A stretch of DNA of 64,000 nt from Phormidium tenue FACHB-886 (GTDB taxonomy: Bacteria > Cyanobacteriota > Cyanobacteriia > Elainellales > Elainellaceae). Within the stretch, counting starts at the first letter, position 1. Each line of letters begins with the position of its first letter. Both the position numbers and the translations under genes were made by a program. Below the pieces are notes generated by a model. The model did not search any database. It was not told the origin of the DNA and saw nothing but the letters and a program-made list of their open reading frames with translations. The stretch lies in assembly GCF_014764505.1 (NCBI RefSeq), contig NZ_JACXWX010000003.1:186001-250000 (forward strand), read 5' to 3'. Positions 1-64,000 of the stretch are shown here, one piece after another.

Positions 1-917
1 TAGAAATCAGACGTGCCGCCGCGCGCCGTAATAATGAACGATAAACTCGGCCAAGCTGCCTTGGGCAACAGCCTCCCCTCCGTTTTGAGCACCCGCTGGA
101 GCTGAGCTGCCCGTTCTGGCGCAGGCGACCACCGCCGCTCAAATTTAGCCCGCAGTTTGGGTTCTAGCTTCAGCCAGCTAGCAATTTCGCCGGTTTCTAT
201 ATCCCGAATCAAATCTTCTGCGTTTTCTTCCAGTGCGTTGCATAGCTTGAGGGCAAGGACGGGCAAGGTGGCGCTAATCACGCGCAGATTAGCATTGCGG
301 AGGGCAAACAGCAGGCAGAGATAGGTGCGAGCGGCGCTATCTGACACCTGAAACACTTCAAACGGATAGCTGAAAACCTGCCGAGACAGAATATCCATCA
401 GCTTCAGATCGCTAGTACTGACGGGCGCATAGGCAATGCCGCTGCTGGTATAGCCCAACGGCTGCACCGAGAGCGGAAATAGCATCTTGCCGACGGGTCG
501 ATTGGCACGGCTAGCAGCATCAACCCCAAACCCCATGGCAGTACGGTTAGCGCGAGCAATCGCCTTGCGCGATCGCTTCGTCACCGGAATTAGCTTGGGT
601 TGTCCCGTGGAGCCACTGCTTAGGTTGAAGTAGATCAGCGGGTCTGGCGTCAGGACATTCGGTTCGCCTTCTGCCATGCGCTGGGTGTAAGGGGCGTAAT
701 AGCTGTAGGGCTGAATGGGAATCTGGCTGCGAAACTGATCGATTGTTTTAATTTCAGCGAGTCCATGTTCTCGCCCAAACGCTGTGTCTTGATGAAGCTG
801 CAGCAGCGTGAATAAAAACTGCTCTTGTACCTCCTGGATTCGACGAGTTTTGCGGATAAAATCTGACTTGGACTGGCGAGCGACCGCCATCAAAATAGAC
901 AGGACTGGATTGGTCAT
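1..917 (-). CDS. GH3-family acyl-adenylating amidosynthetase, C-terminus cut off by window edge
   Basis: This reading frame is open from an ATG at 917 to the left edge, giving 305 residues without a stop, so the gene is partial. GH3 enzymes adenylate a carboxylic acid with ATP and then often join it to an amino acid. The AMP-binding P-loop SSGSTGQPK lies at residues 100-108, and the last visible stretch, AWPSLSFIITARGGTSDFY, resembles the conserved core segment after the first GH3 domain. The plant family is about 600 residues and bacterial members 500-560, so roughly half is visible. It lies 130 bases downstream of a cysteate-synthase-like gene on the same strand, which suggests, as inference only, that cysteate or a related amino acid could be the acceptor. 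The family call is confident; the substrate is unknown. Confidence 0.8.
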   Translation of the reverse strand, partial: MTNPVLSILMAVARQSKSDFIRKTRRIQEVQEQFLFTLLQLHQDTAFGREHGLAEIKTIDQFRSQIPIQPYSYYAPYTQRMAEGEPNVLTPDPLIYFNLSSGSTGQPKLIPVTKRSRKAIARANRTAMGFGVDAASRANRPVGKMLFPLSVQPLGYTSSGIAYAPVSTSDLKLMDILSRQVFSYPFEVFQVSDSAARTYLCLLFALRNANLRVISATLPVLALKLCNALEENAEDLIRDIETGEIASWLKLEPKLRAKFERRWSPAPERAAQLQRVLKTEGRLLPKAAWPSLSFIITARGGTSDF

Positions 918-1047
918 GAGTTACTGATGAATCAAACTTGAACGACCACTATAGCTTGGGGTTACTCCGACACAGGCAATCCAGCGGTAATGTAGTTTAA
1001 GCAGGTTTTACTTACCTAAGCCAGATTAACCGAGTGCAGATCGCAGC

Positions 1048-2436
1048 TTATGTGCGAGTTAAGAAGTTTAAGCGATGGCTCATGCGCTCTGTGACGATCT
1101 CAGGAGTGATCTCCTGTGGCGAAAACACAACATCCGGCTTGAGATACTGCAAGGTGTGATCCTGCTGGATTCGCTCAAACCCACCGTTGGTGATGTTGAG
1201 CATGATGCAGTCTTGCTTAGGAACCTTACCCAACTCCACCGCCCGAATCAGCGCTGCCGTTGCGACGCCTGCCGCTGCCCCAATATCGATCGCCTCTAGC
1301 TCTCGAAACAAAAGTCTTGCCTGTCCTAGCTCTTGGTTTGTAACCGCATACATTTCTCCCTGGGTGGCGGTCAGTGCTTCGTATAGCCCACCCGTAAGCG
1401 AATAAGCGGGTTTGCGATTGGTGAGAACTTTGGCATCGACCTGGTTAATCTGGGATTTGGCGGCTGTTTCCTCAGTCTGGGGCAGCGATCGACTCTGCGC
1501 TTTCCAGGCATCGACCATGGGATTGAACGGAGCGTTTTGCGCCAAGTGCAGCTTCATCCGCTGTGTGCCAAATCGTCCATCTTCGAGCAGGCGCAAATTC
1601 GCTTCCCAGGCTGAGATGCCGCCTGTGCCAGATCCCACCGCCTGAAAGTAGTGATCGGGAATGCGTCCCAGCGTTGCCGCTGCATCCAAAACTGTTAATC
1701 CCATGCCATCTCGCCGCGCTACGTTGGCAGCACCGCCTTCTGGGAAAAAGCCCTCCATCTGGCTAATCAAGTGTCCGAGGGCGATCGCGTCAGCATAATC
1801 TCCGCCACCGCTGACAACCACCAGACAAACATGAGGATGAAAGCTATGCGTTGACCAGATCGCCGACAAATTCTTTTCTGGGATCACCAGGCACAGCGGA
1901 ATCTGCAGCCTGGAACAAACGTCAGCAAAAGCTCTGCCTGTGTTGCCTGCTGAAGCGATCACCAGGGTTTGCGGGTTATCTTTGGGAATTCTTGCTAGCA
2001 CCGAGGGCGCTTCTAGCTCTTTAAAGGAACAGGTGAGGAGGTATGCTTCTCGTTCAGGCCAGTAGCCATTGAAGCTGATGAATAGCTGTTCTAGCCCTAG
2101 ATAAGCTGCAAGATGTTTGCTTTGGTAGGTAATGGGTCTGCCAATGATCTCCAAAGGGTATTCAACCGGAAGCCAATCAATGAACCGGAACACTCCCGGT
2201 AAAACAGATTTAATCTCTAACTGTTTAGCATGATGCTCGGCACGTAAAAGAGCAGGTTCGTGATTTAGATCGCAGTGAAGCCGAAACGGATCGGGTTCGT
2301 AGGCTGCGCCACAGGATAGACAGCGTAAAGTATATTTGGCTGGCTTTAGAGATGGACTTAGTGCAGATTCACTTAGAAACCGCTGAAAGGGCTGCTGAAG
2401 AAACTGACTGAACGAGCGCCGAAAGTTCTGTTGCAT
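1048..2436 (-). CDS. Cysteate synthase-like PLP enzyme (threonine synthase fold)
   Basis: This 462-residue fold-type II PLP enzyme most resembles cysteate synthase, which makes L-cysteate from O-phosphoserine and sulfite in methanogen coenzyme M synthesis, and the related threonine synthases. The likely Schiff-base lysine is K139 in TCSFKELEA, following NGYWPERE, a segment I associate with cysteate synthase rather than threonine synthase. A phosphate-binding loop ASAGNTG lies at 161-167 and a glycine-rich PLP loop GSGTGG at 268-273. The N-terminus carries a zinc-ribbon-like cysteine pair (C39, C42) with a third at C55. It starts at an ATG and lies 93 bases after the fatty-acid-hydroxylase-like gene and 130 before GH3, all on the minus strand. 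Threonine synthase activity remains the main alternative. Confidence 0.72.
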   Translation of the reverse strand: MQQNFRRSFSQFLQQPFQRFLSESALSPSLKPAKYTLRCLSCGAAYEPDPFRLHCDLNHEPALLRAEHHAKQLEIKSVLPGVFRFIDWLPVEYPLEIIGRPITYQSKHLAAYLGLEQLFISFNGYWPEREAYLLTCSFKELEAPSVLARIPKDNPQTLVIASAGNTGRAFADVCSRLQIPLCLVIPEKNLSAIWSTHSFHPHVCLVVVSGGGDYADAIALGHLISQMEGFFPEGGAANVARRDGMGLTVLDAAATLGRIPDHYFQAVGSGTGGISAWEANLRLLEDGRFGTQRMKLHLAQNAPFNPMVDAWKAQSRSLPQTEETAAKSQINQVDAKVLTNRKPAYSLTGGLYEALTATQGEMYAVTNQELGQARLLFRELEAIDIGAAAGVATAALIRAVELGKVPKQDCIMLNITNGGFERIQQDHTLQYLKPDVVFSPQEITPEIVTERMSHRLNFLTRT

Positions 2437-2529
2437 CTTGATCTACAGGGGGTTGAATCAAGCCTGGTTGTCCTGGCAAGAAATTATTTGAGGACTATTG
2501 AGACATGAGTGCCAAGAGCAATACTTCAG

Positions 2530-3357
2530 CTATCTCAAGGCTGTAGAACTTTGCTTTGACAATCTCCAATTGCGGAAGGGATATGAAAGCTGAGCCATGA
2601 AAGTTTCTTTGATTGGCTCACCACTAATCCCAAAGTTTTTGGGCTGTTCTCCCTGAGGCATATAAAACGTGCCAAAGATTAGATCGAAAAGGGGAAAAAG
2701 CCCAGCAAAGTTTTTACCTAATCCTGCTTCATCTTGCGTATGATGCCAGCGATGAAAGACAGGACTTGCAATGAGATAGCGGAAGGGTCCATACGTCCAA
2801 GAGACATTGGCATGAATCAGAGCAATGTAGCTAGAGAGTAGCGGCACATATACCTCAACTGCAACAGGTGAAATGCCCAACAGCAAAACTGGAGAAGACT
2901 GACAAACCCGCGAAATCATGTCGTTGATCGGGTGCAAACGAACTGCCGTTAGCCAGTCTATAATTTCGGCGCTGTGGTGAACGGCATGATAATCCCAAAG
3001 CTGTTGAGTGTGATGCCAGCGATGCGTCCAATACCCCACAAAGTCACCGATGATGATCGCCATTATTCCCTGCAGCCACAGCGGCAATTGGGCGATAGGT
3101 CCATAGCCGGCCAGAACATCTTCCCAAGCCAGCGATCGCCCCAGCAGTAGGTAGATAGGCAGAAAGATGAGGGCGATCGCAACCATGCTCAAGATCTGAA
3201 TGACCATTGGTGTGAAGAACCAATAGAAGGTGTCTAGCCAAACACCGCGTCGCCATTTGGGCTGATTGGGGACACTTGGAAAGAAGTATTCGAGGATACC
3301 GAAGAGAACTGTCAAAACGATAAACAGAACCAGTGTTCTAATAAAACGTCCTTCCAT
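2530..3357 (-). CDS. Sterol desaturase / fatty acid hydroxylase superfamily membrane protein
   Basis: This 275-residue integral membrane protein has the histidine clusters of the di-iron fatty acid hydroxylase family: HRWHH at 112-116, HAVHH at 124-128 and HRWHH at 202-206. Hydrophobic segments occur near residues 7-25, 48-72, 94-110 and 155-182. Family members hydroxylate or desaturate acyl chains, sterols, carotenoids or sphingoid bases at the membrane using oxygen and an electron donor. The start is an ATG at 3357. It could be the first gene of a unit with the cysteate-synthase-like and GH3 genes. The nearest gene upstream, on the same strand, ends at 3578 behind a terminator-like hairpin, which separates the two units. 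The substrate cannot be read from sequence. Confidence 0.8.
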   Translation of the reverse strand: MEGRFIRTLVLFIVLTVLFGILEYFFPSVPNQPKWRRGVWLDTFYWFFTPMVIQILSMVAIALIFLPIYLLLGRSLAWEDVLAGYGPIAQLPLWLQGIMAIIIGDFVGYWTHRWHHTQQLWDYHAVHHSAEIIDWLTAVRLHPINDMISRVCQSSPVLLLGISPVAVEVYVPLLSSYIALIHANVSWTYGPFRYLIASPVFHRWHHTQDEAGLGKNFAGLFPLFDLIFGTFYMPQGEQPKNFGISGEPIKETFMAQLSYPFRNWRLSKQSSTALR

Positions 3358-3523
3358 AACTTGGGCACTACTAAGTTCCTTTCAGATTTACCTGATAGTT
3401 GTATATATGGCAAGCGTTAGAAGAATAATTAATTTGCTGGAAGCAAAACGAACGGAGCGATCAGCATCATCTGCCGCCCCACCCTGTTGATTGCATACGC
3501 TCGTCTTTGCCCAACAAACAAGA

Positions 3524-3552
3524 ACGTGGCATGACTTTAAGCCCTGCCACGT
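3524..3552 (-). terminator. Terminator-like hairpin after the HAD gene
   Basis: Eight-base arms ACGTGGCA and TGCCACGT flank a 13-base loop. Read on the minus strand the stem is followed by TCTTGTTTGTT, which fits intrinsic termination of the aldolase-GntR-VOC-HAD unit ending at 3578. Confidence 0.55.
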
Positions 3553-3577
3553 CCCCCTATTGAATGCCCAATCTAGC

Positions 3578-4270
3578 TCAACCTCGAATCATCGCCGTCA
3601 GCGTTTGCAAGTCTGGCACTTCTAGATCAGGCTGAGCGATTGCTGGCAGCGCAGCCCCTGAGCCTGCCTGACCTGTACGACGGTTGACCCACACTGTAGA
3701 CAACCCTAACTCTTTGGCAGGCACAATATCGTGATAGATACTGGCAGCAACATGCAAAATCTGTGCGGTGGGCAAACCGAGCCGATCGAAAGTTACCCGA
3801 AAGTTCTGAAGCGAGGGCTTATAGCTTTTGGCTTGTTGAGCCGTAACAACCGCTGCAAATTCAACCTCTAGCAGTTTGGCAGTGTTGGCGAACAGATCGT
3901 CATCCACGTTAGAAATAATCGTAAGCTGAAAAGTTTGCTGGAGCAATCGCAACGCTGACACCGTATCGGCAAACGGCTGCCAATACTGAATCGAACTGGG
4001 TAGAGCATCTTGTTCGTCTAGCGACGGTTGGAAATGGAAGCGATCGCCAAATCGCCGCACAACGCCGCGTAAAACATCGCGATAGGATTTGTACTCTTTC
4101 TCTTCTACCGATTCAAACTCGGCAAACAGCTCCAGAATCTTTTCTGTTTCGAGCTGAACGCCGTGATTGACCAGAATCGGCTTTAGTGCAGCCAGCATGC
4201 CCGATTCCCAGTCAATCAAAGTACCGTAGCAGTCGAATGTCAAAACCTTGTACTGCTCAAAATTCAGCAT
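3578..4270 (-). CDS. HAD superfamily type II haloacid dehalogenase-like hydrolase
   Basis: This 230-residue HAD hydrolase has motif I as FDCYGTLID with nucleophile D13, motif II as ISN with S120 and N121, and the motif III lysine K151 in SYKPS, followed by a type II-like VAASIYHDIVPAKELG segment. The pattern matches L-2-haloacid dehalogenases, although many such proteins act on phosphoesters or unknown small acids. Length is normal for the family. It is the last gene of a minus-strand run with a class II aldolase, a FadR-type regulator and a VOC protein, so it may act on a hydroxy- or halo-carboxylate related to the aldolase substrate. That pathway link is inference from position. Confidence 0.85.
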   Translation of the reverse strand: MLNFEQYKVLTFDCYGTLIDWESGMLAALKPILVNHGVQLETEKILELFAEFESVEEKEYKSYRDVLRGVVRRFGDRFHFQPSLDEQDALPSSIQYWQPFADTVSALRLLQQTFQLTIISNVDDDLFANTAKLLEVEFAAVVTAQQAKSYKPSLQNFRVTFDRLGLPTAQILHVAASIYHDIVPAKELGLSTVWVNRRTGQAGSGAALPAIAQPDLEVPDLQTLTAMIRG

Positions 4271-4287
4271 GATGTGCCTCTAATTTT

Positions 4288-4317
4288 GGTTGCAAAAATT
4301 CAGGTTGCAAAAATTCG
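4288..4317. repeat. 15-base tandem duplication across the VOC stop codon
   Basis: Two adjacent copies of GGTTGCAAAAATTCA/G match at 14 of 15 bases. The VOC stop (TGA, 4302-4300) lies in the first copy on the plus strand. The period keeps frame, so the codons for IFAT are repeated after the stop. Confidence 0.85.
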
Positions 4318-4722
4318 GGAATCATCTTTGAATGACTTGAACTCCAGCGCGTTACCGCTGGGGTCTTGAATAAACAACGTTGCCTGTTCTCCTACTTCAC
4401 CCTGAAAGCGAATATAAGGCTGAATTACAAAATCCATCTGCTCTGACTTAAGGCGATCGGCTAGCTGGTGCCAAGTCTGCCAGTCCAGAATCACGCCGAA
4501 ATGCCGTACGGGAACAGCTTCACCATCTACTGGATTCGTTGACACGCTGCCCAAATCTGACTGCAGGTGCGCTGTAATTTGATGACCATAAAAGTCAAAG
4601 TCAATCCAGCGATCGCTCGTTCGTCCCACCGTGCAGCCAAGCTGATTGCAGTAAAATGATCGGGTTTCTTCTAGATTGGTGACCGGAAAAGCGAGGTGAA
4701 ATCGAGGAATAGTTTGAGTCAT
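4300..4722 (-). CDS. VOC (glyoxalase/bleomycin-resistance) family protein
   Basis: From the ATG at 4722 this is a 140-residue single-domain VOC protein of glyoxalase fold. A typical opening, [23 protein letters not shown], and the closing [12 protein letters not shown] are visible, the latter holding the usual metal-ligand glutamate. An upstream in-frame start at 4779 would overlap the regulator gene by 38 bases and adds a proline-rich tail with no family match, so the internal ATG is preferred. VOC enzymes isomerise, cleave or conjugate small metabolites at a divalent metal. Its placement between GntR and HAD genes suggests a part in the same small-molecule pathway. The stop codon is covered by a 15-base tandem duplication. 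Confidence 0.82.
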
Positions 4723-4741
4723 TGGAGTTGAGGGGTCTGGG

Positions 4742-5452
4742 TTAGGAGGGATGGGGTGGGGCAGTCGTCTCTGCTGCAATGCTTTGCTCTGCTGCTTGTA
4801 GCTGCTGAATCAGGGTTTGCCCTTCGCTGTTGTGGTCTTTGGCAATTTGTTCAGCGATCGCTGCATTACCAGAGCAAATTGCTTCAATCAGTTCTCGATG
4901 TTGTTCGATTAGTTTGTCTGGGTTTGATTCAAGCGCATTGCAGGAGGCGATATATAACCGTATTTGGTGTTCTACGATTTTGTATTGCTGCTGCAGCCGA
5001 CGGTGTTCAGAAATCTGAAGGATAGTTTTGTGCAGTGCAAAGTCTGCATCGGTGATCGCTTTCCAGTCGTTTGTTTGGACGATAGCGATCAAGTGTTCAA
5101 GGGCAGCCTCTAGCTGATTGGCTTTTTCAGGGGTCATGGCTTCAGCTGCCAACCGAGCTGCCAGTCCTTCTAGAGCATTTCGCAGAGTATAAAGCTCCCA
5201 AGCGTCTTGGGAACTCAGCCCTGCCACCATGCAGCCGCGGTAGGGAAACTGGATTACCAGTCCCTCATAAATTAGCTGTTGCAAAGCTGCCCGAATCGTT
5301 CCACGGCTCAACTGTAGCCGTTCTGACAGGTCAGTCTCCAGTAGCCGCGCTCCGGGAACCAGTGCCCCGCTCAGAATCTCATCTCGCAAAACATCCGCTG
5401 CCTGTACGTCTAGACTACGGGGAATAATTGGAAGCGCAGATCGATTGGGCAT
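4742..5452 (-). CDS. FadR-subfamily GntR transcriptional regulator (FCD domain)
   Basis: This 236-residue regulator has an N-terminal winged helix with recognition region [19 protein letters not shown] near residues 52-70 and an all-helical C-terminal FCD effector domain, which usually binds small carboxylates through a metal. The start is placed at the ATG at 5452; an in-frame start at 5509 would add 19 residues with no family resemblance. The gene lies just downstream of the class II aldolase, and a perfect palindrome with core ATTGTCAACAAT lies before that gene. FadR-type regulators recognise TNGT-N-ACNA palindromes, so autoregulated control of this unit is likely. The effector is unknown. 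Confidence 0.88.
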
Positions 5453-5521
5453 AAAGCAAATAGAGATAGAAAAACTTAGTTGGGGTGAAAGGCTCGTTGC
5501 TCGAAGCACAATACTAAGAAA

Positions 5522-6298
5522 TCAATCGCGATAAGAGGGATCATCTCGATCGAGCAGCCGCAGCAATGCTCCCCACTGCAGCTGTCCCAAGTTTTCCATA
5601 TCAATATCCTGCTGCTGTGCCGCTTTTCGACAAACAGCTTCCGATGGAATGACCAGCTTGTTACCCGTAGACTGTGCTAGAACTTGAATCTCGCAAGATT
5701 TCTCTAGATAGTACGCCAGGATAAATGCTTCGGGAATTGTCCGTCCTGCAGTGAGTAACCCGTGGTTGCGGAGAATCATTACTTTGCGATTCCCCAAATC
5801 CTGCACTAGCCGATCGCGCTCCTCTAAGTCCAGCGAAACGCCTTCGTAGTCGTGGTAAGCGACCCGATCGTAATACTGGAGCGCAAACTGCGACACAGGC
5901 AGCAAGCCGCAGTCCAACAGCGAGACAGCAGTTCCATAGCGAGAATGCGTATGCAAAACGCAGGCAATATCTTCGCGAGCTGCATAGACTGCACTGTGAA
6001 TCACAAACCCAGCCGGGTTTACAACCCAGTCGCTGGGCCCGATGCTCGCTCCTTCCAGATCCACTTTAACCAGGCTAGAAGCAGTGATTTCATGGAACAT
6101 CATGCCGTAGGGGTTAAACAAGAACTGGTTGGTTCCAGGCAGACGAGCAGAAATATGCGTATCAACTAAATCGGACATGCCGAATTTGTCGATCAGACGA
6201 TAGGTAGCAGCAAGCTGGACGCGCAGACTGGCTTCGTCGATCGCGGTTTCTGCCTGAGGCAAGCAAGATTGGATCGTTAGCTCAATAGGTTGTCGCAT
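5522..6298 (-). CDS. Class II aldolase/adducin family protein
   Basis: This 258-residue protein belongs to the zinc-dependent class II aldolase/adducin family, whose members cleave phosphorylated sugars such as fuculose-1-phosphate or act as epimerases or decarboxylases. Metal-ligand histidines are visible in LHTHSR (H116, H118) and RNHGLL (H179), with NPYGMMFHEI upstream forming the usual substrate loop. Length is slightly above the 215-residue sugar-phosphate aldolases and fits the non-sugar-phosphate branch often found with GntR regulators. It starts at an ATG at 6298 and is the first gene of a minus-strand unit ending at 3578. A palindromic operator candidate lies 44 bases upstream. Its substrate is not identifiable. 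Confidence 0.85.
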   Translation of the reverse strand: MRQPIELTIQSCLPQAETAIDEASLRVQLAATYRLIDKFGMSDLVDTHISARLPGTNQFLFNPYGMMFHEITASSLVKVDLEGASIGPSDWVVNPAGFVIHSAVYAAREDIACVLHTHSRYGTAVSLLDCGLLPVSQFALQYYDRVAYHDYEGVSLDLEERDRLVQDLGNRKVMILRNHGLLTAGRTIPEAFILAYYLEKSCEIQVLAQSTGNKLVIPSEAVCRKAAQQQDIDMENLGQLQWGALLRLLDRDDPSYRD

Positions 6299-6341
6299 AG
6301 AGGTAGAGAAGTTTCGCTTTTCTGTAGCTTAGAAGCAGCGA

Positions 6342-6365
6342 TTGTAGATTGTCAACAATCTACAA
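6342..6365. promoter_or_regulatory. Perfect palindrome, candidate operator of the GntR regulator
   Basis: Eleven-base arms TTGTAGATTGT and ACAATCTACAA flank CA. The inner part ATTGTCAACAAT has the TNGT-N2-ACNA form recognised by FadR/UxuR-type GntR proteins. It lies 44 bases upstream of the aldolase start, where a repressor would cover the promoter. Confidence 0.75.
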
Positions 6366-6472
6366 AGCAAAAAATTACGCAGTCATTTAGCCGCTGCATT
6401 CGCTACAGCCGCTTGCCCCCATCAAGAGCGCTCAATTGCCTCTTGAAGATCGGAGAAGTTTTATCTAAATCA

Positions 6473-6554
6473 TGCGGATGAAAGGACTTGAACCTTCACT
6501 TCTTGCGAAACTAGAACCTAAATCTAGCGCGTCTACCAATTCCGCCACATCCGC
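6473..6554 (-). tRNA. trnL-UAG: tRNA-Leu (anticodon UAG)
   Basis: The minus strand folds as a class II tRNA of 82 bases. The acceptor arms GCGGATG and CATCCGC pair perfectly and are followed by discriminator A. The D arm contains AATTGGTAGACGC, the anticodon stem CTAGA/TCTAG encloses loop TTTAGGT with anticodon TAG, a long variable arm follows, and the T arm has GGTTCAAGTCC. No CCA is encoded and no intron is present, unlike the well-known intron-bearing tRNA-Leu(UAA) of cyanobacteria. Confidence 0.96.
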
Positions 6555-6776
6555 GAGTGCCAGTAAACCATAATAGCAGATTTTATAGAAATTGTTCGAT
6601 CGCTTTAATTGCCATTTTTCTGCTTCAAGTGGAATGAAATTCGCTACTATTTTCTTTCAATTGAGTTTTAGATTAGAGCGAGGCTTTTGAATCTAACCAT
6701 TCGAACATCTCGCGGCTTCCCTGTTTGCTTCAAAGGGCAACTACCCAGGAGTCAATTTTGCTGAGAGGAGTGAAGC

Positions 6777-7124
6777 ATGACCCCTTATGGGAACGAGCGA
6801 TCGGTTTGGCTGAGAGGCAGTCATAAGCTAGCTGTCTTCTTTGTTGTGGCTACATGTTTGAGCAGCGGTGGACTTGGCAGCCAGGCAACCGCCGCTCCGC
6901 TTACATCAGCGGCTGCGGTTCGCTCCAGTTCAATTCAGCCTATGCCCTCCAACATTGCCACTGCTGTCATTGCCACTGTTGTCCCTCCAGAACGCCCCTT
7001 GTTTACGGAAACACAGTCTACCGTTAACATCTCTGCTAATTCAGGGTTGTATCGAGGGGCTGTGCAGCTGCTCTTCGCTGGGCTGATCGCCTGGATTATT
7101 GTGCTGCTGCGAGGCAGTAAATAG
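6777..7124 (+). CDS. Small secreted or membrane-anchored protein of unknown function
   Basis: This 115-residue product is not recognised. It starts at an ATG with a strong ribosome-binding site, GAGAGGAGTG, eight bases upstream. Residues 17-40 form a signal-peptide-like stretch (KLAVFFVVATCLSSGG, then an alanine-rich segment with a possible cleavage site after ATAA). The middle is low in complexity and rich in Ala, Ser, Pro and Thr. Residues 93-112 (GAVQLLFAGLIAWIIVLLRG) form a clear C-terminal membrane segment. The likely mature form is an exported, flexible protein held by its C-terminal helix. It precedes the P-type ATPase by 166 bases on the same strand, but no functional link is evident. 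Confidence 0.6.
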   Translation: MTPYGNERSVWLRGSHKLAVFFVVATCLSSGGLGSQATAAPLTSAAAVRSSSIQPMPSNIATAVIATVVPPERPLFTETQSTVNISANSGLYRGAVQLLFAGLIAWIIVLLRGSK

Positions 7125-7290
7125 GCATATTGCAAGCTGCTGAGGCAACTTGTGACACAACCAGATAAACCAAGCTGAACGCTAATAAACCATTCTGAGA
7201 ACTTTTGCAAATCTCTGCAACTCTATACCAGGGAATGCCTTGCGGTTTAGGATTAATTAACATAGCTCACTTGCCTTCAAAGCTGAACTT

Positions 7291-10131
7291 ATGACTCTAG
7301 ATACCCCTACAGATCAGCCTCGACTTTGGTACACTTTTGAGGCGGACAAGGCGCTTGCGCTGCTGCAAAGCGATCGTCAAGCCGGTTTGACAGATCAGCA
7401 AGTTGCTGAACGACAGCAGCAATACGGGCTGAACGAACTTCAGGAATCAGGCGGACGCAGCAACTGGACAATCTTGCTTGATCAGTTCAAGAACATCATG
7501 CTGATCTTGCTGATTGTGGTAGCAATCATTTCAGGTGTTTTAGATCTGCTAGATTTGCGGGCAGGCAATGTCAAAACTAACGATATTCCGTTTAAAGATA
7601 CGATCGCCATCCTGGCAATTGTAATTCTCAATGGGGTGCTGGGCTATGTGCAAGAAAGCCGCGCCGAAAAAGCGCTGGCTGCGCTCAAAAGTTTATCATC
7701 CCCGCGAGTTCGAGTTTTGCGCGACGGCAGACTCAGCGAAATCGACTCCAAAGAGCTGGTTCCGGGCGACATCGTTCAGCTTGAGGCTGGTGTTCAGGTG
7801 GCAGCAGATGCGCGTCTGCTAGAAGTGGCTAACCTGCAGATACGGGAAGCTGCCCTGACTGGCGAAGCCCAAGCGGTCAACAAACAAGCAGATCTAGCTC
7901 TGCCCGACGACACGCCAATTGGCGATCGACTCAACCTGATTTTCCAAGGCACTGAAGTAACTCAGGGGCGGGGGTTAGCACTTATCACTAATACAGGAAT
8001 GCAGACAGAACTTGGCAAAATTGCCACAATGCTGCAATCCGTTGAGTCAGAGCCAACCCCTTTGCAAAAGCGGATGGATCAGCTCAGCCGTGCCCTTGTC
8101 ACAGGAGCGCTAGCTTTGGTGGGGATTGTTATCATTGGCGGTTTAATTGTTGCCGGCTTTGGTAGTTTGCGACAGCTGCTGGAAGTGTCACTTAGTATGG
8201 CGGTTGCAGTGGTGCCAGAAGGCTTACCTGCCGTTATCACCGTCACCTTGGCGCTGGGAACACAGCGGATGGTACGCCGCCACGCCCTAATTCGCAAACT
8301 GCCCGCCGTTGAAACCCTTGGTTCTGTGACCCATATCTGCTCCGACAAAACCGGGACGCTGACCCAAAACAAGATGGTGGTGCAGTCAGTGCATCCGCTT
8401 GCCAATTCCTTCGAGGTTACAGGGTCAGGATACAGCCCAGAAGGACAGTTCTTCTTCCCAAGCGATCGAGCATCCGATCGCTCTCCCATCCCCAACCCGC
8501 AAGACTATATCGACCTGCAGCGCCTTTTGCTAGCCTGCGTCCTCTGCAATGATGCTATTCTCCAAAAGGAAAATGGCGAATGGGCGATTTTGGGTGACCC
8601 TACAGAAGGAGCGCTGCTGACGGTTGCTGGCAAAGCCGGACTGCGGAAAGACCAATGGGACAATCAGCTCCGGCGCATTGCTGAGGTTCCCTTCTCATCT
8701 GAGCGGAAGCGCATGAGCGTGATCGTTCAAGCAGAAAGCGGCAGGCAAAAAGATGAAGCTGCCCCACTGTCTTTTACTTTATCCCTCTTCTGTAAAGGCT
8801 CTCCCGAACTCGTTCTAGAACGCTGTCAGCAGGTGCAAGCGGGAGGACAAGTTGAAACCCTCACTCCTGAACAGCGCGATCGAATTCTGGCGCGGAATAA
8901 CGCTTTGGCAGGGCAAGGTTTGCGCGTCCTGGGGTTTGCCTATAGTCCGTTAGATGCGATTCCATCAGAAGGCGTGACAGAGCAGATGGAACAGGGAATG
9001 ATTTGGCTGGGGCTGGTAGACATGCTAGATGCACCCAGACCCGAAGTCCGAGAAGCAGTTTCCCGCTGCAAATCAGCAGGGATTCGCCCGATTATGATTA
9101 CTGGCGATCATCAGCTAACGGCGCAGGCGATCGCCACTGATCTAGGGATTGCTAACCCAGGTGATCCCGTGCTGTCGGGTCAGCAGCTCGAAAGAATGAG
9201 CCAGCAGGAGTTGGCTGAGGAAGTCGATCGGGTCAGCATTTATGCCAGAGTTGCGCCAGAACACAAGCTACGAATTGTGCAGGCACTCCAGCAGCGGGGC
9301 AACATCGCCGCCATGACGGGTGATGGGGTCAATGATGCGCCTGCCCTGAAGCAATCAGACATTGGCGTAGCGATGGGCATCACAGGAACAGATGTGAGCA
9401 AAGAAGCCAGCGATATGGTGCTGCTAGACGACAACTTTGCCACCATCGTTTCGGCGGTGGAAGAGGGGCGCGTCGTTTATACCAATATTCGTCGCTTTAT
9501 CAAATACATTTTGGGATCGAATATTGGAGAAGTGTTGACGATCGCTGCTTCCCCACTGCTGGTGGGTGGTGGAGTGCCGCTGACTCCCCTACAAATTCTC
9601 TGGATGAACCTGGTGACCGATGGGTTACCGGCTTTAGCACTGGCAGTGGAACCTGCAGAACCCAATGTGATGAAACGCCCGCCCCACAGCCCTAGCGAAA
9701 GTATTTTTGCGCGCGGGCTGGGGCTGTACATGATTCGCATTGGTATTGTGCTAGCAATCTTGACGATCATCCTGATGGTCTGGTCGTACAACTACGTGAA
9801 TGCCACGGGCGGCGATACCGAACGCTGGAAAACGATGGTATTTACCATGCTGTGTTTGGCTCAAATGGGTCACGCAATGGCTATTCGATCGAATACCCGC
9901 ATGACGTATGAGCTAAATCCCTTCTCCAATCCGTTTATTTTGATCGCCGTTGGTTTAACGATCGTCTTGCAGCTGATGCTGATCTATGTCGCACCGCTGC
10001 GCGATTTCTTTGGAACGCACTATCTGAGCCCAACAGAGTTGGGCGTGTGCATTGGCTTCAGTTTGCTGATGTTCGTTTGGGTTGAGCTAGAGAAACTGTT
10101 TATGCGGTGGTATTTTCGCAATCGGCAGTAA
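7291..10131 (+). CDS. PacL-like P-type (type II) cation-transporting ATPase, probable Ca2+ pump
   Basis: This 946-residue P-type ATPase has an N-terminal cation-transporter domain, actuator motif LTGEAQ, M4 motif VVPEGLP starting near P309, phosphorylation motif CSDKTGTLT with D352, a nucleotide-binding domain with KGSPE, and hinge motif [12 protein letters not shown] with D678, followed by six C-terminal membrane segments. The PEGLP motif and overall size place it with SERCA-like type II pumps such as cyanobacterial PacL, a calcium exporter; Na+ or Mn2+ pumps of the same type are possible. Heavy-metal CPx motifs are absent. It starts at ATG 7291. A 17-bp bidirectional hairpin follows, separating it from the convergent RodZ-like gene. 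Confidence 0.93.
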
Positions 10132-10206
10132 ATTTCTGGTTTGAACAGTTGAAGCCACTAGTCACACAATTATCATAGAAACCGCGCCCTGCGCAGCTTC
10201 CATATA

Positions 10207-10250
10207 GCATTACAGCAGTTTTTTCTCGTTAGTAAAAACTGCTGTAATGC
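10207..10250. terminator. Bidirectional terminator hairpin between pump and RodZ-like genes
   Basis: Perfect 17-base arms (GCATTACAGCAGTTTTT and its complement) flank a 10-base loop. The arms end in T or A runs on both strands, as expected for convergent genes ending at 10131 and 10261. Confidence 0.8.
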
Positions 10251-10260
10251 TGCAGGATCT

Positions 10261-11112
10261 CTATTCCGGCTTGGGTACGCTTGCGTTGTTCTGAGTGGCT
10301 GAACTGGGTGAACCTGGCGAAAAAGTTTTTTCTTCTACTGCACCGGGTGCGCCCATCAATTCTGCGGCGCCGCCATTGTAAGCCAGCTCAACCCCGCCTG
10401 CATTGCCTGCACGGATTCGCAGTTCCTTATCTGCCGTCCAGCTACGCTCTGCTCCCTCTGGCAGCACTTCCGCCAGTTTTACCTCCCCATCCACTTCAAC
10501 TTCGATCCAAGACTGTGCCGTTAGCTTCATCTCCACTTGGACGGGCTTAGCTGAGGTGGCAGGACGACTGGGGCTGGGCGATGCTGCTATCGTCGAGAGA
10601 CCTACTGCGGCTGGGCTGTTTGCGGTTGCGCTGGTGTTCTGGGCAGGTTGTGCTGGAACGGTAGCAGCTTGGGGACTTGCCGATGAACTTGGAGCCGTAG
10701 CCGATCGCTCCACAATATGAGATAGCAAACTCACGGATGCCACAATTAGCGCAATATACGCGACATAAAGATGCAAGGGTCGCAGCTGTGCGGCAGGGCT
10801 AGCTGTCCAGGTCGCTTGGGCTGGAACGCGCATCGCCTTCTCAGTGGGGAAAGCCTCTGCACAATCGCTGCCGTCTAGCCCCAGGCTGTCAGCATAGCGT
10901 TTGATAAACCCCTGAATGTAGACTGGCTCCGGTAGCTGATGCATTTCGCCAGACTCGATCGCCCTCAGCAGCCGCGGCTGAATTAAGGTGCGAGCAGCAA
11001 CTTCCTCCAGAGAAAGCGCGTGGTCTTCCCGCACCTGACGCAAATAGGCTCCAATCTGCATCAGCCGTTGGATTTGCTCTTGTTGAGTGAGGGGATTGTC
11101 TTTTGTCATCAT
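10261..11112 (-). CDS. rodZ: RodZ-like helix-turn-helix membrane protein
   Basis: This 283-residue protein has a cytoplasmic XRE-type helix-turn-helix at about residues 20-75 (YLRQVREDHALSLEEVAARTLI), one membrane helix near 115-133, a Ser/Ala/Pro-rich linker and a C-terminal DUF4115-like beta domain from about 190 (KLTAQSWIEVEVDGEVKLAEVL). This is the architecture of RodZ, which couples MreB filaments to the envelope in shape control. The start is one of two tandem ATG codons and overlaps the stop of the pseudouridine synthase gene, so the two are probably co-translated. Orthology with E. coli RodZ is inferred from domain order, not from identity. Confidence 0.8.
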   Translation of the reverse strand: MMTKDNPLTQQEQIQRLMQIGAYLRQVREDHALSLEEVAARTLIQPRLLRAIESGEMHQLPEPVYIQGFIKRYADSLGLDGSDCAEAFPTEKAMRVPAQATWTASPAAQLRPLHLYVAYIALIVASVSLLSHIVERSATAPSSSASPQAATVPAQPAQNTSATANSPAAVGLSTIAASPSPSRPATSAKPVQVEMKLTAQSWIEVEVDGEVKLAEVLPEGAERSWTADKELRIRAGNAGGVELAYNGGAAELMGAPGAVEEKTFSPGSPSSATQNNASVPKPE

Positions 11113-11909
11113 GAACCGACCTCTAATTGCTCGCGTTCTGGCATCTGGGGGTGTGATTGAGCATTGAGCTGAGCTTGGATGTAGGCTAGTTCGGATTCAT
11201 TCAAAGGGCGATAGGCTCCCTTGGGCAAAGTGCCTAGTTCGATCGCGCCGATCGCCAGCCGCTGCAGCCGCGCCACTGGGTAGCCCAGCTGAGCTGCCAC
11301 CCGCCGGATCTGCCGATTTCTGCCCTCGCGCAGCACCACCTGTAAACAGGTTTGCCCTTGCGGACTGGACGCGGTGGAGGGGTACCGTCGCAAGACGCGC
11401 ACTTCAGCAGGGCGCGTGGGCTTGCCGTCTAGCAAAATGCCACGCCGCCACTGGGCTAAAGCCGACTCTGAGAGCTGCCCTTCAACCCAAACGCGATAGG
11501 TTTTGGGAATATCATGGCGGGGATGAGTCAGGTGAGCAGTGAGTTCACCATCATTCGTTAGCAGCAGCGCACCTGAGGAATCAGTATCTAGCCTGCCGAC
11601 CGGATGAAGACCGGACTGATGCTGCAAAGCCTCTGGCAGCAACTCTAGCACAGTCGATCGTCCCTCTGGGTCAGCACAGGTAGATACCACACCCAGCGGT
11701 TTATGCAGCAGCAAATATAGCTTAGCAGGGCGTTGGGGCTGAATCAGCTTGCCGTCTACTTCAATGCGATCGACAGCTGGGTCGGCTTTTTGCCCCAGGT
11801 GCCCCACAGCGCCATTTAGCCGCACGCGCCCCTCCAGAATCATCTGCTCTGCCTGACGGCGAGAGGCGATTCCCCACTGCGACAAAATCTTTTGCAATCG
11901 TTCGCTCAT
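11109..11909 (-). CDS. rluB: RsuA/RluB-type rRNA pseudouridine synthase
   Basis: This 266-residue enzyme has an N-terminal S4 RNA-binding domain (residues 1-60, RLQKILSQWGIASRRQAEQMI) and the catalytic motif GRLDTDSSG with D108, followed by NDGEL and the family-typical REGRNRQIRR. It isomerises a uridine of ribosomal RNA to pseudouridine. Length fits RluB/RsuA enzymes; the exact target, 23S or 16S, cannot be decided here. The gene overlaps the downstream RodZ-like gene, forming a compact minus-strand pair. The region upstream to sphS (11910-12219) carries only hairpins and a tandem duplication. Confidence 0.9.
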   Translation of the reverse strand: MSERLQKILSQWGIASRRQAEQMILEGRVRLNGAVGHLGQKADPAVDRIEVDGKLIQPQRPAKLYLLLHKPLGVVSTCADPEGRSTVLELLPEALQHQSGLHPVGRLDTDSSGALLLTNDGELTAHLTHPRHDIPKTYRVWVEGQLSESALAQWRRGILLDGKPTRPAEVRVLRRYPSTASSPQGQTCLQVVLREGRNRQIRRVAAQLGYPVARLQRLAIGAIELGTLPKGAYRPLNESELAYIQAQLNAQSHPQMPEREQLEVGS

Positions 11910-12140
11910 GCGGTCTGCTGTTTTATCTGTTTCGGTTCTGTTTCAGTAATACGGGCAATATGGCTTGGCAGGCTTTAGCGATCTTCAGCTTATAGCAGTT
12001 CGCAACTGTATAAAATACAAAAAATTCTCCAAAATTATCCAAGCCCATGCCTGCCCTACATGTACCGATATTACAAGACAGCGCTGTGCTATAGGAGGTT
12101 TCTTGAGTTTTGGGGCTGCTTGCTGCCAATCTTTTTTGAA

Positions 12141-12179
12141 GGTTATTTTTTTGGGCGCTTTGCGTTCGGAAAAATAACC
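12141..12179 (-). terminator. Hairpin downstream of sphS
   Basis: Ten-base arms GGTTATTTTT and AAAAATAACC flank a 19-base loop. The hairpin lies 41 bases past the sphS stop on the minus strand. The rest of 11910-12219 shows no convincing gene. Confidence 0.45.
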
Positions 12180-12204
12180 CTTTCAGCAAGATCTAAAAGG
12201 CGAT

Positions 12205-12234
12205 TTAGCTTTGTTTAACTTAGCTTTGTTTAAC
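12205..12234. repeat. 15-base tandem duplication across the sphS stop codon
   Basis: Two perfect adjacent copies of TTAGCTTTGTTTAAC. On the minus strand the gene ends VKQS-stop and the same codons, VKQS-stop, follow in frame, so the stop codon itself is duplicated 15 bases downstream. Confidence 0.95.
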
Positions 12235-13647
12235 AAGGTGCCAGGGCAATCGCACCTGCAGCCATGCGCCGTTCGTCTCGGGATGATTACTTGCCCGGAC
12301 TGTTCCCTGATGTACCTCCACAATTTGATGAACGATCGCCAAACCCAATCCGCTGCCCCGCAGCTGCCAATCGGCTGCCACCGAATTTGAGGGCTGGCTG
12401 TCGCGGGTCTGCGAGTCGGCTTTATCATTGCCTGTCCGCGATGGCGTTTCAGGAACTGTCTCTGCCAGCGGAGTACGAGCGCGAGACAAATCAGCCCGAT
12501 AAAACCGTTCAAATACATGGGGGAGGGCTTTCTCGGGAAAACCAGAGCCATAGTCAATCACATCAAGGCAGACCTGCCGATCGCTGTCATTGTCTTCGGT
12601 CTGAAGGCTATCGGACAGCGGTGGATCTAGCGCGATTTGCACTCTAATCGGCTGATGCGACGGGCTATATTTAATGCTGTTGTCCAGCAGATTAATCAGC
12701 AGTCGGTGCATCCGGGGCAAGTCTGCCTGCATCAACAGGCGATCGGGTCCGGTGTAGCGCAGGTGGAGATGCTTTTTGCGAGCCAGTGGCTCCAAACTAT
12801 TCCAAACTGAGTGCACAAGTTCGACTAAATCAACAGGCTGGAACTGCAGGCTAGCGCTGAGGCTACGTCCGCCGCGGCTCAAATCCAAGAGGTCTTGCAC
12901 CAGGGTACTGAGGCGGACAGTTTCATTGATCAATCGGTCAACCCACCCCCTGAGCGGTGGCTGCAGGCGAGACTGTAGCGTTTCTGCTACTAGCCGAATC
13001 GAGGTGAGCGGCGTTTTTAGCTCATGTGCCAAGTCGGACGTCCAGCGATCGTGCTGCTGCACTAGCCTTAAGGCTTCTTGGCGGTTCTCTAGAAAAATAC
13101 CGATTTGATGGTCTGGCAGCGGCAAGCCATAGCCCCGTAGCGCATATGCCTCTTGCTCTAGGAGGCGGGTGGGGTCGGCATTAATTGGGTAAAAAATCCA
13201 CTCGCTTTGGCAGGGTTCACCAGCATCACGGGTCCACTCGATTAGCTCGTCTAGCTCATACGATCGCACCACTTCTAGCAGCAGGCGGGGCTTGCTGGGA
13301 AAAGCTTCCGGAATACCGAGCAGCTTTTGGGCTTGCGAATTGCACCACAGAAAGCGGTTTTCGTCGTCAACCTGCAGATACCCGACGGGTGACCTCTGCA
13401 AAATTTGCTGATAGGTAGCAACCTGCTGTTCTAGCTGCTGCTGTGCCCTCTGTTGCTCTGCAATCGCCAGTGCTAGCTGAGAAGTCGAAGAAAACGGATA
13501 GCCTGAAATCTGCGGGTTGAGACGCTGTACCAAGCTTTCAACTCTGGCATTAGCACGCGATCGTTGCCACCAAAGCAAACCAAGTCCAACTAGCAGTCCT
13601 AAAAGAAAGTCGATCACAAACGCGGCAAGGGAGGATGTTATTAACAC
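12220..13647 (-). CDS. sphS: Phosphate-sensor-type histidine kinase (SphS/PhoR-like)
   Basis: This 475-residue kinase has a short N-terminal membrane helix (residues 8-27), a PAS-like domain near 80-185, a dimerisation and phosphoacceptor region DLAHELKTPLTSIR with H208, and an HATPase domain with N, G1 (DYGSGFPEKA) and G2 (GSGLGLAI) boxes. Between the G1 box and G2 lies an unusual Thr/Ser/Pro-rich insertion. It starts with GTG at 13647, supported by GAGG six bases upstream and the lack of any nearby ATG. With the response regulator 105 bases upstream it forms the pair that controls the phosphate regulon in cyanobacteria. The assignment rests on domain order and pairing, so another sensory role is possible. 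Confidence 0.78.
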   Translation of the reverse strand: MLITSSLAAFVIDFLLGLLVGLGLLWWQRSRANARVESLVQRLNPQISGYPFSSTSQLALAIAEQQRAQQQLEQQVATYQQILQRSPVGYLQVDDENRFLWCNSQAQKLLGIPEAFPSKPRLLLEVVRSYELDELIEWTRDAGEPCQSEWIFYPINADPTRLLEQEAYALRGYGLPLPDHQIGIFLENRQEALRLVQQHDRWTSDLAHELKTPLTSIRLVAETLQSRLQPPLRGWVDRLINETVRLSTLVQDLLDLSRGGRSLSASLQFQPVDLVELVHSVWNSLEPLARKKHLHLRYTGPDRLLMQADLPRMHRLLINLLDNSIKYSPSHQPIRVQIALDPPLSDSLQTEDNDSDRQVCLDVIDYGSGFPEKALPHVFERFYRADLSRARTPLAETVPETPSRTGNDKADSQTRDSQPSNSVAADWQLRGSGLGLAIVHQIVEVHQGTVRASNHPETNGAWLQVRLPWHLVKQS

Positions 13648-13752
13648 CTTACCTCGCTTTGCTCATGAGTTGATTTGGAATGTTCTAGACCTGCAGCCGG
13701 TTCTTTCAAGAAGCAGATCAGGCGCTTTTAAGGCAGGCGTTAAGACAAACGA

Positions 13753-14517
13753 CTATCCAAAGCGGTAGCCAAATCCTCGCACAGTGAGCAAATATTCTGG
13801 GCGGCTTGGGTCTAGCTCCAGCTTTTCGCGCAGCCAGCGGATATGCACATCCACGGTTTTGCTATCGCCCATAAAGTCAGGACCCCAAATCCGCTCAATG
13901 AGCTGCTCGCGCGACCAGACGCGACGCGGATGAGAAATAAACAGTTCTAAAATCCGAAATTCTTTGGGCGAGAGCGTTACCTCTTCCCCCCGCACCGTAA
14001 CGCGACACTCCTGCGGAAAGAGAGTAATATCGTGAAACCGCAGGGCTGCCTCTGGAGTGGGCGCTTGGGTATGGCGATGCCGCCGCAACAACGCTCGACA
14101 ACGAGCCACCAGCTCCCGCATCCCAAAAGGTTTGGTTAAATAATCATCAGCGCCAACTTCTAGCCCCACTACGCGATCGGTTTCTGTGCCCTTGGCGCTC
14201 AGCATCAGAATAGGGACGCTATTTCCTTCGTGGCGAATCAGCCGACACAAATCCAGCCCGTTCACATAGGGCAGCATTAAATCCAGAATAATTAGATCAA
14301 AACCGACAGCTTCCTTAAAGCTGGTTTCGCCTGCTTTGCTACAGACTAAATTTAAGCCACGCCGCCCGTCCTCGGCCGTCATCACCTCGTAGCCTTCTTC
14401 GGTCAGGGCAAGGCTGATCGTCTCACGAATCAGCTCCTCATCTTCAACTACTAAAACCCGTCCCAATTTAATGTCTCGCTGAAATCTCGCAGCCTCTGGA
14501 CTCAGTGTAAGTGTCAT
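13753..14517 (-). CDS. sphR: OmpR/PhoB-type response regulator (SphR-like)
   Basis: This 254-residue regulator has a receiver domain with acidic pocket VVEDEE (E25, D26), phosphoacceptor D79 in LIILDLMLP and the conserved lysine in LTKPFG, then an OmpR-type winged-helix domain ending GFGYRFG. The receiver carries an extra loop of about ten residues before the D79 strand (SKAGETSFKEAVG), a feature I associate with SphR-like regulators. It activates genes for phosphate uptake when phosphorylated by the paired kinase downstream. The 222-base upstream region holds several TTAAC words but no clean 11-base-period Pho box. Confidence 0.82.
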   Translation of the reverse strand: MTLTLSPEAARFQRDIKLGRVLVVEDEELIRETISLALTEEGYEVMTAEDGRRGLNLVCSKAGETSFKEAVGFDLIILDLMLPYVNGLDLCRLIRHEGNSVPILMLSAKGTETDRVVGLEVGADDYLTKPFGMRELVARCRALLRRHRHTQAPTPEAALRFHDITLFPQECRVTVRGEEVTLSPKEFRILELFISHPRRVWSREQLIERIWGPDFMGDSKTVDVHIRWLREKLELDPSRPEYLLTVRGFGYRFG

Positions 14518-14739
14518 GTTAGTTGGTGTCTTTGAGGGCAGTGGATCTGCTAAAGGCGTTCCATGGTCATACTAGCAGAAGATATTTACGCGAATGGATA
14601 AATACAATCGAAATAGTTAATACTTTCTGTTAAAAGCAATACAAAACCGTAGCCAACCTAAGCAAAAGTTAACAAGTTTTCTGTCTATTCTCCCTCTATA
14701 AGGGGATGCGCTCTATAAAAACGCTGAACTAGCTGTTGG

Positions 14740-15072
14740 TTATCCTTGCCCACAGCAGCGATCAATTCCCAAGCTATCAAGCAACAAATCGCTAACGGCG
14801 TTTGCTACGGCAAACTCGCTATAGAAGCTTTTGGAAAAATCAAAGCCTTGCAGCTCCGTCACGATCGCAATCACCAGTGACCCCAAATCATTTTCGCCCT
14901 CCATCCGCTGGCGGACAAAAACCTGAGCAGCGCGATGCGCGATCGTTTGGTTGACCGCTTCTGGGATAAACTCTTCATCTAGCCATTTCTGGAGACTTGT
15001 CTGGAGCCACTCGCCTTCCTGCTCGGGGTTTTGGGCGGGAGGCAGGGTAATTGCTTCGATCGGTTCTGTCAT
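14740..15072 (-). CDS. Conserved cyanobacterial protein of unknown function
   Basis: This 110-residue acidic protein is not recognised by any motif. It starts at an ATG at 15072; an in-frame GTG at 15081 is less likely. The sequence is predicted mostly helical with no signal peptide or membrane helix, and reads like a small cytoplasmic protein: EGEWLQTSLQKWLDEEFIP near the start and a Cys-Cys pair near the end (DRCCGQ). The pattern of a short conserved helical protein without a known domain is common in cyanobacterial genomes. Its upstream region holds 16-base imperfect tandem repeats at 15090-15121. Confidence 0.6.
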   Translation of the reverse strand: MTEPIEAITLPPAQNPEQEGEWLQTSLQKWLDEEFIPEAVNQTIAHRAAQVFVRQRMEGENDLGSLVIAIVTELQGFDFSKSFYSEFAVANAVSDLLLDSLGIDRCCGQG

Positions 15073-15089
15073 GCTACGCACTCACGAAC

Positions 15090-15121
15090 TTAGATGCTAT
15101 TAACGTTAGAGGCTATTAATG
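15090..15121. repeat. 16-base tandem repeat upstream of the 110-residue protein gene
   Basis: Copies TTAGATGCTATTAACG and TTAGAGGCTATTAATG match at 14 of 16 bases; a degenerate third copy starts near 15131. It lies in the leader or promoter of the gene starting at 15072. Confidence 0.75.
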
Positions 15122-15334
15122 CCATTAAGCTTTAGATGCCATTGATCATAATGTTGGCATAGAACAGTTCAAGTCATCTCGATGGAGTATTTCGTGATAT
15201 TGCACTGTAATAAGTTGAATTATTTTTGAAAGCTGTCTGCAGTGCGGCTTCCAAAAATAATTTGTAGTCTATTCAAGCGAAAATTGCTGTAACTCTCCTC
15301 AAGTCCAATAGTTGCGACCGCTTAGAGTGAACGT

Positions 15335-15919
15335 ATGAGTTATCAGTACAACATTCCTGCCATTCTTGAGGCTTATGCTCAGGGCTATTTCTTGATGGCA
15401 GATGACGAGGGCAAAAACTTGGGGTGGTACACCAGCCCAGATCGCACTCTGATTCCGTTAGACGATCGCTTCCGCTACCCCACGTCACTGCGGCGAGTCC
15501 TCAATCAAAACCGTTTCAGCGTGGCGATCAATCGGGATTTTCGGGCGGTTGTAGAGGGTTGTGCCAACCGAGATGAAACTTGGATCTCAGCGGAGCTAAA
15601 GGAAATTTATTGGCAGCTGCATCTGACGGGCTGGGCGCATAGCTTTGAAACTTGGCAGGGGGATGAGCTAGCAGGCGGCATTTTGGGAATTGCGATCGCC
15701 GGAGCCTTCATCGGTGAATCGATGTTTTACCAAATTCCAGAGGGATCGAAGGTAGCAATGGTCAAGCTAGTGGAACACCTGCAATCGCAAGGTTTTATCT
15801 TATTCGATGCACAAATGATGAACCCGCATCTGGCTCGCTTTGGTGCTTATGTAATTCCCGATCGGCAATACAGAGCGATCTTAAAACAGGCGCTAACGCT
15901 TGACTGCGACATGGTGTAG
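15335..15919 (+). CDS. aat: Leucyl/phenylalanyl-tRNA-protein transferase
   Basis: This 194-residue enzyme transfers Leu or Phe from charged tRNA to proteins with N-terminal Arg or Lys, marking them for ClpS-ClpAP degradation. Recognisable parts are the opening [14 protein letters not shown], the tRNA-binding region [17 protein letters not shown], and the conserved IGESMFYQ and [15 protein letters not shown] segments. It is about 40 residues shorter than the E. coli enzyme, mostly at the N-terminus, as is usual in cyanobacteria. Start at ATG 15335. A degenerate tandem array fills the gap to the convergent ftsX gene. Confidence 0.93.
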
Positions 15920-15934
15920 TAAGCGGCAACAACA

Positions 15935-16028
15935 CAGCACCAGAAAAATACCACCAGAAACACAGATTCAGAAACGCAGCACTAGAAACGCAGCCTAACG
16001 CACTGCAAACCGCCGCACTGCAAATAAA
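15935..16028. repeat. Degenerate short tandem repeats between aat and ftsX
   Basis: Related units such as ACCAGAAAAAT, ACCAGAAACAC, TCAGAAACGCAG and CTAGAAACGCAG follow one another. At 15999-16028 two 15-base units beginning CGCACTGCAAA encode the repeated FtsX ending FAVRRFAVR, directly before its stop. Confidence 0.6.
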
Positions 16029-16903
16029 CTGCCCATCAGCCCAACCGCCATGCCCAACCCCAACAGCGAGAGCGGCAGCAGAATCAGCTCCTGGAGAGAA
16101 AGCTGCATTCCTGCCGTGAGGAACTGAATGAATTCTGGCTGCTGCGCCAGCAGGTTTTTAACAAACTCCTGAAGTCCGGCGATTAGCCCCCAAGCAATGC
16201 AAGCGCCCACCGCGCCTAGCACCAGCCCCTGCAAGATAAACGGCAGATAGATCCAGGCGGTGGTTGCGCCTACGAGCTGCATCACCTCGATTTCGCGGCA
16301 TCGAGCCATCACGATCAGGCGAATAGTGGTGGTGACAACGGCGATCGCTGTCAGGCTTAACACGGTCGTTAGCCCAGCGCTGACCCAGTTCAAACCGCGA
16401 TTGAGTTGGGCAAGTCGCTGTACGGCTTCGTCCACATATTGAACTTTATCAACACCTGGCATGGCTTCAAGCTGAGCCGCGAGGGTAGGAACTGCATCGG
16501 CTTGTTCTGCTTTGACTTTTAGCTCATCAACGAGCGGGTTGCCGTCTAGCTGGTCGGTGACGCCCTGCAGATCAGACAGCCCCATTTCCTGGACTAGCTT
16601 TGCCCAAGCGGCTTCTTTGGGAACGGCAGTAACCCTCGCGACGCCCGGAAGGGTGGTGGCGATCGCCTGCACATCTGCTGCCTGTATGCCTGTGTCTAGG
16701 TAAACCGACACCTCTAGCTGGCTGCCAAACTGATTCAGCAGTCCTTCTAACTGCCAGGAAGCCTGCAGACTAATGCCAAATAAAAACAGCAGAACGGTGA
16801 CTGTACTTACGGCGGCCCAGTTCATCCAGCCGCCGCGCTTGAGTCCCAGCAGGGTTTCTCGAAGCAAGTAATCAGATTTAGTCAGGAACTTGAGGACGCT
16901 CAT
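15995..16903 (-). CDS. ftsX: FtsX-like cell division ABC permease
   Basis: This 302-residue protein begins with the typical cyanobacterial FtsX opening LRETLLGLKRGGWMNWAAVS followed by a membrane helix. A large extracytoplasmic domain follows (about residues 50-175, SQLEVSVYLDTG onward), then three more helices, giving the four-helix FtsX topology. FtsX with FtsE links the divisome to peptidoglycan hydrolases. The ATG at 16903 is preferred over an upstream in-frame start because the family N-terminus aligns there. No ftsE is adjacent, so the ATPase is encoded elsewhere. The final codons are a 15-base tandem duplication (FAVRR-FAVR). Confidence 0.9.
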   Translation of the reverse strand: MSVLKFLTKSDYLLRETLLGLKRGGWMNWAAVSTVTVLLFLFGISLQASWQLEGLLNQFGSQLEVSVYLDTGIQAADVQAIATTLPGVARVTAVPKEAAWAKLVQEMGLSDLQGVTDQLDGNPLVDELKVKAEQADAVPTLAAQLEAMPGVDKVQYVDEAVQRLAQLNRGLNWVSAGLTTVLSLTAIAVVTTTIRLIVMARCREIEVMQLVGATTAWIYLPFILQGLVLGAVGACIAWGLIAGLQEFVKNLLAQQPEFIQFLTAGMQLSLQELILLPLSLLGLGMAVGLMGSLFAVRRFAVR

Positions 16904-17003
16904 AGTCACGATCGGAGTGAGAACAGATCTAGCAGCGATCGCCGCTTTACAACGGGCAATCCGCTTATGATAAATCGCCTCTGCTGATTTGGACACTGAC
17001 GCG

Positions 17004-17029
17004 TTTAGGCATAGAAGCTTTTAGGCATA
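17004..17029. repeat. 16-period direct repeat across the stop of the YdeP-like gene
   Basis: TTTAGGCATA occurs at 17004-17013 and 17020-17029. On the minus strand the gene ends TATGCCTAA and the same word recurs 16 bases later, out of frame, again carrying TAA. Confidence 0.8.
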
Positions 17030-19318
17030 CACGAGGGCTGGAACTCGCTTGAAGGCCGGCGTTCCCGATCGCTCGTCGATCCGCGCTTTAAAGATAACGT
17101 TCACCTCCGGGTAGAACATCAGGGCTGAGCCTTCGCGCACCATCCCCTGGATGATTTCTACGTTCTCTAGTTTTCCGGCATCTGCCTGTACGGTGACGCG
17201 ATCGTGTTCTTTTAGCCCAGCCCGACGAATATCCCCCGCATTCATCAAAATACAGTTGCGGTGCGGCATACCACGATAGCGATCGGCAATTTTGTAGACT
17301 ACCGTATTGTGCTGTGAGTAGCTGCGTCCGGTCATTAGCGCCACCACAATGCCGCGAGTTAATTCAGTAACGCCAAAGTCCGACGGGCTGGGCAATGACA
17401 GGTGGGGCAGCGGCGTAGGCATCATTTTGGCTTTGCCTGAAGCCGTGGCAAAGTAGGGCTGGGTGAAGATGCGATTGGCGATCGTAAATTCTTCCTGGGT
17501 GTCGTCGATCGCCCCAATTTTTTCATAGCCCGGAATCGTTTGGGCAATCAGCTGCCGCACGTATTGGGTATCTTGCAGCCTGCGCCAATCTACGGGATAG
17601 GTTCCGTGCAGCCGATGAGCAAGCTCCGAGAGGAATTCTACTTCTGAGATTAGATCGGCGTTCTTCAGGTGGGTGGTGCCTTCGTCGTTGAGCCGCACAA
17701 AATTGTTGCCGGACTCTGTGGTGGTTTTATGGGGATTCTCGAAGCGATTGAACACTGGAACGATGATCGTGTTTTGCTGGGCTAACCCGTGGAAGTGCCC
17801 CAGATTGGGCTTGGTGGCAAGGTAAACGATCGTCTCGATCTGGTTGAGGGCGCGTTTTGCCTGCCCTAAGTCAGGGTTGGCAGCGTACAGGTTGCCGCCC
17901 AAGCAGAGCAGTGTGTCCACTTTGTTTGCATCGGCAGCTTCGATCAGGGCACGAGTATCATAGCCCTGCGGCAAATCGAGCGATCGACCCAACAATGCTT
18001 CCAGCGCCGTTTTGATCTCCTGCTTCAGCGTTGCCGAAACGCCCATTGAGCCAAAGCCTTGCACATTGGAGTGCCCCCGGATAGGCATCACGCCTGCGCC
18101 CAGCTTGCCCGCCTGACCCGCCATCAGCGCCGTGTTGGCAATGCTGTAGATGTTATCCACTCCGTTGTCCTGCTGGGTCACCCCCATTGCCCAAGCAAAA
18201 ACCGCGCCTTGAGCCGTACCGATCATCGTTGCTGCTGCCGCAATTTCTTCTTGTGAGATGCCGCAAGTGTCTATAATCGTGTCCCAGTCCGTATTCTGGG
18301 CTTGCTCCATCACGGTTTGCCAGTCTTCGGTGTGCGCCTGCATAAAGTCCAGCTTGGCCAGCCCTTGCTCCAGCAGCGCTTTCTGAATGCCCACAAACAG
18401 GGCCACGTCGCTGCCTGGAATCACCTGCAGGTAAAGCGTGGCGATCTCGGAGCCTGGAAGCAGCGATCGCACCGGGAAGGCAGGCGAACCAAATTTGACC
18501 AGCCCCACCTCAATGACCGGATTGACCACAATGACTTTGCCACCACGATCGCGCAGCTTAATCAGCTCGTTCATCAACCGGGGATGATTGGCCGGTGCAT
18601 TGGAGCCAATCAGTACCACGCAGTCGGACTGCTTGAGGCTTTCCAGGCTGACGATCGAGGTGCTGGTACCAAAGACTTGTTTTAGCCCCACGGTAGAAGG
18701 GGCATGACATAGATCCGAGCAATCTGCCAGGTTGTTGGTGCCCAGCGTCCGCAGCATTAGCTGCAGCAGATAGGCTGCCTCATTGGACGATCGCCCAGAG
18801 CTGTAAGACGCGACCCGCTCAGGCGGTTTGCGAAAGCCCGCTTCGGTGAGCTGATAAATCTCTTCCCAGGAAATTCGCTCATAGCGATCGCTGCCTGCTC
18901 TGAGGATGACTGGATAGCTGAGCCGACCGAGGCGATCGGCTTCTAGAGAGGAGAGCTGCTGCAGTTCGGCGATCGAGTAGTTTGCAAAGAAATCATCTGG
19001 CACAGCCGGCATAATCTCTGCGGAGATCGCCTCGACGCTCTTGGCGCAGCGCTGCAGCTTTTCGCCGTCTTCGTTGGTGAATCCGCCTTTTTGTCCGCCT
19101 GTTCCCCAGGCGCAAGACAAGCAGGCGCTGTTGTGCAACAGGGTTTGCCAGAGCTTGGGCGCTTCTGGGGAGAGGGTGTGGGCTGCCCAATATTCAATAA
19201 TCGGCAAACCGCCACCCATCGCAGGCGAATTAGGGTTGGCTTGGATTTCGTGGAGGGCGCGATTCTCTGGAAGAGGGGCATTCTCGCCGGCTTGTGTCGC
19301 CTCTGGTTGCGTTTCCAT
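17021..19318 (-). CDS. FdhF/YdeP-family molybdopterin oxidoreductase
   Basis: This 765-residue protein belongs to the molybdopterin oxidoreductase superfamily, FdhF/YdeP branch. An N-terminal CLSCAWGTGG segment with cysteines, the pterin-binding SDLCHAPSTVGLKQVFG and VLIGSNAPANHPR, and a C-terminal molydopterin dinucleotide-binding domain (VVALMTGRSYSQHNT, HDRVTVQAD) are visible. The classical N-terminal four-cysteine iron-sulfur motif of formate dehydrogenases is not complete. YdeP proteins have uncertain substrates; formate oxidation is not assured. Start at ATG 19318. A molybdenum-cofactor gene (moaB) lies 4.8 kb away but not in the same unit. No membrane or export signal is seen, so it is probably cytoplasmic. 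Confidence 0.85.
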   Translation of the reverse strand: METQPEATQAGENAPLPENRALHEIQANPNSPAMGGGLPIIEYWAAHTLSPEAPKLWQTLLHNSACLSCAWGTGGQKGGFTNEDGEKLQRCAKSVEAISAEIMPAVPDDFFANYSIAELQQLSSLEADRLGRLSYPVILRAGSDRYERISWEEIYQLTEAGFRKPPERVASYSSGRSSNEAAYLLQLMLRTLGTNNLADCSDLCHAPSTVGLKQVFGTSTSIVSLESLKQSDCVVLIGSNAPANHPRLMNELIKLRDRGGKVIVVNPVIEVGLVKFGSPAFPVRSLLPGSEIATLYLQVIPGSDVALFVGIQKALLEQGLAKLDFMQAHTEDWQTVMEQAQNTDWDTIIDTCGISQEEIAAAATMIGTAQGAVFAWAMGVTQQDNGVDNIYSIANTALMAGQAGKLGAGVMPIRGHSNVQGFGSMGVSATLKQEIKTALEALLGRSLDLPQGYDTRALIEAADANKVDTLLCLGGNLYAANPDLGQAKRALNQIETIVYLATKPNLGHFHGLAQQNTIIVPVFNRFENPHKTTTESGNNFVRLNDEGTTHLKNADLISEVEFLSELAHRLHGTYPVDWRRLQDTQYVRQLIAQTIPGYEKIGAIDDTQEEFTIANRIFTQPYFATASGKAKMMPTPLPHLSLPSPSDFGVTELTRGIVVALMTGRSYSQHNTVVYKIADRYRGMPHRNCILMNAGDIRRAGLKEHDRVTVQADAGKLENVEIIQGMVREGSALMFYPEVNVIFKARIDERSGTPAFKRVPALVYA

Positions 19319-19364
19319 GCCTTTCCCCCTGCCGTAGATTGCCCAAACCGACTGTATCTACATT

Positions 19365-21176
19365 CTAGGCTGGAACCACGACTCGCTCAGTCCCAGACAA
19401 GCCAAACGCCGCATGCACCGCCTGCAGCGCCCGCACGCCATCTTCCTCGTCTACCACACAGCTAATCTTGATCTCAGAGGTGGCGATCATCTGGATATTA
19501 ATGCGCTCGGCTGCTAGCGCCTCAAACATGCGGGCTGCTACCCCTGGCTGCCCCACCATGCCCATTCCCACAATGCTGACTTTGGCAATTGCCCGATCCA
19601 CCACAATTTCACCGCAGCCCACCTCCGGAGCCGCCTGCCGCAGCGCAGCACAAGCCTCATCTGCATCACTCTGCGGCACCGTAAAGGCAATGTCGCGGGT
19701 GGCTACACCATCCACCAAGCGGCAGCGCTGCGACTGGATGATCATATCGACGCTGATATTGTGGTCTGCCAGCAAGCGAAAGATTTCAGCCGCCATGCCG
19801 GGGCGATCGGGCACATGCCGAATTGCCAGCCGCGCCTGTTTGAGATCAAGGGCAGCTCCCCGCACCGGCTCTGGATTGACTTGCCGTTCCACATGCGGAT
19901 CGCGCACCGGCGAACTTTCCACCTGAAATGCCTGACATAGGGCTGCCACCGCTCGATCGCAGTCTTCAGCCGCTACCGCACAGCTAATTTTGACCTCAGA
20001 GGTGGAGATCATCTGGATGTTAATGCCTGCTGCCGCCAGCGTAGAAAACATTTCTGCTGCCACGCCCGGTCGTCCAATCATGCCAGCTCCAGCCAGGCTC
20101 ACCTTTGCCATCTGCCGTTCTACCAGCACTTCCGCTTCGCCTGAATCTGGATCGACTGCATTCCGGAGGGCGGGCGCGATCGCCGCTGCCACTGCTTCTG
20201 CTCGGTTTAACGAATGCTTTGTGACCGTAAAGGCAATGTCATTTGTGTTGCCCTCGTGAATCGATTGAATAATCAAATCCACATCCAGATCTTGACGAGC
20301 AATTTCGCCAAACAGCCGTGCTGCCACACCGGGGCGATCGGGAACCCGCAGCATAGCGATCTTCGCTTGATCGGTGTCAAACTCTACCGCATCAACCGGA
20401 TGCACGATCTCTAACCCTTCCAGGGGGCGGGGCTGCGGCACAGGCGACAGCACCCGCGTTCCAGGATCGTCCGTCCAGCTAGAGCGCACGACGAGCAGCA
20501 CGCCATAGTTGCGAGCAATTTCCACCGCACGTGGATGCAGCACTTTTGCCCCGAGGCTGGCTAGCTCCAGCATTTCGTCAGACGTAATCTCGCTCATGAG
20601 CTGGGCATTGGGTACAAGGCGAGGATCAGTTGTGAGAATGCCTGGAACATCGGTATAAATTTCGCAGGCGTCGGCTTTGAGGGCAGCTGCTAGCGCCACC
20701 GCTGACGTGTCAGAACCGCCTCGTCCCAGCGTTGTAATTTCCAAATCGATCGGGCTGCTAACCCCCTGGAATCCGGCAACCACCACCACCCGCCCCGCCT
20801 GCAGATGTTGCTCTATGCGCTCGGTGGCAATACTTAAAATCCGGGCGCGGGTGTGTTCTGCCTCTGTCACAATGCCCACCTGTGCTCCCGTCAAGGAGAT
20901 CGCAGGCTGCCCTAATTCTTGCAGCGCCATGCTCATCAGAGCGATCGACACCTGCTCCCCGGTTGACAGCAGCATATCCATCTCCCGCCGGCTGGGCGTG
21001 ACGGCGAGCTGATGCGCCAATTTCACTAGCCCATCGGTGGTTTTGCCCATGGCCGACACCACCACGACCACCGAGTGCCCCGCCTGTGCTGACTTGACCA
21101 CTCGCTGCGCCACTGCCTGAATTCGTTCAACCGAGCCAACCGACGTACCACCGTACTTCTGGACGATCAGTGCCAT
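19365..21176 (-). CDS. lysC: Aspartate kinase with four ACT domains
   Basis: This 603-residue enzyme phosphorylates L-aspartate, the first step to lysine, threonine and methionine. The kinase domain starts IVQKYGGTSVGS and contains TLGRGGSDTSAVALAAAL and TDVPGILTTDPR. After about residue 265 come two tandem pairs of ACT domains, seen as the repeated motifs VPDRPGVAARLFGEIA, GMIGRPGVAAEMFSTLA, VPDRPGMAAEIFRLLA and GMVGQPGVAARMFEALA. The four-ACT form is typical of cyanobacteria and mediates feedback by lysine and threonine. Start at ATG 21176; it diverges from dnaX across a 317-base intergenic region. Confidence 0.96.
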   Translation of the reverse strand: MALIVQKYGGTSVGSVERIQAVAQRVVKSAQAGHSVVVVVSAMGKTTDGLVKLAHQLAVTPSRREMDMLLSTGEQVSIALMSMALQELGQPAISLTGAQVGIVTEAEHTRARILSIATERIEQHLQAGRVVVVAGFQGVSSPIDLEITTLGRGGSDTSAVALAAALKADACEIYTDVPGILTTDPRLVPNAQLMSEITSDEMLELASLGAKVLHPRAVEIARNYGVLLVVRSSWTDDPGTRVLSPVPQPRPLEGLEIVHPVDAVEFDTDQAKIAMLRVPDRPGVAARLFGEIARQDLDVDLIIQSIHEGNTNDIAFTVTKHSLNRAEAVAAAIAPALRNAVDPDSGEAEVLVERQMAKVSLAGAGMIGRPGVAAEMFSTLAAAGINIQMISTSEVKISCAVAAEDCDRAVAALCQAFQVESSPVRDPHVERQVNPEPVRGAALDLKQARLAIRHVPDRPGMAAEIFRLLADHNISVDMIIQSQRCRLVDGVATRDIAFTVPQSDADEACAALRQAAPEVGCGEIVVDRAIAKVSIVGMGMVGQPGVAARMFEALAAERINIQMIATSEIKISCVVDEEDGVRALQAVHAAFGLSGTERVVVPA

Positions 21177-21415
21177 AATGCCCTACCTCTAGCCGTTCCT
21201 CCGGGTCGGGTTCTGGGGCCAGGTTCAGGAAGGGTTCGCAACTTCGTTGACTTGCGACCTACTCACAGAGGGCTGACGGCTGAGAATGACCCTGAGGCGA
21301 TCAAACGCTATCTCTACAGCCTCTTAAGGTAACAGAATTTCAGGCATTCAGGCGCACTCAGCTGCCTGAAATCTTCGGGGTCACTGCACCTAAATTTCCA
21401 AATTTGCGCTAATAC

Positions 21416-21445
21416 TAACTGGTACAAAGATAACTGGTACAAAGA
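21416..21445. repeat. 15-base perfect tandem duplication upstream of dnaX
   Basis: Two adjacent copies of TAACTGGTACAAAGA end 48 bases before the dnaX start, inside the lysC-dnaX divergent region (21177-21493). No other clear site was seen there. Confidence 0.95.
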
Positions 21446-21493
21446 TATCGCTGATATCGCCCCGCTAGCCGCCCTTCATCCCTCACTCCCCTC

Positions 21494-23563
21494 ATGGCTT
21501 ACGAACCGCTCCACCACAAATATCGCCCCCAGACCTTTGCTGAACTGGTGGGGCAAGCCGCGATCGCCACCACGCTCACCAATGCCCTGCGGCAGCAGCG
21601 GATCGCCCCTGCCTATTTGTTTACAGGAGCCAGAGGAACCGGCAAAACATCCAGCGCCCGGATTTTGGCAAAATCGCTCAACTGCCTCAATTCAGATGTG
21701 CCTACCGAGCAGCCCTGCGGCATTTGTGAGGCTTGCCGATCGATCGCCAATGGCTCTGCCCTGGATGTGATTGAGATTGATGCTGCTAGCAATACCGGGG
21801 TAGACAACATCCGAGAATTGATTGAACGATCGCAGTTTGCGCCGGTGCAGTGTCGCTACAAGGTGTATGTGGTGGATGAATGCCATATGCTCAGCACTGC
21901 CGCCTTCAATGCCCTGCTGAAGACCCTTGAAGAACCCCCCGATCGCGTTGTCTTTGTCCTCGCGACTACCGACCCTCAGCGCGTTCTTCCCACTATCATC
22001 TCTCGCTGTCAGCGTTTTGACTTCCGCCGCATCCCGCTAGAAGCCATGGTGGCGCACTTGAGCAAAATCGCCCAGCAAGAGTCGATTGCCATCGCCCCTG
22101 AAGCGATCCAGCTGATTGCTCAAATCTCCCAGGGTGGCTTACGCGATGCCGAAAGCCTGCTTGACCAGCTCAGCTTGCTGGAAGGGCAAATTACCGTCGA
22201 GCGCGTTTGGGATTTAGTGGGAGCTGTTCCAGAACGAGACTTGCTGACGCTGCTCCAGGCGATCGCTGCTAGCGATGCCACTACCGTAATTGAGCAAACC
22301 CGCCGCCTCATGGATCGCGGGCGCGAACCGCTCACCGTCTTGCAAAACCTGGCCAGCTTCTATCGGGATTTGCTGATTGCCAAAACTGCGCCCGATCGCC
22401 TCGATTTAGTGGCACTCACGCCTCCCACCTGGAAAGACCTCTGCCAGTTTGCCGAAACTCTGGAGATCCAGACGATCCTGACCGGTCAGCAACGCCTGCG
22501 CGAAAGCGAAGTGCAGGTCAAAAATAGCACTCAGCCCCGCCTGTGGCTAGAAGTGACGTTGACCGGGCTACTTCCCTCGGCGATCGGGTTAGATATGGTG
22601 TATCCAGTTCCCACCCGCAATGGCAAAGCGAGATCGCCCCAGCCCACGCCGTCCAGCCCCACTCCCCCACAGCCCAGCCAGCCCCCTACAGCAGTTGCCC
22701 CAGCCTCACCGCCCAGCCCAATCTCACCGCCTAGCTCACCGCCCAGCTCAATCTCACCGCCTAGCCCACCGCCCACTGCACCTCAACCCTCGTTTGAAGC
22801 TGAAGCTGACGATCCAGCACCAGTCGATGAAGACGTACAAGCTCCTCAGCAAGAGCCTGCGGCAGAGTCACCTGCTGCAGCGGCTCGAGCAGATGCGGCT
22901 GCCCTCCAGCAAATTTGGGATAACATCTTGAATCGGCTCCAGCGGCTAACTCATGCCCTGTTTCGTCAGCAGGGCTGTTTGCTTGCCTTCGATGGAGCAC
23001 AGGCAAGGGTCGGCATTAGCTCACAGCCTTTGTTTGGCATGGCAAAGCAGCAGCTTCCCAGTGTAGAAGCAGCCTTTGAGCAGCTCTATGGTCACAAAAT
23101 AAGAGTCAGTATTGAGGTGACCAATCTGCCTAGCCCAGCTGCGACAGCCGAAGCAGATGCTGCCCCTCCTCCCCAAGCTGGGACTGTCGCAGCTATGCCA
23201 AACGCTTCTAACGCTTCTAAAGATCGCCCTATCGTCAAGGAGCCGAATGCTCCACACTCTCCCCGCACAGGCGCCGAGTCTAGCTCAGCACAAGCCGATC
23301 GCCCTGCCTATGCTGCCCCATCCAACCCTCCTCCACTTACTGCGCTCCCGAGCCCCAGCAACGTTTCCTTGCCTGTGGTTGAAGAAGACCTTGTGAGCAG
23401 AGCTGCCAAAAGCGTGGCACAGATGTTCAATGGGCAAATCATTGACCTGGAAGAGGAAACCCCGATCGATCCAGCATTGCCATCCCTCAATACCAGCCCT
23501 ACTGATCACGTTGCTCAACTAGAAGGGGATTCTGAGGATTCTGAGGAGGATGTCCCCTTTTAG
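21494..23563 (+). CDS. dnaX: DNA polymerase III subunit gamma/tau
   Basis: This 689-residue clamp-loader ATPase has Walker A GARGTGKT (residues 45-52), zinc cysteines C64, C75, C78 and C81, Walker B VVDECHML, and sensor 1 LATTDP. Domains I-III span about 360 residues. A Pro/Ser-rich linker (about 375-430), encoded partly by two copies of a 30-base unit, leads to a C-terminal domain (AALQQIWDNILNRLQRL) like that of other cyanobacterial DnaX proteins. There is no intein, although some cyanobacterial dnaX genes carry one. Start at ATG 21494. The stop is covered by a 17-base tandem duplication. The linker makes exact domain limits uncertain. Confidence 0.95.
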   Translation: MAYEPLHHKYRPQTFAELVGQAAIATTLTNALRQQRIAPAYLFTGARGTGKTSSARILAKSLNCLNSDVPTEQPCGICEACRSIANGSALDVIEIDAASNTGVDNIRELIERSQFAPVQCRYKVYVVDECHMLSTAAFNALLKTLEEPPDRVVFVLATTDPQRVLPTIISRCQRFDFRRIPLEAMVAHLSKIAQQESIAIAPEAIQLIAQISQGGLRDAESLLDQLSLLEGQITVERVWDLVGAVPERDLLTLLQAIAASDATTVIEQTRRLMDRGREPLTVLQNLASFYRDLLIAKTAPDRLDLVALTPPTWKDLCQFAETLEIQTILTGQQRLRESEVQVKNSTQPRLWLEVTLTGLLPSAIGLDMVYPVPTRNGKARSPQPTPSSPTPPQPSQPPTAVAPASPPSPISPPSSPPSSISPPSPPPTAPQPSFEAEADDPAPVDEDVQAPQQEPAAESPAAAARADAAALQQIWDNILNRLQRLTHALFRQQGCLLAFDGAQARVGISSQPLFGMAKQQLPSVEAAFEQLYGHKIRVSIEVTNLPSPAATAEADAAPPPQAGTVAAMPNASNASKDRPIVKEPNAPHSPRTGAESSSAQADRPAYAAPSNPPPLTALPSPSNVSLPVVEEDLVSRAAKSVAQMFNGQIIDLEEETPIDPALPSLNTSPTDHVAQLEGDSEDSEEDVPF
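22709..22768 (+). repeat. 30-base tandem repeat in the dnaX linker
   Basis: Two 30-base units beginning CCGCCCAGC encode the Pro/Ser-rich segment PPSPISPPSS and PPSSISPPSP. The period keeps frame, so linker length can vary without loss of function. Confidence 0.8.
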
Positions 23564-23579
23564 AGGATGTCCCCTTTTA
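23546..23579. repeat. 17-base perfect tandem duplication across the dnaX stop codon
   Basis: GAGGATGTCCCCTTTTA is repeated perfectly at 23546-23562 and 23563-23579. The TAG stop (23561-23563) lies on the junction. The 17-base period is out of frame. Confidence 0.97.
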
Positions 23580-23593
23580 ACAGATACAGATAC

Positions 23594-23623
23594 AGCTAGG
23601 TGCGGCTGCAACATCACCTAGCT
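23594..23623 (+). terminator. Hairpin downstream of dnaX
   Basis: Nine-base arms AGCTAGGTG and CACCTAGCT flank a 12-base loop 30 bases after the dnaX stop. No strong T-run follows, so termination may be partial. Confidence 0.45.
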
Positions 23624-23695
23624 CGATAAAACTAGCAATGCCAAAAAATGGGAAAATAGATTAAGCCAACGTAAATAATCGTTAAGGAAAACAGC

Positions 23696-24031
23696 ATGGC
23701 AGAAATTCAGTTTTCTAGAGGTGTGACCGAAGAAGTTGTGCCTGATGTTCGAATGACTCGCTCTAAAGACGGCAACAATGGGCAGGCAATCTTCTACTTT
23801 CAAAATCCCAAAGCCTTAAATAGTGAAAGTACCGACGACATCACTGGCATGTACATGATCGATGAAGAAGGCGAAATCTCAACTCGGAACGTTAACGCTA
23901 AATTCATTAACGGTAAGCCGGATGGTCTAGAAGCCGTTTACGTGATGAAAAGCGTAGCCGATTGGGATCGCTTTATGCGGTTTATGGAGCGCTATGCCGA
24001 AGAAAACGACTTAGGCTTCAACAAAGCTTAA
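23696..24031 (+). CDS. psb28: Photosystem II assembly protein Psb28
   Basis: This 111-residue protein is Psb28, a small soluble factor on the cytoplasmic face that binds photosystem II assembly intermediates (CP43-less RC47) and is absent from the mature complex. Family hallmarks are the opening [20 protein letters not shown], then [13 protein letters not shown] and the ending [19 protein letters not shown]. Length is normal. The ATG is preceded by TAAGGAAAA as a ribosome-binding site. It lies 132 bases downstream of dnaX and 85 upstream of moaB on the same strand. It is the clearest marker that the source is an oxygenic phototroph. Confidence 0.97.
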
Positions 24032-24116
24032 ACGCAAGGTGGGATGTGGGAACCACACAGCCTAACGCTTAAAATCAGGCAAATCATAAACCTTTTTCAT
24101 CCCCCATCCCTCCCCC

Positions 24117-24620
24117 ATGTCACATACACCCCATCCCGATCCCCAGCCAATCTCCCTCCAGTGCGCCGTCATCACGGTAAGCGACACCCGATCGCCAGCC
24201 ACCGATCGCAGTGGGCAGCTGATTCAGGAATTGCTTCAAGCTGCGGGGCACCAAATTGTAGATTACTTGCTGGTGAAGGACGAACCCGCTCAAATCCAAA
24301 CCCAGCTCAAGCGTCTGGGGCAGCAATTGGATCTCAATGCCGTCATTCTCAACGGGGGAACAGGCATTGCACCTAGAGACACCACCTACGATGCGATCGA
24401 GCAGCTCCTCGATAAAACACTGCCCGGATTTGGTGAAATTTTTCGTTGGCTCAGCTACCAAGACATCGGCTCGCGAGCAATTGCCTCTCGATCGATTGCC
24501 GGGGTCTATCAAGGCAAGCTTATTTTCTCGCTGCCCGGATCAAGCAATGCTGTTCGGTTGGCAATGGAAAAACTAATTTTGCCAGAGCTGGCGCATCTAG
24601 TACGGCAGCTGCAGCCTTAA
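24117..24620 (+). CDS. moaB: Molybdenum cofactor biosynthesis protein MoaB
   Basis: This 167-residue protein matches the MogA/MoaB family, which adenylates molybdopterin before molybdate insertion. Motifs visible are AVITVSDTRSPATDRSG near the start, the conserved LNGGTGIAPRDTT, and a C-terminal IFSLPGSSNAVRLAMEKLILPELAH. Length fits MoaB. Start at ATG 24117. It ends one base before the convergent membrane-protein gene, so there is no intergenic space. The product is needed by molybdoenzymes such as nitrate reductase and possibly the YdeP-like protein in this window. Confidence 0.92.
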   Translation: MSHTPHPDPQPISLQCAVITVSDTRSPATDRSGQLIQELLQAAGHQIVDYLLVKDEPAQIQTQLKRLGQQLDLNAVILNGGTGIAPRDTTYDAIEQLLDKTLPGFGEIFRWLSYQDIGSRAIASRSIAGVYQGKLIFSLPGSSNAVRLAMEKLILPELAHLVRQLQP

Positions 24621-25283
24621 TCAACGACGGCGATCGCGGCGGCGTTGCCCGATCTCTTTGCTCATTTCCAAAAACGCATCGTGTCTTAAGTAAGGATAAT
24701 CTGAGATCCAGAGATTGCATTCTGGCAAATAAACGTCTGACACTTTGTTAATAAGGCTTAGATCTGGTCGGCTAGACATCACGACCATCTCCGCAATATC
24801 GCCAACCCGAATTGCACGGTGCTCGCGCTTCAGCGGCACTAGCAGCTTCGTCTCAAACCCGCCCTTATCCCCCACAATCAGATTCAACCGCCGCTCGCGG
24901 TTCTCCACAATTACCAGCTCGCCCAGCTTGTTCACCGTTTCTTCCTTGCCAACCAGCTCTTCTGAAACAAATCGATCCAGCACTCTTCCTTGCCAAAAGC
25001 CACTGTATCGATAGCTGCGACACTCCAGATTCCGTCGACTGGCGAAATACACCGGACTCCAAAGCCAGTAAAAAGCTACCCCAAACCCCAACGTGAAGGA
25101 GATCCACCACAGGTCATCGCCCAGAAAGAGCTGAAGAATAGATGCTGCCACCACACCTGCCACGGAGATTAACAACCGCCGCAGAAAATCGGGCAGCTTT
25201 CCCCAGGCGTGTTTGTACTGGTCGCCTGTTGCAACTCTGGGAATCAGCTCCTCAAATTTTTGGCGCGTTAGGGGAATTAACAT
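24621..25283 (-). CDS. Conserved cyanobacterial membrane protein
   Basis: From the ATG at 25283 this is a 220-residue protein with two adjacent membrane helices (residues 37-55 ISVAGVVAASILQLFLG and 58-80) followed by a cytoplasmic domain of about 140 residues ending QRRRDRRR. An upstream in-frame start at 25496 would add 71 residues lacking family character. The family is widespread in cyanobacteria and is often labelled a phosphate transporter permease in databases, but I see no transporter motif supporting that. The domain after the helices, with VIVENRERRLNLIVGDK, suggests a beta-rich fold. Function is unknown. Confidence 0.75.
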   Translation of the reverse strand: MLIPLTRQKFEELIPRVATGDQYKHAWGKLPDFLRRLLISVAGVVAASILQLFLGDDLWWISFTLGFGVAFYWLWSPVYFASRRNLECRSYRYSGFWQGRVLDRFVSEELVGKEETVNKLGELVIVENRERRLNLIVGDKGGFETKLLVPLKREHRAIRVGDIAEMVVMSSRPDLSLINKVSDVYLPECNLWISDYPYLRHDAFLEMSKEIGQRRRDRRR

Positions 25284-25576
25284 AGTCCAGCAGTGCAACA
25301 CATTGACTTCACTGAATTTGAGCCTAGCATTTCTGCCAGTGGGTTTGCGTAGAACGAGATTAAATCCATTGGCGAATGTAAATCTACGGAAGTTGGCGAT
25401 CGCCTGCGTATACTCTCTGCTCAAAAGTTCCGTACTTGTCTCTAAGCCAAAGCCAGACCCTACAGGACACAATGAATTTACTTCTGGAGAACGCAACGTT
25501 CAGAAGGGCTAGGCAGTCAGGGGGCAATTCGGCTGTTTAGTTCATCTGGTTAAGCTAGCGTCCTTACAGGTGATTC

Positions 25577-25618
25577 ATTGCCTGACCTTGGGGGCTTATA
25601 GGGTCAGGCAATTTTTTT
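25577..25618 (+). terminator. Strong terminator-like hairpin on the plus strand with no gene
   Basis: Eleven-base arms ATTGCCTGACC and GGTCAGGCAAT flank a 14-base loop and are followed by a run of seven T on the plus strand. Both flanking genes are on the minus strand, so it either ends an unannotated plus-strand transcript or acts on the DUF2127 transcript without a U-run. The rest of 25284-25652 shows no gene. Confidence 0.65.
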
Positions 25619-25652
25619 GGACAAAACGGCTGCCCCATTGGAGCAAGCAGCT

Positions 25653-26114
25653 TTAGGACGTTTGGCGTTTGGTCTTCAGGAAGCGGTACAGCACATAGCC
25701 CAGACTGAGGAGATTCGCAACAAACGTCACCCATTTTAGTAAAGAAGCCCCTTGCAGCAGCTCGTAGATTTCTGGCGGCAGGCTGAGGCTCAGCAGCGCT
25801 ATCACCAGCAGTTCTGCCCAAACTTTCTCATACCATAAGCCGATCGCCTCAATAGCCGTCACTATGGCATAAGCTGCGGTGGCAATCCCGCTTAACTTCA
25901 GCGTTCGCGGCGTTAAATCAAGCAGTCTGCTGAGCAACCAGCCAACGATCGCTTCCTTGCCTGCTTCCACAAAATGAGCTTCAGCAAACGCCTGCAAAGC
26001 ACGATGATGTGCCAGCGTCAGAAAGATAGCAACTGCTGCTGATGCAAGCACTGCGGCAGCAAAGACTTTGTAAACGACGATCGCTACTAGACCGATCGGG
26101 CGTTTCCTTCTCAT
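25653..26114 (-). CDS. DUF2127 family membrane protein
   Basis: This 153-residue protein has four predicted membrane helices (about residues 8-30, 73-93, 100-118 and 122-142) and matches the DUF2127 pattern, with [17 protein letters not shown] near the start and [13 protein letters not shown] in the third helix. The function of DUF2127 proteins is unknown. Its start overlaps the end of dapB by four bases (ATGA), so the two genes are likely one operon and translationally coupled. No charged catalytic cluster is visible within the membrane region. Confidence 0.8.
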
Positions 26115-26935
26115 AGCAGCTTGTCTAGTCCATAGACCAAAGATTTGAGCTGTACCACTTTGCGAATACTCAGCAGCACACCAGGCATATAGCAGGCGCG
26201 ATCGCTCGTATCGTGCCGCAAGGTGTAGATCTGTCCGGGCGCACCAAAAATCACTTCTTGATGGGCAATTAATCCCGGTAAACGAACGCTATGGATGCGG
26301 ATACCATCTTGAGTCTGTGTGCCTCTAGCACCTGCAAGTTTCTCGGTTTCTTCAACGGCAGGCGGATTATAGAGCTTGCCAAATTCTTCCAGGAGCTGTG
26401 CCGTTTGGATGGCAGTACCGCTAGGCGCATCGGCTTTTTGGTTGTGGTGCAGCTCAATGATTTCAACATGATCAAAATATTGAGATGCCCGTACAGCCGC
26501 TTGTTGCAGCAGCACCATGCCGATCGAAAAATTGGGGACAATTGCCGCTCCTGTACTCGCTTTGTCAGCAAAGTCAGCGAGGTCTTCTAGCTGTTCGGGA
26601 GACAATCCAGTGGTGCCAACAACGGGACGAACTCCATAGGCAATTGCTGCTCGCACATTCTCATATACTGCATCCGGATGAGTAACATCAACCATCACGG
26701 CTTGCCCTTCCTGCATCGACATTGCCAAAGTTGCCTGCAGATCGGCAATGACTGGCACTTCCAATGGGCCGCAGCCAATTACTTCCCCAATGTCTTGTCC
26801 TTGGAGAGCAGGGTTGCGGGCAACTGCCCCTATCAACGTCAAATCTGCGGCCCCTGCCACGGCTTTGACGATCTCTCGCCCCATTTTGCCCGTTGCACCA
26901 TTCACAACCACTGGTATTTTGCCCGCCATCGTCAT
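26111..26935 (-). CDS. dapB: 4-hydroxy-tetrahydrodipicolinate reductase
   Basis: This 274-residue enzyme reduces hydroxy-tetrahydrodipicolinate in the diaminopimelate route to lysine and peptidoglycan. The dinucleotide-binding loop [10 protein letters not shown] lies near the start, VGTTGLS in the middle, and the signature [15 protein letters not shown] holds the catalytic histidine and lysine. The start is set at the ATG at 26935, one codon after a GTG at 26938; an ATG at 26929 is also possible. It is followed by the overlapping DUF2127 gene. Supply of aspartate semialdehyde for this step depends on LysC, encoded 5 kb away. Confidence 0.96.
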
Positions 26936-26949
26936 CACCGTTGAAACAT

Positions 26950-28245
26950 AAGGGCAATTTTAGCCCGCGCTGTAGGGGCCTAGCCTGTTGAATGAAACAA
27001 AACAGTAATGTTTCAAGCGCGTTGTAAATTGCTTCCGCAGGGCTTGCGCGAGGAACTGAATCAATATCCTGCCGCAGCGTTTAGGCGTTCCTCGCAAGCT
27101 GATCTACCAACCCTTATAGCCCGGCTCGGTTCGTACTGAGGCAGTCCAATCGTTTGTCTGACGATGGTATAACCGAGTGGTTATGGTGCTCGCACCTAGA
27201 AGGAAATAGATTATTTTTGGAACCTGTAAGGAGTAGGGCTTCCAAACAATTATCTATCCTTTATGCAATTGAAGGTTGCTGTACTCCTGAATATAGAGGC
27301 GATTTGCTGCTGGCAACCTGACTGCACGGAAGCCATACACTGCCCTTGTTCATTTGCAGTGGTGTCGAACTGTCTTTAGCGGCAGCAGCCCGATCGAGCC
27401 TTACGATTCTTGCTGTTGTCTCTGATTTATCTACCTGCCCTGCCGCTGCCGTTCCGTTAGTTTGTGCGGTGGGTCAGTTTGCAGAACAAGCTTTTTACGG
27501 TAGCCCTGCTTACCGTTTAATCGATGTCTTTCTCGCTATGATTCACCGCTATTTGGCATCGATTTGTTTCTCCCCCTGTTCGTCTACGATTTGGTTGGCA
27601 CATTATGCTGGCACTATGCTTTTCACAACAGCAGACGTTTTGATTGGCAGTGGCAAACACAATCTAGTTCACGAATGTGCCGCACTGAACGTTCTGTTAC
27701 TCTCCTTGGCGGTTTCTCGGCTGTGTTGATCGCCCATGCCGTAAGACACAACGCTACAGTCATCCGGTAAAACCCTAGAAAGAAGCAATTGTTGGGCTGT
27801 AGCAGTGTCTTAAGCAGCGTCAGCCTCAACCCCCGATACAATCGCTCCCTTTTTCCCAACAGTGCAGTTCAGGTTGTGCAAATTGATCCCGCCTATCGTA
27901 ATTCAGGCTTCAGCTCGTTTCGTCTAGATCGCGATCTTTTCACATCGCATCTCTTTCAACACATTGCTACTCAATCGATACAACACTTCCTATGCAATAT
28001 GGCTGATTCTGATGCCTTGCTGGGATTTTGTTCTCAAATTTCTCGCGATTTGCAAGAATTAACTGATACAAAAGATATCTTGATAATGTATAAAGAAATG
28101 AACTTCGTTAATTGGATCGATTGAGTCGTCTATTTCGTCTTGATCATTAGGAATAAATTTCCTAAGCGACGGATTGATAAAACTGACTTACACTAGAGCG
28201 ATTTCTGAAGTTTCATTCCATCTTCAATCAAATAGGAATTCAACT
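26950..28245. other. 1.3 kb stretch without a convincing gene
   Basis: Short open frames occur here (27346-27729 from TTG, 27504-27770 from no ATG, 27789-28124 from TTG), but none has a ribosome-binding site or recognisable domain. The frame ending at 27770 reads protein-like around residues WHYAFHNSRRFDWQWQ, hinting at decay of a real gene. Inverted repeats are visible at 26993-27016 and around 27037-27098. No tRNA or known RNA was recognised. Confidence 0.4.
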
Positions 28246-28806
28246 ATGGCAACAACTCGCAAACGTTCATCTGCCGCGGCAGCAGTTACTAAGTCTGCGA
28301 TTGCAGAAGCAAGCACCTTGCTGAAAGAGCTTCCCGAAAAACCCAAGAACAATTGGTCTCTGCGGGAAGCTGTCTCGTTGCTGCAAGAATCCATTACCGA
28401 AGCACTCGATCGGGGCTACACCTACGAAGAAGTTGCGGTGCTGTTGGGTAAGCAGGGTGTTTCCATTGCGGCTCCTTCACTGAAGCGCTACCTTGCTGCT
28501 GTCAAACGCGATAAAGGCTCAACTCGCCGGGGTGGACGGGGCAAGAGCAACAAGGCTGCGCTTGAGGCAGCTGATCTAGCAGGCGTGGCAACTACCCTGG
28601 AGAAAGCGCCAGTGGCTGAAAAAGCAGTTGAAACAGCACCCAGCAAGCGGCAATCTAGAACCAGCGGAGGCACGGCTGCCAAAGCTGAGCCAAAAGCAGC
28701 CGCTAAGAAGGCGAAAGCAACGCCTACCGCAACTGCAAAAACCGCTGCTGAAAAACCTGCTGCTGCGAAAACCACGACTCGCGGACGCAAGAAAAGCGCA
28801 TCTTAG
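28246..28806 (+). CDS. Histone-H1-like lysine/alanine-rich DNA-associated protein
   Basis: This 186-residue protein has two parts. Residues 1-80 are helical, with WSLREAVSLLQESITEALDRGYTYEEVAVLLGKQGVSIAAPSLKRYL, which looks like a helix-turn-helix resembling plasmid TraK/MobC-type or recombinase-associated domains. The last 90 residues are almost only Ala, Lys, Thr, Pro and Arg, like the tail of histone H1 or bacterial Hc1-type proteins, ending RGRKKSAS. The start is ATG 28246; a longer in-frame extension upstream lacks support. A nucleoid-associated or sequence-specific DNA-binding role is inferred from composition. No operon partner is adjacent. 28807-29056 downstream holds no gene. Confidence 0.7.
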   Translation: MATTRKRSSAAAAVTKSAIAEASTLLKELPEKPKNNWSLREAVSLLQESITEALDRGYTYEEVAVLLGKQGVSIAAPSLKRYLAAVKRDKGSTRRGGRGKSNKAALEAADLAGVATTLEKAPVAEKAVETAPSKRQSRTSGGTAAKAEPKAAAKKAKATPTATAKTAAEKPAAAKTTTRGRKKSAS

Positions 28807-29056
28807 GAGGCAAACTCGTCTGGCATGACTTTCATTGGCGTTCAACAGGTCAAATCGCCTAGTTTTGCACAGCTAGCTATCCTTCGAGATATTGTGCAAG
28901 ACGGTCTAAGAACTCCTGTGCAAGACTGATTCTGTGAATCAAGCGAAGCAGTTTCAGAGCCTTATGGCTTTCACGCTGCTCTCAGTCAAAGTTCTTAGTT
29001 TAAGTTCTTCATCAAACTAGGCGATCGGAACCTGTAACATTGTCGGGCTGAATTTT

Positions 29057-29821
<765 letters not shown>

Positions 29822-30154
29822 TCAAACAATGTAAGTTACAAAGTAAATCACCAACGATAGGTGCAGATGGATTGTTTTACAAGGTAGCCTGTAGAGCATT
29901 TGCTTGGCGCAAAATGCTGTGAGTTGGCTAAAGTCTTGAGTGAGACTCTGCATTTCCACTCAGTCTTCAATCCATCCTCCTCCAAAAGGTGTCGTCAGTT
30001 CCACAAAACTAAGGCAGTCCAGAAGACGCTTTGACGGTTTGGGATGGGGGCAAAGCTGCCCTCCAAAAAGCTTGATGCCCACTCGTCAATATAGCGGTCG
30101 CTATTGTGCTTACAGCAAGTTCCACTGGAATAGACTACAGATTATTTTTGTTTC

Positions 30155-30186
30155 AGCGCCATAGAACATTAGCGCCATAGAACATT
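30155..30186. repeat. 16-base perfect tandem duplication
   Basis: AGCGCCATAGAACATT is repeated perfectly at 30155-30170 and 30171-30186. The second copy runs into the hairpin at 30180-30222. The surrounding 29813-30624 holds no supported gene. Confidence 0.95.
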
Positions 30187-30222
30187 TTTGTGGGCGTGTG
30201 GAGCACACCCACAAAAATGTTC
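30180..30222. repeat. Inverted repeat in the fabG-thioredoxin intergenic region
   Basis: Fifteen perfectly paired bases, GAACATTTTTGTGGG and its complement, flank a short centre of 13 bases. It could be a terminator or a small mobile-element end; no transposase is near. Confidence 0.7.
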
Positions 30223-30624
30223 CCATCCTAACTTCTGCAGCAATTGCCATAGCTGATTTTTGGACAACAGGTGTTAAAACTTTTGAGAACTTATGAACAA
30301 CTCTGTTAAGAGATTTAGGGTGTCCTCGACAGCTGCTTAAAATTTTCACTAGGATTGGAGGGTGGTTAGCGGGCTGAAGCAGGCGTAGCAGTTTTACATT
30401 GTCGCGCTTTCGCAAATTGTTACATTGCCTCACAAAAGAGGGGGTACTGAGTTAATTAGGAGATTTTGTCTAAGGATTAGCATTTACTCTCTAAGAAATT
30501 GGTGCCAAAGATCGATATCACCTGTATTCAAGCTTCATTCATCTAGCGTTGCTTCAGAAACCTGTTTCAATCATTGACCGTCAAGCTTTTCGCAAGTCTT
30601 CTAGCCTCCATTCCTTTATCAACA

Positions 30625-30942
30625 ATGGCAACGAAAAAGCAGTTTGGCAGTTTTCAGTCTCTAGTCTCTGACTCCAAAGTCCCTCTGGTAGTGGACTTTT
30701 ATGCTCCTTGGTGTGGACCTTGCCAGCTAATGGCAAAGGTGCTGGAGCAAGTCAACGCCGAACTGAAAGACAAGGTGAAAATCGTTAAGATTAACACCGA
30801 CAACTATCCGGCTCTAGCCTCACAGCACCAAATCCAAGCGCTGCCTACACTGGTTGTCTTCAATCGCGGTCAGGCGATCGATCGTATTGAAGGTGTTGTG
30901 CCTGCCGATCAACTTATGCATCGGCTGCAGGCTCTGACCTAA
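30625..30942 (+). CDS. Thioredoxin (probable y-type)
   Basis: This 105-residue thioredoxin carries the active site WCGPC at residues 29-33, the cis-proline in ALPTLVVF, and the fold-typical VDFYAPWCGP. The start is ATG 30625; an upstream TTG-initiated extension at 30574 lacks family similarity. The N-terminus ATKKQFGSFQSLV resembles cyanobacterial y-type thioredoxins such as Slr0233 of Synechocystis, which supply electrons to peroxiredoxins; that subtype call is from memory of the family pattern. It is separate from the second thioredoxin at 32244, which is linked to the ArsR repressor. Confidence 0.9.
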   Translation: MATKKQFGSFQSLVSDSKVPLVVDFYAPWCGPCQLMAKVLEQVNAELKDKVKIVKINTDNYPALASQHQIQALPTLVVFNRGQAIDRIEGVVPADQLMHRLQALT

Positions 30943-31130
30943 TGTTGGACGCAGCTGCTGTGTCTTGAGGCGATCTAGCTGAAACGCCTGCCTAGGCTGT
31001 TCCGGCTAGCAATTGCCGTTGCACTCCATAGAATGAGCCAAACGGGAGAGGACACGATTACGTGAAACTTCTACGTTACGAGTGGGGTGATCCTTGAAAT
31101 CTTTGAATATTGTTGAAGCGCTACTCACAT

Positions 31131-31481
31131 ATGGATACGGAACGCGACCCGATTAAATTTAAATTCCCACTTTGGAAATATCTCACTCAGCCCGTCTTCA
31201 GTCCTGAGTTCAAATCGCTCAATCCTCTCCGGTTCTGGCAAATTTACAACCAAGAGCAGCTAGAAGCCTGCTGGCAAAAAAGTGCTGCACCAGAGCCACA
31301 ATGGATCGACGATCCCGTCCAATTTCTAGAAGACTGCTTCATGAGTACGAGTCTTGGCATCCAGCTTATTCAAGACCCCAATGTGGTGCAGTTTTTAGAA
31401 CGCTGCTGGGATCGCCAACCGCCGCCCTACAGAAACTATAAGACTGACCAGTCTTTTGGTGAGTCAGAAGAGTGTTACTAA
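31131..31481 (+). CDS. Conserved hypothetical protein
   Basis: This 116-residue soluble protein starts at ATG 31131. It is rich in aromatic and acidic residues, with phrases such as FKFPLWKYLTQPVF and DPVQFLEDCFMSTSLGIQLIQD. Two similar segments, LEACWQ and LERCWD, suggest an internal duplication of a Cys-Trp helix. No known domain, signal peptide or membrane helix is seen. It lies between a thioredoxin gene and a convergent ArsR-family gene, but no functional link is clear. Confidence 0.55.
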   Translation: MDTERDPIKFKFPLWKYLTQPVFSPEFKSLNPLRFWQIYNQEQLEACWQKSAAPEPQWIDDPVQFLEDCFMSTSLGIQLIQDPNVVQFLERCWDRQPPPYRNYKTDQSFGESEECY

Positions 31482-31503
31482 ATGAATTTTCGCAATTGGC
31501 AGA

Positions 31504-31821
31504 TCAGGCAGGCTTAACCAAGCTGGCAAAACAGGTTGCCAAGAGCTGCCTATTGAGCTGGTGATAACGGGTTTGCCCATCTTTGCGGGTGTAGACTAGC
31601 CCTGATTCCGCCAGGATTTTAGAATGATGGCACAGAAGCGCTAAGCTGATCTCGGCTTGGTTAGCAATTTCTGAACTGCTCATTTCTCCTCCATCCACCA
31701 AAAGCTCTATGATTCGCAGGCGAGTGGGGTCGGCAAGTGCTGAAAAAATTTTTGCGCGCTGCTCTGTATCGGTTTTGGTAGTTGTCGGGAACAGAGAGGA
31801 CTGAGTATTGCTGCTGGGCAT
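31504..31821 (-). CDS. ArsR-family winged-helix repressor (RexT-like context)
   Basis: This 105-residue regulator has the ArsR/SmtB core: KIFSALADPTRLRIIELL, then EMSSSEIANQAEISLALLCHHSKILAESGLV as the recognition helix, and a beta-wing YTRKDGQTRYHQL. It contains only two cysteines, C64 and C97. It is divergent from a thioredoxin gene followed by an Old Yellow Enzyme gene. In Anabaena the ArsR-family repressor RexT controls trxA2 and senses peroxide with vicinal cysteines; such a pair is not present here, positions 40-41 being leucines. It probably still represses the divergent genes. C64 sits in the recognition helix and might be a redox switch. Confidence 0.85.
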   Translation of the reverse strand: MPSSNTQSSLFPTTTKTDTEQRAKIFSALADPTRLRIIELLVDGGEMSSSEIANQAEISLALLCHHSKILAESGLVYTRKDGQTRYHQLNRQLLATCFASLVKPA

Positions 31822-31858
31822 ATAAATATATTAACTGGTGCTAACGGTTGATATTGAG

Positions 31859-31885
31859 TTCGAGGTGAGCTTTGCCCACCTCGAA
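31859..31885. repeat. Inverted repeat upstream of the ArsR-family gene
   Basis: Nine-base arms TTCGAGGTG and CACCTCGAA flank a nine-base loop 38 bases upstream of the ArsR start. It may be an operator or a leader hairpin. The remaining divergent region to 32100 shows no gene. Confidence 0.55.
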
Positions 31886-32102
31886 TTTGTCATGTTTTTT
31901 ACAGGAGAGTTATACGTATCATACTGCTGGGCGCGATCGCCCAAATCGCTTCGATGTTTCTGAAGGTAAAAATGAAACTTTGGAAGAGCGCAGCATAGGA
32001 GGAGCAAGTGTAGTGATCTCAAGGCACTTGAGTTATTTCGTTAACTCCGAGTGCTTCTATTGTAAGCCGCTATAGCTTTTACTGAAACAGTTAAATAAGT
32101 AC

Positions 32103-32154
32103 TTGACTTTTCTAGAGCAGTTCTTTATGATTTTAGTTAAATGGTGGTTTAACT
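32103..32154 (+). promoter_or_regulatory. Sigma70 promoter with overlapping palindromic operator for the thioredoxin gene
   Basis: A -35 box TTGACT (32103-32108), a 17-base spacer and a -10 box TATGAT (32126-32131) form a near-consensus promoter. Directly downstream, AGTTAAA-TGGTGG-TTTAACT (32135-32154) is a perfect 7-base inverted repeat placed at the likely start site. GTTAA also recurs at 32088-32095 and 32159-32165, so an ArsR-type dimer could cover the promoter. Confidence 0.7.
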
Positions 32155-32243
32155 ACTTCAGTTAAGCAGGCTTTCTCTTCAATCTGTTCTTCCTGCTAGC
32201 CGGAAGCGCTTATTCCTAGCAAATAGTGTTTGAGGTGCTGTAT

Positions 32244-32591
32244 ATGACAGACCATACTCCCGTCATCACATTAACCGATGACAATTTTCAACAAGAAGTT
32301 CTTGCCAGCAGCCTGCCCGTCCTAGTAGATTTCTGGGCGCCTTGGTGTGGACCTTGTCGCTTAGTTGCACCGGTCGTTGAGTCGATCGCTACAGACTTTG
32401 CAGGACAGGTTAAGGTCGGCAAATTAAACGTTGATCAGTTCGATCGCATTGCGACTCGCCATCACATTCACGCCATTCCGACGCTGCTGATCTTCCAAGA
32501 CGGTAAAGTTGTGGATCAAGCGATTGGGGTGAGTTCTAAAGCTGAGCTGGTGGCTAAGCTGACGGCTTTAGGTCGGCGTCAAGCTGCCTAA
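32244..32591 (+). CDS. trxA: Thioredoxin linked to the ArsR repressor
   Basis: This 115-residue thioredoxin has the active site WCGPC at residues 34-38 in VDFWAPWCGPC and the cis-proline in AIPTLLIF. The start is ATG 32244 with GAGGTG upstream; an in-frame start at 32226 is less likely. It lies downstream of a strong promoter with a palindromic operator and divergent from an ArsR-family regulator, and it is followed 76 bases later by an Old Yellow Enzyme. The layout is like the peroxide-responsive trxA2 locus of Anabaena, so a stress-inducible role is inferred. A hairpin after the gene may reduce read-through into the next one. Confidence 0.92.
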   Translation: MTDHTPVITLTDDNFQQEVLASSLPVLVDFWAPWCGPCRLVAPVVESIATDFAGQVKVGKLNVDQFDRIATRHHIHAIPTLLIFQDGKVVDQAIGVSSKAELVAKLTALGRRQAA

Positions 32592-32601
32592 TCAGGTTTT
32601 G

Positions 32602-32639
32602 CGGGGGCTGCTAATTATTACAAGATTGAGCAGCCCCCG
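32602..32639 (+). terminator. Hairpin between thioredoxin and OYE genes
   Basis: Eleven-base arms CGGGGGCTGCT and AGCAGCCCCCG flank a 16-base loop. No T-run follows, so it is more likely a partial terminator or an RNA-stability element that sets unequal expression of the two genes. Confidence 0.6.
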
Positions 32640-32667
32640 AATCATGTTCCTTTCTCCAATTTTCCTT

Positions 32668-33762
32668 ATGACTTCTCTCTTTTCTCCTATTCAGCTGGGT
32701 CGCTATGAGCTGCCCAACCGGCTCGTGATGGCTCCATTAACTCGTAACCGAGCCGCAGCAGGGAATATTCCCCAAGAAATTAACGTCAAATATTATGCTC
32801 AACGAGCTTCGGCGGGTTTAATTGTCACAGAGGCAACGCAAATCTCACCGCAGGGAGTAGGCTACCCAGCAACTCCAGGCATTCACGCTGCTGAGCAGGT
32901 GGAAGGCTGGAAGCGGGTTACTGAGGCAGTTCATCAGAAGGGGGGGCATATCTTTTTGCAGCTGTGGCATGTGGGGCGAATTTCCCATCCCTCTCTCCAG
33001 CCCAACGGTGAATTGCCTGTTGCTCCCAGTGCGATCGCTCCTGAAGGGATGGCAAGCACTTACACAGGCGAACAGCCCTATGTAACCCCGCGCGCCTTAG
33101 AAACCGACGAGATCCCGGGCATTATTGAGCAATATCGCCAAGCGGCTGAAAACGCACTAGCGGCTGGCTTTGATGGTGTAGAAATTCATGGGGCCAACGG
33201 CTATTTGCTCGACCAATTTTTACAAGATGGCTCTAACCAGCGAACCGATCAATACGGTGGGTCGATCGAAAATCGTGCTCGTCTCCTGCTAGAGGTAACA
33301 GAAGCAGTGGTAGGGGTGTGGGGAGCCGATCGAGTGGGCATGCGGCTGTCGCCCAACGGCACGTTCAACAGTATGCAAGACTCTGATCCAGCGGCACTGT
33401 TTGATTATGTGGTGGGTGCGCTCGATCGCTTTGGGCTTGCTTATCTGCATTTAGTTGAGCCACGCTGGGCAAGCGCTACAACTGAAACTGATATTGCCGC
33501 TTTGAAGGTCACTCATTTTCGAGAAATTTACCACGGGACGCTGATTACAGCAGGCGGCTACGATCGCGAACTGGGCAATGCAGTGGTGGCAGGCGGGAAA
33601 GCCGACTTAGTAGCTTACGGCAGACTATTCATTTCCAACCCTGATTTGCCAGAGCGGTTTGCCCAGGATGCGCCGCTAAACCCCTACGATCGTTCTACCT
33701 TCTATGGCGGTGACGAGCGAGGTTATATAGACTACCCAGCGCTAACGCTGCAAACTGCCTGA
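32668..33762 (+). CDS. Old Yellow Enzyme family alkene reductase
   Basis: This 364-residue FMN oxidoreductase has the OYE opening LFSPIQLGRYELPNRLVMAPLTR, the FMN/substrate motif HGANGYLLDQFLQDGSNQRTD and the C-terminal GYDRELGNAVVAGGKADLVAYGR. The product reduces activated double bonds such as alpha,beta-unsaturated carbonyls, often as detoxification with NAD(P)H. The start is ATG 32668; an in-frame start at 32599 adds only non-family residues. It follows a thioredoxin gene under an ArsR-family repressor, which suggests a role in electrophile or peroxide stress. A GC-rich hairpin at 33785 follows as terminator. Confidence 0.93.
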   Translation: MTSLFSPIQLGRYELPNRLVMAPLTRNRAAAGNIPQEINVKYYAQRASAGLIVTEATQISPQGVGYPATPGIHAAEQVEGWKRVTEAVHQKGGHIFLQLWHVGRISHPSLQPNGELPVAPSAIAPEGMASTYTGEQPYVTPRALETDEIPGIIEQYRQAAENALAAGFDGVEIHGANGYLLDQFLQDGSNQRTDQYGGSIENRARLLLEVTEAVVGVWGADRVGMRLSPNGTFNSMQDSDPAALFDYVVGALDRFGLAYLHLVEPRWASATTETDIAALKVTHFREIYHGTLITAGGYDRELGNAVVAGGKADLVAYGRLFISNPDLPERFAQDAPLNPYDRSTFYGGDERGYIDYPALTLQTA

Positions 33763-33784
33763 GCTGTACCGCTAAAAAGCCGCT

Positions 33785-33811
33785 GACAAGCTGCCTCTGA
33801 GGCAGCTTGTC
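33785..33811 (+). terminator. Terminator after the OYE gene
   Basis: Eleven-base arms GACAAGCTGCC and GGCAGCTTGTC flank a five-base loop, followed by TTT, 22 bases past the stop. Confidence 0.75.
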
Positions 33812-33852
33812 TTTCACGTTAGCAGAGGATTTGCATTAGTTCTGTAGAAAAC

Positions 33853-33880
33853 AAAAAATCCCTGACGGAACCGCCAGGGA
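33853..33880 (-). terminator. Terminator after argC
   Basis: On the minus strand TCCCTGGCGG and CCGTCAGGGA pair with one mismatch across TT and are followed by TTTTTT. It lies 84 bases past the argC stop. Confidence 0.8.
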
Positions 33881-33963
33881 TAATTAAGGGTGCATCTACC
33901 ACTCCTGTATACAGAGCAAGGCAGGTGGATCAGGAAGAATAGCCGAGAGAATTAGAAACTCAG

Positions 33964-35022
33964 TTATGGATAGAAGCTTACTTGGGGTAAGCCCAGCGTT
34001 TCTTCCCAGCCCATCATCAGATTGAGACACTGGATTGCTTGACTTGCCTGTCCTTTCATCAGGTTGTCGATCGCTGATAGGACAATGACTCGATCGGTGC
34101 GGGGGTCAACCTCAATGCCGATGTAGCAAAGATTGGTGCCCAATACCCATTTTGTTTGGGGATAGGTGCCGCTAGGCAAAATTTCGACCCAAGGAGAGGA
34201 GCGATAAAATGCTTGGAAAATGGTAATCAAATCGTCTCGCACTAGGCCCGGATCGCGCAGCGTGGCATAAACCGAGGCAAGAATGCCGCGAATCATAGGA
34301 ATTAAGTGAGGGGTGAATTGGATCATCACCTCATGCCCTGCTAAATCACTGCACACCTGCTCAATTTCTGGCGTATGACGATGGCGAGCCACATTGTAAG
34401 CAGCTACGGACTGATCGGCTTCTGCTAAAAGCATACTGACCGATGCTTTGCGTCCAGCTCCCGACAAACCCGTTTTAGAATCGATCACTGCTGTTTCGGG
34501 AATGATCAAGCCCTGCTTCATCAGAGGGGCAAGCGCCAGCAGGCTCGCCGTACAGTGGCACCCTGGGCAGCCGACTAGCTGCGCCTCGGCAATTCGATCG
34601 CGGTACAGCTCCGGCAAGCCATACACAGCAGTTTCGGCAATTTCCTGGTCTTTACGCTCTTTGCCATACCAGGCTTCATAGGTTGCCAGATTGCTAAAGC
34701 GATAGTCGGCAGAGAGGTCTAGCACCTTAACGCCCTTTGCCAGCAGCGTTGGAGCCATATCGCAGGCAAGACCGTTTGGCAAAGATAGGAAAACAGCCTG
34801 ACAGCGATCGCCAATTTGCTCTAGATCGATCGCCTCAACCTTTAGCTGGGTTCTGTGATTGAGATGGGGATAAATATCTGAGAAGGGTTTACCAGCGCTG
34901 CTGTCTCCGCCCAAATAGACTAGCTCTAGCTGGGGATGATCTTGCAGCAGGCGCACCAGCTGCACACCACCGTAGCCTGATGCGCCAATGATCCCCACAG
35001 GTATACGTCCTGAATCGCCCAT
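33964..35022 (-). CDS. argC: N-acetyl-gamma-glutamyl-phosphate reductase
   Basis: This 352-residue enzyme makes N-acetylglutamate semialdehyde in arginine synthesis. An N-terminal [17 protein letters not shown] binds [16 protein letters not shown] follows, and the catalytic cysteine is C155. The signature reads [11 protein letters not shown], where the family normally has PGC-[FY]-[AVP]-T, so the two positions after the catalytic cysteine are His and Cys, and C152 replaces the usual Asn or other residue. Verified on the DNA (34572-34552), not a frame effect. The rest of the protein, including [10 protein letters not shown] and HRHTPEIEQ, is normal. Start at ATG 35022. Confidence 0.95.
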
Positions 35023-35382
35023 ACAGTCTCACCGCTAATTAGTAGAAATTACAATAAGGTAGCTCAGCTTAAAGCTTAAGGGTAATTCTGAGCATTGCAT
35101 CTATATAAAGCCTGCATTGTAATACGAAGTTCCTTAAAATTTGGGTAGCAGTTGATGCACAGTTGGGGCAATAGCAGCAATTGCCGATGTGTTGCGGATT
35201 CACTATGCAGTCAAAATACCCTATAGCAGAGCAATGCATCCGTCCGAAGTGGCTTGAAAGCGATAGGATTGAAGAAAGGGAAACACTTAAAGAAAATTTG
35301 CAAATAGCGATCGACCAGCGTGGTGGTTTATGTCGTTTACGTTTATTGTCGCTTAGTGCTTTTGGGCGTTATTGCTGCAAAA

Positions 35383-35407
35383 ATGGCACTTAAAAAGATG
35401 GCACTTA
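35383..35407. repeat. 15-period direct repeat upstream of ribBA
   Basis: ATGGCACTTA occurs at 35383-35392 and 35398-35407, with shared A-rich linkers. The rest of 35023-35456 holds no gene and no recognisable FMN riboswitch. Confidence 0.6.
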
Positions 35408-35456
35408 CTCAAAAGCAACGCCGCTTTTTGTTAACTACTCAAAACGGATAATTCTT

Positions 35457-37235
35457 GTGGAACCGCTTCAACGCCTAGACGGAATGAATTCCGCACTTCC
35501 TTTTCAGTTTGATTCGATCGAATCTGCCTTGGCAGATCTCAAAGCGGGACGATCGATTGTCGTGGTTGATGACGAGAACCGCGAAAACGAAGGTGATGTG
35601 ATTTGTGCCGCTCAGTTTGCTACACCAGACATGATCAATTTCATGGCGGTAGAGGCTCGCGGCTTGATCTGCCTGGCGATGACGGGCGATCGGCTAGACG
35701 AGCTTGATCTACCGTTAATGGTCAGCAGCCGCAGCTTTGAAGACAGCAATGAGCAAACAGCGTTCACCGTCAGCATTGATGGGTCATACCATCTAGGCGT
35801 GGGAACAGGTATTTCGGCAGACGATCGCGCCCGCACGATTCAAATTGCCATCAATCCCAACTCTAAGCCCAACGATCTGCGCCGTCCGGGTCATATCTTT
35901 CCGCTGCGGGCAAAAGAAGGCGGTGTGTTGAAGCGGGCAGGGCACACCGAGGCAGGGGTTGATCTGGCGCAGCTGGCAGGACTCTATCCAGCGGGTGTCA
36001 TCTGCGAGATTCAAAACCCTGACGGCTCCATGGCACGTTTGCCGCAGCTGATTGAATACTCCCAGCATCACAACCTAAAGATCATCAGTATTGCTGATTT
36101 AATCAGCTATCGGCTGCAGCATGAGCGATTTATTCAACGCGAAGCTGTCGCACAATTGCCCAGCCAGTTTGGTCAGTTCCAAGTTTACGCCTACCGCAAT
36201 TTGCTAGATCGCTCTGAGCATTTGGCGATTGTTAAAGGCGATCCTGCCACCTTCAAAGACAAAGCGGTGATGGTGCGTGTCCACTCAGAGTGCCTGACCG
36301 GAGATGCGCTTGGCTCGCTGCGCTGCGACTGCCGGATGCAGCTTCAGGCAGCAATGAAAATGATCGAAAATGCTGGACAGGGTGTAGTAGTGTATCTGCG
36401 GCAAGAAGGGCGTGGAATTGGGCTAATTAATAAGCTCAAAGCCTACTCGCTTCAGGATATGGGATTGGATACCGTTGAAGCCAACGAGCGCTTAGGGTTC
36501 CCTGCCGATCAGCGCAACTATGGCGTTGGGGCACAAATCCTGAATGATTTAGGCGTTAACCAGTTTTGCTTAATCACCAACAACCCCCGTAAGATCGCTG
36601 GACTGAAGGGCTATGGGTTGGAAATGGTCGATCGGGTGCCGCTGCTGATCGAAGCTACCTCCTACAATGTGGACTATCTCACGACCAAAGCTGAAAAGCT
36701 GGGGCATCTATTGCTGAGAACCTATTTGGTTTCAGTGGCGATACAGTGGCGAGAACCAAAAGACGAACAGGAGATGACCCAAACGGCAGCCGCCGAATTA
36801 CCTGTTTCTGTATCAGAGCGATACGAGCGGCTAGAGAAAATTCGCCATCTCGCTAAAACCTTCGATCTGCTGGTGCAAGAAGAAGCCAGACCGCTAGCAA
36901 CAGCACTATTTGGCAAAGCATCCCTTATCTTTCATCTTGGTTTTGACCAGCCGACGATCGTCAGTCCAACCTGGTATCAAGACCCCCATCATCCCTGTGT
37001 ACAAGCGATCATTAAAATTCTTGATTCTCTAGCAAGCTGGAACACGATTGAACAGCTAGAGTTTTTGGTTTCTTCTGGGGGTGATCCGCTGGTAAATCTG
37101 CAGGTGCAGCTCAATCGGCAAATTTTTAGATTGGACAAAATGCCCAATTCAGAAGCAGTCGTGCCCTCTAGCCTTAGCGATCAGCTAGAAACTCAGCGTA
37201 TCTATGTATTCTCTAGCCACACGCCTGTCGATTAA
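35457..37235 (+). CDS. ribBA: Bifunctional DHBP synthase / GTP cyclohydrolase II
   Basis: This 592-residue enzyme supplies both precursors of riboflavin. Residues 1-215 form dihydroxybutanone phosphate synthase, with [12 protein letters not shown] near the start and [24 protein letters not shown]. Residues 220-420 form GTP cyclohydrolase II, with zinc-binding [15 protein letters not shown] and [13 protein letters not shown] further 150 residues follow, common in cyanobacterial versions, with no known function. The start is GTG 35457; an ATG at 35484 ([11 protein letters not shown]) would remove nine residues and is equally plausible. No FMN riboswitch is recognisable upstream. Confidence 0.95.
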
Positions 37236-37812
37236 TGGCTTTGAGGCAGCTGATCCCATCACCATTAGATCTGTATGATATCTTGGTTGATATCTCGGCT
37301 TGTAGCTATCGATATCATTTTTTGTTAGGGTTAAATTAGCTCTATTTGGTACGCTAATTAATGATAGTGTATTGCTTACCGCCAGCTATTGAAAAGCCTG
37401 TAGAGTGTAGTGTGTCTGTATGCATCTATCGCCACAAATATTAGTGAAACAAAGCTAATGCTTTTGGAGTCTGAGGAGAGCAAGATTAACGCTTCTCCTC
37501 ACAGAATTCGAGTAATTTACACTCACTTTATATTCAAAACCTATTCCTAATAGTAGGATTGTAGCCTGGATTCTATGGCTATAACTGTGGGGGTTCAGCC
37601 ATACGGCGCTTACTAACAGAACTGTTATTGTGCTTATTGTGGATTCATTAAGCTAGTTGTAGAGTCACAGCGTGTACGCATTCTGTGATTCAAAATGCTA
37701 TGGGTATGACTGATGGGTATGACTAATGAACAGAGTAGAGCTGTTCTAGGAAAATCAGCTGCTTAGAACTTAACGCATTGATTTAATTTCTATATTTAAA
37801 AATAACAACGCA
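37236..37812. other. AT-rich intergenic region with a 13-base tandem repeat
   Basis: No gene is supported here. ATGGGTATGACTG/A is tandemly repeated at 37700-37725 (12 of 13 bases), and several GATATC words cluster at 37276-37317. Confidence 0.6.
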
Positions 37813-38100
37813 ATGCCTAAACGATTTACGATCGGTCCGCTTGGAGAACATGATGACCATTGGCTGGCTGTGTGGGCAGCGCTCACGGGAAGGAGTAAGG
37901 CAGCTTTGGCTACATCAATTGTAGGAATACAGGTTAATCAGTATAAGGAGACGATTCGGGAACTGTTGGAACACTCTGCCAGACTCAGGGGTGTTACCTC
38001 AGACGAGCTATTTAGCGCTATTCTTGTAAACCCTCGATACCTAGAAGAAAATTCAATCGTTGAGGAGGAAGAAGACGACGATCTCCCCTCAACCCAATAG
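37813..38100 (+). CDS. Small conserved cyanobacterial protein of unknown function
   Basis: This 95-residue protein starts at ATG 37813. The N-terminal MPKRFTIGPLGEHDDHWLAVWAALTGRSKAALATS and the following helical YKETIRELLEHSARLRGV suggest a compact fold, perhaps a ribbon-helix-helix-like DNA-binding domain, but no motif decides this. The C-terminus is strongly acidic (EEEEDDD). Similar small proteins occur in cyanobacterial genomes; no function is known to me. It ends 20 bases before the convergent amylase gene. No ribosome-binding site stands out. Confidence 0.6.
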   Translation: MPKRFTIGPLGEHDDHWLAVWAALTGRSKAALATSIVGIQVNQYKETIRELLEHSARLRGVTSDELFSAILVNPRYLEENSIVEEEEDDDLPSTQ

Positions 38101-38120
38101 CCCCTGGAAGGCATCAGATA

Positions 38121-39587
38121 CTACTCCTCCACCCAAACCGATACCGAGCCGCCTTTGCAGTAAAACTCACCCCAGCCGTGCTCGTTGGTGTATACAGGAT
38201 AGGACGAATGCTCTGTCAGGTCATAGAACACTGTATCTGGTTTGCCCACCTCCATCCACTTGCTGCCGCCCCAGCCATCGCTCAAAATTACCGCCATCGC
38301 CTTGGGGTGCTGCTCGTCTCCTAAACAAGTCCAGCCGATCACATTAAAGTGATCGAAATAGTCATATTGCTTGCCGTGGGTAAAATGCTTGCGGGCATAG
38401 AGAAACTTATCGAGTATCCAACGGTGGCGCGGCATCCAAACTTCCCAATCTTTATCCCAGTAGTGTGTCCCGTAATAATCTGCTGCAAATACACAGGGAT
38501 ATCCCTCCTGGCGCAGCAGAATCAATGCATAGGCGATCGGTTTAAACCACGGCTCCACTACAGACTCCAACACCTGTAGCGGCTGAGAATCGTGATTATC
38601 CACAAATGTAACTGCAAGACTGGGCTGCTGTTGCATCAGTGTGCCGTCGAAAATCCGCCGCATGTCATAGTAGCCACCCGATCGACTTGCCCGATGAAAG
38701 TTGTAGTGGAGCGGCACATCAAACAGCGACCAGTTGCCACCCGTCGATTGAATAAACTGGTGCAGCAGAGTGATATCTTCTGCCCAGTAGTTTGCAGCCG
38801 TAAACAGCGATTGGCCCGCATGAGCGCAGACAGCCACCAGCCACTCCTTGCAGAAATCAGCATGGAGATGTTTGGCAGCATCCAACCGAACCCCATCGAT
38901 CCCAGTTGTTTCAAGAAACCAACTGCCCCAGCGCTTCAGCTCTGCGATCACTTCTAGATCAGCCGTATCCACATCACAGGCAGTTCCAAAACTTTCCTCA
39001 GCATGACGAGGATCAAGCTCAATATCAAAACAACCATTCTTAAATCGATACACCGTATTGTCATCTGGGCGCAGCACATTGTGATTCACCGACTCAAAAT
39101 GCCGTCCCTCCCACTTAAACCCCGAATAAGCTCCCCCCCGTCCGTGAAACGTGAAGCGCGTCCAAGCCTTAATCTGCTCCGGCTCTCCAATGCTAAAGTT
39201 GCGATCGCCCGCCGCTACAGGAACCGCCTCCAACTCCTCAACCTCATCCCCTCCGTGCTTATGGTGCAGCACACAATCTCCATACACCTGCATCCCCACC
39301 GCCTGAATTGCCTGGATTGCGTCTAGCAGCTGCGATCGCGTTCCATAGCGAGTCCGCACCGTCCCACACTGGTCAAACTCACCTAAATCAAATAGATCGT
39401 AGACCGCATAGCCCGTATCATCTATCCCATTGCTACCCTTACACGGAGGCGGCAGCCAAATCGCCGTAAAGCCCGCTGCTGCTAGCTCAGGAGCCGTCGA
39501 TCGCAAAAGATCCCAGTGCGTTCCGTCATTTGAAAGGTGGGCATGAAACCCTTGCAAAATCACACCATTGAGAGGAGGTTGGCTCAT
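38121..39587 (-). CDS. GH13 cytoplasmic alpha-amylase-like protein with altered active site
   Basis: This 488-residue GH13 protein resembles bacterial cytoplasmic and Bacillus-type alpha-amylases (subfamily 5). It has the nucleophile in GVRLDAAKH (D236), the transition-state aspartate in FVDNHDSQ (D333), the conserved DVPLHYNFHRAS, and no signal peptide. The position of the general-acid glutamate, normally in AEYW or GEYW, reads AANYW, with Asn266 encoded by AAC. Region I reads DCVLHHK where the calcium-ligand asparagine is usual (V-I/L-N-H). The protein may therefore be inactive, have changed chemistry, or bind glucan only. Start at ATG 39587. Gene identity is sure; catalytic activity is doubtful. 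Confidence 0.88.
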   Translation of the reverse strand: MSQPPLNGVILQGFHAHLSNDGTHWDLLRSTAPELAAAGFTAIWLPPPCKGSNGIDDTGYAVYDLFDLGEFDQCGTVRTRYGTRSQLLDAIQAIQAVGMQVYGDCVLHHKHGGDEVEELEAVPVAAGDRNFSIGEPEQIKAWTRFTFHGRGGAYSGFKWEGRHFESVNHNVLRPDDNTVYRFKNGCFDIELDPRHAEESFGTACDVDTADLEVIAELKRWGSWFLETTGIDGVRLDAAKHLHADFCKEWLVAVCAHAGQSLFTAANYWAEDITLLHQFIQSTGGNWSLFDVPLHYNFHRASRSGGYYDMRRIFDGTLMQQQPSLAVTFVDNHDSQPLQVLESVVEPWFKPIAYALILLRQEGYPCVFAADYYGTHYWDKDWEVWMPRHRWILDKFLYARKHFTHGKQYDYFDHFNVIGWTCLGDEQHPKAMAVILSDGWGGSKWMEVGKPDTVFYDLTEHSSYPVYTNEHGWGEFYCKGGSVSVWVEE

Positions 39588-39747
39588 TTGTTCTTAGGTC
39601 TACCGTTGCGTATCGTGCTCTAATCGTAATCAATAAATTAATACCCAACTTTTCTCATGCAACTTCTTCAGAAGACGAAATCTTTTTTCATCAAGGACTG
39701 GTTCGATCCTGCTTGAAGTGCCGCTTTCAGTTTGTTCAGTTCGTTTT

Positions 39748-39932
39748 TAGCTGGCATGGCTTCACTTTCCGCTAGCCCAGTTCCACAGCGAGACTGCTTG
39801 ACTTCGCTTCTAGCTGGCATGGCTTCGCTTTAAACTGATTCAGTTTCGCTTTTGGCTAGCTCAGCTTTGCTTTCCGCTAGTTCAGCTTCACTGCGAGACT
39901 GCATGGCTTTGCTTTCCGCTAGCTCAGCGTGG
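39748..39932. repeat. Degenerate direct-repeat cluster downstream of nothing coding
   Basis: Words such as TTCCGCTAG-YY-CAG, AGCTGGCATGGCTTC and GCGAGACTGC recur two or three times in different spacing within 185 bases. There are no constant spacers, so it is not a CRISPR array. An open frame over it has very low complexity and is not supported. Confidence 0.7.
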
Positions 39933-40037
39933 CTTTTGAGGCACCGTTGCATTGTGGGGATTGGCAGAGTCGATTTGCTCCCTCAATCCGCCAATTCTGG
40001 CTACTGTGTGCACAGAATTTGCTGTAGATTGCTGGAG

Positions 40038-40090
40038 TTTCTGCATTCGAGCCGTGGGGGAAGTCTTCCCCCACGGCTCGAATGCAGAAA
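40038..40090. repeat. 26-bp near-palindrome (hairpin repeat)
   Basis: Perfect 26-base arms beginning TTTCTGCATTCGAGCCG flank a single T. The inner part CCCCCACGGCTCG recurs at 40917-40929, where it is part of another hairpin. It could be a strong terminator, a cruciform or an imperfect mobile element. Confidence 0.9.
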
Positions 40091-40233
40091 TAATCGTCTC
40101 TATCCAGGCACTTGTGTACACACGGTAGCCAATTGAGAGAACTTTGAGCAGAACCGATCGGGAGTCCCCTAAAATAGGGAATTTAGAGGGCAAATACAGG
40201 ACGTTTAATCCTTCTCAAATATTCATACGATCG

Positions 40234-40495
40234 CTACCGCCCTTCATTCTGGATATAAACCCGCACCACCTCTCCCGGTTCCAGAATCAGCTGCGGCGGA
40301 CTCTAGCTCGGCACTTCCAGCCCACAGCGATGCAGCCGATAAATCTGCTGTAGCACATCCTCTGAGCGTGCCGATCGTAATCAAGCGAATTCGAGATTTA
40401 CCTATCTGCGGTGAACCAGTTATTGCAGACAGCAGCGCATCCAAACGCGAATCAGCCGACAAACGATCGTCCATCCTATCACAGCACTCTGTCAT
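40234..40495 (-). pseudogene. Remnant gene with frameshift and in-frame stop
   Basis: On the minus strand an ATG at 40495 opens MTECCDRMDDRLSADSRLDALLSAI. Protein-like sequence continues only after a change of frame near 40385: SEDVLQQIYRLHRCGLEVPS, then a TAG stop, then SPPQLILEPGEVVRVYIQNEGR and a final TAG at 40234. The phrase LEPGEVVRVYIQNEG reads like real coding sequence. I do not recognise the family. It starts on the ATGA that ends the upstream remnant (see 40543-40683), so two linked genes appear to have decayed. Confidence 0.5.
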
Positions 40496-40542
40496 GTTTC
40501 TATCTCTCTGTTTTTGGCGTTGTCAGGAAAGGCGCTGTAATA

Positions 40543-40683
40543 CTAGCTGAGTTCCTGTTTTTGTTCTTCGGTAAACTGCCAATTGTGTCCAATGTTGCGA
40601 TCGCCAATTATCAACTCGTTGAAAGTGTACAATTCACCCTCACCGTTCACTGTCGCTCCTTGGTTGAACTGATTAGGACTCAT
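40543..40683 (-). pseudogene. Short decayed reading frame upstream of the remnant gene
   Basis: A 46-residue frame starts at ATG 40683 (MSPNQFNQGATVNGEGEL) and stops at TAG 40543. The same frame reads on past the stop as YYSAFPDNAKNREIET and ends on the ATGA that opens the next remnant, which points to a nonsense mutation in a longer gene of about 63 codons. No family is recognised. It could instead be a real 46-residue protein. Confidence 0.4.
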
Positions 40684-40877
40684 TCATCGGCGAACGCAAC
40701 TTCCTCCAGCCACAACGACCCCACCAACCCCGCCGATCAACAAAACTAGCCTAACCAATCACCCCCTCGATCTCGCTCCCTCAAAACACAACCCGCCGAA
40801 AACCCAAACCCCACATAAATCCTTCCGCCTCCCAACCCTACATACCCAACCATTCACCCGATCTGGAGGGGGTGTCG

Positions 40878-40929
40878 GGGGACGCAGCCGTCCCCTGACA
40901 GGGGGTGTGGGGGTCTCCCCCACGGCTCG
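40878..40929. repeat. Two GC-rich hairpins upstream of ccdA
   Basis: GGGGACG/CGTCCCC (40878-40895) and GTGGGGG/CCCCCAC (40907-40923) form tight hairpins 66-111 bases before the ccdA start. The second shares CCCCCACGGCTCG with the palindrome at 40038-40090, so both may belong to one repeat family. Confidence 0.75.
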
Positions 40930-40988
40930 GATCAAACACCCCGAACCCACTCCGATACAATAAAAAAAGCCCAACCCCCCAACCCCCC

Positions 40989-41726
40989 ATGCTCGAACCC
41001 CTCCAAACCAAACTCTATCAACTCGAACAATTCGCCGACACCCTCGTTTCCACCCAGCTCACCCACCTCACCCCCTTCAGCATCGGCATCATCTTCCTCG
41101 CAGGGCTCCTCACCAGCCTCACCCCCTGCATGCTCTCCATGCTGCCGATCACCATCGGCTACATCGGCGGCTACGAAGCCAAAACTCGCATCCAATCCGC
41201 CATCCAATCCATTTGGTTTGCCCTCGGCTTAGCTACAACCCTAGCAGCACTAGGCATTCTAGCCGCCATCGCCGGACGCATCTACGGACAAGTCGGGTTA
41301 GGACTGCCGATCGCCGTCAGCCTGATCGCCATCCTCATGGGGCTAAACCTGCTAGAACTACTGCCGCTACGCCTACCAAGCTGGGGCGGCATGGACTGGA
41401 TTTCAAAAGAACTCCCAGAAGGCGCCCGATCCTACCTAATCGGCTTAACCTTCGGGCTAGTCGCCTCCCCCTGCAGCACCCCCGTGTTAGCCTCCCTACT
41501 AGCATGGACGGCCGCAACTGGCGATCCAATATTAGGCGGAGCCCTGTTGCTCTCCTACACAATCGGCTATGTCGCTCCGCTAGTACTAGCTGGCACCTTC
41601 ACCGCATCAATCAAAAAACTTCTAGAAGTACGGCGCTGGTCAGGCTGGATTACCCCCACCAGCGGCGCACTGCTCATTGGCTTTGGGATATTTTCGCTGC
41701 TGTCCCGCCTGTTTCCAACCGGATAA
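40989..41726 (+). CDS. ccdA: CcdA-type thiol-disulfide membrane transporter
   Basis: This 245-residue protein has six predicted membrane helices and the two redox cysteines of CcdA: C47 in LTSLTPCMLS and C162 in VASPCSTPVLA. CcdA carries electrons from cytoplasmic thioredoxin across the membrane, here into the thylakoid lumen or periplasm, to keep apocytochrome c haem-binding cysteines reduced. The start is ATG 40989; an upstream extension is proline-rich and follows the hairpins. It is followed after 68 bases by the ResB-type gene, giving the core of system II cytochrome c assembly, needed for cytochrome f and c6. Confidence 0.93.
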   Translation: MLEPLQTKLYQLEQFADTLVSTQLTHLTPFSIGIIFLAGLLTSLTPCMLSMLPITIGYIGGYEAKTRIQSAIQSIWFALGLATTLAALGILAAIAGRIYGQVGLGLPIAVSLIAILMGLNLLELLPLRLPSWGGMDWISKELPEGARSYLIGLTFGLVASPCSTPVLASLLAWTAATGDPILGGALLLSYTIGYVAPLVLAGTFTASIKKLLEVRRWSGWITPTSGALLIGFGIFSLLSRLFPTG

Positions 41727-41794
41727 AATACAATATCTGTCAAATATCGCCTGCCTTTTCAAATAAATTTCGCCTTTAAATCCCTGATTGATTC

Positions 41795-43201
41795 ATGACC
41801 CCAAATCACGCCTCAGAACCCACCCCAGAAAAATCATTTAACCTATCGCGATCGCTGCAATACTACTTCAAACGCGAGCTAATTCCGCTACTAGCCGATC
41901 TGCGACTAGCGATCGTGCTGCTGCTAGTCATCGCTGCAGTCAGCGTTTCAGGCACAGTAATCGAGCAGGGGCAAACGCTAGACTTTTATCAAGCAAACTA
42001 CCCAGAGCATCCAGCGCTATTTGGCTTTCTATCCTGGAAAGTAATTTTGACTTTGGGCTTTGATCACGTCTACCGAACCTGGTGGTATCTGGCGCTGCTG
42101 ATTCTGTTTGGCGCTAGCCTCACAGCCTGCACCTTCAAACGCCAGCTTCCTGCCCTGCGCTGGTTCTCACGCACCTGGAATTTCTACAGCCAGCCCCGCC
42201 AGTTCCAAAAGATGGCGCTTAGTGCAGAACTCCCACAAGGCACGATCGACACCCTAGTCCCCCTCCTCCAAAAACGCCGCTACAAAATCTTTCAAGACGG
42301 CGACAAGCTCTATGCCCACAAAGGCATCATCGGGCGGATCGGACCCATCATTGTTCACGCTGCCATGCTAATTACGCTAGTCGGCGCGATCATCGGTTCA
42401 ATGACCGGCTTCTTTGCTCAAGAAATGGTTCCCAGCGGCGAAACCTTCCGAATTCAAAATATCTTCGATGCTGGACCCTTTGCCGCCTCACAGATTCCCA
42501 AAGATTGGTCTGTCAAAGTCAACCGATTCTGGATCGACTATACCCCCAACGGAACAATCGATCAGTTTTATTCCGATCTCTCCGTATTGGATGTAGCAGG
42601 TCACGAAGTCGATCGCCAAACCATTCACGTCAATAAGCCCCTGCGTCACAACGGCGTAACACTATATCAGGCAGATTGGGCAGTCGCTGCAGTTCGCTTC
42701 CGGCTCAACAACAGCCCCACCCTACAGCTACCCATGGCACCGCTAGACACAGGCGGCAAAGGACGGCTTTGGGGCACTTGGGTTCCAACCAAACCAGATC
42801 TAAGCGATGGCATCTCGGTCGTGGCAAAAGATCTACAGGGCATTCTGCTGGTTTATGACAAAACAGGCAAGCTCGTCTCAACGGTGCGGCAGGGTATGTC
42901 TACCGAAGTCAATGGCATTACATTATCGATCGCCGAAATCATTGGCAGCACAGGTTTGCAAATCAAAGCCGATCCAGGCATTCCAATCGTTTATGCCGGC
43001 TTCGGGCTGCTGATGTTGGGGGTTCTCATGAGCTACATTTCCCATTCTCAAATCTGGGCGCTGCACACCTCAGACGGCAAGCTCTACGTGGGCGGCAGAA
43101 CCAACCGTGCTCAGGTTGCTTTTGAGCGAGAAATGCTCGAACTCCTCGAGCGACTCAGTCTTCCCCCCCACACGAAGGAGCTTGAGTCTGTCAAGCCTTA
43201 A
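41795..43201 (+). CDS. ccs1: ResB/Ccs1 cytochrome c synthesis membrane protein
   Basis: This 468-residue protein matches ResB (Ccs1), the partner of CcsA in system II haem delivery and ligation. Three N-terminal helices are visible ([25 protein letters not shown] near 35-58, a second near 100, a third near 180), then a large lumenal domain and a final helix near 415-435. The conserved [23 protein letters not shown] lies near 101-125. It follows ccdA closely, likely as one operon. The stop lies in a 15-base tandem duplication. The haem-exporting CcsA protein is not in this window. Confidence 0.9.
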
Positions 43202-43220
43202 ACATTCAAGCCTTAAACAA
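43191..43220. repeat. 15-base tandem duplication across the ccs1 stop codon
   Basis: TCAAGCCTTAAACAT and TCAAGCCTTAAACAA match at 14 of 15 bases. The stop TAA (43199-43201) lies in copy one and an identical in-frame TAA recurs 15 bases later. Confidence 0.92.
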
Positions 43221-43271
43221 TTCTGTCCTCCAGAAACGGTAAAATCGCACCACACCCCTCTGCCACCCCCC

Positions 43272-44585
43272 ATGCAAGGCTTCATCATTTCTCTGATCAT
43301 CTTTACTGCCATCTTTGCCATCTTTGGTTTAGGGCTAAATTTGCAGTGGGGCTTTACGGGTCTCATTAACTTTGGACATGTGGCATTTATGACGCTGGGC
43401 GCGTATACAGCCGTGCTGCTGAGCCTGCAAGGGTTGCCACTGTGGTTGGCAATGGTGGGCGGCAGCTGTGCTGCCGCGCTGTTGGGGCTACTAATCGGCT
43501 TTGCCACGCTGCGATTGCGGACAGACTATTTGGCAATCGTCACGATTGGGGTCTCCGAGATGATCCGGCTCGTTGCGGTCAACGAAGAATGGCTGACGCG
43601 CGGCACCTTAGGGTTTCAGAGCTTTCCATTACCTCTAGCCACGGTCAACCCCAGCTTGCCCCTGCGGATCGGCATGATTGCAGCTTTCACCACTGCGGTC
43701 GCCCTCGGCTACTGGCAGCTTTGGAAAGGGCTACGGCAAACGCTCAAAGCTATATCCCGGAAGGCGATCGCGGCTGGCTCTCTAGCGGCACTTGGCTACG
43801 CCAGCTCTTTGGGATTGCTCCTAGTTGGCGTTGGCTTAGCCGCCAGACAGCTCAAAGCCACAAATGCACTTGCACCCTGGTTGCTGGGTGTCGCGCTGCT
43901 GCTTGCCCTCGCTGCCCTCACCACCTTCTACGTTTGGCTCGCCCAGCGGCTGAGCGCTCGCATCCCCACCTGGTCAACAGGGCTAACGGTCGTCTTTACG
44001 CTGGCGATCGCGGCGATCGGCGTTTGGATCTACGGGCTTGCCATCGATGCCCTCTATCACTACGAACAAAACCCCTCCAAAAACGGGCTAATGCTCATCA
44101 CTGTGCTGGGGCTAGCGCTGTTGTACTGGGGCTTAGAAAAACTGGTGCGATCGCCCTGGGGTCGCGTCCTCAAAGCTATCCGCGAAGATGAAGAAGTGGC
44201 AAGAGCGCTCGGCAAAAATGTCTTCTGGTACAAGCTGCAATCGCTGATGCTGGGTGGGCTGATTGCTGGGATTGCCGGTGTCCTCTATGCTTGGCAGCTC
44301 ACCACCGTCTACCCCGACAACTTCCAGCCCCTCGTCACCTTCAACGCCTGGACGATCGTGGTGCTGGGCGGAGCTGGAAGCAACGTTGGCACGCTGCTTG
44401 GCTCGGCAATCTTCTGGGCATATCAAACCATCACCCGTTTCATCCTAGAAGATATCATCCCGCTAGATGCCCCCCGCCTCGCGGCTTTTCGTATCATGCT
44501 CATCGGACTGCTGCTGATGATTCTCATGGTCTGGCGACCCCAAGGCATTTTAGGCAAAAAGGAGGAACTCACCCTTGGTCGATGA
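43272..44585 (+). CDS. LivM-type amino-acid ABC permease with extra membrane region
   Basis: This 437-residue permease starts at ATG 43272 with MQGFIISLIIFTAIFAIFGLGLNLQWGFTGLINFGHVAF, the classic LivM opening. The family loop EDEEVARALGKNVFWYKL near 315-332 contacts the ATPase and is followed by GGAGSNVGTLLG. Between these, about residues 155-265 form an insertion with two or three extra helices absent from ordinary 300-360-residue LivM proteins. It probably imports branched-chain or neutral amino acids, like the cyanobacterial Nat system, or urea-type solutes. The ATPase gene overlaps its end by 11 bases. LivH, the second ATPase and the binding protein are not in this window. Confidence 0.88.
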   Translation: MQGFIISLIIFTAIFAIFGLGLNLQWGFTGLINFGHVAFMTLGAYTAVLLSLQGLPLWLAMVGGSCAAALLGLLIGFATLRLRTDYLAIVTIGVSEMIRLVAVNEEWLTRGTLGFQSFPLPLATVNPSLPLRIGMIAAFTTAVALGYWQLWKGLRQTLKAISRKAIAAGSLAALGYASSLGLLLVGVGLAARQLKATNALAPWLLGVALLLALAALTTFYVWLAQRLSARIPTWSTGLTVVFTLAIAAIGVWIYGLAIDALYHYEQNPSKNGLMLITVLGLALLYWGLEKLVRSPWGRVLKAIREDEEVARALGKNVFWYKLQSLMLGGLIAGIAGVLYAWQLTTVYPDNFQPLVTFNAWTIVVLGGAGSNVGTLLGSAIFWAYQTITRFILEDIIPLDAPRLAAFRIMLIGLLLMILMVWRPQGILGKKEELTLGR

Positions 44586-45414
44586 AGATTCTAGAAGGGC
44601 AAATCGAGAACTCGTTGAAGATACCTTCCCCCTTCCCCCTAAGGTTGCTCCACTCCCCCACGCCCTCCTTTCCGCCCACGCCCTTTGCAAAAACTTTGGC
44701 GGCATCCGCGCGGTGGATAACGCCTCGATCGAAGTTCCTCAGGGCAGCATCACTGGTTTAATCGGACCCAACGGAGCCGGTAAAACAACGCTGTTTAACT
44801 TGCTTTCTAATTTCATCCATCCAGATAGTGGAGAGGTGCTTTTTGCGGGCGAACCGATTCAGATGCTTCAGCCTCACAAAATCGCCCAGCGCGGTATGGT
44901 GCGCACCTTTCAAGTCGCGCGGGTGCTGTCTCGCCTATCGGTGATGGAAAACATGCTGCTGGCAGCTCAGCACCAGACTGGTGAAAGCTTTTGGCAGGTG
45001 TGGGGGCGTCCGGGGCAGGTAGCAAAAGAAGAGCGGCAGCAGCGAGAGTATGCCAGCGAAATTTTGGAGTCGGTTGGGCTATCGCACATGGCACAAGCCT
45101 ATGCAGGCGCGCTTTCGGGTGGACAGCGTAAGCTGCTAGAAATCGCCAGAGCGTTAATGGTGCGCCCCAAGCTAATTTTGCTAGATGAACCCGCCGCTGG
45201 CGTCAACCCAACGCTAATCAATCAGATCTGCGACCACATTACCCGCTGGAACCAGCAGGGCATCACCTTCCTGATTATTGAACATAATATGGATGTGATC
45301 ATGTCGCTGTGCGATCGCGTCTGGGTACTTGCCGAAGGACGCAATCTGGCAACAGGAACTCCCACCGAGGTGCAACAAAATGCCCAGGTTCTGGAGGCGT
45401 ATCTGGGGCAATAA
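44575..45414 (+). CDS. LivG-type ABC transporter ATP-binding protein
   Basis: This 279-residue ATPase starts with TTG at 44575, overlapping the permease stop by 11 bases; no closer ATG fits. Walker A GPNGAGKTT lies at 64-72, the signature as ALSGGQRKLLEIARAL, Walker B as LILLDEPAAGVNP, and the H-loop as IIEHNMDV. The RTFQVARVL Q-loop region and C-terminal VLEAYLG are typical of LivG/NatA. The first 25 residues are not part of the fold and may be translated from a later start. It energises uptake with the adjacent LivM-type permease. Confidence 0.92.
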   Translation: MVDEDSRRANRELVEDTFPLPPKVAPLPHALLSAHALCKNFGGIRAVDNASIEVPQGSITGLIGPNGAGKTTLFNLLSNFIHPDSGEVLFAGEPIQMLQPHKIAQRGMVRTFQVARVLSRLSVMENMLLAAQHQTGESFWQVWGRPGQVAKEERQQREYASEILESVGLSHMAQAYAGALSGGQRKLLEIARALMVRPKLILLDEPAAGVNPTLINQICDHITRWNQQGITFLIIEHNMDVIMSLCDRVWVLAEGRNLATGTPTEVQQNAQVLEAYLGQ

Positions 45415-46045
45415 GCGCTGGGTGGCTGTCCAATTAACTGTTTAAGAGGTTGCACTTTAGGGCAAGCTAAAGAGCAATTAACTCAATCAGGACGCAGCCT
45501 ATAAATCGTAAAATAGACCACAACCATTAGGGGCACGGCAGTCTGGCATTTGCCAGTTCTATTTGTGTACTGTCGGATCGTTAGAATAGCTTTAATGGAA
45601 AAAAGACGCCTGCTCTTGTAGAGCCTCTATAGCTCACAAGGAAAGAATGACGTCTTGAAACCGATGACACGCTACGAAGTTAGAGCAGCTGTTGCTCAGT
45701 TGGTGCTTTCTACAGGTCTTGCAGTCAAATCTGTTGTTCAGTCAACCGATTGACTGTTTGTATTTTGGGTGTAGCTCTGGGTCTAGTTAGAGCTTTGGCT
45801 GGCTCTAGCTTGTCTCTAAATTTGGCTTGCTTGCATTTGGCTAGCCGGATGTGCCGTCCAAGCTAGCGCTGCATCATCAGGCTTAAATTCTTCAGCCAAA
45901 TAATCAGCAGCATCATTTACACATCTTTAATGTGCGCTTCGAGGTTCGCGGTGATTTTGGCAGATCGTATAAATTTGGAATTAACAGACTCAGTGCAGCA
46001 GGTACTCCCTAGCTTAAAGCCCAACTCATTGCGGGAGGTAACCCC
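45415..46045. other. Intergenic region before the protein kinase gene
   Basis: No gene is well supported. A 29-residue frame (45664-45753, MTRYEVRAAVAQ) and repeated TTTGGCT words near 45790-45840 are visible. The kinase ribosome-binding site GGGAGGTAA lies at its right end. Confidence 0.5.
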
Positions 46046-47614
46046 ATGATGGTGGATGCCAACATCGGGCGAGTGCTGCAAAACCGTTATCGACTGTCGC
46101 GCCTGCTGGGGCAAGGCTCTATGGGGCGGGTCTATGGCGCAGAAGATGTGGCGTTGGGCGGCATTCCTGTTGCAGTCAAGTTTTTGGCGCAAACGCTTCT
46201 CAACCGCAAAATGAGCGATCGCTTTGAGCGAGAGGCGAAGACCTGCGCTCAGCTCGGCCAGCGCAGCATCCACATTGTTCGCGTTACCGATTACGGCGTT
46301 GACGAAGACGAAATTCCGTTTTATGTGATGGAATATCTGCGGGGTGAGAGCCTTAATGAGGTTATCAGCCGCCGGGCGATCGTTCTACCGCGCTTTCTCA
46401 GCCTGATTCGCCAAATTTGTCTGGGGCTGCAGTGCGCTCATCAAGGAATCGCCATTGACGGTAAACTCTACCCGATCATCCACCGCGATATTAAACCCAG
46501 CAATGTGCTGGTGAGCCAAGACGAAAGCTTAGGCGAACTCACCAAAATCCTCGACTTTGGCATTGCCAAAATCCTGCAGGACGAAGGCAACCAAACCCAG
46601 TGCTTTATGGGTACCCTTGCTTACTCCTCACCCGAACAGATGGAAGGGCGGGAGCTGGATGGGCGATCGGACATCTACAGCCTTGGTGTCATGATGTTTC
46701 AGATGCTCACGGGCAAAATGCCGCTCCATGCAGACACGCACTCCTTTGGCGGCTGGTACAAAGCGCATCACTTCTACCCGCCTCAGTCGTTTGAAGCAGC
46801 AGATGCAGGGCTGCGAATTCCTAAAGCGCTGGAAAATTTGGTGATGGGCTGTTTATCTAAGTCGCCTGCCGATCGCCCCCAAACAATCGGCGAGATTCTG
46901 CAGGCGCTGGAGCCGTTAGAAGAACGATTTGGAACAGGGCGACAGATTGCTCGCCGGATTGGTGCATCTCTGTCCCGGCTGCCGATCAGCCCGACTGAGA
47001 CAATCATTTCAGAAACCCCTTCATCTCCTCCCTCTCCGTCTAGCCCTTCCACGGCTTCTAATGAACTTCGTCAAATTGCCGTTTGGCCGAGCAACATGCC
47101 GATCGCCGAGATCGTTTTTCCCAAAGCCGTGCCAGTTGGGCAAGGCAGCCTACCAACTTTGTGGGTGATGCTGCCACAGCAGGAAATTGACAAGCGCTTA
47201 ATCTGTACCCGTTATAACCAGTTCTTGTTCATGGAAGCCCCTCACCCTATGGCGCTTTGGCTCACTGTTCTCTACAACCGAGAACACGAACCCCGCTGGC
47301 TTCCTTGCTTTCTAGATCTAAAAACAGCTCAGGGAAGGCAAATCACATCGCTGCTTGGCAAAACCGGGCAGTACCGCATCCTATTCTTTGCCCAGGAAAC
47401 CCCTCAGCGCTGCGGCAATGTGCAAACAGTGTCGGTCGCCTCGGCTCAGTGTAAGCTGCTGCAAGATTGGGTGAGTATTGGTCAGTGCTCTAAAGGTTCA
47501 CCCAATCCTGCAATCAGTAAAGACTATTTGCGATCGGCGTTAGAAGAGCTGAAGCCGCAAATTCTGCTGAAGCTAGAATCGATCTACAGCGAGCGTAGAA
47601 ATCACTTGAATTAG
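46046..47614 (+). CDS. Eukaryotic-type Ser/Thr protein kinase
   Basis: This 522-residue soluble kinase has a full catalytic domain at residues 14-295: glycine loop LGQGSMGRVY, ATP lysine K45 in VAVKFL, catalytic HRDIKPSNV (D148), DFG (170-172) and the SPEQMEGRELDGRSDIYSLG segment for activation and substrate binding. After a Pro/Ser-rich linker (about 305-335) comes a C-terminal domain of about 170 residues that I do not recognise. There is no membrane helix and no PASTA repeats. Such Spk-like kinases are common in cyanobacteria; the signal and targets are unknown. Start at tandem ATG codons behind a good GGAGGTAA site. Confidence 0.92.
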   Translation: MMVDANIGRVLQNRYRLSRLLGQGSMGRVYGAEDVALGGIPVAVKFLAQTLLNRKMSDRFEREAKTCAQLGQRSIHIVRVTDYGVDEDEIPFYVMEYLRGESLNEVISRRAIVLPRFLSLIRQICLGLQCAHQGIAIDGKLYPIIHRDIKPSNVLVSQDESLGELTKILDFGIAKILQDEGNQTQCFMGTLAYSSPEQMEGRELDGRSDIYSLGVMMFQMLTGKMPLHADTHSFGGWYKAHHFYPPQSFEAADAGLRIPKALENLVMGCLSKSPADRPQTIGEILQALEPLEERFGTGRQIARRIGASLSRLPISPTETIISETPSSPPSPSSPSTASNELRQIAVWPSNMPIAEIVFPKAVPVGQGSLPTLWVMLPQQEIDKRLICTRYNQFLFMEAPHPMALWLTVLYNREHEPRWLPCFLDLKTAQGRQITSLLGKTGQYRILFFAQETPQRCGNVQTVSVASAQCKLLQDWVSIGQCSKGSPNPAISKDYLRSALEELKPQILLKLESIYSERRNHLN

Positions 47615-47617
47615 CCC

Positions 47618-47650
47618 AAAAAAGCGCTCATAGCCTTTAGGCTATGAGCG
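47618..47650 (-). terminator. Terminator shared by kinase and prk genes
   Basis: Eleven-base arms CGCTCATAGCC and GGCTATGAGCG flank TTTA. On the minus strand the stem runs into six T, a strong terminator for prk; on the plus strand it follows the kinase stop directly. Confidence 0.85.
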
Positions 47651-47711
47651 TTCTTCAATTTAGAATCTTTTTGGGTAGAAGCTCCATGTAGTCAGGCTTC
47701 TACTCTATCAG

Positions 47712-48722
47712 TTAGTTTGTGATCGCTTTAGCAATCAGCTTGGCTTCACCGCCCACTAGCCGCTCGTAAGTTGCCCGCATCTTCAAACCTGTCAGGACCT
47801 GGAATAGCCCAGTGCCGTTGTCAGAACCGGGATACTCTTTGTGCTGAAGCAGCAGCTCGGTCATTTCGCCATAGAACTTGGTAGAAGTGCTGCTGAGGTG
47901 GCTTTCCAGGTAAATCATTTCTTCTAGGCGATCGAAGCGTCCATCGACCTCCAGAATCGAGACGCTGTTCCCCAGATACTCATCTGGGCCATAGTGCATC
48001 TTGATGCCGGGATAGGAGCAGGTCAGCTTACGACCACAGGGAATCCAGTCGATCGTCGAGCCTTCGTCAAACAGGTAGACTGGCTCCAGCCCTTCTACCC
48101 CATCCTTCTGAATCAGACGGACACGCAGCACTTTGCGCTCTTTGTCGTTAGGGATCAGATTGGTGGGCAGCACCTGGATCACCATGTCGGCATGCTGCTT
48201 TTGTGGATCGATGTAAGCGCTGAAGTCAGGACGGCGAGAGTTAATGGCAGCAAGCACGTCTTCGTAGGTGTGACCGCGCTCGGCCATGTCGCGCTGAATC
48301 TTCCAGGCGATCTTTACTTCGTCATCAATGTCAAGGTAAACGCTAAAGTCCAGTAGGGCGCGAACGCGTTCATCGTACATCGGGTGTAGTCCCTCGATCA
48401 CGACGATCGGCGTTGGCACAATCTCCTCTGGCGGGTCGATCAATCCCGTCTCGTGGTTGTAGATCGGCTTCATGATCGTTTCACCGTTCTTGAGCGCCTC
48501 CACCTGCTCTGCCATCAAATCAAAGTTGTTGGCTTTGGGATTGAGAGCAGTGACGCCTACTTCTTTGCGCTGCTTTCGATCCAGACTGTGGTAATCGTCG
48601 AGGCAGATCACAGTCATCATCTCTTCGCCGAATAAATCTGCCAAACGACGGAGAAACGTCGATTTGCCGCATCCGGAATCTCCGGCGACACCGATTAGAA
48701 CCACACGGTCTGGCTTAGTCAT
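47712..48722 (-). CDS. prk: Phosphoribulokinase
   Basis: This 336-residue Calvin-cycle enzyme phosphorylates ribulose 5-phosphate to ribulose 1,5-bisphosphate. The P-loop GVAGDSGCGKST lies near residues 11-22. The redox pair C18 and C40, the latter in VICLDDYH, matches the thioredoxin-regulated pair of cyanobacterial and plant enzymes. A second pair lies in IPCGRKLTCSYPG, the region that contacts GAPDH and CP12. The protein should therefore be switched off in the dark by disulfide formation. Start at ATG 48722. It diverges from petH across 776 bases. A strong terminator follows. Confidence 0.97.
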   Translation of the reverse strand: MTKPDRVVLIGVAGDSGCGKSTFLRRLADLFGEEMMTVICLDDYHSLDRKQRKEVGVTALNPKANNFDLMAEQVEALKNGETIMKPIYNHETGLIDPPEEIVPTPIVVIEGLHPMYDERVRALLDFSVYLDIDDEVKIAWKIQRDMAERGHTYEDVLAAINSRRPDFSAYIDPQKQHADMVIQVLPTNLIPNDKERKVLRVRLIQKDGVEGLEPVYLFDEGSTIDWIPCGRKLTCSYPGIKMHYGPDEYLGNSVSILEVDGRFDRLEEMIYLESHLSSTSTKFYGEMTELLLQHKEYPGSDNGTGLFQVLTGLKMRATYERLVGGEAKLIAKAITN

Positions 48723-50740
<2,018 letters not shown>

Positions 50741-50765
50741 GTTGTCCCCAAATTCAAACAATGCT

Positions 50766-50813
50766 TTACAGCAAGAGCCAGCTGGGCGATCGCCCAGCTG
50801 GCTCTTGCTGTAA
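50766..50813. terminator. 48-base perfect palindrome centred on HIP1, after petH
   Basis: Both halves of 24 bases are fully complementary, with GCGATCGC at 50786-50793 as the exact centre. It lies 26 bases past the petH stop and should form a long hairpin in RNA, probably ending transcription. Confidence 0.85.
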
Positions 50814-50899
50814 TTTCCGAAATTTGTTCTACCTGTAGCCATCACACAAGAATTTTCCTGTTCCAACTGCCATAGCGGTTGCTATAGAAGAATTTTGCA

Positions 50900-50933
50900 C
50901 GCTCGACTGCGTACCACGCTCAACTGCATACCA
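50900..50933. repeat. 17-base tandem repeat upstream of the Gfo/Idh gene
   Basis: CGCTCGACTGCGTACCA and CGCTCAACTGCATACCA match at 15 of 17 bases. The region 50814-51150 holds no supported gene. Confidence 0.8.
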
Positions 50934-51150
50934 CTATGGTCTATGAAGCCAAAGTGGTTTTTTTGCGTGAAAACTTTGCTGCATGCACTTCATAGACAAT
51001 GGATTCCAATTAGGCGGTTAGCGCCATATCTTTGCAGAATCTTTAACGTTTACCTCAGTATTGTCATCATTGTTTTTGCCGCTTGATTTAGGGCTGGTTT
51101 GCTGATGAGCTTGGGCTATGATGTGACGGCGAGCAGTAAGGAGAGTTGTG

Positions 51151-52284
51151 ATGCGTATTGCAATTGTTGGGTGTGGCTTTGTGGCGGACTACTACCTGAA
51201 AACGCTGCCGCGCCATCCCCAGTTGGAGCTGGTGGGGATCATGGATCGACTGAGCGATCGCGCCACTAAATTTGCCGCATTCCACTCGATTCCGCAGGTG
51301 TACCCTACCCTAGAGGCACTGTTGGCAGACGATCGAGTAGAGATTGTGGTGAACTTGACTAACCCCAGCAGCCACTACGAAGTCTCCAAAGCCTGTCTAG
51401 AAGCCGGGAAGCATGTTTACTCTGAAAAGCCGTTTGCAATGGATATGGCACAGGCAAACGAGCTAGTGCAGATCGCCGAGCAAAAAGGGCTGCACCTTTC
51501 TTCGGCTCCCTGCAACGTCCTCAGCGAAACGGCTCAAACCGTCTGGAAAGCTCTACGCGAGAAGCAGATTGGTACAGTTCGTTTAGTCTATGCCGAAATG
51601 GACGATGGACTGGTTCACCGAATGCCCTATCAGAAGTGGGTAAGTGAATCTGGTGTGCCTTGGCCCTACAAGGACGAGTTTGAGGTGGGGTGCACACTGG
51701 AGCATGCAGGCTACTACACCACTTGGCTGACTGCTTTCTTTGGCGCGGCTGAAAGCGTCACTGCCTTCTCCTCCTGCCTTGTGCCCGACAAGCAAACCGA
51801 AGTCTCATTAGACTACAATGCCCCCGACTTTTCGGTTGCCTGCATCAAATTTGCCTCCGGGGTTGTTGCCCGTTTGACCTGCAGCATTATTGCTCCCCAC
51901 GACCATGCGCTCAAAATTATTGGCGATGAAGGTATCCTCTGCACAGATGATTGCTGGTTTTACGGCGCACCCGTCTACATCAAACGCATGATCAAAATCC
52001 GTCGTAAAACGCTGATGAGCCCTTTTAAGCAGCGCTATCCGCTGATTAAAAAGCCGGAAGGCAAGTTTAGATATCGGGGCGCACAGCAGATGGATTTCTC
52101 GCGCGGCGTAGCAGAATTAGCCGCTGCAATTGAGGAAAAGCGTCCGAGCCGCCTCTCTACAGCCTATTGTCTGCACAACAATGAGATTGTGTTGGCAATC
52201 CAAAATGCTCTAGAAACAGGAGCACCTTATAAGCTCACAACGACGTTTGACCCGATCGCCCCGATGCCGTGGGCAAAGCCATAG
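51151..52284 (+). CDS. Gfo/Idh/MocA family oxidoreductase
   Basis: This 377-residue NAD(P)-dependent oxidoreductase opens with the Rossmann motif IAIVGCGFVADYYLK and carries the family signature SEKPFAM at about residue 93-99, whose lysine takes part in catalysis. The C-terminal alpha/beta domain is complete. Members act on sugars, inositols, biliverdin or nucleotide sugars. The start is ATG 51151, behind AAGGAGAG; a GTG one codon upstream is possible. It stands alone, so the substrate is open. The nearest downstream gene is convergent and separated by a short hairpin. Confidence 0.9.
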   Translation: MRIAIVGCGFVADYYLKTLPRHPQLELVGIMDRLSDRATKFAAFHSIPQVYPTLEALLADDRVEIVVNLTNPSSHYEVSKACLEAGKHVYSEKPFAMDMAQANELVQIAEQKGLHLSSAPCNVLSETAQTVWKALREKQIGTVRLVYAEMDDGLVHRMPYQKWVSESGVPWPYKDEFEVGCTLEHAGYYTTWLTAFFGAAESVTAFSSCLVPDKQTEVSLDYNAPDFSVACIKFASGVVARLTCSIIAPHDHALKIIGDEGILCTDDCWFYGAPVYIKRMIKIRRKTLMSPFKQRYPLIKKPEGKFRYRGAQQMDFSRGVAELAAAIEEKRPSRLSTAYCLHNNEIVLAIQNALETGAPYKLTTTFDPIAPMPWAKP

Positions 52285-52290
52285 AAACTG

Positions 52291-52311
52291 GGCTGAGCGG
52301 CTTGCTCAGCC
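52291..52311. terminator. Bidirectional hairpin between convergent genes
   Basis: Eight-base arms GGCTGAGC and GCTCAGCC flank a five-base loop, seven bases past the Gfo/Idh stop and overlapping the end of the convergent SRPBCC gene. Confidence 0.65.
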
Positions 52312-52761
52312 GATCGACTTTTGCTGGTGGCTCTTCAGCGCATAGTCCTGAAAGCGTCGGAGATCTGCCTCAAGGGTGGATTCCACCACGCGGCTGATGA
52401 ACGGGCTATTCATAATTCTGGCAAGGAAGCCAGGAATGGCGTAGGCAACGGTCATTTTGACGATGCTGCTGTTGCCGCGATCGTAAAACCGAATTGCTCC
52501 CCGATTTGGTAAGCCATCCACCGATTCCCATTGAATAATTTGGTGCGGGACTAATCTCGTAATTCGAGACTGCCAGTGAAAATCAAATCCACCCGTTGCC
52601 AGCTTCCAGCGCGATAAATCTGGATTATCCTGCCGGACTTTGACTGATTCGATCCATTTCATCCAGTGTGGCATCTGCTCTAAGTCAGACCAGAGATCCC
52701 AAACCACCTCGATCGGTGTCTCTACTTCAATCTGGACGGTGTGTTCAAGCCATTCGGACAT
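52306..52761 (-). CDS. SRPBCC-family (START-like) protein
   Basis: This 151-residue protein has the polyketide cyclase/dehydrase-type SRPBCC fold: TVQIEVETPIEVVWDLWSDLEQMPHWMKWIESV at the start, then a beta-rich middle and a long C-terminal helix (VVESTLEADLRRFQDYAL). These proteins bind hydrophobic ligands or assist in lipid and quinone metabolism; many are of unknown role. The family often sits near photosynthesis or carotenoid genes in cyanobacteria, but here the neighbours offer no clue. Start at ATG 52761. 52762-53174 holds no other gene. Confidence 0.85.
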   Translation of the reverse strand: MSEWLEHTVQIEVETPIEVVWDLWSDLEQMPHWMKWIESVKVRQDNPDLSRWKLATGGFDFHWQSRITRLVPHQIIQWESVDGLPNRGAIRFYDRGNSSIVKMTVAYAIPGFLARIMNSPFISRVVESTLEADLRRFQDYALKSHQQKSIG

Positions 52762-53174
52762 AGGAAGGAGATGAAGGATAAAGGGGTAGGGAACATGTAA
52801 GAAAGACTTTTCAATTATCCCGGATTTAGAGCGCTTGGCGCTTAAATAAAGGGTGGTTTTTGAAGTGTGCTAAGGAGAGTGCAGTACACTTCAAAAATCA
52901 GTACCTCACGCATTGGAAACTGCTGTAAAAACTGCAGGTTGTAAAAAATTGCTGTTCATTACTGTTCTGCACAGCGCCGCATCTAACGCCAATAGCCGCG
53001 CCGCAAGTCTGACCGATTGGATCAACCTAATGGATGAAGGGCACAGGTCTACTATTAGTTAGGCTAAAAAGTAGGACTACAAGCTAGCTGAATGGGTATT
53101 CTGTGGACACAATACCAATATCCTATCCGTCTAACTGTTCAGCGTTTACTGAACTTTCAGAATGTGATAAGATT

Positions 53175-53723
53175 ATGGTAACAAAAGATTACGAATTCAC
53201 CTGTTGCAATAGCTTGAGCGGGAGCCAGAAATTGAATATCGATCAGCCCTTTGAACAAATGCATTTCATTGAAGAAGTGGGTTTGATGTTCGAGATGGTA
53301 GGAATGCCGCGTATGTCGGGGCGTATCTTTGGCTGGTTGCTGATTTCTGATCCAGCCCAACAGTCTAACGCAGCACTTGCCGAGGTCTTGCAGGCTAGCA
53401 AAGGCTCAATTAGCACGATGACTCGCTTTTTGATTCAGCTTGGCTTAATTGAGCGAGTCAGCTTACCGGGCGATCGGCGGGACTACTTCCAGATCAAAGA
53501 CCACGCTTGGTCTCAGCTTACCAAACAACGCTTGGTGCAGATTGGTGCATTCCGTCAGCTTGCCGAGCGGGGACTAGAGCTGCTCAAGCAAGCACCACCA
53601 CAACACCGTCGTCGCCTTCAAGAAATGCGCGATATCCATGACTTTTGGGAGCGTGAACTGCCTTTGCTCGATCAGCGCTGGGATCACGAGCAAGAAAAGC
53701 GACGACTGCACGAGAACTTCTAA
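53175..53723 (+). CDS. GbsR/MarR-like transcriptional regulator
   Basis: This 182-residue regulator has a winged helix typical of GbsR-type MarR relatives: FIEEVGLMFEMVGMPRMSGRIFGWLLISDP, then LAEVLQASKGSISTMTRFLIQLGLIERVSLPGDRRDYF as the recognition helix and wing. The rest is helical, probably for dimerisation. The start is put at ATG 53175 because the family opening lies about 20 residues later; a GTG at 53103 would add 24 residues. It precedes the efflux genes by 136 bases on the same strand and probably regulates them, a common arrangement for this regulator type. Confidence 0.85.
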   Translation: MVTKDYEFTCCNSLSGSQKLNIDQPFEQMHFIEEVGLMFEMVGMPRMSGRIFGWLLISDPAQQSNAALAEVLQASKGSISTMTRFLIQLGLIERVSLPGDRRDYFQIKDHAWSQLTKQRLVQIGAFRQLAERGLELLKQAPPQHRRRLQEMRDIHDFWERELPLLDQRWDHEQEKRRLHENF

Positions 53724-53859
53724 TTACATAGGTAATTACTTCAGGACACTTCATCAACTGGTAGTCAGGAAATCAGAGGTAGTGCAGTGAATTTGTAGGT
53801 GGCTCTCCTGCTAATACGCTAGTGAAACTTTTATCAAATTACTCTGCAACTTGAGATTT

Positions 53860-55200
53860 ATGACAATGCAACTTCCTCTGATTGGTAAAGTCCGCCGACC
53901 TAATCCCTGGCTGATTGGGCTACTGGCAGCGGGGTTGTTGGGCAGTGGAGCTGTAACTTACTCGCTGGTGCAGCGCAAAGCGGAAGTTCCTGATCTCGCG
54001 ACGATGACAGTACCTGTGAAAGCTGAACCGCTGCGGGTGCAGATTGATGCAAGTGGAACTGTCCAGCCGGTGCAAACGGTGAATCTTAGCCCCAAAGCGG
54101 CAGGGATTGTCTCAAAGCTGTTTGTGGAGCAGGGCGATCGCGTCACTCAGGGGCAGGTAGTGGCGCAGATGGAAAATACTGATATTGAAGCGCAGTTGAT
54201 TCAAGCTAGAGCCAGAGTTGACCAAGCCAAAGCTAATCTTGCTCAGCTTAGAGCCGGCAACCGTCCCGAAGAAATTGCTCAAGCCGAAGCCAGAGTCAAC
54301 CAGGCAGAAGCAGGCGTCGCCGATGCCCAAGCGAGACTGAGGCTGGCAGAAGATAAACTGCGCCGTAATGAATCCCTGGTGGCGCAAGGTGCGATCTCTA
54401 GCGATCGCTTCGACGAAATCCGCAGCGATGTTTCCTCTACCAGAGCCAGCTACGAGCAAGCCCAAGCTAATCTTGCTGAAGCGCAGCGCAGTCTGCAGCT
54501 TTCGCGTAGCGGCAGCCGCGTTGAAGAGATCCAGTCGTCAGAGGCGCAGCTGCAAGAGGCAATTGGCAGCCTACGAGCGGTGGAGGTTCAGCAAGAGGAC
54601 ACGCTAATTCGTGCTCCCTTTAACGGCACAATTACCCAAAAGTTTGCTAACGAAGGGGCGTTTGTCACACCGACCACTAGCGCCTCTGAAGCCACCTCTG
54701 CGACATCAACGGCGATCGTTGCGGTTGCCGAAGGGCTAGAAGTAATTGCAGAAGTGCCCGAAGTCGACATTCAGCAGCTCCGAGTAGGGCAGCGGGTAGA
54801 AATCAAGGCGGATGCTTTCCCAGACCAGACGTTTCAGGGGCAGGTTCGCTTGATTGCACCGGAAGCTGTCGTCAAGCAAAATGTAACTTCCTTCCAGGTC
54901 CGGATCACGCTCACTAAAGGGCAAGACAAGCTCTTATCAGGGATGAATGTGGATACGGTCTTTTTGGGAAATGCGATCGATAGTGCTGTTGTAGTTCCGA
55001 CTGTGGCGATCGTCACTCAAGATGGTAAAACGGGCGTTCTTGTGCCAGATGCCGAAAGTCAGCCCCAGTTCCGCCCAGTCACTCTAGGAATTGCGGTCGG
55101 CGATCAGACTCAAGTTCTAGAAGGGCTGCAGCCTGGAGAAAAAGTCTTTACTGACATTCCACCCAACAGCACTTGGGCAAAAGCTAACAGCGCGCAGTAG
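53860..55200 (+). CDS. MacA-like periplasmic adaptor (HlyD family)
   Basis: This 446-residue membrane fusion protein has one N-terminal membrane helix (NPWLIGLLAAGLLGSGAVTYSL), a lipoyl-type half motif ASGTVQPVQTVNLSPKAAGIVSKLFVEQGDRVTQGQVVAQM, a long helical hairpin with three repeats of the QAEARVNQAEAG type (about 110-240), the second lipoyl half, and a beta-barrel and C-terminal domain. It bridges an inner-membrane ABC exporter to an outer-membrane channel. The start is ATG 53860 (or 53866). It heads a three-gene unit with permease and ATPase. The substrate is unknown; MacAB pumps export macrolides, peptides or lipids. Confidence 0.9.
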   Translation: MTMQLPLIGKVRRPNPWLIGLLAAGLLGSGAVTYSLVQRKAEVPDLATMTVPVKAEPLRVQIDASGTVQPVQTVNLSPKAAGIVSKLFVEQGDRVTQGQVVAQMENTDIEAQLIQARARVDQAKANLAQLRAGNRPEEIAQAEARVNQAEAGVADAQARLRLAEDKLRRNESLVAQGAISSDRFDEIRSDVSSTRASYEQAQANLAEAQRSLQLSRSGSRVEEIQSSEAQLQEAIGSLRAVEVQQEDTLIRAPFNGTITQKFANEGAFVTPTTSASEATSATSTAIVAVAEGLEVIAEVPEVDIQQLRVGQRVEIKADAFPDQTFQGQVRLIAPEAVVKQNVTSFQVRITLTKGQDKLLSGMNVDTVFLGNAIDSAVVVPTVAIVTQDGKTGVLVPDAESQPQFRPVTLGIAVGDQTQVLEGLQPGEKVFTDIPPNSTWAKANSAQ

Positions 55201-55265
55201 CCTCCACTAGGGCAGCCCATTGTCTCGCTTCATTTATTTCGCTTCATTCATTTTTTTCTTTTGCT

Positions 55266-56483
55266 ATGCACATGCTTGAAAGCGTCAACATGGCAGTCAA
55301 AACGCTGACTGCAAACAAGACGCGGAGCGCCCTGACGATGCTAGGCATCATTATCGGCAATGCCTCCGTGATTATGATGGTGGGTGTTGGGCAGGGAGCG
55401 CAGCGCTACGCCTCAGAGCAGTTTGAATCTTTGGGTCCAAACGTGTTGTTTATCATTCCGGGAAGCGATCGTGCCCAAAACCGAGGTGTTGAGCTACCCC
55501 GGACGCTGACCCTAGAAGATGCCGAGGCGATCGAGTCTCAAGTTCCCACGATTAGTGAGGTTGCACCGCAGCTCCAGAGCCAAAATCTCATTACCTACAG
55601 CAATAAGCGATCGGACTCATCCGTCTTCGGCGTCACGCCAGAATATCTGCCGGTGCGAGACTTCGACGTTGCTAAAGGGCGGTTCTTTACTGACCTAGAC
55701 GTGCAGCGACGCAACCGAGTCGTGGCGTTGGGAGCCGACCTCGCTAGAAAGCTGTTTGGCAACACAGATCCGATCGGGCAAGAAATCCGGATTCGCAATA
55801 TCAGCTTTCAGGTGATTGCGGTGATGGAAGCGAAGGGCGCGTTTTTGGGCAACAACCAGGATGACGTAGCATTGATTCCAATTACCACGATGGCAAGCCG
55901 CATTGTGGGGCGCACTTCTCCTTACGGAACCTCAATCAGCTTCATCAACGTTAGCGCCCGAGACGAAAAGTCGATCAATGCCGCTCAGTTCCAGATCACA
56001 AATCTACTGCGGCAGCGTCACAAAATTGTCAACGACAACGACTTCACTATCCGCAACCAGAAAGATGCCCTCGAAATCGTTGGCAACGTCACAGGGGCAT
56101 TGACGCTGATGCTGGCAGCGATCGCCGGTATCTCGCTGCTGGTGGGCGGCATTGGCATTATGAACATCATGCTGGTTTCTGTGCGAGAACGGACGCATGA
56201 AATTGGACTCCGAAAAGCGATCGGCGCATCCCAAAACGATATCCTCACCCAGTTCATGATTGAGGCAATTATCCTGTCGGCGATCGGCGGCATGATCGGC
56301 ACGGGCATTGGCGTTGCAGGTATCACGCTAGTTGGCGCAGTCACACCGCTTAAAGCAGGCGTTTCTGTCACGGCGATCACCCTGGCAGTAGGTGTTTCGG
56401 GCGGCATTGGCTTGTTCTTTGGCGTCTTCCCGGCTCGCCAAGCTGCCAAACTCGACCCGATCATTGCTCTCCGCAGCGCCTAG
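55266..56483 (+). CDS. MacB/YknZ-like ABC permease
   Basis: This 405-residue permease has the MacB_PCD architecture without a fused ATPase: an N-terminal helix in TLTANKTRSALTMLGIIIGNASVIMMVGVG, a large extracytoplasmic domain (about residues 45-275), and three C-terminal helices (GALTLMLAAIAGISLLVGGIGIMNIMLVSV, then two more) with the coupling segment RTHEIGLRKAIGA. This matches YknZ-type permeases. Start at ATG 55266. It follows the adaptor after 65 bases and precedes the ATPase after 55, so the three form one transporter. Confidence 0.92.
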   Translation: MHMLESVNMAVKTLTANKTRSALTMLGIIIGNASVIMMVGVGQGAQRYASEQFESLGPNVLFIIPGSDRAQNRGVELPRTLTLEDAEAIESQVPTISEVAPQLQSQNLITYSNKRSDSSVFGVTPEYLPVRDFDVAKGRFFTDLDVQRRNRVVALGADLARKLFGNTDPIGQEIRIRNISFQVIAVMEAKGAFLGNNQDDVALIPITTMASRIVGRTSPYGTSISFINVSARDEKSINAAQFQITNLLRQRHKIVNDNDFTIRNQKDALEIVGNVTGALTLMLAAIAGISLLVGGIGIMNIMLVSVRERTHEIGLRKAIGASQNDILTQFMIEAIILSAIGGMIGTGIGVAGITLVGAVTPLKAGVSVTAITLAVGVSGGIGLFFGVFPARQAAKLDPIIALRSA

Positions 56484-56538
56484 CATAGCCCCTTCGATCT
56501 GGGAAGCCTCATCTCGCCCTCCTCACCCCCTCCCTCTC

Positions 56539-57255
56539 ATGCAGACCATCATCCGCCTTGAACACGTTAACAAAAGCTATGGCACGGGAGATATCCAGGT
56601 CAATGCCCTCCTGGATGTCAATTTGACCGTTGAGGCAGGCGAATACTGTGCCATTATGGGTCCGTCTGGATCGGGCAAGTCTACGGCAATGAACGTGATC
56701 GGCTGCCTCGATCGCCCGACTTCTGGAGCCTACTATCTAGACGAGGTGGATGTATCGCGCCTGTCTGACGAGGAGCTTGCTCATACCCGCAATCGTAAGC
56801 TGGGCTTTGTATTTCAGCAGTTTCATTTGCTGTCGCAGCTCAGCGCCATGGAAAATGTGATGCTGCCTATGGTGTATGCAGGCATTCCTAACAGCGAGCG
56901 CAAAGACCGCGCCGCTGAAGCATTGACGCGAGTAGGTTTAGCTAACCGCCTCAACAATAAACCCAACCAACTTTCTGGCGGACAGCAGCAGCGGGTGGCG
57001 ATCGCCCGTGCCATTGTCAATCGCCCTGTATTGCTGCTAGCCGATGAACCTACGGGAGCACTCGACTCCCACACCACTCAAGAGGTGATGAATATTTTCT
57101 CAGAGCTAAACGCCTCTGGAATCACCGTGGTGATGGTAACGCATGAACCAGATGTGGCTCGGTTGACTCAGCGCGTGGTTTGGTTTCGGGATGGACAAGT
57201 CATTCATCCTCACCTTGCACCCGCAGATCTAGCCCAGATGACTGTTGCGTCTTAG
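56539..57255 (+). CDS. MacB/LolD-type ABC transporter ATPase
   Basis: This 238-residue ATPase has Walker [10 protein letters not shown] at residues 41-49, the signature [15 protein letters not shown], Walker [14 protein letters not shown], and the MacB/LolD-type H-loop [10 protein letters not shown]. The family's [16 protein letters not shown]-loop is also present. Start is ATG 56539; a longer in-frame extension upstream overlaps the permease gene and is not family-like. It powers the adjacent MacA-like adaptor and permease. A 21-bp perfect hairpin follows at 57332. Confidence 0.93.
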
Positions 57256-57331
57256 GACTACAACCCACCTATTGAGAAAGTTGTCTTAGCTATTTTCAGC
57301 AGGTATGGCACTACGTGCCCAAATCAAAATT

Positions 57332-57376
57332 ATTTTTATGTAAAAGCCTCGCAAAGCGAGGCTTTTACATAAAAAT
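57332..57376 (+). terminator. 21-bp perfect hairpin after the efflux operon
   Basis: Perfect 21-base arms beginning ATTTTTATGTAAAAGCC flank AAA, 76 bases after the ATPase stop. The stem ends in an AT run, as in strong terminators, and closes the efflux unit. Confidence 0.85.
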
Positions 57377-57521
57377 AGCGTCTTAGCGTAAGCACGTAGC
57401 GCTATAAATTGTCGCCCAAGGCTACGGATTTGTACTTCGCCATAGAAAATTTGCGCCTGGTGGTAGATATATCGAGCGACCTTGGAAAGCTAGGATAGCT
57501 TCGCCCTCTCAGGAGCCACCT

Positions 57522-59159
57522 ATGCTAGATCTCTGGTATAAAACCGCTGTTATCTACTGTCTAGATGTAGAGATTTTCAAGGACGGTAACGGAGACGGCA
57601 TTGGCGATTTTGAGGGATTGATTCAGCGGCTTGACTACATCGCTGGACTAGGCATTAATTGCATTTGGCTAATGCCGTTCTACCCTACGCCAAATCGTGA
57701 CAACGGCTACGACATCACGGATTACTACAGCGTCGATCCAAGGCTGGGGACGCTAGGAGATTTTGTAGAATTTACGCGGCAGGCAAATCGTCGGGGGATG
57801 CGAGTGATCGTCGATCTGGTGATTAACCACACTTCGACAGACCATCCCTGGTTTCAGGCAGCCTGCCAAGATAAAAATTCCAAGTACCGAGACTTCTACG
57901 TTTGGTCAGAAGAGAAGCCTGAAGATGCAGAGGAAGGCATTGTGTTTCCGGGCCGCCAAGATAGCACCTGGACTTACAATGAAGCGGCTGGTGCCTTCTA
58001 CATGCACCGCTTCTACGATCATCAAGCCGACTTAAATATTGGCAACCCAGTTGTCCGAGAAGAGCTTTATAAAGTGATGGGATTTTGGCTGGAGTTGGGC
58101 GTGTCTGGCTTTCGCATCGATGCAGCTCCCTTCTTAATTGAGCTGAAGGGCATTGAGGAAACAGCAGATATCACTGATCCCTACCTCTACCTGCAGCAGA
58201 TCCGAGAGTTTCTTTCTTGGCGGCAGGGAGATGCCATTATCTTGGCAGAAGCGAATGTGTCGATCGATGAGATTCCCAAATATTTTGGCGACGGCAACAA
58301 GATGCAAATGCTGTTTAACTTTATCGGCAATCAGTACTTGATTCTGGCGTTAGCCCGGGAATCTGCTGCACCTCTGATCGAAGGACTGAAATCACTGCCG
58401 CAAATCCCGGCGATCGGGCAGTGGGCGCAGTTCGTCAAGAATCACGATGAGATGTCGCTGGATAAGCTCTCGAAGGAAGAGCAGGAAGAGATCTTAAACA
58501 ACTTCCAGCAGGATAAAGAGCAAGCTTGGATTTTCGATCGGGGTATTCGTCGTCGTTATCCGCCGCTGGTGGCGAATGATCCGCGGCGGGTGCGGCTTGC
58601 CTATAGCCTGATGTTTACATTACCAGGTACTTCTGTGCTGTTTTATGGCGAAGAGATCGGTATGGGCGATAACTTGGCGCTGGAAGAGCGGCATTCTCTG
58701 CGTACCCCAATGCAGTGGTCGGATGAATCGAATGGCGGTTTTTCTACGGCTCCAGCCGACAAGCTGATTCGTCCAGTCATTAACGAAGGGGAATATGGCT
58801 ATCCGCAGCTCAACGTCATCGCCCAACGGCGTGACTCAGATTCGTTGCTCAACTGGATGGAGCGGGCAATTCGGATGGTGAAGGAATGCCCAGAAATTGG
58901 CTGGGGAACTCTACAAATCATCGAAACTGACAATCCTGCCGTGTTTGCTCACTGCTGCCAATGGCAAGGCGGTACGGTGCTCGCAGTTCACAACTTGTCT
59001 CGGCAGGCGTGCAGCGTCACACTCAAGTGGAGCAGCGATGAACACTTGATCGAGCTGCTAGGTGATCGTCCTTATGAGGCAATTGGCAAAGCGACAGATG
59101 GAATTCAGCTTGAGGGCTACGGCTATCGCTGGCTACGGGTCGGTACAAATAACCTTTAG
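57522..59159 (+). CDS. Trehalose synthase-like GH13 enzyme
   Basis: This 545-residue GH13 enzyme is like trehalose synthase (maltose isomerase, subfamily 16) with nucleophile D200 in GFRIDAA, general acid E243 in LAEANVS and D309 in KNHDE, and the subfamily-typical GDGIGDFEGLIQRLDYIAGLGINCIWLMPFY and VINHTSTDHPW. Unlike the amylase at 38121, all three acids are intact. It is slightly shorter than TreS (about 570 or more residues) and lacks a maltokinase domain. It may interconvert maltose and trehalose or act on other alpha-glucosides, linking to compatible-solute metabolism. Start at ATG 57522 behind AGGAG. It overlaps the convergent IMPase-family gene by four bases. Confidence 0.85.
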   Translation: MLDLWYKTAVIYCLDVEIFKDGNGDGIGDFEGLIQRLDYIAGLGINCIWLMPFYPTPNRDNGYDITDYYSVDPRLGTLGDFVEFTRQANRRGMRVIVDLVINHTSTDHPWFQAACQDKNSKYRDFYVWSEEKPEDAEEGIVFPGRQDSTWTYNEAAGAFYMHRFYDHQADLNIGNPVVREELYKVMGFWLELGVSGFRIDAAPFLIELKGIEETADITDPYLYLQQIREFLSWRQGDAIILAEANVSIDEIPKYFGDGNKMQMLFNFIGNQYLILALARESAAPLIEGLKSLPQIPAIGQWAQFVKNHDEMSLDKLSKEEQEEILNNFQQDKEQAWIFDRGIRRRYPPLVANDPRRVRLAYSLMFTLPGTSVLFYGEEIGMGDNLALEERHSLRTPMQWSDESNGGFSTAPADKLIRPVINEGEYGYPQLNVIAQRRDSDSLLNWMERAIRMVKECPEIGWGTLQIIETDNPAVFAHCCQWQGGTVLAVHNLSRQACSVTLKWSSDEHLIELLGDRPYEAIGKATDGIQLEGYGYRWLRVGTNNL

Positions 59160-60016
59160 TCTCTGTCCCGGATCGCCTCTAGCAGGTGCTGGTGAACTGG
59201 TGGAGAAGTGGCAACCAGCAGCCCCTCAAATCGGTAGTCCTTGCAGGTGTGAAGCGGGGGCAGGGGAGTTCCTTCGTGCGTAGTAACAACGCAGCCTGCC
59301 TCCTGTGCCAGGAACGCTAGGGCAGCGCCATCAATCCATTGTCCAGCTCGAAAGACAGCTCCTGCGAGTTCTCCGGTTAGCGTGCCATAGAAGTTAGGAA
59401 TTTGCTGAGTTTTTGAGTAGTTTGTGGATACTTCAATCACCGAGTAGCGATCGCTTAGCTTTGGTGCAAGCCATTCCATTCCCCATCCCAGCAGAATTGT
59501 AGAACTTGGTTCAGCAATCCGCAGGGGTTGACAGTCTTCTAGGCTAGCTTCTAGCGCTCCTTGCCAACAGCCCTGACCCCGGAGTGCGTAGCAGTAGAGA
59601 TTTTGGGCGGGCGTGATGGCGATCGCTGCTTCATAGGCATCCCAATTCAGTACGCTCAAAATAATCTGATAGTTTGAGTGTCCATCTAGATAGAATCTTG
59701 TGCCGTCGATCGGGTCGAGTGTTACGAGGTAATCACCTGTTTCGCCCAGGTCGATCGCCCTAAAATATTTTGTATTGTAGGACTGTTCATATTCTTCCCC
59801 ATAGAAACGAATATCGGGGAATGCGCCCAGCAGTGCTACTTCTACTGCCGTTTGAATCGAAAGATCGGCGTCACTTAAGGCAGCAGCAAAGAAGTTATCT
59901 GCTGCTTTTTCAGGGCGGACGACAATTCTAGATTGAATTTGGCGGGCATAGGCGGCGGCAGTCCTTAAATGTGGCAGTAAGGTTTCTAGAATTTGGCGGG
60001 GCGTTGGCTGCAGCAT
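59156..60016 (-). CDS. Inositol monophosphatase-family phosphatase
   Basis: This 286-residue protein has the metal-site motifs of the family: GEEYEQ (second-sphere acidic), LDPIDGTRFYLDG (metal and phosphate site) and WIDGAALAFLAQEAG near the C-terminus. It could hydrolyse inositol phosphate, 3'-phosphoadenosine phosphates or fructose bisphosphate; the loops do not decide. Start at ATG 60016. Its 3' end overlaps the trehalose-synthase-like gene by four bases, a convergent overlap rather than an operon. The 195 bases before the topoisomerase gene contain nothing clear. Confidence 0.87.
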   Translation of the reverse strand: MLQPTPRQILETLLPHLRTAAAYARQIQSRIVVRPEKAADNFFAAALSDADLSIQTAVEVALLGAFPDIRFYGEEYEQSYNTKYFRAIDLGETGDYLVTLDPIDGTRFYLDGHSNYQIILSVLNWDAYEAAIAITPAQNLYCYALRGQGCWQGALEASLEDCQPLRIAEPSSTILLGWGMEWLAPKLSDRYSVIEVSTNYSKTQQIPNFYGTLTGELAGAVFRAGQWIDGAALAFLAQEAGCVVTTHEGTPLPPLHTCKDYRFEGLLVATSPPVHQHLLEAIRDRD

Positions 60017-60211
60017 TGATCATCGTTATCAAGTATGGAGAGGATGATAGCGGCAATGGTTATCCAAGATAAAGATCAGCCGGATACTAACTCCACCAAA
60101 AATCCTCCTTCGATTGCTCAAAAATGCCGGCAAATCAGGGCTATGTGCATCAGTTAAGATTGTTTCTGCACATCAGGAATTTAAATTCAGGCGCGTAGCA
60201 CGACAAGATTT

Positions 60212-61333
60212 TTAGCTAGCAATTTTTTGTTCTAGCTCCCTGAGGAATTGCTGCTCCAGCATCATTACCACTGCTAATTCTTCAGGGCGCAAAGCGTATT
60301 CATCTGCTGCTTGTTTGCTAACGTGCTGTTTCATCACCTCATGCAGCGATCGATCCAGGTATGCTTCCAAAACAGCAGGATGCACATAGTACTTGCGGCA
60401 GGTTGCAGGGCGGTTGCCCAAGTGGGCAGCGACCGCTTTGATCACCTGGGTAATGCTCTTCTTGGCAGCCGTTTCTGAGGTGCAAATCTCTGTTTCAGCC
60501 AGGTGCGAGGCAGCTAGCACTGTTCCTGCCCAGGTACGAAAATCTTTAGCCGTAAAATCCTGACTCGATATCTCTCTCAGATAATCGTTTACGTCTCCAG
60601 AGCTGATCGTCTGGTGATCACCCTGTTCATTAACGTATTGAAATAAATCCTGTCCGGGAATATCCTGGCAGCGCTTGACAATTTTGGCTAATCGGCGATC
60701 GTTTAGTTTAATCTCATGCTCTACGCCACTTTTTCCGCGAAAGCTAAATTTGATCTTTGCACCTGTAACATCTACATGTTCATCCTGGAGCGTGGTTAGA
60801 CCGAACGATTGGTTAGTACGGGCATATTCTTCGTTGCCGACTCGGATCCGGGTTAGCTCCATGAGTTTAAGAATTGCCGCCAGCACCTTTTCTTTGGGCA
60901 ATCCGGGCAGCGCTAAATCTTGCTCAATCCGCTGCCGAATGGCAGGCAGCGATTGGCTAAACAGAATCATGCGGGTGAACTTAGTTTGGTCGCGCACAGT
61001 GCGCCAGAGGGGATGGTAGCGATACTGCTTGCGACCTTTGGCATCGCGTCCGGTTGCCTGCAGATGCCCATTGGCGATCGGGGAGATCCATACATCCCGG
61101 TAGGCGGGCGGGATTGCCAGCGCATTAATTCGGCGGATCTCGTCTGGGTCTTGGATTTGCTTGCCGTCCAACCCTATATAAACAAATTTGTTCTTGCCTC
61201 TAACCTGCCGCTGAATGCCAGGGCGATCGTCTGAGATATACTGTAGCCCTGCAGCTTCGGCAGACTCAACCGGGTCTGAGCTGATCACTGCCTGAATCTG
61301 TCGATGGATCGATCGCCTGTGGGTTCGTTTCAT
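60212..61333 (-). CDS. Type IB DNA topoisomerase (poxvirus-like)
   Basis: This 373-residue enzyme relaxes supercoils by a covalent 3'-phosphotyrosine. An N-terminal domain (residues 20-95) contains DRPGIQRQVRGKNKFVYIGLDG and INALAIPPAYRDVWISP; the catalytic domain has RIRVGNEEYARTNQSFGLTTL, KFSFRGKSG, AKDFRTWAGT and the tyrosine in CRKYYVHP (Y315 or Y316). The poxvirus-like bacterial type is widespread but patchy, often from horizontal transfer. Start at ATG 61333, which lies in a 19-base imperfect tandem duplication. It stands alone. Codon use looks native. Confidence 0.92.
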   Translation of the reverse strand: MKRTHRRSIHRQIQAVISSDPVESAEAAGLQYISDDRPGIQRQVRGKNKFVYIGLDGKQIQDPDEIRRINALAIPPAYRDVWISPIANGHLQATGRDAKGRKQYRYHPLWRTVRDQTKFTRMILFSQSLPAIRQRIEQDLALPGLPKEKVLAAILKLMELTRIRVGNEEYARTNQSFGLTTLQDEHVDVTGAKIKFSFRGKSGVEHEIKLNDRRLAKIVKRCQDIPGQDLFQYVNEQGDHQTISSGDVNDYLREISSQDFTAKDFRTWAGTVLAASHLAETEICTSETAAKKSITQVIKAVAAHLGNRPATCRKYYVHPAVLEAYLDRSLHEVMKQHVSKQAADEYALRPEELAVVMMLEQQFLRELEQKIAS

Positions 61334-61368
61334 GGTGCGAGAGGCAGCTCATAGTGCGAGAAGCAGCC
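61331..61368. repeat. 19-base tandem duplication across the topoisomerase start codon
   Basis: CATGGTGCGAGAGGCAGCT and CATAGTGCGAGAAGCAGCC match at 16 of 19 bases. On the minus strand the second copy also ends in ATG, but it is out of frame with the gene (period 19). Confidence 0.88.
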
Positions 61369-61472
61369 GGATTAGACGAGAAGGGAGGCTGCTGCGCTTA
61401 GATCTACAGCGTAGTTAGCGTATTTCAATTTCAGCCTCTTTCTTGCGAGTGAAAAAGCAGCCTGCAGCAGAG

Positions 61473-62606
61473 TCAATCCTTGGGGCGAGCAACCTGCAGT
61501 CGGTTAACTGGCGCCTGACGCCGCACCTTCTGCCAGAGCGCTTCATAGGCAGCAGTCATGGATTCTACTGTCCAGTAGTCAAGCGCCAGCGATCGGGCCT
61601 TTTGCCCCATCTGTAGCCGCAGCGCAGGGTTATCGCGGAGCTGTCGCAGGGCGTTAGCTAAACCTGTTACATCGTTTTTGTCGATCAGCAGCCCGGTTTC
61701 GCCTGGAACAATTGCTTCTGGCATACTGCCTACCCGCGTCGCAATCACCGGACGTGCGGCTAGCATTGCCTCCACCATCGCCAGCGGAAAGCCTTCTGAG
61801 CGAGAGGGCAGCGCGACGACATTGAATGCAGGCAGATGATCGCGCGGATTCTCCACCCAGCCTGGTAGATGGATGCGATCGCGGATGCCTAACTCGGTAG
61901 CGAGCTGCTCCAATGCCGATCGTCGATCGCCCTCACCCAAAATCACTGCTTTCACGCCTTCAACCTGGGCAACGGCTCGCAGCAGAATATCATGGGCTTT
62001 CATGGCGTCCAGCCGTCCAATGCTGCCCACGACCATCGGCACTTGAGCTGGAGGCAGAGAAGGGGGTGCAACATCTGGAACGCCATTAGGAATCGAAACA
62101 ACAGAGTCTCGTCCCAGTGCATAAAAATCTTCCATCCGCCGAGCGCTGGCTTCGCCCACTGCAACATGAGCATCTGTGCGCAAACAGAGGGCGCGGGTTC
62201 GCCAAAGCGTGGCAGCATCAGTCGTGCGGAGCGGCAGCTGATCAACGCGGACAATGCGCACTCCCGGGCAAAAAAGGGCAGCGGTTAGACCCGTGGCATT
62301 TGCCCAAGGGGTACAGCAGTTAAAGTGAAGAACCTGAGGACGTAAGCGGCGGAAAGTTTGGACATGAGCCAGGAAAGAACGGAAACCTGACGGAGGTAAA
62401 ATCAGGCGATCGACCTGTGGACGGTTTCGGGTAATCGCTTCTACTACATCTGGCACAACTCCTATAACTGTAAGTTGAATCTCCCGAGATACAGTTGCGA
62501 TCAGATGCCCCAGGCTAATTTCTGCACCGCCAACGCCTGCTGCATCGGTGTAGACTGCCACATGCAATGGTTGGTTGGGCGCAGCGCGATCGTTCAGGCG
62601 GGTCAT
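61473..62606 (-). CDS. GT4-family glycosyltransferase
   Basis: This 377-residue glycosyltransferase of the GT-B fold has an N-terminal half with DAAGVGGAEISLGHL and a C-terminal donor-binding half with VGSIGRLDAMKAHDILLRAV, LGEGDRRSALEQL and the GT4 signature PSRSEGFPLAMVEAMLAARPVIATRVGSMPE. It probably adds a sugar to a polysaccharide or lipid carrier. Its start overlaps the end of the next gene by four bases, and that gene in turn overlaps a GT9 gene, so three glycosyltransferases form an operon for cell-surface polysaccharide synthesis. Start at ATG 62606. Confidence 0.9.
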   Translation of the reverse strand: MTRLNDRAAPNQPLHVAVYTDAAGVGGAEISLGHLIATVSREIQLTVIGVVPDVVEAITRNRPQVDRLILPPSGFRSFLAHVQTFRRLRPQVLHFNCCTPWANATGLTAALFCPGVRIVRVDQLPLRTTDAATLWRTRALCLRTDAHVAVGEASARRMEDFYALGRDSVVSIPNGVPDVAPPSLPPAQVPMVVGSIGRLDAMKAHDILLRAVAQVEGVKAVILGEGDRRSALEQLATELGIRDRIHLPGWVENPRDHLPAFNVVALPSRSEGFPLAMVEAMLAARPVIATRVGSMPEAIVPGETGLLIDKNDVTGLANALRQLRDNPALRLQMGQKARSLALDYWTVESMTAAYEALWQKVRRQAPVNRLQVARPKD

Positions 62607-63862
62607 ACGGCGGAATGGGACGCAGAGGTGAGTTTTTGCAAAGCCGTTTGGTAGACCGAGCGATGGGTTTCGCCAATGCTTGACCAGCTAAATTGACGGC
62701 TAAACCGATAGGCGGCTACCCCAAGCTGATGCCGTAGATCGCGATTTGCTAAGAGCTGGCTGATTTGAGCGGCGAGCTGCTCCACGTTTCGAGGGGAGAC
62801 CAGCCGCAGGAGCCGATCGTTTTCTAAGTCTGGATCAGGCGGCGTGGCGCGAGTGGCGACGATCGGCAGCGCATGTGCCATCATCGCCAACAGCGAGCCA
62901 CTTTTCAGCGTCACCCCAGGATTGAATGGCAAAACGCCCAGCTCTACCCCTGCCAAATCCTGAGACACGGCATCAGGCTGCAGATAGCCCGTTAGATGCA
63001 CGGTATCGTTCAGCCCAAGCTCAGCAATTAACTGCTGGAGCTTTTGCCAATATTGGGCTGCCTGCTCCTTCGGCAACGCCAAACTCTCAACGCCACCGAT
63101 AACCAACAGCCGAGCGTTGGGATGGCTAGCTAGCACCTGCCGAAACGCAGGCAGCAGTGTTTCTAATCCTTTCACCGGATGCAGAAACCCAAAAAAGGCG
63201 ATTACCTGTGCCTCAGGTGCCCAGCCGTAGCGCTGTTTAAGCCGCTGTTGGGCCGCCTGACGATCGTCTCGCTCGATTGGCATAACATCAACATTTGCGC
63301 CAATTGGGATGCGATAAACCGGGGTTTTGAGGTGCGGCAATCGCGCTTTAATCACGGTTTCAGCGCTGGCATTGGTGGTGATGATGGCATCGCTTTGGGT
63401 CAGCAAGAAGCCGTCTTCCCGATCCCACCAGCCCTGTCGCTGTCCCCATGTTTTTAGCCCTTCCAGCAGGCGGGGGGGAATGACTGGAGGCTGCCACTCC
63501 CACCAGCCATATTCATGGATGGTGGTGACGATCGGCGCAGACCAACCTGTCAGCCTGAGCCAGAGCGGCAGCAGGAAGATAGATCGATCGAATCTATAAG
63601 TTCCGGCGGCGTGCTGGATGTGCAGAATATCGGCTTGGGTGGCGTGGAGCGCCCGGATCAGGGGGGCTAAGCAAGAAAGTTTCCACTGGTCGATCGCTCC
63701 GTGAACCGTTGGATCGGCAGCGGCTTGGGCTGCCTCATGCGTGGTTAGGACGATCGTTTCCAGTCCATGTTGGGCAAGCTGCTGTCTCAGGCGGGCAGTG
63801 TAGTCAGCAACGCCACAGTGCTGAGGCTGATAGGTTCCGGCGATCAGGGCAATTCGGGTCAT
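62603..63862 (-). CDS. GT4-family glycosyltransferase
   Basis: This 419-residue GT-B glycosyltransferase opens with ALIAGTYQPQHCGVADYTARLRQQLAQ and has the donor half with IAFFGFLHPVKGLETLLPAF and LLVIGGVESL, followed by HALPIVATRATPPDP. An N-terminal region TILHIQHAAGTY-like (QADILHIQHAAGTYRFD) fits the alpha-mannosyl or glucosyl GT4 group. The ATG at 63862 overlaps the GT9 stop (TGATG), so a GTG at 63865 is less likely. It is part of a run of overlapping glycosyltransferase genes on the minus strand. The sugar and acceptor are unknown. Confidence 0.9.
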   Translation of the reverse strand: MTRIALIAGTYQPQHCGVADYTARLRQQLAQHGLETIVLTTHEAAQAAADPTVHGAIDQWKLSCLAPLIRALHATQADILHIQHAAGTYRFDRSIFLLPLWLRLTGWSAPIVTTIHEYGWWEWQPPVIPPRLLEGLKTWGQRQGWWDREDGFLLTQSDAIITTNASAETVIKARLPHLKTPVYRIPIGANVDVMPIERDDRQAAQQRLKQRYGWAPEAQVIAFFGFLHPVKGLETLLPAFRQVLASHPNARLLVIGGVESLALPKEQAAQYWQKLQQLIAELGLNDTVHLTGYLQPDAVSQDLAGVELGVLPFNPGVTLKSGSLLAMMAHALPIVATRATPPDPDLENDRLLRLVSPRNVEQLAAQISQLLANRDLRHQLGVAAYRFSRQFSWSSIGETHRSVYQTALQKLTSASHSAV

Positions 63863-64000
63863 CACTTGAGTCCTGCTGCTTGCAATAGCTCTAGTGCCGC
63901 TGCCACTACTGCGTCAGGTGCAATCTCTAAACATTGCAGCTGATGGGGGCAGGTCATGGCATAGCAGGGGCTACAAACCGTGGAACGGTTTAGAAAACGG
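63862..64000 (-). CDS. GT9-family (heptosyltransferase-like) glycosyltransferase, C-terminal part
   Basis: Only the last 45 codons are in the window. The reading frame ends TGA at 63864-63862 and contains STVCSPCYAMTCPHQLQCLE, the cysteine-rich C-terminal pattern of GT9 glycosyltransferases related to LPS heptosyltransferases. The N-terminal and donor-binding parts lie beyond the right edge. Its stop overlaps the start of the next glycosyltransferase gene, so it is the first visible member of the surface-polysaccharide operon. Confidence 0.75.
   Translation of the reverse strand, partial: RFLNRSTVCSPCYAMTCPHQLQCLEIAPDAVVAAALELLQAAGLK

Follow-up and report, generated by a model that had tools for sequence, protein, structure and literature searches.

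An amylase homologue of GH13 subfamily 5 from Phormidium tenue with asparagine in place of the general acid: a probable pseudoenzyme

Inactive members of enzyme families and the protein of Phormidium tenue

The isoamylase paralogue ISA2 of plants and green algae is a non-catalytic GH13 protein, the continued selection of which has been described as not understood (PMC12510319). Putatively inactive GH13 alpha-amylases without catalytic residues, LlAamyB4 and B6, occur in the sandfly (PMC8063059), and inactive forms with a shown fitness effect are found among the GH28 pseudoenzymes of leaf beetles (PMC6549527). Supposed pseudoenzymes may also use migrated residues, as pointed out in a review (PMC10211241). 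In the part of the open literature on GH13 and GH13_5 pseudoenzymes that was covered, natural GH13_5 proteins lacking the acid/base residue were not described, which is not proof of absence.

We analysed a stretch of 64,000 nucleotides from Phormidium tenue FACHB-886, here called the window, in which an open reading frame on the minus strand (38121-39587) encodes a protein of 488 amino acids that contains SLFTAANYWAEDITL. The frame is open throughout, and the 488 codons without a stop or frameshift bear out the earlier note, which had described the frame as intact and the rest of the protein as complete. The window protein matches the NCBIfam alpha-amylase model PRK09441 with 587 bits, and its best relatives of solved structure are 4uzu (E 7e-151) and 1hvx. 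An AlphaFold2 (AF2) model (pTM 0.83) superimposes on GH13_5 structures with TM scores of 0.90-0.93, so that the fold is kept in the model. By its full-length sequence and its fold the protein thus belongs by descent to GH13 subfamily 5, the subfamily number being assigned from the identity of its relatives and without a CAZy search. No signal peptide was seen by eye, and the parent of the gene was probably a cytoplasmic GH13_5 alpha-amylase. Automatic annotation would label the protein an alpha-amylase.

The window protein shares with the bacterial alpha-amylases of this subfamily (Geobacillus stearothermophilus, 1hvx/4uzu; B. licheniformis; PRK09441) its length, fold, domain order, nucleophile, transition-state Asp and the GH13-wide His, Arg and Tyr, but it is without the acid/base Glu and differs in some of the Ca/Na ligands and in several invariant residues of the N-terminal half. 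Like ISA2, it is a GH13 protein in which a catalytic residue has been lost while an active paralogue exists alongside; ISA2, in contrast, belongs to another GH13 subfamily, varies at at least four of the five catalytic positions, nucleophile included, and has a known partner (PMC12510319). The sandfly GH13 and leaf beetle GH28 cases resemble it as intact genes of expanded families with catalytic residues absent, but they are from animal digestive families and belong to an unrelated subfamily or family.

We propose, with a probability of about 0.58, that the gene encodes a pseudoenzyme: a non-catalytic amylase retained next to a canonical one because its C-terminal half serves in binding or as a scaffold. 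The second amylase copy would have been free to diverge because a canonical paralogue with the GEYW motif resides in the same genome (C35:99037-100503, 55% identical to the window protein), and the exchange of the acid/base Glu for Asn would have ended, or nearly ended, hydrolysis. A non-hydrolytic job would then be borne mainly by the C-terminal half, which consists of the last barrel strands and domain C. The likeliest such job would be to bind maltodextrin or glycogen, or to form a pair with the canonical amylase of the genome in the way that plant ISA2 pairs with ISA1. If expressed, the protein would offer a natural amylase without acid/base for studies of chemistry and binding, and a bacterial counterpart of the inactive isoamylase ISA2.

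Residue 266 and the remainder of the active site

Residue 266 of the window protein is Asn (codon AAC, 38790..38792, minus strand), and in a gap-free alignment it falls on the catalytic Glu of the solved GH13_5 amylases (E264 in BStA numbering). In the AF2 model it lies just past strand 262-265, as does the catalytic Glu at the end of strand 5, and it stands 30 residues from Asp236, which is the spacing that our search motif required and found in the Glu-bearing genes of the family. The replacement of the general acid by Asn266, which had been claimed from the letters alone, is therefore confirmed, since the alignment with cyanobacterial relatives places the residue exactly in the Glu column. 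The Glu of region III, by which a GH13 alpha-amylase is recognised by activity and which is present in all canonical relatives, is thus absent, and with it a conserved catalytic motif, which is one of the marks of a pseudoenzyme. A single sequencing error is ruled out as the source of Asn266 because two base changes are needed to reach Asn from GAA or GAG, and many other changes are seen in the region. Glu270, which the earlier note had named as a possible relocated acid, is rejected in that role because it is also present in relatives that keep Glu266 (e.g., L054, with GEYWSED).

In the chemistry of GH13 enzymes, the Glu protonates the leaving group and activates water. Because this chemistry needs the Glu, we infer that hydrolysis of alpha-1,4 bonds by the window protein should fall by orders of magnitude, to little or none.

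Other parts of the active site are retained. The nucleophile Asp236 (38880..38882) and the transition-state Asp333 (38589..38591), both on the minus strand and with coordinates computed from the start of the open reading frame, align with D234 and D331 of BStA, in agreement with the earlier claim that both remain, and the region II and region IV Asp that mark a GH13 alpha-amylase by activity are thus in place. In all, six of the seven GH13-wide residues are retained (Y60, H109, R234, D236, H332 and D333), which is why a substrate could possibly still bind at the cleft. A non-hydrolytic glucan-binding protein and altered chemistry, the two readings offered in the earlier note, would both be conjectural.

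At the Ca-binding columns (N104, D161, D194, D200, D202, D204 and H235 of BLA), H108, E165, S199 and A209 differ in the window protein while D205, D207 and H240 are kept; the D194 and D204 columns are variable among cyanobacterial relatives as well. The His in place of the Ca-ligand Asn in region I is real (His108, 39264..39266, minus strand), but it is by itself not a mark of inactivity, since a canonical homologue with GEYW (L045) also has His at this position. Near the N-terminus, Ala16-His17 (39537..39542, minus strand) give the motif FHAH instead of the FHWY (Trp-Tyr) typical of the family; these coordinates and those of His108 were likewise computed from the start of the frame.

Loss of the acid/base residue is extremely rare in natural sequences of this much-studied subfamily. 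The column is Glu in all cyanobacterial relatives that were fetched except one, and a motif that requires the Glu was matched 56 times among 386 genomes of the phylum and 44 times among 36 of the family, two sets that overlap; the family genes that this motif missed were mostly checked singly, and all of those had Glu. A complementary motif, with a codon not starting with G at position 266 and hence blind to exchanges of Glu for Asp, Gly, Ala or Val as well as to altered flanks, gave four matches in about 85,000 species genomes, of which two (L080 and L081) had no match to the window protein and were discarded. The other two are homologues with Lys at the position, and one of these, a gene in Pantoea, is broken by in-frame stops. 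The second, from Arthrospira sp. PCC 9108 (L082 6044-7513, plus strand), is the exception among the cyanobacterial relatives and shares with the window protein the subfamily and the lost column, but it differs by a single base change and is otherwise canonical, which probably makes it an isolated, possibly strain-level, mutation.

Unequal change in the two halves of the protein

We compared the window protein with 59 cyanobacterial relatives at columns that are at least 95% conserved among them. Up to residue 268, 14 of 75 such columns are changed, as compared to none of 80 beyond it (Fisher p = 2e-5, a post hoc test of halves with the cut at residue 268 set after the data were seen). The relatives have on average 0.4 and 0.7 changed columns in the two halves, and at most six in all. 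The changes are M11L, W16A, Y17H, V58T, K80R, N108H, D165E, V191L, G196A, L201G, F233V, F246C, G265A and E266N. The trees (FastTree and a quick tree) agree with a division into an accelerated N-terminal part (residues 1-268; 38784..39587, minus strand) and a constrained C-terminal part (residues 269-488; 38121..38783, minus strand), in that the terminal branch of the window protein is 0.80 in the N-terminal half, the longest in the tree, and an ordinary 0.28 in the C-terminal half. In a two-rate codon model of nine genes, an omega of 1 on the window branch was rejected for the whole gene (2dlnL 54), the N-terminal half (42) and the C-terminal half (10.6), with synonymous change being so saturated that the value of omega, the date of the loss and any late relaxed phase are unreadable.

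These data bear on the main rival explanation, in which the gene is in decay. A superfluous amylase copy would have lost the catalytic Glu and would now drift, without a present function and too recently for stops or frameshifts to have arisen. One point for it is the canonical copy in the same genome. The N-terminal half is accelerated, and the omega of the C-terminal half is somewhat above that of the relatives (0.15 vs 0.06, 2dlnL 4.4, at saturated synonymous sites). In addition, broken copies of the family exist elsewhere, including a frameshifted copy (L099), a TGA-bearing copy in genome G111 and a pseudogene (L083). Drift should, however, strike both halves, and uniform decay does not yield the split of 14/75 against 0/80; a uniform late neutral phase is not seen, because both halves would have been touched. 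Moreover, the step from Glu to Asn takes two base changes, the frame has remained free of stops and frameshifts over its whole length, and the codon model rejects a fully neutral branch. We therefore regard decay as unlikely, with some residual probability that constraint was relaxed only recently in a gene that had long been functional. The earlier note had argued that the gene is not decayed since its frame is intact; this reasoning is weak, but the direction of the argument is upheld by the unchanged columns of the C-terminal half and the rejected neutral rate.

The split would be uninformative about selection if gene conversion from an active amylase had overwritten the C-terminal half, in which case decay of the gene would again be possible. 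The window protein is placed near L056, L058 and L059 in the tree of the C-terminal half (support 0.76), and near L054, L052, L055 and L023 in the trees of the full protein and the N-terminal half, as conversion would predict; all of these supports are, however, low. The C-terminal half is not grouped with the canonical copy of the genome (L022), and a recent donor is precluded by the terminal branch of 0.28, which makes conversion very improbable.

Retaining glycosidases whose acid/base residue has been mutated remain reactive towards activated substrates, and the myrosinase of plants naturally works with Gln at that position. By analogy, the window protein may be a retaining enzyme of altered chemistry, in which the nucleophile Asp236 attacks donors that carry a good leaving group or serves in transglycosylation, consistent with the kept nucleophile, Asp333, Arg234 and both His residues. 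We consider this quite improbable: other usually invariant residues of the N-terminal half are changed (W16A, Y17H, L201G and F233V), new conserved residues are not recognisable without orthologues, and the most constrained part of the protein lies outside the half that holds the pocket.

The same location of the constraint, in the C-terminal half and not in the pocket half, fits a task of the catalytic cleft less well than one of the constrained half as a scaffold or binding surface. We infer, with less confidence, that the retained non-hydrolytic job of the proposed pseudoenzyme sits mainly in the C-terminal half, because the best conserved part lies outside the half with the pocket, and because a second degenerate protein, described below, has lost the pocket and largely kept this half. 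Counting against a pseudoenzyme is the lack of a close orthologue that would show its retention in a further species, the nearest relative being about 64% identical. The saturated synonymous sites, the somewhat raised omega of the C-terminal half and, as given below, the unshared gene neighbourhood and the promoter scan weigh in the same direction.

A second degenerate protein, relatives and genomic context

Another genome of the same family encodes a reduced GH13_5-type protein of 378 amino acids (L101 2464-3600, minus strand), which resembles the window protein in its beginning (NGVLLQAFHAH). Domain B is mostly gone, as are catalytic regions I and II, and the region IV Asp is lost, while SEYW is present and the C-terminal half is largely kept; the protein also carries the repeat-like inserts SPNSAPNSAPNS and CTPNCTPNCTPN. 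It violates 57 of the 75 conserved columns of the N-terminal half and 15 of the 80 of the C-terminal half, the latter mostly around catalytic region IV. Four states, L11, A16, H17 and Q277, are common to the two proteins and found in no other member, which is the top count among 1310 divergent pairs in a post hoc test with both branches long. In the tree of the C-terminal half the reduced protein adjoins L059, and a clade of the two proteins is neither supported nor rejected by an AU test (p = 0.25). The two may represent one old, FHAH-marked lineage of GH13_5 proteins without catalysis, whose C-terminal half has come to bind glucans or to act as a regulator in the glycogen metabolism of cyanobacteria, an idea that we hold to be speculative and rather doubtful. 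No other amylases with FHAH were found in the sampled cyanobacterial genomes. Matches to the FHAH pattern at L132, L134, L135, L137 and L138 were unrelated, with an amylase-like reading frame absent; the protein at L132 and L135 is presumably endonuclease-V-like, as recognised by eye.

The nearest relatives of the window protein are 62-64% identical and canonical. A search for orthologues with single-protein patterns against genome contigs, in a collection where the genus is represented by one genome, gave no match. The neighbourhood showed no conservation, in that none of the other genes of the window flanks the amylase of eight relatives or the paralogue in the same genome, and the only matches, weak ones of kinase and ABC type, are probably unrelated. 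Two of the broken family copies are canonical-looking: L099 (G215:C53), with a frame change, and G111:C101:8487-9953, with an in-frame TGA.

A promoter scan gave matches no more numerous than in shuffled sequences. Upstream of the gene, degenerate repeats with a period of 21 nucleotides were observed at 39740-39936 of the window, where one frame of the minus strand reads like a short heptad-type SEAELAESKAELAKSE peptide, and an inverted repeat at 40038-40090 has perfect 26-nt arms around a centre of 1 nt. The window also encodes a second GH13 protein of 545 amino acids (57522-59159, plus strand), with Pfam Malt_amylase_C and SupH-like C-terminal domains.
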